Origin: a virus
Length of the DNA stretch: 35,219 nt
Virus record (IMG/VR): IMGVR_UViG_3300043411_001038
Location: 1-35,219 of that record
Reading direction: 5' to 3' (one strand)
In this document: in pieces, positions 1 to 35,219 of the stretch
How positions within the stretch are numbered: position 1 is the stretch's first letter
Layout of the letters: each line of letters opens with the position of its first letter
Translations under genes and position numbers: made by a program
The notes under the pieces: model-generated
The model's database searches: none
What the model saw: only the letters and a program-made list of their open reading frames with translations
Told to the model about the DNA's origin: nothing

Positions 1-777
1 ATCCACGTTGAATATAGCAAAATGGTGCCCCTTAACCCCAAGTCTGTTTCCGTTTATACCTTCTCCATATAACTCTCCTTGAACAACAAAGATTTTAGGG
101 CCGTTGGCCAGCACCCATTCTCTCATACGTTCTTCTATAGAAAACCTTTTGGCAATCTTCCAGAAAGTGTTATTTTCACTAAATTTAAGATCTATATTCC
201 TGGAACAAACATGGAACTCTCCGTCAATAATTCCGAATGATGCGCTAGACCCATCCAATTTTTCTGTAGCATACACTTCTGTGGCAGAGAGTGTTTCAAG
301 GGCTTCTTCTGCTATGTTCTGTATGCGTTCAGCATCTGTTTTCCAGATCCATGAAGGACGTAAGCCTCTTGCTTGCCCCGCTAGCTCTGCTGGGAGTGGT
401 GGCTCCCATTTTCTTACCCCCAAAATATCGTCAACGCACGTCCCGACAGGAAGCCCCGCTAGTTCAGGGAACTCTGAGATCGGAATGATAAGACCTTGCG
501 AATACTGTCCTCTCAACCGGATAGTTTTTAGAACGTGGCCCTTAACCCCGGTTGCGTCTGTCCGTATCCCTCTTGGGGCAAGAAAAGCGAAACGTGGGTC
601 TTCGACATCTAACATAGAATCAATTTCGAAGTAAACTACTTTATCTCCTGGGGATACGTTGCCCTTGCCAGAAACAACAGTCCAGCCTCTTATACTGACT
701 GCTTCTACGGCGTCAGCATCGGGAATAGGGCGGACCCCTTTAACCACATCTATTACGGCCAGGTTCCTGTCAGACAT
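1..777 (-). CDS. RNA ligase, DRB0094/Rnl2-like (3' end outside window)
   Basis: This is the N-terminal 259 residues of an ATP-dependent RNA ligase; the reading frame is open at the window edge, so the C-terminus is missing. The nucleotidyltransferase motif I EKLDGSS is visible, with the adenylated lysine at Lys173. It is followed by RNIDLKF and by FVVQGELYGEGI, which fit motifs III/IIIa. The first 100 or so residues form a separate domain (VSGKGNVSPGDKVVYFEID) like the N-terminal OB-type domain of the Deinococcus DRB0094 ligase family. Such enzymes seal nicked RNA, and in phages they often repair tRNA cut by host defence nucleases; that role here is inferred. The ATG at 777 follows a hairpin and a TATAAT box. 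It is the most downstream gene of the minus-strand arm inside the window. Confidence 0.85.
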   Translation of the reverse strand, partial: MSDRNLAVIDVVKGVRPIPDADAVEAVSIRGWTVVSGKGNVSPGDKVVYFEIDSMLDVEDPRFAFLAPRGIRTDATGVKGHVLKTIRLRGQYSQGLIIPISEFPELAGLPVGTCVDDILGVRKWEPPLPAELAGQARGLRPSWIWKTDAERIQNIAEEALETLSATEVYATEKLDGSSASFGIIDGEFHVCSRNIDLKFSENNTFWKIAKRFSIEERMREWVLANGPKIFVVQGELYGEGINGNRLGVKGHHFAIFNVD

Positions 778-784
778 ATAAACT

Positions 785-812
785 TCTCTCTTATAGGGTA
801 AGAGAGATTATA
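785..812 (-). promoter_or_regulatory. Promoter -10 box with overlapping 9-bp inverted repeat
   Basis: On the minus strand a perfect TATAAT (812-807) is followed at once by a perfect 9-bp inverted repeat, TCTCTCTTA with a 5-base spacer (785-807 on the plus strand), and then the RNA ligase ATG at 777. The repeat would sit at or just after the predicted transcription start. It could be an operator or a 5'-end mRNA hairpin. No good -35 box lies at 17 bases; a TTGACA is present but only 7 bases from the -10. Calling this a promoter is inference. Confidence 0.5.
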
Positions 813-821
813 GCTGGCTTG

Positions 822-1208
822 TCAACCGCCCCGCTCGTTTTTGTCTTGGAGGCACCATTTCACTTCCAGAACCCACTGGTCCAGATCTTGCCCATTCCTC
901 TCTACCCATACTGGCATCCCGAGAGATTCTGCGAACTCAACTTCCTTATCAGCCCCCGGAGAGTCGCCCCTTATCCGGTAGAGACCATCGCATCGCTCTA
1001 GCACGCTCTCACCAACACGCATGTAATGTTCGTATGGGCGGTGTTGAATAATTTCAGCTAGCACCGATAGTTGCGGAAGGAAGCAGTCGATCCCAAACCC
1101 GTTAAGTAAACTTTCAACAGACAAAGCTTTCCTAACACATCCCCACGGGTCGTTAGTGATAGGTCCTGCCACATAAACTAGTGGGCGTTCTATATTTCTA
1201 TCAGTCAT
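822..1208 (-). CDS. DUF4406 / nucleoside 2-deoxyribosyltransferase-like protein
   Basis: A 128-residue protein beginning with a beta strand and the YVAGPIT signature (residues 12-18) that is typical of DUF4406 and the nucleoside 2-deoxyribosyltransferase fold. Further signs are the segment VLERCDGLYRI and the segment GADKEVEFAESLGMPVW, which matches the nucleotide-binding C-terminal half where a glutamate acts in true transferases. These enzymes exchange or hydrolyse the base of a deoxynucleoside, so a role in nucleotide salvage or in making a modified nucleotide is possible. The start overlaps the end of the methyltransferase gene by 8 bases, which suggests translational coupling. Fold assignment is fairly firm; the substrate cannot be told from sequence. 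Confidence 0.75.
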   Translation of the reverse strand: MTDRNIERPLVYVAGPITNDPWGCVRKALSVESLLNGFGIDCFLPQLSVLAEIIQHRPYEHYMRVGESVLERCDGLYRIRGDSPGADKEVEFAESLGMPVWVERNGQDLDQWVLEVKWCLQDKNERGG

Positions 1209-1926
1209 AGAGGTTTTGGATTCTTTCTTCAGTTATTCTTGTTGCTTCAGGGTTTACGTCTATTAAAATAAAATCTCTCTGTAACTTGCGTGCTGCGACA
1301 CCTGTTGTTCCGCTCCCAGCAAAAAAGTCAAGAACAAGATCGTTCTCGTTAGAGAAGATTTCTATAACTCTCTCCAGTAATGCTAACGGTTTCTGTGTAG
1401 GGTAGCCGCATCGTTCTTTAGCACTAGTTGAGATGAAAGGTATTTCCCACACGTCTGCCAGCATTTTGCCTTCCGGGTGAAATCCTGGCCTGTCCCCGTA
1501 GTTATGTGGGTATGGTTCACGCATCACGTTAAACGTGTACCCGTCACCTTTCGTATACCATAACAGGTTATCATGTTTTCTTGATAGATGTTTCTTTGAA
1601 GCTCCACCAGAGTTGTATTTCCAGATTATTTCGTTCTGAAGAATACTGTTCGGAAGAGTAAACCCATCAAGATGTTCTTCTATGAAGAACCTGTACAGGT
1701 GTGCTGTTCGCCAATCAACATGGATAATAACGTTACCTCCAGTCTTCAACTTTTCCCAAGCTAAAGATAGGAGATCTAAAACATTCCAAACTGTTTCTTC
1801 CGGGGATAGGCTGTCGTCATATTCACCGAAATTTCTGCCGGTGGCAAACGGTGGATCTATATAGATTAGATCTATCTCCGGGATAGAATCTATGTGGTCT
1901 TTGAGCGTTCCGTTTAATATTGTCAT
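1201..1926 (-). CDS. DNA methyltransferase (N4/N6 amino, beta-class order)
   Basis: A 241-residue site-specific DNA methyltransferase. The catalytic motif IV DPPF (residues 24-27) comes first and the SAM-binding motif I FAGSGTTG (202-209) comes near the end, the order of beta-class amino-methyltransferases. GYPTQKPLALLERVI (motif X region) lies just before motif I. It should methylate adenine N6 or cytosine N4. DPPF rather than DPPY leaves the base undecided. No restriction partner is next to it, so a solitary phage enzyme that protects against host restriction or marks phage DNA is the likely role. The ATG at 1926 is 11 bases after a G-run that lies inside a strong hairpin. Confidence 0.88.
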   Translation of the reverse strand: MTILNGTLKDHIDSIPEIDLIYIDPPFATGRNFGEYDDSLSPEETVWNVLDLLSLAWEKLKTGGNVIIHVDWRTAHLYRFFIEEHLDGFTLPNSILQNEIIWKYNSGGASKKHLSRKHDNLLWYTKGDGYTFNVMREPYPHNYGDRPGFHPEGKMLADVWEIPFISTSAKERCGYPTQKPLALLERVIEIFSNENDLVLDFFAGSGTTGVAARKLQRDFILIDVNPEATRITEERIQNLYD

Positions 1927-1936
1927 AAAAAGTCAA

Positions 1937-1972
1937 GCCCCCCGGTCAGGGTAACTCGGCTGACCGGGGGGC
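1937..1972 (-). terminator. GC-rich 13-bp hairpin between holin and methyltransferase genes
   Basis: A perfect 13-bp inverted repeat (GCCCCCCGGTCAG at 1937-1949 with its complement at 1960-1972) has a 10-base loop. In the minus direction it is followed by TTGACTTTTT and then by the methyltransferase ATG. It could be a rho-independent terminator with a displaced T-run. The only G-rich Shine-Dalgarno-like stretch of the downstream gene lies in its stem, so it could also be a translational control element. Confidence 0.6.
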
Positions 1973-1997
1973 ACCTCTTTCCTGCAAGGAAAAGATT

Positions 1998-2210
1998 TTA
2001 CTTTGATACGTTCGGGAGAGCTACTCCACCTCCCAGAACGGCAGCCACAACACCAATAACCAAGCCAGCGGTCTGATTATCTGTTACCCCGAGAGCGATC
2101 ATGAGTGGGGCTGCTGCTAGCACAATACCGTAAATGTATCGTCTAACACTTGGGGGGATCGGGAAAGTATCTCCACCTTCGAAATCTTCATTGTCGTTAA
2201 AGTCAGTCAT
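1998..2210 (-). CDS. Holin-like small membrane protein
   Basis: A 70-residue protein with an acidic N-terminal stretch, then PPSVRRYIYG leading into a first membrane segment (about residues 25-42) and a second one, TAGLVIGVVAAVLGGGVAL (about 47-65), with a very short tail. Size, two hydrophobic helices and the proline-arginine entry match the r1t-type holins common in actinobacterial phages. Holins collect in the inner membrane and open it at the time of lysis. No endolysin is visible nearby, so the lysis role rests on topology alone. Its ATG overlaps the stop of the upstream gene by 4 bases. Confidence 0.65.
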   Translation of the reverse strand: MTDFNDNEDFEGGDTFPIPPSVRRYIYGIVLAAAPLMIALGVTDNQTAGLVIGVVAAVLGGGVALPNVSK

Positions 2211-2524
2211 TTTACATTTTCCTTCCGGGGAATCCCCCGTTTTGTTCTATTGTTTTCTCTATTGTATAACTGGTACTGGTCTAGTCTCTCATAGAATTTG
2301 TCCCAAGGGACTCGTTCTGGCGGGTACACCGGAGAGTACTTGTATTTATCTTTTTCAAGTAGCCCAAGTTGAACAAACTCGTTGAAGATAACCGAAAGCC
2401 ATTGAAAGCGTATACCTAGTATATCGGCATATTCGCCTTGAGAATACACAAAACAGTTGTTTTCGTCCGTGTTTTCCCAAATGAACTCGTACATCTCTTT
2501 TCGGTCTATTCTCCGGTGACCCAT
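2207..2524 (-). CDS. Small winged-helix-like protein
   Basis: A 105-residue protein starting MGHRRIDRKEMYEF. I chose the ATG at 2524 because AGGAGG lies just before it, overlapping the stop of the ribonucleotide reductase gene; a longer frame starting at 2623 would overlap that gene for no reason. Residues 20-55 (SQGEYADILGIRFQWLSVIF, then FVQLGLLEK) look like a winged helix-turn-helix of the replication-initiator or MarR type. The tail is basic. It may bind DNA, but no partner is evident. It is co-transcribed with RNR and overlaps the holin start by 4 bases. Confidence 0.6.
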   Translation of the reverse strand: MGHRRIDRKEMYEFIWENTDENNCFVYSQGEYADILGIRFQWLSVIFNEFVQLGLLEKDKYKYSPVYPPERVPWDKFYERLDQYQLYNRENNRTKRGIPRKENVK

Positions 2525-2537
2525 CCTGATTAGCCTC

Positions 2538-5500
2538 CTAGAATGAGATTTCGCAACTATCTGTGGTACAGAACTTGTCTTCGACAAACTCTGCAGCGCC
2601 CGTCCCATACAGCCTGCTGGCATCTATCGGCACAATTTTGTCCATCCAAGTTTTAGCGTCATCTTCGGAGATAGGCTCATACGGGGCTTGAGCGTAGGTT
2701 GTCCCAGAGTCGTCAATTGGAAGGAATGACGCTGATTTGAGTTGCCCTTGGAAAGAACTTAATAGTGGTTTGAGTTGGTCTTTCTCGTCGGGACGGAAAG
2801 ATAGGGTACAGGACACGAGGTTGTCTGACCAGTAACGTTGAGCTAATGCTGCTAGTGACGCTTTCTCCCAGATTGAAACTTCTCGTTCTGATCGGATAGG
2901 AATTCCTTCTGTCGGGAAGGAGACCACGACTGTTGAGTTGGGGTCCATCACGTCTGGTTCTGTGTGGTATCCGGCTTCTCGTAGTATGTCTAGTAGCGGG
3001 TCTAGGTGGTTGAATCTGATGCGTCGAATGTAATAGCCGGATGTGGTTGGCCAGTGAACTCCGGGGGTGACGCCAGATATAAGGGCAGTCGATCCGCTAG
3101 GTTTTACAGTACTCATCTTGATGGATTCGCGAACACCGAGCCATTCAGAATATTTCTTATCGACGGCAGATAGGTAACGATACCCTTCGTTAAACCAGTT
3201 TGCCATTGTCTGCCATCCTCTAGTTTCAACAAACTGTGCAAGACCAGTCATAGATATGCCAACTCGATGATTCCGCATGATTACTTCGTTTGTTTCAGGC
3301 CAAGGAGTCTGCAACATACTCACAGCCTTAGTGTACATGTAGGCGTGTTTAATTGTGTGTTTCAAGTCTTCAACATCGTCATGGTTCGTTGGGTAAATTT
3401 CCCCTAAATTGCATTGCTCAGAACTCTCCAATGCAATTTCTCCGCATTGGAAAGCGTATATCCCATGCAATGATTTATCTTCAACCCGTGTAACAATCCC
3501 AACTGTATGATTATTGTCAACAGTAAGATTATAAACGTCCTCTTTATCTACAACTTCCACCGATACAACCCGGTGATTCACTGCTGACGCACACCGCTTC
3601 AGATGGTTGTACCCATAAAATATATGAGGGTTCTCTGTCTTCCCTTTGGCTTGGAATCGAACCGGGACCCCGGAAGCCTTACACTCGGCCTCCCATTCAA
3701 CTTTCAACGGGTCACGGCCTAGCCTCACCTGCAAATCTAAATATATGTTAATTTGGGCGTTACGCGTGTTTACTGACCGTGCTCTAGAAGCGTCTCTGAT
3801 TCCTTTGATACGGTTTGCTGTTGCTGGGTTAAGGTTTCCAGCGCTATCGTACTTATTATTGGTATACAGAATAGCACAACTACGCCCACAGAAAGCCTGT
3901 TCCCTCTTTCCCCAAGCTACCTCGAAAGTAGAGCCACACTCTTCACAACTTTTAACCACAAACATTGAGTCGCCATACCAGACCGTCGCTAGGTCTGTAT
4001 TGGATTCCTGTTCTAAATAATACCTCTTCAGGTAGGAGCGGCGAGAGTTAGAGAGTTTCTCTCGCACCTCGGGTGCTTTCATAGCTTCGCTAGATCGCCT
4101 ATGAATGTAGGCTTTATATTCTGGGTCGTTAAATCTTTCTCTAGCTTTAGCCCCAATTATGTTTTTGGTTTCCTGCGAGTGGGTTTTCCCAAACATTCCA
4201 TTCTTCTCACCAGTATTATCTATAGCGTGGATTTTAGCATGTTCAGCGAACGTGAGAAGCTGAAGGTTATCGGGAGAATTATTGAGAGAATCATAATCCT
4301 TATGGTGAACCACAACCCCACCATTAATCCACCCATTACTCTCATTCTTTGCGTACATTTCCGTCCACTTATCAGGTTCGAAAAATTCTGAAATGAGACG
4401 ATGTTCAAAAATTCGATCTACCCTACTGTCTACGACATTACAATTGACTCTCCAGTAATTCTTCCCACCCCGCTTAATGGGTTCCTTTCTCTTGGTGAAA
4501 GCCGGAAGTCTATCATTTTTAGATAAGTCTTTAGCTGCTTTAACTGTTCCATCAAGGAGAATGAACTCGTGATCTGGGGTTACCTTCACAGAAGATCTGT
4601 CATTAAAGGTTACTTTGATCAAATCTGAATCTTGGCGAGTTAATCTTGGTCGCCTAGCCCACTGAATAGAGACGGCCCCATTTTTAGGGTCAACCGAATA
4701 GACGGGGATATCGTCCCCAGAGGCAGCCAACTCTGCTATTGGCACATATCCTCGCCCATCAGCAACCGCAATAAGCGTATCCCCCGCAAAGCATGGGTTG
4801 GTTCCGGTAGCGCGATAATCCTTATCGTTTCTTGGGTCGGCTAACCTCCCGTACTGCTGCATAAGATCAACCCACAGAAATCCAGGTTCCCCGTTTATAG
4901 CAATCTGATCAACTAATGCAGATAAATCTTCTCCAGCATTAGTTAGCACAGAGTTGTTACTATAATTCCCCCAACCATCGTTTCCCATCCTTTCAAAGTT
5001 TTCTTCCAATTCCCAATTCTTGATATTTATATAATCGGTATCATCTTGATATCCAAAAGAGATTAAAGCACTTCTGCGGCTGCCGCCTGCCTGTGCTGCT
5101 TTACCTGTAAGGTTAGATATATCCACAATATCTCTAGATGATAACTTTTCTCCTTCCCTATTAGAGAGAAGTTCAGTTACTTTTTCGTGCATCCTTCTTA
5201 GTGGTCCCTCGCCTGATGCTACGCCACCAAAAGATTTTAGAGGCGTCCCTTCAGGTCGAATCTTTGAGTAATCAAACTTTATGGACTTACGATTCTTGAA
5301 AAAGAATGATTCGAGCAGAACGCCAAGCGATTCAGCCCACGCTTCACGGGTGTCTTCAATTACATGGGTTACATAGTTTCCTGTGTCCGGTTGATGAAGT
5401 GTGATATTACCTGCACCTCTAGTGTCTATCCCTACTCCAATTCCATTCATTGACATCTCCATAAGTCTAACGAATGGCATTGTGGCTTCATACTTTGAGC

Positions 5501-5918
5501 CTGTATTAATTTTTTCAGTTCCCAAAAAGGAACAATTGATCAGTCTGGCTCCATTGCCTGACTTGGCAATATATTCGGTTCCCATGTGTTGCATTCCGCG
5601 TCCGGGTGGGGTCCACTTGAAGTTAAACATGCGGTCGAAGGCGTCTTCTGCTGATCGTTGAGCCTTCTGGTCGTTCCAATGGGTTTTGCGGGCCTTAGCG
5701 TGGTCCTTGAGAATCGAGTAGTAGCCTTCGACGCAGCGTCGGCAGACTTCCCACCATTGTTCCTTGGTGCCGTCTTCTTTCTTTCGTGAGTATTTGAGGA
5801 CGAACGTGAGTTCGCTCAGACTGTTTCCTCCACCGATGTTGAACCCCCAAGGGACATCCTTGGTTTTGTATGGTTCGATAAAATCGTTGGATAGTGAAAA
5901 TGAAAGAAAGTCGGACAT
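2538..5918 (-). CDS. nrdJ: Adenosylcobalamin-dependent (class II) ribonucleotide reductase containing an intein
   Basis: A precursor of 1126 residues; removal of residues 376-824 leaves a mature enzyme of about 677, close to the monomeric B12-dependent triphosphate reductases. It makes deoxynucleotides for phage DNA synthesis. Key residues are visible: Cys129 (INCSFLG), the thiyl-radical cysteine in TNP|CGEIALESSEQCNL split by the intein, the glutamate two residues on, the second active-site cysteine (CNL), and the C-terminal swinging-arm pair Cys1117/Cys1122 (CTTDSC). The ATG at 5918 follows GGAGG by 8 bases; an in-frame TTG 15 bases earlier is not needed. A lack of splicing would leave the enzyme inactive. 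Its use implies cobalamin in the host. Confidence 0.93.
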   Translation of the reverse strand: MSDFLSFSLSNDFIEPYKTKDVPWGFNIGGGNSLSELTFVLKYSRKKEDGTKEQWWEVCRRCVEGYYSILKDHAKARKTHWNDQKAQRSAEDAFDRMFNFKWTPPGRGMQHMGTEYIAKSGNGARLINCSFLGTEKINTGSKYEATMPFVRLMEMSMNGIGVGIDTRGAGNITLHQPDTGNYVTHVIEDTREAWAESLGVLLESFFFKNRKSIKFDYSKIRPEGTPLKSFGGVASGEGPLRRMHEKVTELLSNREGEKLSSRDIVDISNLTGKAAQAGGSRRSALISFGYQDDTDYINIKNWELEENFERMGNDGWGNYSNNSVLTNAGEDLSALVDQIAINGEPGFLWVDLMQQYGRLADPRNDKDYRATGTNPCFAGDTLIAVADGRGYVPIAELAASGDDIPVYSVDPKNGAVSIQWARRPRLTRQDSDLIKVTFNDRSSVKVTPDHEFILLDGTVKAAKDLSKNDRLPAFTKRKEPIKRGGKNYWRVNCNVVDSRVDRIFEHRLISEFFEPDKWTEMYAKNESNGWINGGVVVHHKDYDSLNNSPDNLQLLTFAEHAKIHAIDNTGEKNGMFGKTHSQETKNIIGAKARERFNDPEYKAYIHRRSSEAMKAPEVREKLSNSRRSYLKRYYLEQESNTDLATVWYGDSMFVVKSCEECGSTFEVAWGKREQAFCGRSCAILYTNNKYDSAGNLNPATANRIKGIRDASRARSVNTRNAQINIYLDLQVRLGRDPLKVEWEAECKASGVPVRFQAKGKTENPHIFYGYNHLKRCASAVNHRVVSVEVVDKEDVYNLTVDNNHTVGIVTRVEDKSLHGIYAFQCGEIALESSEQCNLGEIYPTNHDDVEDLKHTIKHAYMYTKAVSMLQTPWPETNEVIMRNHRVGISMTGLAQFVETRGWQTMANWFNEGYRYLSAVDKKYSEWLGVRESIKMSTVKPSGSTALISGVTPGVHWPTTSGYYIRRIRFNHLDPLLDILREAGYHTEPDVMDPNSTVVVSFPTEGIPIRSEREVSIWEKASLAALAQRYWSDNLVSCTLSFRPDEKDQLKPLLSSFQGQLKSASFLPIDDSGTTYAQAPYEPISEDDAKTWMDKIVPIDASRLYGTGAAEFVEDKFCTTDSCEISF
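3447..4793 (-). mobile_element. RNR intein with HNH endonuclease and NUMOD-type repeats
   Basis: This 449-residue intein starts at Cys376 (CFAGDTLIAVADGRG, block A), has block B (VTPDHEFILLDG), block F (DVYNLTVDNNHTVGIV), and ends GIYAFQ before a +1 cysteine. The last residue is Gln instead of the usual Asn, and the penultimate is Phe rather than His. The insert between the splicing halves carries an HNH endonuclease (VVHHKDYDSLNNSPDNLQLL, about residues 535-555) followed by a NUMOD3-like DNA-binding stretch (KNGMFGKTHSQETKNIIG). The +1 residue is the catalytic thiyl cysteine of the host enzyme. The boundaries come from restoring the conserved NPCGEI motif. Confidence 0.9.
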
Positions 5919-5946
5919 TGTGTAAGCCTCCAAAATGAACTATGGG

Positions 5947-5977
5947 ATGTATTTAACGACCGCTACGAAAAATACAT
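5947..5977 (-). promoter_or_regulatory. 8-bp inverted repeat upstream of the RNR gene
   Basis: A perfect inverted repeat, ATGTATTT (5947-5954) and AAATACAT (5970-5977), with 15 bases between the arms, lies 29 bases before the RNR start on the minus strand. It could be an operator or a leader hairpin. It does not match the NrdR box, and the 116-base gap is too short for a cobalamin riboswitch. Nothing else is evident in the gap. Confidence 0.4.
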
Positions 5978-6034
5978 AGCACTCAACCGGGAAGCTTAAT
6001 CTACCCCATTCAAGCTATCCGGCCAAACAAACGG

Positions 6035-6790
6035 CTAGAGGGATAGCCGGGTTTTCAAAGCCCCCAGAGCAGCAGAACGCATCTGAGACACCCTCGCTTC
6101 AGTCAACCCCAACAACTCGGCAACCTCTGTCAAGGAAAGTTCATAGACGTAGAACAAAGCAAGGATAGAAGAGTCGGATTCATCAAGAGTTCCGATAACC
6201 CTAACAATCCTATCAATCACATGCTCATAATCCAACTCATCAACAGGTGTATTTATATCCTCTATTAATTCTTCTGTTGCTAGAGACGATTCTTCGCCGC
6301 CTACATACGGCCTCTCGTTTATGTCAGAAAAAATTGTAGTAATGTATCTACTTTTTATCCTATCGACAGAACCATCATCCCAGCCCAAAAAGTCGTCAAC
6401 CTCGGAATCTTTAGGCCAAGCCCCTTCCCTCTGAGCCAAAATCTCTATAGCCTTGTCGATATCGCGCCATTTGATCCGCAGAGACCTGGGTGCCCAATCA
6501 GCGGCTCTCAACCCATCAATAATAGCCCCTCTGATACGAAGTGATGCGTAGGTCTCAAACTTATAGCCTACCGAGCGATCGAAGCGTCTGATAGCCTCCA
6601 TCAGTCCGATACTTCCATCTGATACGAGATCGTCTATGTCAACGTGCGCAGGGAGTCCCTTTTTCAGCATTTTGGCAATAGACGCCACGAGCGGATAGTA
6701 CGCCTCGACTAGATCTTGGTATACATGGTCGTTTCCTGAATAGAACTCGTCCCAGAGTTGATCTTTCGTTTTCTGTTTTCTTCTCATCAT
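6035..6790 (-). CDS. RNA polymerase sigma factor, FliA/WhiG-like
   Basis: A complete 251-residue sigma-70 family factor of the FliA/WhiG type. Region 2 is clear (DIDDLVSDGSIGLMEAIRRF, then YASLRIRGAIIDGLR at about 90-104), as is the group signature RAADWAPRSLR. The weakly conserved middle is region 3, and region 4 contains the helix-turn-helix LTEVAELLGLTEARVSQMRS (about 215-235). It should direct host core polymerase to phage promoters. The recurring CGTTAT-N6-TAGG motif ahead of late genes in this window is an obvious candidate target, although it does not resemble the known FliA/WhiG consensus. Two adjacent ATGs (6790 and 6787) are both possible. Confidence 0.9.
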   Translation of the reverse strand: MMRRKQKTKDQLWDEFYSGNDHVYQDLVEAYYPLVASIAKMLKKGLPAHVDIDDLVSDGSIGLMEAIRRFDRSVGYKFETYASLRIRGAIIDGLRAADWAPRSLRIKWRDIDKAIEILAQREGAWPKDSEVDDFLGWDDGSVDRIKSRYITTIFSDINERPYVGGEESSLATEELIEDINTPVDELDYEHVIDRIVRVIGTLDESDSSILALFYVYELSLTEVAELLGLTEARVSQMRSAALGALKTRLSL

Positions 6791-6868
6791 ACGCCTAACT
6801 GATTTATAAGAGATTTAGGCAAAATGATAGTTTATAAATCCAGAACAAATAGACAGAATCTAAGTAAT

Positions 6869-7174
6869 TTAATCTTCGTCCTCGTCGTTGACTATGCAGG
6901 GTTGCAGGATCATTTCATTGTTGTATTCGACGGACACTGGCGGTATCACCATATCTAGGGCGGCTATAGCTTCCTGTAGAAGGGCTTTGGCTGCTAATGG
7001 GGATGTCCCTCCGAGGTTTAGGCGTGGGAATGGTTCGTTGTCCCAATAGGTGAGGGTGATGACGTGAACTCCTAGCGCTTCCTCAAGATCTACCTCTGCT
7101 AGTTCATCTGCATCTAGTTCTTCGTCTAGCTCACTTGGTTCTTCTTCTGGTTCTGAAAATTCGTATTTGCTCAT
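6869..7174 (-). CDS. Acidic protein of unknown function
   Basis: A 101-residue protein starting MSKYEFSEPEEEP. The ATG at 7174 has AAAGGCGG about 7 bases before it. An in-frame ATG at 7258 would add 28 residues but has no ribosome-binding site, so the shorter form is preferred. Residues 6-35 are very acidic (about half Asp/Glu). The rest has strand-like segments (VHVITLTYWDNEPFPRLNLGG) and an amphipathic helix (PLAAKALLQEAIAALDMV), and ends DEDED. No family is recognised. It is the first gene of the minus-strand arm and follows the region carrying a LexA-type palindrome, so damage-linked or repressor-linked control is conceivable. Confidence 0.6.
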   Translation of the reverse strand: MSKYEFSEPEEEPSELDEELDADELAEVDLEEALGVHVITLTYWDNEPFPRLNLGGTSPLAAKALLQEAIAALDMVIPPVSVEYNNEMILQPCIVNDEDED

Positions 7175-7265
7175 AGACAGCACCGCCTTTATATGTTCAA
7201 CGACAAATCTCACCTGATTGGCAAGTTTTTGGGTGAGTGTACCCGTTGATAGAGCCATGGTTGCC

Positions 7266-7375
7266 CGGAACTATCCACTTGAACTGAACAGCGTTCAGAT
7301 TTCGGCGGGAATGTCCATGTCTTCTTTGCCTAGATACCCTCCCGAACGCATGTTCGATCGGGCGGAACTGTCCAC
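7266..7375. repeat. Pair of 13-bp direct repeats flanking the divergent control region
   Basis: CGGAACTATCCAC (7266-7278) and CGGAACTGTCCAC (7363-7375) differ at one base and are 97 bases apart. The second lies just beside the LexA-type palindrome. They resemble paired repressor sites, but no repressor gene that would bind them is identified in the window. Confidence 0.45.
7343..7356. promoter_or_regulatory. LexA-type (SOS) palindrome
   Basis: CGAACGCATGTTCG is a perfect 5-4-5 palindrome matching the Gram-positive/actinobacterial LexA consensus CGAAC-N4-GTTCG, with the preferred A after the right arm. It lies 170 bases upstream of the first minus-strand gene. Binding is inferred from the match alone. 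Confidence 0.6.
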
Positions 7376-7744
7376 GGAAACTGGTTTTTCTAGTCGCAAG
7401 AGAGATTCAAGAGGCCCTCTACCGCGGGAGCGTTTTACCTCTGAGAACGAAATGTGCTGAAAGTCAACGTCTAAAAAACCAACTTTTACCCCGAAAAAAG
7501 CCTCAAAATTGAATTTTCTGAGAAAAAAATTCACTCTCGAAAACCCCGGAAACTAAGGGTTTTCAACCCCTCGCGAGACCTGTTTTTCGTTTTTGTGCAT
7601 GGAAAATGTGAAAACCCCAAAAAACGTGTGCTAAGCTGATCCATACAAACCTGTGAGGGAACGTAAAACCTACCACCCATACAGATTTCCTTTAATCTCT
7701 TCTATAGTCTGCACGTCAGATGTTAAGAGATTTAACCCTTACGA

Positions 7745-7770
7745 AGGCCCGGCCTTAGGCGGGCCGGCCT
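7745..7770. repeat. GC-rich hairpin
   Basis: AGGCC(C)GGCC at 7745-7754 pairs with GGCCGGCCT at 7762-7770 with one bulged C and a 7-base loop. There is no T-run after it on either strand, so it is not a standard intrinsic terminator. It may be a structured element of the divergent region. Confidence 0.5.
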
Positions 7771-8065
7771 CGCGTCACAAAGAACACTATCTTGGTGTTT
7801 AACAGTAAAGGGTTATGGTTAACAGGGTGGTTTATTTATACAGAAGTAATTTCTATAACTTATATAGATGTTACTTAATCTGTGGTAAGTAAAACGGTAT
7901 AACGGCTTAACTGTTTGTGCTACAGGAGCGAGACTATTGCCTTTTTTCTGGTCTGGTTGAATTTGTGCCTTTTCCTTTCTCAGAACAAATAGGCTATTTC
8001 TGTTCGATGTCGTAAGCGACCTATTTACGACGTTACCTACAACAGAACTAATCATGGTGGTGGAA

Positions 8066-9418
8066 ATGGCTCAACCTAAGGGTGTATCTGATCACCCACA
8101 GAAGCAGACGATGCGCGAGATGTGGGAAACGGGTTCTAGAGCTAGTTCTATCTATGATTGGTTGATGGAGAACGATTACCCCCTCGTTTCCACTTCGACT
8201 ATCGCACGGTATGGGCAGAGGTATTGGACCTCAGAGATCCAAGTCGAGCTTGACGGTGATGATGGGGCTGTGTTGGGGGTTATCGACGCCTACGATTCGA
8301 TGGGGTTCAGTGTCGATAAGTTGACTCACACGACGAAGGATTCGTGGGGGTGGGAGAAGGATGAGGATGGGGCGAATGTGCAGGTTCGCCGGGAGACATC
8401 TTCTAAGGTTCTTTCTTTCTCAGCGAAAGAGTCTTCGGCAGGGTTTTTGCGTGCGGAGATCCCCCCGATCACGGTCGGTTCTTTTGATGTCAGTAGGGTG
8501 GCTAAGCCGAACGGTATGCGTCTTGCGGTTTCTGTTCCTGATATGCAGATCGGGTATCGTGATGACGGGTTGCCTTTGATGGTGTCTACTCACGATGAGA
8601 GGGCTATTGATGTTGCTCATCAGGTGATCAGTTTTATGGAGCAGGTTCATGGGGTTGATCTGGTTGTGAATCAGGGTGACAATCTTGACCTTCCAGCTTT
8701 TTCTTCGCATAGGTCTCCTCCGGGGTATGTCACTCAGAGGGCTACTCAGGGGGCGATTGACAGGTATGCCACTATTCTTGCCACACAGCGCCGTATAGCC
8801 CCTGAGGCGGCGATCTGGGACCTTCCCTCTAATCATGTGGCTCGTCTCACTAACACGCTTATAGACCGCTCTCCGGCGCTTGTGGGGGTGTCTAGGGCGA
8901 ATTCTGATGTCCCTGTGATTTCTGTGCCGTATTTGTGTCGGTTTGACGAGTATGGGGTTCAGGTTCCTGATGGCGGGTATCCTGACGGACATTTTTGGGC
9001 TTCAGATAATTTGAAGTTTGTTCACGGGAGTTTGATTTCTAGTATTCCTGGTGGCACTGCACGAAAATATTTGATGGATAGGGTGTCTGTGGTGATGGGC
9101 CATTGTCACCGGGCAGAAGTGCTCTACAACGTGGCCGAGGTGAACGGTAAGGCTTATACTTCTTTTGCTGGGTCTGCTGGTTGTTTGTGTCGTGTTGATG
9201 GGGTTTTGCCTTCGGCTCGTACTGGTTCGGACGATAAGGGTAGGCTTGCTGGGGTTCAGCGTGAGACTTGGAATCAGGGGATCTGGTTTATCTGGTATGA
9301 CCCTGAGGGTGTGATTGAGCCTGAGTTGGAGATTTGTAGAATAGAAAACGGTAGAGCCATTTTCCGTGGGGTGGAATTTGTCTCTACCGTTGATGATTAC
9401 GGACGATTGTTAAATTAG
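8066..9418 (+). CDS. Calcineurin-like metallophosphoesterase with N-terminal HTH-like region
   Basis: A protein of 450 residues (454 if the ATG at 8054 is used; the ATG at 8066 has GGTGG in front). The first 60 residues (TMREMWETGSRASSIYDWLM and STSTIARYGQRYW) look like a helix-turn-helix. The C-terminal two thirds is a metallophosphoesterase with the five metal-site motifs in order: VPDMQIG (about 160), NQGDNLD (about 206), PSNHVARL (about 258), FVHGS (about 322) and GHCHRAE (about 347). The family hydrolyses phosphodiesters with two metal ions. A DNA-processing role fits the fused DNA-binding-like region, but the substrate is unknown. It is the first plus-strand gene right of the divergent control region. 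Confidence 0.82.
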   Translation: MAQPKGVSDHPQKQTMREMWETGSRASSIYDWLMENDYPLVSTSTIARYGQRYWTSEIQVELDGDDGAVLGVIDAYDSMGFSVDKLTHTTKDSWGWEKDEDGANVQVRRETSSKVLSFSAKESSAGFLRAEIPPITVGSFDVSRVAKPNGMRLAVSVPDMQIGYRDDGLPLMVSTHDERAIDVAHQVISFMEQVHGVDLVVNQGDNLDLPAFSSHRSPPGYVTQRATQGAIDRYATILATQRRIAPEAAIWDLPSNHVARLTNTLIDRSPALVGVSRANSDVPVISVPYLCRFDEYGVQVPDGGYPDGHFWASDNLKFVHGSLISSIPGGTARKYLMDRVSVVMGHCHRAEVLYNVAEVNGKAYTSFAGSAGCLCRVDGVLPSARTGSDDKGRLAGVQRETWNQGIWFIWYDPEGVIEPELEICRIENGRAIFRGVEFVSTVDDYGRLLN

Positions 9419-9440
9419 ATTGCGGACGATTTGTAAGTTA
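9395..9440 (+). repeat. Imperfect 23-bp tandem repeat across a stop codon
   Basis: Two adjacent 23-base units (9395-9417 and 9418-9440) share 19 positions, including GATT.CGGACGATT. The first unit codes for the last residues of the metallophosphoesterase and the second lies after its stop. It may be a simple duplication at the gene end or a processing or termination element. Confidence 0.5.
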
Positions 9441-9480
9441 CGCTACTGACGGTCGTTGAGCTATGCTGCTGATGGTATGG

Positions 9481-9660
9481 TTATAGGATTATGATTGGCG
9501 AGTTTGAGTCGATTCCTTGTACTGCGGCGCTGATACATTCCCGGCAGACCCCTGGGACGTTTGAGTGGAAGTATCGTGATTCTCCACATTCGAGGCAGTA
9601 GTCGTCATCTTCGTTGAATGATGGTTCGTTGTCGTCTTCGTATCTGTCTAGTCTAGCCAC
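9481..9660 (-). CDS. Small zinc-ribbon protein
   Basis: A 59-residue protein read from a GTG at 9660 that overlaps the end of the upstream minus-strand gene by 13 bases. The N-terminal 20 residues are strongly acidic (YEDDNEPSFNEDDDY). They are followed by CLECG and, 17 residues later, CREC, a classic paired-cysteine zinc ribbon. The tail is short and hydrophobic (SPIIIL). Such proteins bind zinc and often nucleic acid or a protein partner; nothing more specific can be said. No strong Shine-Dalgarno is present, so coupling to the upstream gene is likely. Third codon positions are rich in A and C, the opposite of the plus-strand neighbours. Confidence 0.6.
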   Translation of the reverse strand: MARLDRYEDDNEPSFNEDDDYCLECGESRYFHSNVPGVCRECISAAVQGIDSNSPIIIL

Positions 9661-10091
9661 GGTGTAAAATCTGTTCTTTCTATCTCTCTTGATAAAGTGT
9701 ATTCGTATGTTGTGCCGATTTTATTTAGGTCGGCGTCTTTCACTTCGTTTTGACCGTAGTTATCTACTAGTCTGACTACTGGAATGTAGTTTCTTGGAAG
9801 TGAGATACTGTAGAGGATACCAATCTCGTTTGTGGTGGTCACACATTTCTGTATGCAGAGTATGTCTTCGGCGGTTTCTGGGTTGAGTTGACTGAGTTTG
9901 CTTTTTTGTGAGATGAAGATTGGGGACATAAATTTGGATGGGCTGACCACGGGTTGTGTTTGGATGATCCGGTGTTGTTCTCCGTTTTTACATGGACCTT
10001 CCCATATTGTTGACGTGTCAATGTATTCGTCGCATATGTAGCAGTATCCGTTGCTGTGTGTTCTGCCGATGGAGACGAGGGCAATAGTCAT
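9648..10091 (-). CDS. Unknown protein with N-terminal cysteine cluster
   Basis: A 147-residue protein starting MTIALVSIGRTHSNG. An in-frame TTG at 10211 would extend it by 40 residues but would run through the tandem repeats at 10172-10213, so the ATG at 10091 is preferred. CYICDEYIDTSTIWEGPC and a following His suggest a small zinc site near residues 18-40. The rest has beta-strand-like segments (GILYSISLPRNYIPVVRLVD). No family is recognised. It lies on the minus strand inside a plus-strand region, with the zinc-ribbon gene directly after it, so the two probably form a unit driven from the repeat region. Confidence 0.6.
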   Translation of the reverse strand: MTIALVSIGRTHSNGYCYICDEYIDTSTIWEGPCKNGEQHRIIQTQPVVSPSKFMSPIFISQKSKLSQLNPETAEDILCIQKCVTTTNEIGILYSISLPRNYIPVVRLVDNYGQNEVKDADLNKIGTTYEYTLSREIERTDFTPWLD

Positions 10092-10171
10092 TTGAGTCTC
10101 AGATCGTTGGCTGAGGTGTTTCGGTTCAGCGTGTTCATCTGCTAGCGTGCCTTTGAGTTGTCCTGGTCTTT

Positions 10172-10213
10172 CTATACGGGATAACGACAAACCTATATGG
10201 GATAACGACAAAC
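10172..10213 (-). promoter_or_regulatory. Tandem 21-bp repeats, promoter/operator candidate
   Basis: Two directly adjacent 21-base units (10172-10192, 10193-10213) differ at one base. Each contains GGGATAACGACAAAC. On the minus strand each reads GTCGTTAT-N6-TAG, the same motif that precedes late plus-strand genes in this window. They lie between divergent starts (10091 minus, 10232 plus), about 80-120 bases upstream of the minus-strand gene. Confidence 0.6.
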
Positions 10214-10231
10214 GAACGGTGGTCTATTTTA

Positions 10232-11059
10232 ATGTTTTCGGCTCAAATTATTTCTGATTCTATTTCCCCTGACGAGAATCGTCTTATTACGATGGAATGG
10301 ACGTTCCCTCGGTTTATTCTCCCTCAGATTTCTAAGCATCGAATGTTTTCTATTTCTGCTGGCTCCTCTAGGGCGATTGGGACTAGGCGTCAGATTGCTC
10401 AGGTGAGAGAGGCTCCTTATGTGCCGTCTAGTTGGGGGAGGAATCAGGCTGGGATGGTTGCGGCGGGAGAGTTGAGCGAGAGCGAGGCTAGGTCGTGTCG
10501 TGAGTATTGGTTGCGGGGGGTTGATGCGGCTTGTGATCTTTCGCAAAAGCTTTATGACATGGGGGTTCATAAGGAGATTGCTTCTAGACCGCTTGAGCCT
10601 TATATGTGGCAGAAGATAGTGATTTCTGCTACGAGCGATTGGTTTGATCACATGTTTGCTCTTAGGCTTGAGTATGACGCTCAACCGGATTTTCAGACTA
10701 TAGCTAGGTTGGCGTCTGAGGCTATTGCCGGGTCTACCCCAAAGCATGTGGATTATGGGGGGTGGGTTTTCCCTTATCTTTCAGATGATGAGTGTGACGG
10801 GCTTAATTGGCTCGATATGGTTAAGGTTTCTGCGGGGAGGATAGCTAGGGTTTCTTATGGGTCTCAGAAGGAGTTTTCTTTTGATGAGGATATGTCTCTT
10901 GGGGCTAGGTTGTTGGAGTATGATCCACCTCATGCTGTTCCGTTTGAGCCTATAGCTAGGGCTGCACGTCCCGTAGAGTTTATTATTGGGAAAGATGTTA
11001 TTTTCGGTAATTTTACTGGCTGGCATCAGGCTCGTCACACTTTGTGGGCGGCTGAGTAG
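10232..11059 (+). CDS. thyX: Flavin-dependent thymidylate synthase
   Basis: A 275-residue ThyX-family protein that makes dTMP from dUMP using FAD, NADPH and methylene-tetrahydrofolate. The signature motif appears as SKHRMFSISAGSSRA (residues 34-48), a variant of RHRxxSxNxxSxR. The second conserved block, PLEPYMWQKIVISAT and ALRLEYDAQPDFQTIARLA, matches the dUMP/FAD region in which R and D/E residues contact the substrate. It is somewhat longer than the usual 220-260 residues. With RNR and MazG it forms the nucleotide-supply set of this phage. The motif has a Lys and Ile/Ala changes relative to the bacterial consensus, a degree of variation common in phage ThyX. Confidence 0.85.
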   Translation: MFSAQIISDSISPDENRLITMEWTFPRFILPQISKHRMFSISAGSSRAIGTRRQIAQVREAPYVPSSWGRNQAGMVAAGELSESEARSCREYWLRGVDAACDLSQKLYDMGVHKEIASRPLEPYMWQKIVISATSDWFDHMFALRLEYDAQPDFQTIARLASEAIAGSTPKHVDYGGWVFPYLSDDECDGLNWLDMVKVSAGRIARVSYGSQKEFSFDEDMSLGARLLEYDPPHAVPFEPIARAARPVEFIIGKDVIFGNFTGWHQARHTLWAAE

Positions 11060-11065
11060 CGTTCT

Positions 11066-11380
11066 ATGGCGAGCATTAATCGGTTGGATAGTACGAAGCA
11101 GTTTTATGAGGCGTGTTCTGGGTTGTTTTTGCGTGGAGAGGCGATCCCCGAAAAGTTGTCTGAGTCGCATAAGTTTGTTTGGTTGCAGCCTACGATAGAA
11201 GCGGATAAAGAGTACCTATATGTTTTATGTGTTGGTAATATAGGGAAGATTATTGCTTTAGGTGGGGTTGAAAATTTTTGTTATGAGTTAGATGCGTTTA
11301 ATATCCCGGTTGGGTGGTCTTCTGGTGATGTTGAATTATATATTTCTTGGCAGGATCTTTACGAAGATTTTCTGATTTAG
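11066..11380 (+). CDS. Unknown small protein
   Basis: A 104-residue protein starting MASINRLDSTKQFYEACSG, six bases after thyX. It has an alpha/beta pattern (KEYLYVLCVGNIGKIIALGG in the middle, VELYISWQDLYEDFLI at the end). No signal peptide, membrane segment or known motif is visible and no family is recognised. It ends by overlapping the convergent phoH gene by 4 bases, which leaves no room for a terminator between them. Codon use (GAT, AAT, TTG) matches the plus-strand neighbours, supporting it as a real gene. Confidence 0.6.
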   Translation: MASINRLDSTKQFYEACSGLFLRGEAIPEKLSESHKFVWLQPTIEADKEYLYVLCVGNIGKIIALGGVENFCYELDAFNIPVGWSSGDVELYISWQDLYEDFLI

Positions 11381-12543
11381 AGTAGTTTGCTTGCCAGTTC
11401 TGCTACTACTGATCTTTCTGTGTTGCTTAGTTGAATGTGTCCAACAATATTGTTCCCTATCAGTTTTTTGATTACTGATACGATTCCTGTCCCGTCGGGA
11501 ATATTTTTATTGTCTGATTGTGCCGGGTCGTATGTGAGTATAGCTTTAGATCCTTCGCCTAATCGGCTTAATGATGTGAGTATCACGTCGGATTCATAGT
11601 TTTGAACTTCATCAAATATTATGAAAGCATTGTTTAGAGTTCTTCCGCGTATGTTGGTTAACGGGAGAACTTCTATAATTTTTTCTGTTGTGATGTAGTC
11701 GATGACGTTATCGTTGCAAAATACCTGTAGTGCGTCGTATACGGCTGATTCCCAGGGGGCCATTTTTTCTTCTGCTGTTCCGGGGAGGAACCCTAAATCT
11801 TGGTTTCCTACAGCGTATAGTGGGCGAAATACGATAATTTTGTCGTAGGCTTTGTGGTTTACTACCTGCTCTAGGCCACATGCTAAAGCTAGGAGCGATT
11901 TTCCTACGCCTGCACTTCCGAGAAGTGAAACTATTTCTAGCTCTTTGTCCATCATCATGTTGATGGCGAATCGTTGTTCCGCTGATCTTGGTTTGATTTC
12001 GAATGGGTTTACTTCTTTGAGTGGGAATATGCCTTCAGGTTTTTTGGTTCCGAGGGCTGATGAGCCTGGGGCTTTGATGATTATGTTTGTGTTCGCTGGT
12101 ATTTCCCATTCATCTTTCAAATATTTGTTTGTGTAGTATTCGTCAAGTTTTTCTTTGGTTGTGTATATGCAGGTGGTCCCGGTTGGGATTGGCGGGTGGC
12201 TGACGTGCTCTACTTTGATCCCGGCTGTTGTTGCTAGGATTGATTGGGCGAGGTCGTTGGTTAGTAGGGTGATGGATTCTAGGCTCCGGGCGAAGTCTAG
12301 GGTTCTGTCTTTAGTGTCTGCTATAGTTATGCTGCCTCCGGCTGGGGTGATGATTGTCCCTCGGGCTGCTAGTTGTTCTTTGAGTCCGTCTAGTGTGCTT
12401 AGCGTGTTGGCGGCTTGTTTGGATGCCTTGAGTTTTCCTAGGTTTTCGATAACTTTGGTGGAGATAACTATGTGTTTGGATTCCAGTACTGTTAGAGCGT
12501 TTTCTACGGATGAAAGAACAGAAGTGTCTACAATGTATTTCAC
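11377..12543 (-). CDS. phoH: PIN-PhoH fusion ATPase/ribonuclease
   Basis: A 388-residue protein. Residues 1-135 form a PIN nuclease domain (YIVDTSVLS with the first metal-binding Asp, then TLDFARSLESITLLTNDLAQ). Residues 190-388 form a PhoH-type P-loop ATPase with Walker A GSAGVGKS (209-216) and Walker B AFIIFDEVQNY (about 306-316). This PIN-PhoH architecture is widespread in actinobacteria and phages and is associated with RNA unwinding and cleavage. The start is a GTG at 12543, preceded by GGAGG. The gene lies against the direction of its neighbours and its codons are A/C-rich in the third position. Confidence 0.9.
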   Translation of the reverse strand: MKYIVDTSVLSSVENALTVLESKHIVISTKVIENLGKLKASKQAANTLSTLDGLKEQLAARGTIITPAGGSITIADTKDRTLDFARSLESITLLTNDLAQSILATTAGIKVEHVSHPPIPTGTTCIYTTKEKLDEYYTNKYLKDEWEIPANTNIIIKAPGSSALGTKKPEGIFPLKEVNPFEIKPRSAEQRFAINMMMDKELEIVSLLGSAGVGKSLLALACGLEQVVNHKAYDKIIVFRPLYAVGNQDLGFLPGTAEEKMAPWESAVYDALQVFCNDNVIDYITTEKIIEVLPLTNIRGRTLNNAFIIFDEVQNYESDVILTSLSRLGEGSKAILTYDPAQSDNKNIPDGTGIVSVIKKLIGNNIVGHIQLSNTERSVVAELASKLL

Positions 12544-12597
12544 ACAGCCTCCAAATTGTTTGTTATTGACCCTAACGTCCGAGAAGATGGTTTTGTT

Positions 12598-12816
12598 ATG
12601 AGAGAAATTTTGTGTTCGGATTTGGTTATCGGGGATGTGTTTGTTTTGGATGGCGAGCGTTTTGAGGTAGTGTGGGTGTATGCCGCTACTTCGCCTTCTG
12701 CTACGGTCCCGTTCCCGTTGCTACATTTTGATGTGCGTGCTCTCGGCAAATTTCCGGGAATTAAGAAATTCTCTCCTTCTGCTACTTTTTCTGTAAAGGT
12801 CGAAAATGGAATTTGA
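12598..12816 (+). CDS. Unknown small protein, probable beta-barrel
   Basis: A 72-residue protein starting MREILCSDLVIGDVFVLDGE at the ATG at 12598. A longer frame beginning with TTG at 12556 would start almost inside the phoH leader and is less likely. The pattern of short alternating hydrophobic strands with glycines (LVIGDVFVLDGERFEVVWVYA) suggests a small SH3-like or beta-barrel fold. No family is recognised. It overlaps the start of the MazG gene by 11 bases and is probably translated together with it. Confidence 0.55.
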   Translation: MREILCSDLVIGDVFVLDGERFEVVWVYAATSPSATVPFPLLHFDVRALGKFPGIKKFSPSATFSVKVENGI

Positions 12817-13147
12817 TGATTATCAGGATGCTACCGCTGAAACCGCAATTTACCGCGAGGTAATTTCAGATAATTTCGGGCGCATAAATTATGTTTTGCT
12901 TGGGTTGTCTGGGGAGGTTGGCGAGTTGTGTAACGAGTTCAAGAAGGCTCATAGGGACGATGGGGGCGTTTTGACTGATGAGCGGTTGGCTAGGATGCGT
13001 TCAGAGTTGGGTGATTGTTTGTGGTATATGTCGCAGCTTGCTACGGAGCTTGGGGTCAGGTTGGATGTTTTGGCTGAGCATAATTTGGTGAAGTTGCGTG
13101 GCCGGGCGTCTAGAGGGACTCTTGGGGGTAGCGGCGAGGATCGTTGA
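12806..13147 (+). CDS. MazG-like NTP pyrophosphohydrolase
   Basis: A 113-residue all-helical MazG-type protein. The metal-binding ExxE...ExxD motif is present as E37-VG-E40 (LGLSGEVGEL) and E67-LG-D70 (RSELGDCLWYMSQLA). The C-terminus ends in the loop KLRGRASRGTLGGSGEDR, seen in phage and bacterial MazG-like proteins. The family hydrolyses NTPs or dNTPs to monophosphates; in phages it is thought to adjust nucleotide pools or the stringent response. AAAGG precedes the ATG at 12806 by 6 bases. It sits among other nucleotide genes. Confidence 0.85.
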   Translation: MEFDDYQDATAETAIYREVISDNFGRINYVLLGLSGEVGELCNEFKKAHRDDGGVLTDERLARMRSELGDCLWYMSQLATELGVRLDVLAEHNLVKLRGRASRGTLGGSGEDR

Positions 13148-13148
13148 T

Positions 13149-13177
13149 TTGCTTCCGTCGGTTGGTGGTGGTATAAT
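13149..13177 (+). promoter_or_regulatory. Sigma-70-type promoter
   Basis: TTGCTT (13149-13154) and a perfect TATAAT (13172-13177) are separated by 17 bases, in the gap directly after the mazG-like stop and before the AAAGGAGG of the next gene. It is the best host-type promoter in the window. Confidence 0.7.
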
Positions 13178-13198
13178 CTGTTTCTCAAAGGAGGCGCT

Positions 13199-13540
13199 GT
13201 GGATAATAGCGATATGATAGAGTCAGTTGTGGATAGGATCACTTCTACTTTTAATAGGTACGGGTTTTATGCTAGCCATGTTGATGTTATGGCTAGTTCG
13301 GAGGATTCTGAGCACACCACTAAGCTTAGGGACGATGTTTTGTCGATTAAGGATGCTATAGCTTCTGGGGATACTACTATGGCTATTCATGTTCGTTTTG
13401 AGGTAAATCAGGTGGCGTGGTCTGATGATACGTTGCGTCCCGATAAAGCAAAGTTGGACGCTGAGTTTAGGGAGATTGTTCCTGATAGCACTGACCCGGA
13501 TGTTGTGAACGCAAGGATTCGCGACATTTTGGGTGAATAA
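13199..13540 (+). CDS. Unknown protein
   Basis: A 113-residue protein starting at a GTG (13199) that follows AAAGGAGG, the strongest ribosome-binding site in the window. It has its own TATAAT promoter. It is mostly helical with an Asp-rich composition (DAIASGDTTMAIHVRFEVNQ, then LRPDKAKLDAEFREIVPDST). No known domain is seen. Its good promoter, strong ribosome-binding site and following terminator suggest a monocistronic, well-expressed early gene, the kind that often codes for a host-takeover protein; that is inference only. Confidence 0.65.
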   Translation: MDNSDMIESVVDRITSTFNRYGFYASHVDVMASSEDSEHTTKLRDDVLSIKDAIASGDTTMAIHVRFEVNQVAWSDDTLRPDKAKLDAEFREIVPDSTDPDVVNARIRDILGE

Positions 13541-13570
13541 CCTTTGTGAGGGCAGGGATTCGCGACATTT
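13515..13570 (+). repeat. 15-bp direct repeat at gene end
   Basis: GGATTCGCGACATTT occurs at 13515-13529, in the last codons of the upstream gene, and again at 13556-13570 just after its stop. The units are 41 bases apart and identical. It may be a duplication scar left by recombination. Confidence 0.6.
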
Positions 13571-13601
13571 GATGTCAATAACAATTGAGCGAGCGGGCAT
13601 G

Positions 13602-13636
13602 GGTCGAGGGTTATTCCCTCGGCCTTTCCTGTTTTG
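13602..13636 (+). terminator. Rho-independent terminator
   Basis: GGTCGAGGG (13602-13610) pairs with CCCTCGGCC (13616-13624) around the loop TTATT, followed by TTTCCTGTTTTG. One G-T wobble is present. It ends the unit begun at the TATAAT promoter at 13172. Confidence 0.8.
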
Positions 13637-13665
13637 TGCCTACGTTAGTTAATTTGGTGTAATCT
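13634..13665 (+). promoter_or_regulatory. Promoter giving a likely leaderless mRNA
   Basis: TTGTGC (13634-13639) and TGTAAT (13658-13663) are 18 bases apart, directly after a terminator. The expected start site at about 13670-13672 coincides with the ATG of the next gene, and no Shine-Dalgarno lies between them. Confidence 0.55.
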
Positions 13666-13671
13666 GATCTA

Positions 13672-14019
13672 ATGGATATTAGTTTTAGCAAATTTGATCC
13701 TGAAGAGTTTATGAGGACCAGGTTTGATCGTTTTAGGCAGGTGAGGACATCGCAAGAATTTTATGATGGGTTGGATTACGCTAACCGTGAAACGATTATC
13801 AGGCTTGTTAAGCGGTCTTTAATGCTCGCACATGACACTGTTGATGACTGGTTGTCTGATTCGTTTTCGTTTGATGAAACAGGGTCGGTGATAACTGTCG
13901 AGTTGAATCTTTTGGCAGCCGATATTGAGTCGGATGTTGCAGATAGAGTTAAGTTAACTGATGCTCGTATCAAGGAACTTTACAGGGAGGCTATGGAAGG
14001 GATGGATGATCTTTTATGA
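13672..14019 (+). CDS. Unknown protein, likely leaderless
   Basis: A 115-residue protein starting MDISFSKFDPEEFM. It is mostly helical and charged, with an amphipathic helix (ETIIRLVKRSLMLAHDTVDD) and an acidic C-terminal half (IKELYREAMEGMDDLL). No family is recognised. The ATG falls at the predicted transcription start of the promoter in front of it, so its mRNA is probably leaderless. The stop overlaps the next ATG (ATGA), so it begins a long overlapping chain of genes that runs through the nuclease and glycosyltransferase cassette to the terminase. Confidence 0.65.
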   Translation: MDISFSKFDPEEFMRTRFDRFRQVRTSQEFYDGLDYANRETIIRLVKRSLMLAHDTVDDWLSDSFSFDETGSVITVELNLLAADIESDVADRVKLTDARIKELYREAMEGMDDLL

Positions 14020-14378
14020 AACCTTCTACGGCTAAACGTAAGGGGGCTGAGACAGAGGAACTGTTTTGCCAGTATTTGCGGGATAATGGGGTTCCTAATG
14101 CTGAGCGTCGGCATTTGTCCGGCCAGTACGATAAGGGGGATATTGCGGGGTGGGTTAAGTCGTCGGGCGAGGATCATGTTGTTGTTGAGGTTAAGTCTGG
14201 GGCTGTTTTGAATGTTTCTCAGTGGATGAGGGAGCTTGAGAGTGAGGTTGCTAACGCTGTTGCGGATACGGGGTTTATTGCTGTTAGACCGAAGGGGAAG
14301 CCGAGTCCTGAGGATTGGTGGGTTATGATGCCTACTGGACCGTTTTTGGATCTTATGAGACGTGCGGGGTATCTGTGA
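14016..14378 (+). CDS. PD-(D/E)XK nuclease, Holliday-junction-resolvase-like
   Basis: A 120-residue protein with the restriction-like nuclease core: KRKGAETEELFCQYLRDNG (helix with Glu), YDKGDIAGW with Asp42, and VVVEVKSG giving Glu58-x-Lys60. A helix with SQWMRELESEVANA and the strand GFIAVRPKG follow. This fits archaeal-Hjc/VRR-NUC-type small resolvases that cut branched DNA, as used before or during packaging. The exact substrate cannot be read from sequence. It overlaps both neighbours by 4 bases. Confidence 0.78.
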   Translation: MKPSTAKRKGAETEELFCQYLRDNGVPNAERRHLSGQYDKGDIAGWVKSSGEDHVVVEVKSGAVLNVSQWMRELESEVANAVADTGFIAVRPKGKPSPEDWWVMMPTGPFLDLMRRAGYL

Positions 14379-15067
14379 TTGTTGTCGGTTGTCCTGTGAA
14401 GAACAGGAATTGGGTTTTGCCTTTGTGGAAATCTCATGTTGATGCTGCTTTTGAGGGTTTAGATGAGGTTAAATTTGTTTTCGCTTTGGATAGTGGAGAT
14501 AATGAGCCTTTAGATGTTTTTAATTCTTGGGGGGGGTTTGACGTTACTCTCGTCAGGTTGAATGGATCGTCTACGGGGACGCGAGACTGGTCGGATGAAC
14601 GGCATGAATATATGGCTTGGGCAAGGAACCAGCTTCTTGCCGCGGTCAGAGAGATGGAGCCGGATCTTTTCCTTAGTTTGGATTCGGATATTCTTCTTGA
14701 TCCGAGGGCAGTTAGGTCGGCTATGAAAGTTCTTTCAGACACTTCGTCTCCTGCCGTTGCTTTGAAGACGTATCTGTCTCAGACGGGGGAGATTACTAAC
14801 GGCGCTAATTGGGTTCGTAATCGGACCGAGATGCACCGTATTGTCGCTAATTATGCTTGTCCTGCTGACATTATTGCGGCAGCAAAACTTATGACCCCTG
14901 AGGCTTACTGTACAGATTATTCTTCTCATCATTTTGGGGAGGATATAGGCTGGTCTTTGAATGTTACGGGTAAGCATGGGCGGATGTATTTCGATGGAAG
15001 TATTGCTAATAAACATTTGATGTCTCAACAGATGATTTCTGCCGTGGATAAGAGGATCGGATGGTAG
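14375..15067 (+). CDS. Family-2-like glycosyltransferase (first of three)
   Basis: A 230-residue protein from a GTG at 14375 that overlaps the previous stop (GTGA). It opens with the strand VIVVGCPVKNRNW, typical of GT-A folds, and has a metal-binding DxD in LSLDSDILLDP (Asp103-Asp105). A late GEDIGWSLNV resembles the acceptor/catalytic ED motif. It should move a sugar from a nucleotide-sugar to an unknown acceptor. First gene of a five-gene overlapping cassette with two more glycosyltransferases, a P-loop protein and a methyltransferase. Confidence 0.8.
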   Translation: MIVVGCPVKNRNWVLPLWKSHVDAAFEGLDEVKFVFALDSGDNEPLDVFNSWGGFDVTLVRLNGSSTGTRDWSDERHEYMAWARNQLLAAVREMEPDLFLSLDSDILLDPRAVRSAMKVLSDTSSPAVALKTYLSQTGEITNGANWVRNRTEMHRIVANYACPADIIAAAKLMTPEAYCTDYSSHHFGEDIGWSLNVTGKHGRMYFDGSIANKHLMSQQMISAVDKRIGW

Positions 15068-15849
15068 ATAGTAGGGTTGAGTTAGTTGTAGTAAATTATA
15101 AGACTTATGCTCTTGTTCAGAGGTTTATTGATTCTCTTAAGGAGTTTACTCCGTCTGTCCCTTTTAGGGTTACTCTTGTGGATAATGAAACTTCTGATGA
15201 GGTTGATTTGTTGAATTGGGATGGGATAGATAATTTTCGCGTTATACGGTCTGTTGAAAACCTTGGGTATGCTAAGGCTTGTAATCTTGGGTCGTCTGAT
15301 TCGGATTCTGAATACATTTTTTTGCTTAATTCTGATACCCGGTTTATCAATAGCGAGTGTATTGATGTATTGACAGATTATATGGATGCAAATTTTGATG
15401 TTGGGGTGGTTGGCCCTAAACAGGTGGATTCGTATGGGCGTGTTACTCACGCTGGAATTTTTGGCCCTGGGGATAGTCCGGCTCATAGGGGATGGCTGGT
15501 TAGAGATAGGGGTGATACTTTTACGGATGTTGTTGATTGTTTGACTGTGATTGGGGCGGCGGTTTTTGTTCGCCGTTCAGCTTGGGATGCTATTGCTGCC
15601 GATCCGATTTTTAGAAAGCATTGGCCTAACGCTAAGGGGGCTATGCCTGAGCATTTCTTGTATTACGAGGAGACTGCGCTTTGTTATGCTATGCCAAAGT
15701 TTGGGTATCGGGTTGTTTATAATGGGGAGGCTTTGATGGTGCATGACTGGCATCAGACTATTTCTAACGTGGGTGAGGGTTCTTGGTTTAACCAGTCGAG
15801 GGTGTTGTTTCGTGCTCTTATGGATGATTGGGGGATTGTCCATGATTGA
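15061..15849 (+). CDS. Family-2 glycosyltransferase (second), rhamnosyltransferase-like
   Basis: A 262-residue GT-A glycosyltransferase. The N-terminal strand ELVVVNYKTYALVQRFIDSL, ENLGYAKACNLG and FLLNSDTRF (Asn90-Ser-Asp92 in place of DxD) are the hallmarks of the WbbL-like rhamnosyltransferase group. GAAVFVRRSAWD and EHFLYYEETALCYAM carry the acceptor and catalytic ED/EE region. The sugar and acceptor are not known. The ATG overlaps the upstream stop by 7 bases. No membrane segment is visible, so it acts in the cytoplasm. Confidence 0.87.
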   Translation: MVDSRVELVVVNYKTYALVQRFIDSLKEFTPSVPFRVTLVDNETSDEVDLLNWDGIDNFRVIRSVENLGYAKACNLGSSDSDSEYIFLLNSDTRFINSECIDVLTDYMDANFDVGVVGPKQVDSYGRVTHAGIFGPGDSPAHRGWLVRDRGDTFTDVVDCLTVIGAAVFVRRSAWDAIAADPIFRKHWPNAKGAMPEHFLYYEETALCYAMPKFGYRVVYNGEALMVHDWHQTISNVGEGSWFNQSRVLFRALMDDWGIVHD

Positions 15850-16381
15850 TGTTTTTGTGGCGGTGTTGAGGGCTTTGTGGCCTAGTGAGCCGCCTGAGCG
15901 GGTTACCGTTAATCATGGGGTTCCTTTTCAGTTTGTGGAGGATGGTCGTCCTGATCCTTTGGCTTTGGGGAACACTGTTGTTTGGGTGTCTGGGTTACCT
16001 ATGGATGGGAAGACTATTCTTGCTCGCAGGATTATGCAGGGGTTTGATCGTGTTGTGAGTATTGATGCTGTTGCTGTTCATAATAAGGCGGAGCTTTTAT
16101 CTTTGGATGATAGGCTTCCTTTGTTGTGGAATGATGAAGATGACGTTTTTGATGGTTCTGGTAGCCTTGTGGGGAATAGGTCTATAGGTCCTTTCTGGGA
16201 TAAGGCTTCGGTTGATGATGCAGAGATGGCTTATAGGTTATCGGATTTTATTGTTTCTAAGGTTTGTTCGGTTGGGGTTGTTCTTGTTGAGGGTTATCTT
16301 CCGTCGGGAATCGGTGACGCTTTTGTTGAGGTGCTTAAGCGTAAGAATGTTGCTGTTTGGGTTGTGAGGAGAAGTAAGTGA
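15842..16381 (+). CDS. P-loop kinase-like protein
   Basis: A 179-residue protein read from the ATG at 15842, which overlaps the previous stop by 8 bases. VVWVSGLPMDGKTILARRIM contains a Walker A (GLPMDGKT, residues 51-58), followed by VVSIDAVAV and VVLVEGYLPSG as candidate Walker B and lid regions. The layout resembles APS-kinase or small sugar/nucleoside kinases. Within the glycosyltransferase cassette it may phosphorylate a sugar or activate a donor, which is inference. Confidence 0.65.
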   Translation: MIDVFVAVLRALWPSEPPERVTVNHGVPFQFVEDGRPDPLALGNTVVWVSGLPMDGKTILARRIMQGFDRVVSIDAVAVHNKAELLSLDDRLPLLWNDEDDVFDGSGSLVGNRSIGPFWDKASVDDAEMAYRLSDFIVSKVCSVGVVLVEGYLPSGIGDAFVEVLKRKNVAVWVVRRSK

Positions 16382-17118
16382 GAATTATTGGTTCGATGGT
16401 TATGAAGAATGAGGCTGACAGGTATCTTGAACCTTGCCTTAAACATGCTCTCTCTTTTCTTGACGAGGTATTTGTTTTTGATGATATGTCTACTGATGAT
16501 AGTCGGCGTATTGCTTCTGATCTTGGTTGTCGTGTTGTTGTCAGATCTGATGGTATCCCTAGTTTTATTGAGCATGAGAGCGATTTTCGTTCTGCTGCTT
16601 GGGGGGTTATGGAACAGGTTATGATTCCCGATTCTGATACTTGGATATTTTCGTTTGATGCTGACGAGTTTATGGTTTCGCATAGCGGGGATGTTCGTGG
16701 GTCTCTTTCAAGAACTGTTGAGGATGCTCATCGGATGGGTTTTGTTGGGGTTAAACTCCATTTCCCCGAAATTTTTGATGTAACTGACGGGTCTTTGTTT
16801 ATGCGGGTTGACGGGTTTTGGGGCGGTATTCGTGGCCCTAGGTTGTTCCGTTATTGTCCGGGCGGAGTATTTTCTGGGAAGGCTATGGGGTCTGGTTCTG
16901 AACCAACTTATGTTGGGCGTGGGCCTCTTACGGATACTTCCGAGTTAGAGGTGCTGCATCTTGGTTATGCTAAGGATGCTGATAAGTCTGCGAAGTATGA
17001 GAGGTATTCTGCGCTTGAGCATGGGCATAACGATCAGCATATTCAGTCGATTGTGTTGCCGCCTTCTTTGCGGGCGTGGGGCGGGGTTGTCCCGAAGGAT
17101 CTTTTGGAGTGTGTATGA
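16378..17118 (+). CDS. Family-2 glycosyltransferase (third)
   Basis: A 246-residue protein from a GTG at 16378 overlapping the previous stop. MRIIGSMVMKNEADRYLEPC and FLDEVFVFDDMSTDDS are the N-terminal signature of a GT2 subgroup seen in bacterial and phage genomes. The metal site is FSFDADEF (Asp94, Asp96, Glu97). IRGPRLFRYCPGG and a late VLHLGYAKDADKSAKYERY match the C-terminal part of the same subgroup. It transfers a sugar to an unknown acceptor. It overlaps the methyltransferase gene by 4 bases. Confidence 0.85.
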   Translation: MRIIGSMVMKNEADRYLEPCLKHALSFLDEVFVFDDMSTDDSRRIASDLGCRVVVRSDGIPSFIEHESDFRSAAWGVMEQVMIPDSDTWIFSFDADEFMVSHSGDVRGSLSRTVEDAHRMGFVGVKLHFPEIFDVTDGSLFMRVDGFWGGIRGPRLFRYCPGGVFSGKAMGSGSEPTYVGRGPLTDTSELEVLHLGYAKDADKSAKYERYSALEHGHNDQHIQSIVLPPSLRAWGGVVPKDLLECV

Positions 17119-17774
17119 CGGAGTTGAGAACTACTGATATTTCTTACGGGGAAGATTATTGGAACACGTTTGACGGGGGGCTTGGATATCAGGACAGTGT
17201 GGTGTGGCAGGACACGGCCTATGTTGTTAAAGATCTTTTTGGTTATGATGTTTCTGGCGCCGATCTTGACAGGTTGACTGTTCTTGATGTCGGGTGTGCG
17301 CGTGGCTGTTTGGTTAAGCATTTGCGGAACCGTGGGATGGATACTTGGGGTTGCGACGTGTCTGTCTGGGCGCTGTGTAATCCTGACCCGGATTCCGGGG
17401 AGTTTCTGCGTTTCTATGATTTGACTTCAGGTGATGCGCCTCATTGGGAGGCCGAGTATTTCGATCGGGTTGTATGTTTGGAAACTATGGAACATATTCC
17501 TGAAAGTAGCGTGGATTTGGCTCTCACTACTGTCAGGGATCTTATGAAGCCTGGGGCGCTAGGATTTTTTGCTATCTGTACCGAGGATCAACCTGGGTGG
17601 GAGAGTGACCCTACACATATTTGTATTAAGAGTAGAGAGTGGTGGTGGAGAAAGTTTCTTTCTTTAGGGTTTAAGATTAGGGATGATTTAGCTGGACGTG
17701 TTCTGGAGTCTAGACCTTTTAAGGGGCATAATGGGATTGTGTGCGTAGAGAAGATTGGTGATGCGGGTGAGTGA
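17115..17774 (+). CDS. Class I SAM-dependent methyltransferase
   Basis: A 219-residue Rossmann-fold methyltransferase. The SAM-binding motif VLDVGCARG lies at residues 56-64, followed by TWGCDVSVWAL, the acidic motif II, and FDRVVCLETMEHIPES, the usual motif-III-like strand of small-molecule or sugar methyltransferases. Position at the end of the glycosyltransferase cassette suggests that it caps or modifies the glycan; methylation of another target cannot be excluded. The ATG at 17115 overlaps the previous stop. An upstream start at 17076 would overlap the glycosyltransferase by more than 40 bases and is rejected. Confidence 0.82.
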   Translation: MTELRTTDISYGEDYWNTFDGGLGYQDSVVWQDTAYVVKDLFGYDVSGADLDRLTVLDVGCARGCLVKHLRNRGMDTWGCDVSVWALCNPDPDSGEFLRFYDLTSGDAPHWEAEYFDRVVCLETMEHIPESSVDLALTTVRDLMKPGALGFFAICTEDQPGWESDPTHICIKSREWWWRKFLSLGFKIRDDLAGRVLESRPFKGHNGIVCVEKIGDAGE

Positions 17775-18438
17775 ACCAAATTTTGATATGGCTGATCTTA
17801 TTGACGGTGACGATAGTGTTGTTGTTAAGGATTCTGATGCTGTTGAGGTGGTTACGCCTTCGGGGCTAACTATTGAGGTTATGGGCCAAGCGGAAGCCGA
17901 TTTTTATAATCAGATGCGGGATCGTTATGGTCAGGATAACAAGTTGAAGAATGTGTCCGATTTTCTTGAGTTGGACCGTATTTTGTTGATGGAAACGATG
18001 TCGTTTCGGTGGGGGCAGTGGTTGTTGAGCGGGTCGAAGTATGATGGGAGTCGGATTAATCCGAAGGAAATTCAGGCTTCTATTAGTTCTTATTCTAAAG
18101 AGATTCGTGAGATTAAGGGCGCTCTTGGGATTGATAAGGTTACGAGGGATAAAGATAAGGGATCTAATTTTGCTGAATTTATGAACATGCTTTCGCTTAG
18201 GGCTAAAGAGTTTGGGGTGCATCGGGATAACCAGATTGTTGAAGCTATCAACATGTTGAACGAATTTTTTGCTGCGGCTACTGCTAGTAGAAATATGAAT
18301 GAGCGTGAGCAGAAAGAGTTTAATATGCGTGCGGATGATGTTATTGATTTGATTCTTTCTCGGGAGAAGGATTATCAGAAGATTGACGAGCAATTTAAGA
18401 AGAATCAGAAGATTTGGATTAGGGATATAAATGGCTAG
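17761..18438 (+). CDS. Putative terminase small subunit or packaging accessory protein
   Basis: A 225-residue protein starting MRVSEPNFDMADLIDGDDS (in-frame starts lie close together at 17755-17767). It has an acidic N-terminus, then a helical core: FLELDRILLMETMSFRWGQW, a conserved-looking turn LSGSKYDGSRINPKEI, and a long charged helix (SYSKEIREIKGALGIDKVTR). The position just before the terminase large subunit and the helical layout fit a small-terminase or packaging role. I do not recognise a defined domain, so the call rests largely on context. Confidence 0.5.
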   Translation: MRVSEPNFDMADLIDGDDSVVVKDSDAVEVVTPSGLTIEVMGQAEADFYNQMRDRYGQDNKLKNVSDFLELDRILLMETMSFRWGQWLLSGSKYDGSRINPKEIQASISSYSKEIREIKGALGIDKVTRDKDKGSNFAEFMNMLSLRAKEFGVHRDNQIVEAINMLNEFFAAATASRNMNEREQKEFNMRADDVIDLILSREKDYQKIDEQFKKNQKIWIRDING

Positions 18439-18934
18439 TTCAAGTTGGGTTGAGAAGGGTAAGATTATTAATGAAGCTTACCCTGATATAAATACTCTTG
18501 ATTGGCGGGCTGCTCTGTCAAGTGATCGTGATTTGTTTGCGAATATTGTGAGGGAGGTTATTCGTAAGTCGGATGGGCGCAATAAGCCTCCGCCTCTTGG
18601 GAGACGAAATAGCGGCTCTAAGTTTGCTCAGATTGCTGGCGAGGATTATACTTTGCTGCCTTTTTCGAAGGCTTTTGGGGCTATTGCAAACGGAGTAGAG
18701 AAGTCTGATATTTGTGATCGGACTGGAATTAAGCCGAGCCGCGTCTATGGCTTGTTGAACGGGGAGACCCCGACTGTTTCAGAGATCAAGTCTGTGGCAG
18801 CCGCGTTCGGGAGGTCTCCGTCATACTTTGTTGAATATAGGGTAATGTGTATTGCGGGGGCTGTTGCAGAATATCTTGAATCTGATGTCGATTCTACTGT
18901 TGTTCTTTTTGAGAAACTTGTTTACGGGGACTAG
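18431..18934 (+). CDS. XRE-like helix-turn-helix protein, possible terminase small subunit
   Basis: A 167-residue protein. The C-terminal half holds a clear Cro/XRE-type helix-turn-helix: ANGVEKSDICDRTGIKPSRV, LLNGETPTVSEIKSVAAAFG, then RSPSYFVEYR, as in phage and host repressors that end with an SPxYF motif. The N-terminal half is basic and proline-rich (DGRNKPPPLGRRNSG). Next to the terminase it may recognise packaging DNA, or it may be a transcription regulator. It overlaps the upstream gene by 8 bases and ends 2 bases before the terminase ATG. Confidence 0.65.
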   Translation: MASSSWVEKGKIINEAYPDINTLDWRAALSSDRDLFANIVREVIRKSDGRNKPPPLGRRNSGSKFAQIAGEDYTLLPFSKAFGAIANGVEKSDICDRTGIKPSRVYGLLNGETPTVSEIKSVAAAFGRSPSYFVEYRVMCIAGAVAEYLESDVDSTVVLFEKLVYGD

Positions 18935-18936
18935 TT

Positions 18937-21348
18937 ATGAGTGGCGTTTTTGAAGATCTTTCTGAAGAGGAATGCTATCTTTATGCTTTGTTTCAGGATT
19001 ATTCTGGTATTGATATAGCCGAGTTTTGTTTGGTTGATGAAGAGTTTGAGGACGGGTTGGTCCGCGCTTTCCCTATGCAGTATGCGTGGTGGAGGAATAA
19101 TGATAAGCACCAGATTGACGCTGGGAGCAGGTCGGCGGGAAAAGCTTTGGATGTAAACACGCCTATATTAACTACTGCTGGATGGAAGGTGATGGGGTCC
19201 GTAGTTGTAGGTGATTTTGTGTTTAATGAGACTGGTAATCCTGTTGAGGTTTTGGAGGTTTTTGATACGCTTTATGACAGGGATTGCTATGAGGTTTCTT
19301 TTAGTGATGGGTTAACTATTGTTGCTGACGGTGAACATTTTTGGAAAACTTGTACGAAGCGAGGTGAGGTTAATAAGGTTGCGACGACTTTAGAGATTAA
19401 AGATACGTTGACTTTATGGGGGGAGGCTAACCACAGGATTCCTGTCGCTATGCCTTTGCAGTATCCTGATAAGGAGTTGCTTGTTGAGCCTTATGGATTG
19501 GGTTATTGGCTGGGTGATGGTTCTTCTCAATCAGGGTATCTTCATATAGGCGAGCATGATGTTGACGCTGTAACGAATTTATGCTCTGAAATTGGACTCA
19601 CTCTACAAAAGCTTGCAGGTGGGGTTTCCGTTTATGCAATCAAGCTTCTAGAGCAGGGGTGGACTGAGTTGCCCGTGTTGGCAGACGAAGGTATTCTCCC
19701 GCCGAGAGGGAGGCTTACTAATGGGCAGGTTAAGGAGTGCAGAAGATTGGCGATGAATGGTGTTAGCTATGATGATTTGGTGGCAATTTATGGGGTATCT
19801 AAAACTTCTATATGTGAGTATGTGCTTGGTCAGCAACGTAGAGAGGCGGGTGGGCCTATCCGCCCTCCAAGAAGAGATCTGTATGCCTCGCATCTAGAGG
19901 AAATTGGGGTGCTTAAAAATAAGCATATCCCCGATCGTTATATGACAGCCTCTTTTAGGCAGAGACTTGCTTTGCTTCAAGGAATTATGGACTCCGATGG
20001 GCATATAAGAAAAAACGGCTCTTGTGAAATATCGTTGAGTAATTTTAGGTTAGCTGAAGACGTTTATAAACTGTTGTTAACATTGGGTCAGAAGCCTGCA
20101 ATAAGAACTAAACAAACTAGATGTAATGGGAATCCGTCTAACCCTACGCGACGGATCACATTTACTCCGATTAACGGGGTTGTCCCATTTAGGTTGCCAA
20201 GGAAGGTTGAAAGAGTTAAACTTTCCGGTTCGCCTAGGGCGGCGAAGAGATCAATTTGGGATGTTAGACAGGTTCCTTCTCGCCCGGTTCGTTGCATTAG
20301 GGTTTCGGGGGATAGTCACCTTTTCTTGGCGGGGGCTAGTCTGATCCCAACACACAATTCCATGTCGATACGTTATCGTGCTGTGGCTTTCCCGTTTATT
20401 CATCCTGGGGCGGAAATGCTTATTACAGCCCCGGAGTCTGTTCACCTTCAGGCGATAACATCGAAGATAGAGAATATTTATTTGAATAATCGTATACCTC
20501 GGGAGATGCTTGCTTCTCGTGGGAATACTCCGCGTATTCAGCAGCGCCCGACTTGGAATATGACGTTTATGAATGGCGGGTCGATTAAGGGTCGTATCCC
20601 TCAGCGTGACGGTAAGGGGGTGAAGGGGATGCACCCTACTTGGCTTGAGGCCGATGAGATGCAAGATTTTCCTGAGGCTGGTTGGGTTGAGTTGAGTTCA
20701 ACCTTGGCGAAGGTTGATGGGGCTGCATGGCGCTGTCATGGCGTCACACGGGGTGTTGGGGGAACTTTCGATAAGTATTGTTCTCCGGGTTCAGGGTGGA
20801 CTGTGCATCGTCTTCCTGCGATGTTGCGGCCAACTTGGGATGATGAGGAGCGTGCTGAGGCGGTTATGAAGTATGGTTCTGAAGAGAATATAGATTTTCG
20901 CAGAAATATTTTGGGACTCCCAGGCGACAGCACAGCGGCCCTGTTCGTTCTCAGCAGGCTCGTGCGTTGTTTTTTCGAAAAAACGCCCGTCTGGACAGTT
21001 AATGACGATGGGGTCCTTGATCAAGTGTGTATTTCCGACGTTAATGTAGGGGATAGTGTGTTGAATGGGTCGAAGTCTGGAACGGGTGTTGTTTTGGGTA
21101 AGATTCCGTCGGAGCATTCAAGTATTCTTGAATTAGTTGTTGATGGCGAGAAGCTTTATGTTACTGACGAGCACCCGTTTTTTACTACTCGCGGATGGGT
21201 GATGGCCGGGGAGATTGAGTCTGGCGATGAGATCCTTTCGCTGGATGATGTTGAGGGGTTATGGAGCGAGGATGGGCCTGGCCTTAATCTTGATCTTTTC
21301 CACCTCTTGCAGAGCGAGTCATACCTTGGGGTGGTTGATTATGAGTAG
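18937..21348 (+). CDS. terL: Terminase large subunit, N-terminal gene (ATPase part) with one complete intein and an N-terminal split-intein half
   Basis: An 803-residue precursor. Extein 1 is residues 1-69, ending in the Walker A GSRSAGK. Intein 1 is 70-474. Extein 2 is 475-677 (SMSIRYRAVAFPF, Walker B TWLEADE near residue 567, coupling motif CHGVT). An intein N-half fills 678-803. The gene stops (TAG at 21346) inside the second intein. The protein is the ATP-driven motor that packages DNA into the procapsid. The extein parts of the two terminase genes add to about 547 residues, the usual terminase size, so splicing in trans with the product of the next gene is expected. Confidence 0.93.
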   Translation: MSGVFEDLSEEECYLYALFQDYSGIDIAEFCLVDEEFEDGLVRAFPMQYAWWRNNDKHQIDAGSRSAGKALDVNTPILTTAGWKVMGSVVVGDFVFNETGNPVEVLEVFDTLYDRDCYEVSFSDGLTIVADGEHFWKTCTKRGEVNKVATTLEIKDTLTLWGEANHRIPVAMPLQYPDKELLVEPYGLGYWLGDGSSQSGYLHIGEHDVDAVTNLCSEIGLTLQKLAGGVSVYAIKLLEQGWTELPVLADEGILPPRGRLTNGQVKECRRLAMNGVSYDDLVAIYGVSKTSICEYVLGQQRREAGGPIRPPRRDLYASHLEEIGVLKNKHIPDRYMTASFRQRLALLQGIMDSDGHIRKNGSCEISLSNFRLAEDVYKLLLTLGQKPAIRTKQTRCNGNPSNPTRRITFTPINGVVPFRLPRKVERVKLSGSPRAAKRSIWDVRQVPSRPVRCIRVSGDSHLFLAGASLIPTHNSMSIRYRAVAFPFIHPGAEMLITAPESVHLQAITSKIENIYLNNRIPREMLASRGNTPRIQQRPTWNMTFMNGGSIKGRIPQRDGKGVKGMHPTWLEADEMQDFPEAGWVELSSTLAKVDGAAWRCHGVTRGVGGTFDKYCSPGSGWTVHRLPAMLRPTWDDEERAEAVMKYGSEENIDFRRNILGLPGDSTAALFVLSRLVRCFFEKTPVWTVNDDGVLDQVCISDVNVGDSVLNGSKSGTGVVLGKIPSEHSSILELVVDGEKLYVTDEHPFFTTRGWVMAGEIESGDEILSLDDVEGLWSEDGPGLNLDLFHLLQSESYLGVVDYE
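19144..20358 (+). mobile_element. Class 3 intein in the terminase Walker A motif (LAGLIDADG type)
   Basis: A 405-residue intein between GSRSAGK and S of the Walker A motif. It starts ALDVNTPILTTAGWK with Ala, not Cys or Ser, and ends SLIPTHN before Ser. The Trp-Cys-Thr triplet that defines class 3 inteins is present: Trp136 in block B (GEHFWKT), Cys453 in block F (VRCIRVSGDSHLFLAG) and Thr472 in block G. A LAGLIDADG homing endonuclease sits between the splicing blocks (LGYWLGDGSSQS, about residues 187-198, and LLQGIMDSDGHI, about 346-357). Confidence 0.92.
20968..21345 (+). mobile_element. Split intein, N-terminal half (126 residues)
   Basis: Begins at Cys678 (CFFEKTPVWTVNDDG, block A), with block B as LYVTDEHPFFTTRGWVMAGE, then a strand ESGDEILSLDD, and ends with an acidic leucine-rich tail LNLDLFHLLQSESYLGVV at the stop codon. 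No C-terminal block follows in this frame. The matching half opens the next gene. The break lies where endonuclease domains normally insert, the usual split site of natural split inteins. Confidence 0.85.
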
Positions 21349-21493
21349 AGTAGATAGTGTTAAGATTCTCAAATCAGGAGATCCTGGATTCGATAGACTT
21401 AGTAATGGAAAAGATACAGTCAGTTGTTATGACCTAACTGTTTCTGGGCACCCATCATTTTTTGTTGGCGATGGAGCTTTCTTGGCGCATAAT
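21341..21493 (+). mobile_element. Split intein, C-terminal half (51 residues)
   Basis: Runs from MSRVDSVKIL through block F (VSCYDLTVSGHPSFFVGDG) and block G (AFLAHN) to a +1 Cys (CVDQDSSND). It carries its own ATG and ribosome-binding site. Its size is at the upper end for split-intein C-halves. It complements the N-half encoded at 20968-21345; both splice junctions restore a continuous terminase sequence (LVR|CVDQ). Confidence 0.87.
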
Positions 21494-23350
21494 TGCGTGG
21501 ATCAGGATTCGTCGAATGATTATAATGATGGGATCTATCAGTTGTTGAAAATTGATGATGCTATGGTTGAGGATGCTGGAGATCCTTTGTATCTGATTGA
21601 CCCTCCTGGTTCTCATGCTGCGTTTGATAAAACGTGGATAGGGATGGACGTGGGTTGGTGTGTTGATGTTGAGACAGAGATTTTAACTAAGCGTGGTTGG
21701 CTTAGGTATGATGAGCTTTTGGTTGGGGACGAGTCGTTGTCGATTGATCCTGAGACGGGTTTGAGTGATTGGCAGAGGGTTACTGATATTTATTCTGATA
21801 CAGGCCTATATACTATGACTCATATAAAGGGGCAGACTTTTGATGCGTTAACGACTCGGCATCATAGGTGGTTGACGAAGCATACTTCTGGCAAGTGGAG
21901 GTGGAAGACCACCGAGACTTTAAATACTAATGATCGCATCCCTTATTCTGTGAAGCGCAACTCTGTAACTGATGATCCTATATATGAAGATGATTTGGTT
22001 AAATTGGTAGCATGGATATTTTGCGAGGGAAGCTTCAAGGGAAGTGGGTTTGAATTTTCTCAGTCTCATATAGTTAATTTCAATAATGTTCAGGATATAA
22101 AGTCATTGTTAACTAGACTTTTGGGGCATCCTGGCAAAGTTAGTCATGGTGGGTTGTGGAATTATTGTGAGCGTTTTGATGGGGATGATAATTACTCTTC
22201 TAGATATGGTGGAGCGATGACTTATTTCTGGGTTATGAAGGAAGCTACTGAAATTCTTGGACTTCGTGATATATTTCTGGGTAAAGAAAAGGGGATTGAT
22301 CCAAAATTCATCTCTTGTTTGTCACAGGCGCAGTTGGAAGATTTCATAGAGGTGTGCAATAAAGCAGATGGGTGGACGAATGAGAGTGGGACTAGGTGTT
22401 TTGAACAGTATTCTGAGGTACGTTCATCATCTTATCAGATGATTTGTGCCTTGGCCGGGTATCCAATCTCTACTTCTTATAGTGATACTCGTGGGGGGCG
22501 GTGGCATACGGCAATTCTTAAATGCTCTACCGTTTCTCCGGTTAGGGCGGCTGGGTTTCCGAGGGTAAGCGATCAGGCCATGACAATTGCTACGGATCGC
22601 AAGTTGCGTACGATTTGGTGTCCGACGATGGCTAATCACCAGAATTGGTTGGCTAGAAGGAACGGTTCTGTCTATTTCACGGGGAATACGACCAGTCCTA
22701 GCGCTATAACTGTTTTTGCTGAGGAGAAGAACCCGGATAAGTCTAAGGATTCTGTTCTCAGGTTGATTTCGAGGATTTTGTTGACTCGTGTTTCTGGTCC
22801 TGATCAGGTGAGGATTGTTGCTCATCTGATTGATCTTTATAGGCCGAAGGCGTTCGCTATGGACTCTACTGGTGCCGGTCAGCCGCTTGTCCAGTTTCTT
22901 CAGGAGGCTGTTCGTGACGATCCTTCTCTTTCCCATATTCTTGATAGGATAAAGGGGTACAATTTTAGTTCTAATATTGTTGTTGATATTGATGAAACTA
23001 AGGAAATGGATCAGATTGAGGCGATGAAGGCGGACCCGTCTCTTAAGGAGATGGAGATTAGAAGGAATGTGAAGGAGTATTCTAGTGACGTGTTGCGGGA
23101 GTTGGTTGATCAGGGGCGTCTGATTCTCCCTTGGGATAAGGATTTGATTGGCGAGTTTCAGGGGGAGACTTGGGGTTATTCTAAGAAGATTATTGATCAT
23201 TATGGTCGTCGGAAGATTTATTCGGGGACTGGGGTTCATAGTTTGGATGCTGCTAGGTTAGGTGCGTTGGCGTATAAGCAACAGTTTATTGACGAAATTT
23301 TGGATAATCATAAGAATCAGTGGGAACCTTCCCCGCTCATTTTCCTCTAA
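21341..23350 (+). CDS. terL: Terminase large subunit, C-terminal gene (nuclease part) with C-terminal split-intein half and a third intein
   Basis: A 669-residue precursor from the ATG at 21341, which overlaps the stop of the first terminase gene (ATGAGTAG) and has GGGGTGG 6 bases before it. Residues 1-51 are the intein C-half, 52-106 extein, 107-449 intein 3, 450-669 extein. The exteins form the end of the ATPase domain (CVDQDSSNDYNDGIYQ) and the RNase H-like nuclease: GMDVGW|TTSPSA (first Asp), KAFAMDSTGAGQPLVQ (second Asp) and HSLDAARLGALAY (third Asp). It cuts concatemeric DNA. It must be joined to the upstream product to give one terminase. Confidence 0.93.
   Translation: MSRVDSVKILKSGDPGFDRLSNGKDTVSCYDLTVSGHPSFFVGDGAFLAHNCVDQDSSNDYNDGIYQLLKIDDAMVEDAGDPLYLIDPPGSHAAFDKTWIGMDVGWCVDVETEILTKRGWLRYDELLVGDESLSIDPETGLSDWQRVTDIYSDTGLYTMTHIKGQTFDALTTRHHRWLTKHTSGKWRWKTTETLNTNDRIPYSVKRNSVTDDPIYEDDLVKLVAWIFCEGSFKGSGFEFSQSHIVNFNNVQDIKSLLTRLLGHPGKVSHGGLWNYCERFDGDDNYSSRYGGAMTYFWVMKEATEILGLRDIFLGKEKGIDPKFISCLSQAQLEDFIEVCNKADGWTNESGTRCFEQYSEVRSSSYQMICALAGYPISTSYSDTRGGRWHTAILKCSTVSPVRAAGFPRVSDQAMTIATDRKLRTIWCPTMANHQNWLARRNGSVYFTGNTTSPSAITVFAEEKNPDKSKDSVLRLISRILLTRVSGPDQVRIVAHLIDLYRPKAFAMDSTGAGQPLVQFLQEAVRDDPSLSHILDRIKGYNFSSNIVVDIDETKEMDQIEAMKADPSLKEMEIRRNVKEYSSDVLRELVDQGRLILPWDKDLIGEFQGETWGYSKKIIDHYGRRKIYSGTGVHSLDAARLGALAYKQQFIDEILDNHKNQWEPSPLIFL
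21659..22687 (+). mobile_element. Third terminase intein, at the nuclease active site
   Basis: A 343-residue intein from Cys107 (CVDVETEILTKRGWLRYDEL, block A) to Asn449 (GSVYFTGN) before Thr. Block B is FDALTTRHHRWLTKH. The penultimate residue is Gly, not His. A degenerate LAGLIDADG endonuclease fills the centre (KLVAWIFCEGSF, about 219-230, and FIEVCNKADGWTNESG, about 335-350). Block F has the unusual form LRTIWCPTMANHQNWLARRN. Removal restores GMDVGWTTSPS. Confidence 0.88.
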
Positions 23351-23355
23351 TTCTG

Positions 23356-23392
23356 TTTACCGGGAGTTTATCTCGACGTTATAATATTTAGT
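23356..23392 (+). promoter_or_regulatory. Promoter candidate and late-gene motif, copy 1
   Basis: TTTACC (23356-23361) and TATAAT (23380-23385) are 18 bases apart. The same stretch holds GACGTTAT-N6-TAG (23375-23391), the first plus-strand copy of the motif shared by late genes. It lies in the 70-base gap between the terminase and the portal operon. Confidence 0.65.
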
Positions 23393-23420
23393 GATGTTAT
23401 TCATTTGTTAAGGATGGTTT

Positions 23421-23744
23421 ATGCAACCGATAGATACTGGTGCATCACGACAGGTTACTAACGAAGAGTTTGTGAGGGACGGTCGGAAAGAGATTTCTTC
23501 TTATTTGGCGGAGATAGCTAAGTTTGGGGAGCACAAGGATTTGCAGCATATTTTTGAGAGGCTTTCGGCTTATTCTGCTCGTATCACTCATATGCAGATT
23601 CAGTCGGTTAAGTCTACTAATAAGGATGTGGTCCGGTTTTCTGATAACGAGTTGACTATCTTTTCTAAGGAGATAGAACAACAGTTCAGGATTTGGAGTC
23701 GTTATGAGGCGGTTTTGTCTCGGGAATGGAATATGGTTAGATGA
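23421..23744 (+). CDS. Unknown helical protein preceding the portal
   Basis: A 107-residue, almost wholly helical protein (KEISSYLAEIAKFGEHKDLQ, then LSAYSARITHMQIQSVKSTN and LTIFSKEIEQQFRIWSRYEA). It could form a helical bundle or coiled coil. AAGGATGG lies 12 bases before the ATG. It is the first gene of the virion block after a promoter and overlaps the portal ATG by 4 bases, so a packaging or head-assembly accessory role is possible. No family is recognised. Confidence 0.6.
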   Translation: MQPIDTGASRQVTNEEFVRDGRKEISSYLAEIAKFGEHKDLQHIFERLSAYSARITHMQIQSVKSTNKDVVRFSDNELTIFSKEIEQQFRIWSRYEAVLSREWNMVR

Positions 23745-25447
23745 GCGAAATCGAGTATGATCAGGTTACTGGTGCGACTATTGTTAATATGACGGATCTT
23801 CCTGATGAGGAGATTGAGCGTGGGCTTCGTGCTGACGCTGATATTGGGCGTATTATTGCTAATTGGTCTTTGTCGAATGATGGGCGTAGTTCTCGGGGGA
23901 AGCGTAGCGGCGGGATTTTTAATAGGGATCGTTGGGTTACTCCTGATAACATTTTTGATAAGTTTAGGGTTGCGGCTGATGCTGCCCGTACTGATGATGT
24001 TGTTTCTGGTGTTGTTGAGACTACTGAACAGCTTGCGTTTAGGCAGATTATGTTTGAGTCAACGAGCCGTGATGAGGAATCTATTTGGAATCAGGTTGCT
24101 AATGATATTAATCTTGAGCAGATAGCTAGGGAGATTTGGCGTGAGATTTTTACTGTTAGCCAGTGTTATATTGCTACTCTTTGGGGGGCGAGGACTTATA
24201 CGCCGAGAGATAAGTTGTCGGAGGGCGATAGTAATGTGAGGCGTCGTAAGCGCCGTAAGGAGTATGTGGTTCGGGTTCCTGTGGCTATTTCGCTTCTTGA
24301 TCCTATGAAGGTTGTCCCGGTTGGGAATTTTATGTTTGGGCAGGAGCGTCTTGCTTATATTGCTAACCCTGAGGAGGCGGCTAGGTTTAATGAGACTTTG
24401 GCTGGGGGGAATAGTTCTGATTTGGTTGTTACTTCGCTGATTGAGTCTAAATATACTCCTACTAAGGAGGAGAAGAATCTTATTCAGGCTGTTACTGGTC
24501 GTGGGGTTCCTGTTAATCTGTTTCTTTTGAATAAGGATGCGGTGTTTAGGATTACTTCTTCTCGTCCTTCGTATCAGCGTTTTGCTGATGTCCGTATGGA
24601 GGCTGTGTTTGAGTTGTTGGATTTGAAGCAGCAGCTTAGGCAGATGGATAGGGCTTCTTTGATGGGTTCTATTAACGCTATTATTCTTGTTAAGCGGGGT
24701 ACTGATGCTCTGCCTGCGAAGCCTCAAGAGGTTCAGGATATGCGGGTTCAGTTTGGGGGTTCTCAGCAGAGGCCGGTGATTATTTCTGATCATAGGTTGA
24801 GTGTGGAGATTGTTACTCCTAAGACTGATAAGACTCTTGCGGCTGAGCGTCATAACATGTTGGATTCTCGTGTTACTTCTAGGCTTTACCAGTTGTTTAG
24901 CGCTGGGAGTTATATTTCTGGTGCGGCACAGGATACTTCTATTGGTTTGATGAAGGTTGTTTCTGCTTCTATGGAGGCGAGGCGTGATCTTATTCGTGAT
25001 GCGCTGATGAATAACATTTTTGATTTGATGTATGAGAAGAATCCTACGATTTTGGAGAAGCCTACTCTCAATTTTTATCCTTCTCGTATTTCTTTGGATT
25101 TCGATCCTAATGTTGCTTTGTTTATGCAGCAGCTTCGTGATCGTGGCGAGATTTCTCAGACGACTATGTTGGGTGAGGTTGGGCTTCGTATTGAGGATGA
25201 GGCTGTTAAGCGTCAGCGTGAAGTTGATGTTTATGACGAGATCTTTACTCCGCCTAATAATGTTCCTTATGATGGGGATCATGTTGGTCCTGCTGGTAAT
25301 GGTGGTCCGGGGAAGGATGCTTCTGATCCTGGGCCGGGTGCTCGGAAAACGGAGCAGCGGAAGGCTGGGCGTACTGGCGGGGGGAATAATAATGGGGGCG
25401 GTAATAATTTGAAGTCGGCGCTTCCTGTTGATCAGCGAAAGTCTTGA
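23741..25447 (+). CDS. Portal protein
   Basis: A 568-residue protein with features of actinophage portals: the acidic start, FRVAADAARTDDVVSGVVET, AREIWREIFTVSQCYIATLW, the core DLKQQLRQMDRASLMGSINA, and LGEVGLRIEDEAVKRQRE near the end. The last 50 residues are low-complexity Gly/Asn (GGGNNNGGGNN), a flexible tail. Twelve copies form the ring at the capsid vertex through which DNA enters and to which the tail is joined. The position after terminase and before protease and scaffold supports the call. Confidence 0.87.
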   Translation: MSEIEYDQVTGATIVNMTDLPDEEIERGLRADADIGRIIANWSLSNDGRSSRGKRSGGIFNRDRWVTPDNIFDKFRVAADAARTDDVVSGVVETTEQLAFRQIMFESTSRDEESIWNQVANDINLEQIAREIWREIFTVSQCYIATLWGARTYTPRDKLSEGDSNVRRRKRRKEYVVRVPVAISLLDPMKVVPVGNFMFGQERLAYIANPEEAARFNETLAGGNSSDLVVTSLIESKYTPTKEEKNLIQAVTGRGVPVNLFLLNKDAVFRITSSRPSYQRFADVRMEAVFELLDLKQQLRQMDRASLMGSINAIILVKRGTDALPAKPQEVQDMRVQFGGSQQRPVIISDHRLSVEIVTPKTDKTLAAERHNMLDSRVTSRLYQLFSAGSYISGAAQDTSIGLMKVVSASMEARRDLIRDALMNNIFDLMYEKNPTILEKPTLNFYPSRISLDFDPNVALFMQQLRDRGEISQTTMLGEVGLRIEDEAVKRQREVDVYDEIFTPPNNVPYDGDHVGPAGNGGPGKDASDPGPGARKTEQRKAGRTGGGNNNGGGNNLKSALPVDQRKS

Positions 25448-25463
25448 CGTTATTTCTTGGTAG
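25446..25463 (+). promoter_or_regulatory. Late-gene motif, copy 2
   Basis: GACGTTAT followed after 7 bases by TAG, in the 37-base gap between the portal and the capsid protease, overlapping the portal stop codon. The spacing is one base longer than in the best copies. Confidence 0.4.
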
Positions 25464-25484
25464 AAATGTTGAAAGTGGGTTGCG

Positions 25485-26315
25485 ATGTCTGTCGTTGTTG
25501 AAAATGAGAAGTCTTTCTTTCTTACTGTTCCGGCTACGCTAGTTAATAGTGAGAGGGATTGTGCTTCGAGTTGGGCATCTAAGCATATTAGGCAGAACAA
25601 GTGGTATAAGTGGGTTTTGGCTAATTATGTTGAGGCTGATAATCCTAATCGTAATAATCAGCTTTGGACTCTTGATGGGCTTCAGCAGAGTATTGCTACT
25701 GTCGAGAATTCGCCTATGAATGTTGGGCATCGCGCTAATGACATTGTTGGTTCTTGGACTAATGCCGAGATTGTTTATCCTAATGATTCTGCTAATCCTT
25801 ATGTTGAGACGTTGGGTGTTTTTTGGAAGTATTATTTCCCGGAGATGCTTGAGTTGGTTGAGAAGGCTTACGAGATTAGTTCTTTGGCTGTTTCTATGGA
25901 GTGTGTTGCTGATAGTGTTACTTGTGTTGGGGAGGGTAGTTGTGGTGAGACTTTTGCTTACCGCGGGCCTTTTGATGAGTCTTATTGTGAGCATATTAAT
26001 AGTATGGCTACGGCTAAGAGGTTTAATAATCCGTTCTTTTTGGCTGGGGCGCTTGTGTTGCCCCCGGATCAGCCTGGCTGGAAGAACGCGGATGTAAAGG
26101 ATCTTTCTTCTTTGAGTTCTGATGATGAAAAGAGTAGATTGATTTCTTCTATCAATGAGACATTTGTGGATATGGATGTTAAGGATATTGAGGGAATGAT
26201 GTTTGCGATTCAGGCTCACGCTAAGGCGAATTCGGTGGTTGAGCCTGAGAAGGTTCCTGCTTCGATTATCGCTTCACGGGTGGCGAAGAAGTTTATTGAG
26301 TCTTCGTACCGCTAA
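25485..26315 (+). CDS. Capsid maturation (prohead) protease
   Basis: A 276-residue protein placed between portal and scaffold, as usual for a prohead protease. The likely catalytic His82 is in SPMNVGHRAND and Ser137 in SSLAVSMEC, the spacing and context of the HK97-type serine proteases. These trim scaffold and capsid proteins during maturation. A cluster of cysteines (Cys140, 147, 153, 168) and His170 right after the nucleophile could bind a metal. The C-terminal part (VDMDVKDIEGMMFAIQAHAK) is a helical extension, perhaps scaffold-binding. Confidence 0.72.
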   Translation: MSVVVENEKSFFLTVPATLVNSERDCASSWASKHIRQNKWYKWVLANYVEADNPNRNNQLWTLDGLQQSIATVENSPMNVGHRANDIVGSWTNAEIVYPNDSANPYVETLGVFWKYYFPEMLELVEKAYEISSLAVSMECVADSVTCVGEGSCGETFAYRGPFDESYCEHINSMATAKRFNNPFFLAGALVLPPDQPGWKNADVKDLSSLSSDDEKSRLISSINETFVDMDVKDIEGMMFAIQAHAKANSVVEPEKVPASIIASRVAKKFIESSYR

Positions 26316-26319
26316 TTCA

Positions 26320-26356
26320 TTTAAATACCGTCTGGTGTGTCGTTATACAAATCAGG
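26320..26356 (+). promoter_or_regulatory. Promoter candidate and late-gene motif, copy 3
   Basis: TTTAAA (26320-26325) and TATACA (26344-26349) are 18 bases apart. The overlapping motif GTCGTTAT-N6-CAGG lies at 26339-26356. It stands about 80 bases upstream of the scaffold gene in a 120-base gap that otherwise shows only the AAGGGGGT ribosome-binding site. Confidence 0.6.
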
Positions 26357-26435
26357 CGATTAAAAGGGTCTTTTGTGTCTTTGGTTATCGCTTTATTAAT
26401 GGCAATTTAACCAATCACCTAAGGGGGTGAAACAT

Positions 26436-27020
26436 ATGACCTACTCTGAAGAGGAATTTGCGGATGCGCTTTCCAAGGCTGTTGCTGAGGCAGTTGCCCC
26501 CATTAAGGCTGAGGCTGACCGAAAGGTTGTTGATCTTCAATCGAAGATTGACGCTTTTGAGTCTGCTCAGGCTGATAATGAGGTTGCTGGTCAGATTGCA
26601 GAGATTCAGTCGAAGCTGGATGCGGCGGAACTCCGTGCATCTAATGCTGAGGCCGAGTTGAGCAATGCGGTCGCATATCTTGTGAGCGTTGCTGACGAGA
26701 ATGCTGCTGCTGCCGAGTTTGCTGCACGCCGTGAAGAGGTTCGTACTGCTGTTTCTGAATCCACGGGCTTCCGCCCTGAGTATATCGAGGAAAGACTTGA
26801 TGCTTGGGCCAAGCTTGAGGTAGAGGAATTTGAGGCTGTTCTTGAGGATTATAAGTCTCTTAGTACTGCTAAGGCTCCAGTTGAGGTTGATCCTTCGGCT
26901 GCTATAGCTGATACAGCTATTTCTAATGTCCGCGACGAAGATAATGTGTCGGTTTCTGCTTCGACCGCAGTGTTTGCTGCTCGAAATAGCGGGATTGACA
27001 TTCGTAAGATTGCTCTGTGA
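26436..27020 (+). CDS. Capsid scaffold protein
   Basis: A 194-residue protein whose first 110 residues are a continuous Ala/Glu-rich coiled coil (KAVAEAVAPIKAEADRKVVD and EIQSKLDAAELRASNAEAEL). A conserved-looking FRPEYIEERLDAWAKLEVEE and an acidic tail follow. Scaffolds guide the capsid protein into the procapsid and are then removed. The ATG at 26436 is chosen because AAGGGGG lies 8 bases before it; a GTG at 26427 is in frame but too close. Codons are richer in C endings than in earlier genes, as are the next two. Confidence 0.8.
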   Translation: MTYSEEEFADALSKAVAEAVAPIKAEADRKVVDLQSKIDAFESAQADNEVAGQIAEIQSKLDAAELRASNAEAELSNAVAYLVSVADENAAAAEFAARREEVRTAVSESTGFRPEYIEERLDAWAKLEVEEFEAVLEDYKSLSTAKAPVEVDPSAAIADTAISNVRDEDNVSVSASTAVFAARNSGIDIRKIAL

Positions 27021-27033
27021 GGGGGTGTAAGTA

Positions 27034-27597
27034 ATGTCTAGAAATTTTGAATTTAGGGCTTCCCCACAAGGTCATCAGCGAGGCGCTCGTTTCGTTCTTG
27101 CGGGCGGTGCAGCTATTCCTAATGGTGCGCCGGTTACGGTCGACACAAATATTGCTGCTGATGGACGTGGCCTGCTTACCGTAAAGTTGGCTACTGGTGC
27201 TCAGAATAAGCCTGCTAATGGTATGGGCGGAATTATCGTCTATGAGGGTGGACCTGACGAGTGGGGTTCTCTTGGTCGGCAGGATTCTTGGTCCGATCTT
27301 GATACTGCTCCTGTTGGGGCTACTGTCCAGGTTGTTTCTGGTGATGATGTGAAGGTTGCTTTCACAAACACTGCGGCTGGCAATTTCTATGTTCGGGCTA
27401 ACTATCCGAAGGCACGGGTCATGGTTGCTGGCGCTGGCGCTACTCCGACTGTGGCTGTTGGTGATCTTCTTACACCCGGTACTGGTAATGATTCTGCCGG
27501 TTATTGGGTTGAGACCGCTAATGCGGCTGAGGGCTGGCTTGTTGTCACTGGTTTCGATGTTAATTCTGGGCTTGTTGAAGCTCAGTTCTGCTTCTGA
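27034..27597 (+). CDS. Capsid decoration protein
   Basis: A 187-residue, Gly/Ala/Val-rich protein with mostly short beta strands (ARFVLAGGAAIPNGAPVTVD, GMGGIIVYEGG, TVAVGDLLTPG). Its position between scaffold and major capsid and its beta-barrel-like composition fit a capsid-stabilising decoration protein of the lambda gpD type. GAGGGGGTG precedes the ATG. A fibre or stabilising role on the capsid surface is inferred from context. Confidence 0.65.
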   Translation: MSRNFEFRASPQGHQRGARFVLAGGAAIPNGAPVTVDTNIAADGRGLLTVKLATGAQNKPANGMGGIIVYEGGPDEWGSLGRQDSWSDLDTAPVGATVQVVSGDDVKVAFTNTAAGNFYVRANYPKARVMVAGAGATPTVAVGDLLTPGTGNDSAGYWVETANAAEGWLVVTGFDVNSGLVEAQFCF

Positions 27598-27611
27598 TAG
27601 GGGGGTTGAAT

Positions 27612-28556
27612 ATGTCTATTAAAGTCCTTAGTAAAGAAGCATCAGAGCGTAATGAACTGCGTGAACTAGCGAAGGCTCTTAATGAAGAGGCTCGTGAGAA
27701 CTTTGGCGATGCTGGTTGGCGTCGTGATCGTGCGGTTGAGCTTACTGAGACGATTAGCGAAGGGTTCGATCACGAGAATGTTATTTCTCTGATGTCGGAC
27801 GTGGAGTATATCGGCTGGGAAGATCAGACTGTTGTGAGCGAGGTTTCTGGCTTGAAGGCTTTCTTTGTGGCCCGTGGTGGCTATATTGAAGAGTCCGAGT
27901 TGAAGGAAAACAAGTTTGCTATCCCTCGGGAGATTGCTGGTTTCCATGTGACTGCGTTGCAGGACAAGCTGGAGGCTAATTTCGCGGGTACTACTCGTGC
28001 GATGATCGACCTTGGTGTGCAGCGTCTTGATGCGACTATTAACCGTTGGTTTATGACGATGGTTCAGAATGCGGTTGGTTCTGGTCATCCTAATTATGTT
28101 TCGGCTTCTAGCCTTAGCTTGAATAGCGTGAATCAGGTTCTTGCCCGTGTTCGTGACGCTTCTCGTTCCCGTGATGTGGCTATTGTTGGCCGTTCCACTA
28201 TGACTGATCAGTTTGTGTATCAGATTCTTGGAACTAACAACAATGGTTCGGGTTATCTGCCTCAGACTAACGAGGATCTTATTCGTCGTGGTGTTCTTGG
28301 TTCGTACATGGGTGCGGATATTGTTACGCTTAACAACTATGCGGATGAGAATAATCGGGCGTTTGTTCCGGCTAACGAGCTTTATGTTGTTGCGAAGGAT
28401 GCTTCTCGGACGTTCTTCCCCGGTGGAATGCGTACCAATGAGTGGCTTGAGCAGGCGAACGATTACTGGCATTTCCGTGCCCGTAAGGAAGTTGCTTCGG
28501 CAGTTATCCATTCGGATCGTCTCGGTCGTATTATTGATACGAGTGTTGCTCCGTAA
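27612..28556 (+). CDS. Major capsid protein
   Basis: A 314-residue HK97-fold-type capsid protein. The ATG at 27612 follows a run of six G at a good distance; a TTG at 27606 is in frame but inside the spacer. Helix-rich start (ASERNELRELAKALNEEARE), a spine-helix-like LGVQRLDATINRWFMTMVQN, and the ending WHFRARKEVASAVIHSDRLG are typical of actinophage major capsid proteins. It follows scaffold and decoration genes and is ended by a terminator. Codon choice is enriched in C-ending codons, as expected of the most abundant phage product. Confidence 0.88.
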   Translation: MSIKVLSKEASERNELRELAKALNEEARENFGDAGWRRDRAVELTETISEGFDHENVISLMSDVEYIGWEDQTVVSEVSGLKAFFVARGGYIEESELKENKFAIPREIAGFHVTALQDKLEANFAGTTRAMIDLGVQRLDATINRWFMTMVQNAVGSGHPNYVSASSLSLNSVNQVLARVRDASRSRDVAIVGRSTMTDQFVYQILGTNNNGSGYLPQTNEDLIRRGVLGSYMGADIVTLNNYADENNRAFVPANELYVVAKDASRTFFPGGMRTNEWLEQANDYWHFRARKEVASAVIHSDRLGRIIDTSVAP

Positions 28557-28588
28557 CATTTAACCCGGATATCGTTTCCGGCTAGTTT

Positions 28589-28625
28589 GGCCCCTGTTTC
28601 GGCGGGGGTCTTTCTAGTTTTTGTG
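28589..28625 (+). terminator. Rho-independent terminator after the capsid gene
   Basis: GGCCCCTG (28589-28596) pairs with CGGGGGTC (28603-28610), with two G-T pairs, around a TTTCGG loop. TTTCTAGTTTTTG follows. It closes the scaffold-capsid unit. Confidence 0.8.
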
Positions 28626-28653
28626 TTGTTTTTGTAATTTTTTGTGTTAGTGT

Positions 28654-28671
28654 GACGTTATTAGCTTTAGG
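28654..28671 (+). promoter_or_regulatory. Late-gene motif, copy 4
   Basis: GACGTTAT-N6-TAGG, 19 bases before the next ATG and about 30 bases after the capsid terminator. The position directly after a terminator supports a promoter function. Confidence 0.6.
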
Positions 28672-28689
28672 CAAAGGATGGTTAGTTAG

Positions 28690-29205
28690 ATGGATTCTTC
28701 AGTTAAGGAAACTTGGCATAATGTTTCGGGTAGCCAAATCTTTTTGGATACTTATGATGTTCGTGGGGTGGCTACGAGTTTGCATATTCGACCGGATCAG
28801 AAGGCTTTGATTAGTGCTGTTGATCGTGAGTTGAATCAGAGTCGTGTGGTTTCTCCTGATCTTGACCCGTTTTTGAATGGGATGTTGGTGCCTGTTGGGG
28901 GTACGGTGAAGCTTATTGATAGCGAGGCTGATTATGCGGATTTGCGTAATAGCAGCAATTCTTATTCTGAGTCTGAACTTGATGATTTGGTTAGGCTTCC
29001 TCCTGCGAAGTTTAAGTCTAAGTTACAGGAGATTACGGGGGTCACTGTGATTCGTCGTCTTAAGGATATGCTTGATGACGATTCGAAGAATATTTCTATG
29101 GCTAAGGCTCGGGCTATTGAGGCTCGTTTCGAGGAGCTTGATCTTACTCCTAAGCAGATTTACACTAACCCGGATGAGCCTCTTCCTCCTGTGGGGATTA
29201 GTTAA
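28690..29205 (+). CDS. Unknown structural-region protein
   Basis: A 171-residue protein starting MDSSVKETWHNVSGSQIFLD. The first half has strand-like segments ending in GMLVPVGGTVKLIDSEADYA. The second half is charged and helical (LPPAKFKSKLQEITGVTVIR, AKARAIEARFEELDLTPKQI). AAAGGA lies about 10 bases before the ATG. It opens the head-tail connector block, so a minor head or connector-associated role is likely. No defined family is recognised. Confidence 0.6.
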   Translation: MDSSVKETWHNVSGSQIFLDTYDVRGVATSLHIRPDQKALISAVDRELNQSRVVSPDLDPFLNGMLVPVGGTVKLIDSEADYADLRNSSNSYSESELDDLVRLPPAKFKSKLQEITGVTVIRRLKDMLDDDSKNISMAKARAIEARFEELDLTPKQIYTNPDEPLPPVGIS

Positions 29206-29218
29206 ATAGGAGTTTGTT

Positions 29219-29722
29219 ATGGCGGCAGTCGAGTTGGGTGAGCTTATCCCTAATCTGGTGGCTATGGTTTCTGTCCCTGGGAAGCCTTTATATCAGGGGG
29301 TGGCTGAGGCTGATTGGATTCAATATTTGTTGAACGGGTTTTATTTGGCTCAGTTGGAGGGGATGCTTGGCGGCTGGGAGTCTGATGAGGATGGGGTGGT
29401 TACTCCTGTTGGGGGGGGTGACGCTACTCTTTCTCGTGAGCTTCAACAGATTGCTGTTATTTATGCGGGGATTGATATTGTTCGCAACGAGTTGCGGCAG
29501 CTTAAGAGTGTGTTTAAGGCGAAGGCTGGGCCTGTTTCTTATGAGACTCAGCAGCACGCTAGCGTTTTGAAGGCGATTCTTGATTCGTTGATGGGGCAGA
29601 AGGCTACGGTGTTGGATCGTCTTTCTGATACGGGGTATCAGGGGGCTGCTTATGTGGTGAATAACGTTTTGGAGCGTGACGCTAATTTGAATGCGGCTTT
29701 GTTGAATTGGGTTGATTACTGA
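29219..29722 (+). CDS. Putative head-tail adaptor protein
   Basis: A 167-residue mostly helical protein (LSRELQQIAVIYAGIDIVRN, ASVLKAILDSLMGQKATVLD). Its place, second after the capsid gene and before two beta-rich proteins, matches the HK97 gp6-like adaptor that sits below the portal. The GDATLSRELQ stretch and the central helix pair fit this fold. No sequence-level signature is decisive. It has ATAGGAG upstream and overlaps the next ATG by one base. Confidence 0.55.
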   Translation: MAAVELGELIPNLVAMVSVPGKPLYQGVAEADWIQYLLNGFYLAQLEGMLGGWESDEDGVVTPVGGGDATLSRELQQIAVIYAGIDIVRNELRQLKSVFKAKAGPVSYETQQHASVLKAILDSLMGQKATVLDRLSDTGYQGAAYVVNNVLERDANLNAALLNWVDY

Positions 29723-30183
29723 TGATCCCGTCTGATCCGTCTTTTGGGGCGGGGTTTGATGCGGATGAGTTTAGGGATGCTATCCGTCAGACGATGATGA
29801 TGGGTATGCCTTCTGCTGTGGAGGAGCAGGTTACTTTCAAGTGGACTCCTACTAAGACTTATGCTGTTAGTGATAATGCTGGTGATCCTTATGATTGGAC
29901 TTCGGCTACGGTGACTGATGATACGGCTAGTTTACCGGATAAGGTTGTTGCGGTTGCTTGCGAGTTTGTGTCTCGTGCTTCTCTTTCTGATGGAACTCCT
30001 ATTGGCCCAATTGAGACTCCTAAAGTTATTTTGACTCTTCTTGATGTCGATTATGTTGAGGTTGAGGGGGCTTCTCATGTTGGGATTAATGGGAAGATTT
30101 ATAGGGTTGATTATACTGCTCCTCCTATCGGGTTGTTTGATGTGACTGTGTATCAGATTTATTGTACGATGGATGCTATCTGA
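29722..30183 (+). CDS. Putative head-tail stopper/connector
   Basis: A 153-residue protein with a short helical start (DADEFRDAIRQTMMMGMPSA) and then mainly beta strands (KVILTLLDVDYVEVEGASHV, GINGKIYRVDYTAPPIGLFD). GKIYRVDY is the type of strand found in head-closure (stopper) proteins that seal the portal channel after packaging. The function is inferred from fold pattern and gene order. It overlaps both neighbours by one base (TGATG), which implies strong coupling. Confidence 0.5.
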   Translation: MIPSDPSFGAGFDADEFRDAIRQTMMMGMPSAVEEQVTFKWTPTKTYAVSDNAGDPYDWTSATVTDDTASLPDKVVAVACEFVSRASLSDGTPIGPIETPKVILTLLDVDYVEVEGASHVGINGKIYRVDYTAPPIGLFDVTVYQIYCTMDAI

Positions 30184-30707
30184 TGGCAGGGGTTATTGGC
30201 GGTCGCCTGTTTCGGTTGGTTGAGAACAATTTTTATGTTGTTGTTGAGAGTGGTTTGCGGGATCTTGGTTGGTTTGATCCGAATCGTCGCCATAAGCCTG
30301 TGACTGTTATCCCGGAGTCTATTGATCCTGATGATGATTTGCCGATTGAGCCTAATCTGGTTTCTGTTTCGTTTGAGAATGCTCGGGAGTTTGGGGTTGA
30401 GCTTGGAACGAATCTTTCTGAGAATGTTTGTTCTGCGTTTGTTGATATTTATGCTGAGTCTAAGGCGGTGGGGATGGATTTGGCTGGGGAGGTTAAGGAT
30501 ATTATTGGGGGTAGGTATTCGGCGGCAAGTTTGGAGAACCCTAGTTTTCCTATCATGAATTTTTCTCAGGCTACGCCTACTGAGATTTCTTGGGCGCTTG
30601 TGAGCGATATTGAGGTCGTGCGTAACAGGTTTTATAGTTCTCCTCATAAGAAGTATTGGTGGACTGTTGCTTGTAATGTGACTTACTATTATTCTGATGA
30701 TAGGTAG
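30183..30707 (+). CDS. Putative tail terminator/completion protein
   Basis: A 174-residue protein starting MAGVIGGRLFRLVENNFYVV at the ATG at 30183; an upstream in-frame start at 30162 would overlap the previous gene. The mixed alpha/beta pattern with VCSAFVDIYAESKAVGMDLA followed by GEVKDIIGG resembles tail-terminator proteins, which cap the tail tube and join it to the head. It has a beta-rich C-terminus (KKYWWTVACNVTYYYSD). Gene order before the tail tube supports this. Sequence alone is not decisive. Confidence 0.5.
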   Translation: MAGVIGGRLFRLVENNFYVVVESGLRDLGWFDPNRRHKPVTVIPESIDPDDDLPIEPNLVSVSFENAREFGVELGTNLSENVCSAFVDIYAESKAVGMDLAGEVKDIIGGRYSAASLENPSFPIMNFSQATPTEISWALVSDIEVVRNRFYSSPHKKYWWTVACNVTYYYSDDR

Positions 30708-30709
30708 TT

Positions 30710-30988
30710 GTGGTGTCTGAGGTCGGGGTGGAGTCTAATAAGGAGATTCTTCGTAGGCGTAAGAATTATTTGATTGCGTCTTTGTTGAGTTTTAAGGATG
30801 AGCGTTGTGACGGGTATTTGCCTGATGATGTTTCTGACGAGTTGCGGTTTCTGATTCTTAGTGGGGTTAACGAGTTCTGTTTTTTTGCTGAGTCTTTTAT
30901 TGATGATTCTGTTATTCAGAATGAGGCGTTTCTTGAACGTTTTGATACTATGTTTAGGATGGTTGAGGGGATTTCTGATGGCGGCTAG
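30710..30988 (+). CDS. Unknown small protein in the head-tail block
   Basis: A 92-residue protein read from GTG at 30710 (a second GTG at 30713 is equally possible). It is helical and acidic in the second half (VNEFCFFAESFIDDSVIQNE, ERFDTMFRMVEGISDGG). No family is recognised. It overlaps the next gene by 11 bases and ends inside it, so its translation is likely coupled. Confidence 0.5.
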   Translation: MVSEVGVESNKEILRRRKNYLIASLLSFKDERCDGYLPDDVSDELRFLILSGVNEFCFFAESFIDDSVIQNEAFLERFDTMFRMVEGISDGG

Positions 30989-31844
30989 TCCTGCTCAGGT
31001 TTATCGTGCTAATGTTAATGCTATTTTGAGGCAGTTTGCGGCTGAGTCTACGTCTCAGCTTGCGAAGTCTATGGAGAAGTTTTTGCGGTCTTTGCAGAGG
31101 TCTTCTTCTTCTGGTAGGGCTGGTGTCACTGCTATTAATAGTCAGCTTGGGCAGGAGTTTCAGCATAAGGTTGTAGCGTCTTATAGTAAGAGGATTAAGC
31201 ATAAGGAACCGTATAGACATAAGGAGTCTGATTCTAGGTTGCGTCGGTATGCAGGGGGGCACATGGATAGGGCGCTTGAGTCGCCTTCTGCGATGTATCG
31301 GGTTAGCGGGAATCAGTTATACCTTGTGGATAAGAGCGCTATGAGCAAGCTTGCTCCACAGTGGTATAGGCTGAATTTTGGGGCGGGTAGCGCTGGTTCT
31401 GGGGGTCGTGCTCCTATGGGTGGGAATTGGCGTCTTGGTCGGAAGACGATCCGTTTCAAGTTTTCTTTGGAGGGGATGCCTCCTTCTAAAGCGTTCCGCG
31501 TCCCTGATGGGACTGGAGCTTTTGCCGTGTATAGCCAGAAGCATAGCGGAAAGAATATAAAGGTTAGAGTGAGTCATCGCGAGGGGTCTAGTTCTAGGTA
31601 TATGCCGGGTATGGCAATGTATCTTCAGGGGGCTAAGGATGGGCAGACGGTAACGAATCCTTGGTCTAAGGGTATTAAGGGGATGCATTTCTTTGAGGAT
31701 GGGATTGATTGGGTTAATAAGCGTTATCCCGAGGAGTTGAACGAGTTGATTAATACTTGGTTTAAGTCGGCTCAGGATTCTCTTGGTAGGCGTAAGTCGT
31801 TTGTGTTTAAGCCTAGGGTTTATCCGGCTTCTTATTTTAAGTAA
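30978..31844 (+). CDS. Minor head or tail-joining structural protein
   Basis: A 288-residue basic protein from the ATG at 30978. The N-terminal helix (RANVNAILRQFAAESTSQLA) leads to a Ser/Arg-rich stretch and a strongly basic patch (SYSKRIKHKEPYRHKESDSR). The middle and end hold Gly/Arg segments (LNFGAGSAGSGGRAPMGGNW) and KGIKGMHFFEDGIDWVNKRY. It lies where HK97 gp10-like or minor structural genes are found, directly before the tail tube. A longer hydrophobic N-terminus read from 30861 is an artefact of the overlapping gene. Confidence 0.5.
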   Translation: MAASPAQVYRANVNAILRQFAAESTSQLAKSMEKFLRSLQRSSSSGRAGVTAINSQLGQEFQHKVVASYSKRIKHKEPYRHKESDSRLRRYAGGHMDRALESPSAMYRVSGNQLYLVDKSAMSKLAPQWYRLNFGAGSAGSGGRAPMGGNWRLGRKTIRFKFSLEGMPPSKAFRVPDGTGAFAVYSQKHSGKNIKVRVSHREGSSSRYMPGMAMYLQGAKDGQTVTNPWSKGIKGMHFFEDGIDWVNKRYPEELNELINTWFKSAQDSLGRRKSFVFKPRVYPASYFK

Positions 31845-31856
31845 CAAGTATTGGTA

Positions 31857-31874
31857 GACGTTATATACTGTAGG
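31857..31874 (+). promoter_or_regulatory. Late-gene motif, copy 5
   Basis: GACGTTAT-N6-TAGG, in the 109-base gap before the tail tube gene. Several other TATA-like hexamers (31906-31911, 31916-31921) follow. No good -35 box is present. Confidence 0.6.
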
Positions 31875-31953
31875 CATTGAGGGGTATTGATTATATTGCC
31901 GATGCTATACATCCGTATAATCCTTTTGGGTTATTTAGTAGGAGGTTGGAACC

Positions 31954-33261
31954 ATTCCTATTCTCGCTGGTGCAATAATCACCGATATCAATGGCCTTAC
32001 AATTGACCGACTTCAAAATGTTGGCCCTGGCACTCTTAACATTAACGAAGAGAAGATCTATGAGGTTGGTAACTGGAAGTCTCTAGCTACTGTCCGTGAC
32101 ACCCCTGACCTTACTTGGTCTGCTGAAACTCTTGATGTGACCGCCGAGTTGGAGGCACGTCTTGTTGGTTTCCCCGGTGCGGCTAAGGCCGGGACCTCTG
32201 GTTCTGGTGGGGTTCTTTCGGGTATGGTTGGGTCTAATCAGATTGATTTCAATGATGCTCAACCGATTGATGTTGTTTCTCCGTTCAAGTCTTCGCGTAA
32301 CAACTACGACATTTTCCGTGGGCTTATCGTTCCTTATCTGACTATCGAGCGTGCAACTTACCGTTATGCTGTCGGTCAGAATGCTACGAAGCAGTTCTCT
32401 TTGCGTGGAGATACTATTATTTTCGCTCAGGGCCAGCCTTACGTTTACGAGCAGCCGTTTACTTATAGTTCGGGCGGGGTTACCTATACTCTTCCTCATA
32501 CTGGGGTTCCTTACGTTGAGGGCGCTGACACGCTGTACGCCTATAGCGCTATTCTGATCAACTCTGCTAATGGAACATATAAGCGCTTGTTCTATGATGG
32601 GGATGAAAGTATTACGGGTGCCGGTTATTGGAATACTTCTAGCACAGGTATTACTGTTGGTGGTTCTGCAGAGCTTAATCAGGGTTTTGATACGATCCGG
32701 TTTACTTATGCTTCGACAACGACCACTGACTATACCCAGTTGGGTTTGAACCCTTCTGGTTTCCCTGTTCACGAGCCTGTTACGGATAAGCCTGCGGCTG
32801 TTCGTGGTCATAGCACGAAGGTTTATGTTGGTACTCCTGGCGCTTCCGGGTATTTCGATTTGTTCTCTGGCGTTCAGACCGCTGAGGTTAACTGGTCTGT
32901 GTCTTTGGAGAAGGATGAGGAGCTTGGTAATAAGCGTACTGTTTCTCAGGAGTATGATGTTCCTGAGGTTTCTGGTTCGCTTTCAATTAAGCCTTCTGAT
33001 ACGGCTGATTTGTGGGCTAAGCTTGCCCGTATTACGGGTGTTCCTTCTAATCAGTCTATTGGTCCGAACTCTTCGGTTCCGGTTCCGTTGGAGATTCAGT
33101 CGTTGGATGATGCGGGTAACGTTTTGCAGACTATTTATGTTCCTGATGCACGGTTCACGCCTCCGGGTTTGAGCGCTCAGGTTCAGCAGAAGCTTGAGGT
33201 TACTTTCGATTTCAAGTCTGATGGTGGCGAGCTTTATGCATATAATGGTAGTCGCCGTTGA
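31954..33261 (+). CDS. Major tail (tube) protein, apparent ATT start
   Basis: A 435-residue protein. The first ordinary start codon in frame is a GTG at 32137, but coding sequence clearly extends upstream (PILAGAIITDINGLTIDRLQ, then KIYEVGNWKSLATVRDTPDL) to an in-frame stop at 31939. AGGAGG (31940-31945) lies 8 bases before ATT at 31954, which would read MPILAGAI. No ATG, GTG or TTG exists in frame upstream. The C-terminal part (FDLFSGVQTAEVNWSVSLEK, then YDVPEVSGSLSIKPSDTADL) has the beta-rich composition of tail-tube proteins. A terminator follows. Confidence 0.75.
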   Translation: MPILAGAIITDINGLTIDRLQNVGPGTLNINEEKIYEVGNWKSLATVRDTPDLTWSAETLDVTAELEARLVGFPGAAKAGTSGSGGVLSGMVGSNQIDFNDAQPIDVVSPFKSSRNNYDIFRGLIVPYLTIERATYRYAVGQNATKQFSLRGDTIIFAQGQPYVYEQPFTYSSGGVTYTLPHTGVPYVEGADTLYAYSAILINSANGTYKRLFYDGDESITGAGYWNTSSTGITVGGSAELNQGFDTIRFTYASTTTTDYTQLGLNPSGFPVHEPVTDKPAAVRGHSTKVYVGTPGASGYFDLFSGVQTAEVNWSVSLEKDEELGNKRTVSQEYDVPEVSGSLSIKPSDTADLWAKLARITGVPSNQSIGPNSSVPVPLEIQSLDDAGNVLQTIYVPDARFTPPGLSAQVQQKLEVTFDFKSDGGELYAYNGSRR

Positions 33262-33288
33262 TTGACCTTGTTTAATCTGGTTGACGAG

Positions 33289-33327
33289 AGATCCCGGTCT
33301 TTATGGGCCGGGATCTTTGGTTTTTGT
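33289..33327 (+). terminator. Rho-independent terminator after the tail tube gene
   Basis: AGATCCCGG (33289-33297) pairs perfectly with CCGGGATCT (33308-33316) around a 10-base loop, followed by TTGGTTTTTG. It isolates the tail tube transcript from the chaperone operon. Confidence 0.88.
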
Positions 33328-33336
33328 GGTGGGGTG

Positions 33337-33355
33337 GTCGTTATTTATTGTAAGG
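33337..33355 (+). promoter_or_regulatory. Late-gene motif, copy 6
   Basis: GTCGTTAT-N6-TAAGG, about 10 bases after the tail tube terminator and 36 bases before the chaperone ATG. As with copy 4, location right after a terminator points to a promoter. Confidence 0.55.
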
Positions 33356-33390
33356 TTGTTTGTTGAATAGTTGTAGTTGTAGGAGTTGTT

Positions 33391-34164
33391 ATGGGTAATG
33401 TTATCGCGCCGTCTCGACGGAGGTTGTCTGATCTTTATATTCGTGGGGTCGAGTTGGCTCTTAACGATGATGAGGGGGACGATCCGATTGTTGTGTGGGT
33501 GTCTAAGTTGACGCCTCTTCAGCGTGAGCAGGCGGGTGCTGAGGCTAACAAGGAGAGAGCTAAAGCTCTTTTGTTGAAGAATGCGCCGGATATGGATGCC
33601 GAGCGTATCGCACGGGTCGATCAGCTTGAGTTGGTTGGTCTTGATTCTCGGGAGTCTCGGATCAATTTTATTGTGATGCCTGAGCTTCAACGTCTTGAGA
33701 AGAGTATTTCTGAGGAGATTGCTGGTAGGGACGAGTGGTCGAAGGATAACTATTTGGTTTCTTTGCAGGATTCTTGGAATGATTCTTTGCATAGTAAGTA
33801 TGATGAGGACCCTGAGGATGTTGATGCTAAGCGGGTGTTTGCGGAGTTGATGCGTTACACGGAGGCTGTGAATAAGAAGGTTTCTGCTGGCCGTCGTGGT
33901 CTTGTTAAGGAGTATGAGAGTGCTTCTGAGGCGGAGGTTTTGAAGAAGGCTCTTGATCGTGCTATTGAGGTGGAGGCTGATACTCGGTGGTATCACGAGT
34001 TTAAGCGGTGGATCGTGTATTTTGCTGTTCGTTTGCCTGAGTCTCATAAGGATCTGTATTTTGAGTCTAAGGTTGAGGTTGATGAGCTTGATCAACGTAT
34101 CTTTGACCGCATTTTTGATACTTATGAGTCTATTTCGGTTGATCCCGTGGAGGGAAAAGGTTAG
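33391..34164 (+). CDS. Tail assembly chaperone, unshifted product (gpG-like)
   Basis: A 257-residue charged helical protein (SKLTPLQREQAGAEANKERA, LPESHKDLYFESKVEVDELD) placed between the tail tube and the tape measure, as lambda gpG. It helps the tape measure protein assemble the tail tube. Near its end the codons GAG GGA AAA GGT TAG contain the slippery heptamer G GGA AAA, so a fraction of ribosomes should shift into the -1 frame and make a longer fusion. GGAG precedes the ATG at 33391. Confidence 0.85.
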   Translation: MGNVIAPSRRRLSDLYIRGVELALNDDEGDDPIVVWVSKLTPLQREQAGAEANKERAKALLLKNAPDMDAERIARVDQLELVGLDSRESRINFIVMPELQRLEKSISEEIAGRDEWSKDNYLVSLQDSWNDSLHSKYDEDPEDVDAKRVFAELMRYTEAVNKKVSAGRRGLVKEYESASEAEVLKKALDRAIEVEADTRWYHEFKRWIVYFAVRLPESHKDLYFESKVEVDELDQRIFDRIFDTYESISVDPVEGKG

Positions 34165-34189
34165 CCGGTGAGCCTCAATTTTTGAGGCT
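34152..34189 (+). promoter_or_regulatory. Programmed -1 frameshift site with downstream hairpin
   Basis: The slippery sequence GGGAAAA (34152-34158) sits two codons before the zero-frame TAG (34162-34164). Twelve bases further, AGCCTCAA (34171-34178) pairs perfectly with TTGAGGCT (34182-34189) around a 3-base loop. The -1 frame is open to 34484. This is the standard arrangement for tail assembly chaperones. Confidence 0.88.
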
Positions 34190-34484
34190 TGTCTTGGCCG
34201 CAAAATCTTTGGGTGATGTGAGCTTGGTTTGGCCTCAGGGTTGTGTGATTGAGGATTTGCCGGACGATTTTTTTGTTGCTTTGGATCATTCTATTGAGAT
34301 TCTTTCGTGGCGGGAGAATCTTATGAGTGTTGATGAGATGCCTCCGAGGTGGATGTGGCATTTGGATTGGAAGATTAAAGAGTGGTTTGAGCAGGTTGAT
34401 GCTGCTCGTAAAGCGAAGTTTGATTCTAAGTCTAATGATTCTCCTGTGTGGAATGATGATGTGGTTATGAATGAGGCTGTCTAG
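34158..34484 (+). CDS. Tail assembly chaperone frameshift extension (gpT-like part)
   Basis: This is a 108-residue extension read only after a -1 shift at 34152-34158. It starts RLAGEPQFLRLVLAAKSLGD and continues with the WPQGCVIEDLPDDFFVALDH and PRWMWHLDWKIKEWFEQVDA segments. The full fusion would be about 364 residues. No good independent start exists; the TTG at 34182 lies inside the hairpin. The longer form is the minor chaperone product that links tape measure and tail tube subunits in lambda-like tails. It ends 53 bases before the tape measure gene. Confidence 0.82.
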   Translation, partial: RLAGEPQFLRLVLAAKSLGDVSLVWPQGCVIEDLPDDFFVALDHSIEILSWRENLMSVDEMPPRWMWHLDWKIKEWFEQVDAARKAKFDSKSNDSPVWNDDVVMNEAV

Positions 34485-34488
34485 TTTT

Positions 34489-34507
34489 GTCGTTATTCTT
34501 TTATGAG
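34489..34507 (+). promoter_or_regulatory. Late-gene motif, copy 7 (weak)
   Basis: GTCGTTAT-N6-ATGAG in the 53-base gap before the tape measure gene. The first half matches; the second does not match TAGG. It is listed because its position fits the other copies. Confidence 0.35.
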
Positions 34508-34537
34508 TAGTAGTGTGCCGATTGAGGGGTTTGCTGG

Positions 34538-35219
34538 ATGGCTGGTGAAGATTTTATTCTGAGAGTTGGCGCTGATTTTTCGGGGTTTACTTCGGAGTTG
34601 TCTCGGGTTGCGGCGACTGCTCAGGCACAGGCGGAAATGCCGAGTCTAAAGGACCCTGTTCCTCAGGTTGGGTTCAGGAATATTGATGCTCCTTCTGCTC
34701 TTGTTTCTAAAGACGGTGGGGCCGTTTCAGCGAGTCTTCTGGCTCAGGAGCAGGCTATTTTGGGGTCTGCTCAACATATAGCTAAGCTGGTTAACCAAGT
34801 TAAGCTTGGCGAGACTACGCCCATGGCGTTACAGGATGCTTATAAGAGCAGGTATACGGTGAACAAGCTTCTGGCCCCCGAGGGGGCCATTGGGAGGGAG
34901 CGCGAGAGAATTATAGGTGAGTTATCTCGTGGTGGGGCTTTGCCTGATTCTGAGATTAAAAATTTCAGACAAAAGTTTAATAAGCAGGCTAGGTCTATAC
35001 TTGGTACTGACGGGTCTTTTTTGAAAGATATTCTTCATACGTCTGGCGGGGGTTTAAGGGATTCTTCGGGGCTACTTCAGTATACTCCTAGGAAGATAAA
35101 TGATCTTTTAAATAATTTCTATTCTAGTGTAGAGAAAGCGGGCGTTGTTGTAAGCGACAACCGGCCTAGAGCAGAGAAGTTCGTTACGCCCGAAGGAGAG
35201 TTTAGAACTTATCGGGCGG
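34538..35219 (+). CDS. Tape measure protein, N-terminal part (runs off window)
   Basis: The open frame continues to the window end (227 codons seen). It starts MAGEDFILRVGADFSGFTSE, the beginning typical of actinophage tape measure proteins, and GAGGGG lies about 12 bases before the ATG. Helical, Ala/Gln-rich stretches follow (LLAQEQAILGSAQHIAKLVN). Position directly after the frameshifted chaperone pair supports the call. The full protein sets tail length and would be far longer than what is seen. The portion here uses AGA, CTA and ATA codons more than upstream genes. Confidence 0.72.
   Translation, partial: MAGEDFILRVGADFSGFTSELSRVAATAQAQAEMPSLKDPVPQVGFRNIDAPSALVSKDGGAVSASLLAQEQAILGSAQHIAKLVNQVKLGETTPMALQDAYKSRYTVNKLLAPEGAIGRERERIIGELSRGGALPDSEIKNFRQKFNKQARSILGTDGSFLKDILHTSGGGLRDSSGLLQYTPRKINDLLNNFYSSVEKAGVVVSDNRPRAEKFVTPEGEFRTYRA

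What the first reader, a model, noticed from the sequence alone, without database searches (positions are those of the whole stretch)
18937..23350. One terminase, two genes, three inteins, with trans-splicing required
The terminase large subunit is split between two overlapping genes. The break lies inside an intein: the first gene ends with an intein N-half (20968-21345) and the second begins with the C-half (21341-21493), with its own ATG and GGGGTGG. Two further complete inteins sit in the Walker A motif and the nuclease motif. Removing all three gives 69+203+55+220 residues, about 547, a normal terminase with every catalytic motif restored. Split inteins in phage genes are known, but a split plus two full inteins in one packaging motor is remarkable. 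Each site is an active-site motif, as expected for homing elements.
Basis: partly seen in the sequence, partly recalled or inferred. Interest (0 to 1): 0.95.

Follow-up and report, generated by a model that had tools for sequence, protein, structure and literature searches.

The report
Terminase split by an endonuclease-less split intein
In this virus the DNA-packaging motor is encoded as two overlapping genes whose protein products must be stitched together by a split intein, while two further inteins cut themselves out; relatives show that such splits arise in an intein family whose homing endonuclease is written in a second reading frame of the same DNA, and this virus has lost the endonuclease but kept the split.

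Summary
Genes 18937-21348 and 21341-23350 overlap by ATGAGTAG and carry two complete inteins and one split between them. Removing all three gives a 547-residue terminase that aligns without gaps at the joints to eight intein-free TerLs. I1 is a class 3 LAGLIDADG intein, I2 a canonical split intein (126+51 aa), I3 unclassified. Gene 2 has a strong Shine-Dalgarno. Split TerL inteins and split-plus-multiple-intein genes are known, so this is a variant, not a new kind. No reads or second copy were available, so a one-base assembly error remains possible (about 8%).

The new part comes from relatives. At the I2 site, L036 and L044 carry contiguous inteins with a Vsr-like (DUF559) endonuclease encoded in the +1 frame of the intein. 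In L038 this is broken into a fractured gene. In the window only a fossil of the endonuclease tail remains (21357-21437, +1 frame; 0/2000 null). The overprinting is general: in 115 distinct loci the endonuclease is always +1, and in 109 the intein frame is fully open (0 stops seen, 898 expected). I found no description of this; the key 2009 paper could not be read.

The parts
18937..21348 (+). gene 1: TerL N-part with complete intein I1 and N-half of split intein I2 (803 aa)
21341..23350 (+). gene 2: C-half of split intein I2, TerL middle and C-part with complete intein I3 (669 aa)
18937..19143 (+). extein 1 (69 aa, ends GSRSAGK, Walker A)
19144..20358 (+). intein I1: class 3 (Ala1, W, RCI, PTHN, Ser+1), with LAGLIDADG endonuclease domain
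   Evidence: PDB 6bs8/6rix class 3 DnaB inteins E 1e-22; LAGLIDADG_3 E 4e-7; same site in L038, 43% id
20359..20967 (+). extein 2 (203 aa)
20968..21345 (+). N-half of split intein I2 (126 aa, Cys1, TDEH)
21328..21336 (+). extended Shine-Dalgarno GGGGTGGTT of gene 2
   Evidence: duplex -12.3 kcal/mol, top 1.7% of background ATGs
21341..21348 (+). ATGAGTAG start/stop overlap
21341..21493 (+). C-half of split intein I2 (51 aa, ends HN before Cys+1)
   Evidence: TIGR01443 above cut-off
21357..21437 (+). fossil of the Vsr-like homing endonuclease tail in the +1 frame of the C-half (VLRFSNQEILDSIDLVMEKIQSVVMT*), cut off upstream by TAG
   Evidence: score 74 vs null 34.5 +/- 9.7, 0/2000; best endonuclease hit in the window, E 4e-4
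21494..21658 (+). extein 3 (55 aa, ends GMDVGW)
21659..22687 (+). intein I3 (343 aa, Cys1, GN, Thr+1); mini-versions at the same site in L039-L041
22688..23350 (+). extein 4 (220 aa, nuclease domain) and stop

Best explanation
The phage makes its terminase large subunit from two translationally coupled genes. Gene 1 makes extein 1, I1, extein 2 and the N-half of I2. Gene 2, started by its own Shine-Dalgarno 8 nt before gene 1 ends, makes the C-half of I2, extein 3, I3 and extein 4. I1 (class 3 mechanism) and I3 remove themselves in cis. The two halves of I2 find each other, fold into one Hint domain and splice in trans (Cys1, then Cys+1, then Asn cyclisation), giving one 547-residue motor. I2 descends from an intein whose Vsr-like (DUF559) zinc-finger homing endonuclease was encoded in the +1 frame of the intein, its tail overlapping the C-half. 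The intein frame broke, making a fractured gene, and the endonuclease was deleted, leaving only its tail fossil and an obligatory split. Shown by sequence: gene layout, exact junctions, intact splicing residues, endonuclease fossil, the other layouts in relatives. Inferred: expression, splicing in cis and trans, and the order of the events.
For: Exact extein joints. I1 homologous to solved class 3 DnaB inteins with W, C and T present. I2: intein_Cterm above cut-off, N-half like Hint/BIL domains; the joined halves modelled with a 4-row alignment give pLDDT 77 with only the junction 96-122 disordered and match BIL 2lwy, class 3 DnaB, split gp41-1, VidaL and Npu DnaE. Gene 2 start has one of the strongest Shine-Dalgarno sites in the region. 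Same site in relatives: L038 split with endonuclease ORF between and overlapping the halves; L036 and L044 contiguous with the endonuclease in the +1 frame. Fossil tail in the window. General rule in 115 distinct loci.
Against: No experimental evidence of splicing. The window is a single metagenomic contig and no second copy was found, so reads at 21300-21360 were not checked. No endonuclease signal is left in the N-half. The closest relatives of I2 are only about 40-60% identical.
Confidence: 0.85

Rival explanations
1. The frame break is a one-base sequencing or assembly error; the real gene is one ORF with a contiguous endonuclease-less mini-intein.
For: Only one base separates the frames; the contig is single and no reads could be checked; contiguous forms exist at this site in L036 and L044.
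Against: An ATG in the right frame with a top-1.7% Shine-Dalgarno would have to sit at the break by accident; L038 and four other loci are truly fractured at the same place, with many stops between the halves and an ATG just before the C-half.
Confidence: 0.08
2. A programmed +1 ribosomal frameshift at the overlap makes one polypeptide, and I2 then splices in cis.
For: The two frames differ by +1 and overlap by 8 nt.
Against: GAT TAT GAG TAG has no slippery motif that I recognise; a dedicated start codon and strong Shine-Dalgarno make frameshifting unnecessary.
Confidence: 0.03
3. The gene is decaying: the halves do not splice and the phage (or prophage remnant) has no working terminase.
For: Intein frame broken and endonuclease lost.
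Against: All exteins and every splicing residue are intact and the terminase aligns over its whole length; no other damage in the gene.
Confidence: 0.04

Closest known systems
AceL-TerL, GOS-TerL and VidaL naturally split inteins (PMC13014065; VidaL structure 6vgv)
   Same: naturally split cysteine inteins of metagenomic origin; AceL- and GOS-TerL are in terminase large subunits
   Different: those are atypically split after about 16-30 residues; I2 is split at the canonical endonuclease position (126+51 aa) and the gene also holds two complete inteins
Fractured genes with split inteins and Vsr-like endonucleases (Dassa et al. 2009, NAR 37:2560; cited in PMC7090010 and PMC13014065; text not held, content from memory) and AceL NrdHF (PMC7891396)
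   Same: gene broken inside an intein, halves on separate genes, phage origin; L038 is a clear case with the endonuclease in place
   Different: the window has no endonuclease gene, only a fossil of its tail in the +1 frame of the C-half
Trichodesmium erythraeum split dnaE with multiple inteins (Liu and Yang 2003, cited in PMC5874633)
   Same: one protein from a split gene with a split intein plus further complete inteins
   Different: bacterial polymerase; here a phage packaging motor with overlapping genes
Out-of-frame HNH endonuclease in a phage methylase insertion, 'ShiLan domain' (PMC11855218)
   Same: homing endonuclease in another frame of an insertion that stays open in the host frame
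   Different: HNH type and no splicing domains, so that insertion is not an intein; in the loci here true intein halves flank a DUF559 endonuclease, always in the +1 frame
Class 3 DnaB inteins (PDB 6bs8, 6rix)
   Same: I1 shares Ala1, Trp, Cys and Thr of the class 3 signature
   Different: I1 sits in TerL Walker A and carries a LAGLIDADG domain

Membership tests
naturally split intein (class 1) | N-half with Cys1 and TxxH, C-half with block F and HN followed by C/S/T, on separate genes | tested here: met
naturally split intein (class 1) | the halves form one Hint fold | tested here: met
   model pLDDT 77, PDB intein matches E to 6e-8
naturally split intein (class 1) | splicing in trans | not testable with these tools
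   needs co-expression
fractured gene (Dassa 2009) | gene broken inside a split intein | tested here: met
fractured gene (Dassa 2009) | free-standing endonuclease gene between the halves | tested here: not met
   no ORF between; only a truncated +1-frame tail fossil; present in L038
atypical split TerL intein (AceL-TerL, VidaL) | very short N-half of about 16-30 residues | tested here: not met
   N-half is 126 aa
class 3 intein (I1) | no nucleophile at position 1 and Trp, Cys, Thr signature | tested here: met
   Ala1, EHFW, RCI, PTHN aligned to 6bs8 and 6rix
terminase large subunit | intact ATPase and nuclease motifs after removal of inteins, homologous to annotated TerL | tested here: met
   GX15bay TerL E 2e-134 over 97%

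The most novel reading that the evidence does not exclude
A large, so far undescribed family of phage inteins encodes its Vsr-like (DUF559) homing endonuclease in the +1 frame of the same DNA that encodes the intein. The intein frame is kept open by selection across the endonuclease, whose tail is coded twice with the C-half. When that frame constraint is lost, the gene becomes a fractured gene with a split intein; when the endonuclease is then deleted, a plain split intein remains, as in this window. Overprinting followed by frame loss would thus be a general route by which split inteins arise.
Probability: 0.7. Interest if true: 0.92.

Novelty: new variant of a known kind. Interest (0 to 1): 0.85.

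Why it matters
How split inteins arise is an open question. Here one insertion site in one gene family shows three states: contiguous intein with an overprinted endonuclease (L036, L044), fractured gene with endonuclease (L038), and bare split intein with an endonuclease fossil (window). This gives a testable path. The overprinting also hides a set of homing endonucleases from gene finders: six cultured phage genomes annotate these loci as a single CDS (helicase or unnamed) and miss the endonuclease. The overlap might also help a homing endonuclease resist loss, since its tail cannot change freely without changing the C-half. I2 is also a new canonical-site split intein of possible use in protein ligation.

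Tried and rejected
Structure from the single sequence failed (pLDDT 33); only the 4-row alignment gave a usable model. Endonuclease fossil in the N-half: no signal (score 25, null 30.7). First extein scan with the window protein alone found nothing. Dassa 2009 and Aranko 2014 are not held. I3 against solved structures: no match. Programmed frameshift, pseudogene and pure assembly error were considered and ranked as rivals.

Full report
OBSERVATION. Gene 1 is 18937-21348, gene 2 starts at ATG 21341 and ends at 23350; they overlap by ATGAGTAG. A script placed the junctions: I1 19144-20358 (405 aa, Ala1, THN|S), I2N 20968-21345 (126 aa, Cys1), I2C 21341-21493 (51 aa, HN|C), I3 21659-22687 (343 aa, Cys1, GN|T); exteins 69+203+55+220 = 547 residues. 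The window is a linear 35,219-base virus record of IMG/VR.

The joined extein finds Caudovirales GX15bay TerL over 97% of its length (41.8% identity, E 2e-134) and aligns to it without a gap at any of the three joints. Seven wholly intein-free TerLs from virus contigs, and the part of L007 that follows its own intein, agree (46-56% identity over the set). At I2 the +1 residue is Cys in five of these relatives and Asn in the other four. I1 sits in Walker A (SAGK|S), I3 in the nuclease motif (GMDVGW|T).

THE INTEINS. I1 matches the solved class 3 DnaB inteins 6bs8 and 6rix at E 1e-22 with Ala1, Trp (EHFW), Cys (RCI) and Thr (PTHN) aligned, and carries LAGLIDADG_3 (E 4e-7). I2C passes the NCBIfam model for the intein C-terminal splicing region; I2N resembles Hint and bacterial intein-like domains. 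The two halves joined through the overlap (reading GATT as one step) and modelled with three relatives gave pLDDT 77 and pTM 0.68, with only residues 96-122, the junction, disordered; the model matches solved inteins (2lwy 6e-8; class 3 DnaB, split gp41-1, VidaL, Npu DnaE). I3 has no solved relative by sequence; mini-versions of about 155 residues occur at the same site in L039, L040 and L041.

IS THE SPLIT REAL? The gene 2 start has a Shine-Dalgarno duplex of -12.3 kcal/mol, within the best 1.7% of background ATGs, and a start/stop overlap is a usual form of translational coupling (established knowledge). No second copy of the junction was found in IMG/VR, so an assembly error cannot be excluded. 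The strongest support is comparative. L038 has I1 at the same site (43% identity) and I2 at the same site, with gene 1 ending at 6639 and gene 2 starting at ATG 7540, and an endonuclease ORF (6422-7645) between and overlapping the halves. That is the fractured-gene layout.

AN OVERPRINTED ENDONUCLEASE. At the same site L036 and L044 carry I2-type inteins in ONE open TerL ORF (913 and 1361 codons), and inside each lies a zinc-finger DUF559 (Vsr-like) endonuclease ORF in the +1 frame. L046 has the same in a different, tail-like gene. The L036 and L038 endonucleases are 44% identical. In both the endonuclease ends with TGA inside the YDLT codons of block F, so in L038 its last 35 codons are coded twice with the C-half. 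In the window the +1 frame of I2C reads *VE*IVLRFSNQEILDSIDLVMEKIQSVVMT*, matching QGWTVLRFSNMEVMNSTSSVVEKIMSYVTT* of L038. With the C-half protein held fixed and codons drawn at random, the score (74) was never reached in 2000 trials (null 34.5 +/- 9.7); the +2 frame shows nothing and neither does the N-half. Searching the window with endonuclease proteins, this stretch is the best hit. The window is therefore a derivative that lost its endonuclease. In all relatives the two halves are in the same frame; in the window they differ by one base, so the deletion or a linked indel was out of frame.

HOW GENERAL IS IT? Phage records with similar endonucleases were read: in Pseudomonas MR14, Vibrio K391, Vibrio 1.194.O, Corynebacterium phi673, Vibrio CP-T1 and Vibrio 159E43-1b one annotated CDS (helicase in five, unnamed in one) stays open across an unannotated +1-frame endonuclease. 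Two scans of IMG/VR with the endonuclease alignments gave, with profiles of both intein halves, 149 loci and 115 distinct ones (endonuclease core below 95% identity). In 115 of 115 the endonuclease is +1 to both halves. In 109 the intein frame has no stop between the halves: 0 seen in the spacers, 898 expected if synonymous codons of the endonuclease are shuffled; the third frame is not depleted (1501 seen, 1404 expected); 99 loci are individually below P 0.01. Five loci are fractured and there the stops are close to expectation (31 vs 32.6, 15 vs 17.8, 25 vs 24.4, 26 vs 30.5, 35 vs 34.3); one has a single stop. All five fractured loci have an ATG just before the C-half. Openness was not used to pick the loci. 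Between loci the endonuclease frame is more conserved than the intein-linker frame in 16 of 16 pairs. In the helicase group a GAGG, written by the Asp-Glu-Val codons that end the N-half, lies a few nt before the endonuclease ATG. Most insertions are at helicase motif II, DE|CHH.

MECHANISM. Best reading: gene 1 and gene 2 are translated in a coupled way; I1 and I3 splice in cis, I2 in trans, in any order; the product is a normal TerL. History: overprinted intein, then loss of the shared frame (fractured gene), then loss of the endonuclease; the last two steps may also have been one event. Layouts, junctions, fossil and statistics are shown; expression, splicing and order of events are inferred.

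WHAT IS KNOWN. Split inteins in TerL are known (AceL-TerL, GOS-TerL; VidaL is also atypically split; PMC13014065), but those have very short N-halves. Fractured genes with Vsr-like endonucleases were described by Dassa et al. 2009 (not held; cited in PMC7090010, PMC13014065; content from memory); a class 3 fractured case is AceL NrdHF (PMC7891396). A split gene with several inteins is known from Trichodesmium dnaE (Liu and Yang 2003, cited in PMC5874633). [quoted passage not shown] Ten paper searches found no description of true inteins with an overprinted endonuclease; since Dassa 2009 could not be read, this is not proof of novelty.

CONTEXT. This TerL family is an intein hotspot: about ten insertion sites were seen across the loci, most intein-bearing members holding one or two; the window has three, the most found here. 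The window also has a fourth intein, in a B12-type ribonucleotide reductase gene.

Noticed in passing
window 2538-5933 (-): B12-type ribonucleotide reductase ORF (1131 codons) with an intein carrying HNH_3 and NUMOD3 motifs: a fourth intein in this phage.
   Followed up: no
TerL loci L007, L011, L012, L032, L033, L039, L041, L044, L056 and window: About ten different intein insertion sites in one terminase family (GSR|S, GK|S, KG|THP, DEA|S, WR|C, MR|C, GW|T, LDK|T, EY|S, FH|T).
   Followed up: partly
window 21659-22687; relatives in L002, L012, L033, L038, L039-L041, L056: I3-type inteins keep Cys1 yet also show Trp, Cys and Thr at the class 3 positions and end in GN instead of HN; they may be intermediate between class 1 and class 3 (read by eye).
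   Followed up: partly
L065-L070 (Pseudomonas MR14, Vibrio K391, Vibrio 1.194.O, Corynebacterium phi673, Vibrio CP-T1, Vibrio 159E43-1b): Helicase genes of cultured phages hide an unannotated DUF559 endonuclease in the +1 frame of an intein.
   Followed up: yes
L072 (Salmonella phage S16 uvsW): uvsW is broken into two genes with intein halves and a different endonuclease-like ORF between them, overlapping both.
   Followed up: partly
L002 (GX15bay) PhoH and portal genes: Relatives of I1 and I3 sit in the PhoH and portal genes, so related inteins occur in several genes of this phage group.
   Followed up: no
L231: Endonuclease locus with a single stop in the intein frame (1 seen, 16 expected): recent fracture or a sequence error.
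   Followed up: no
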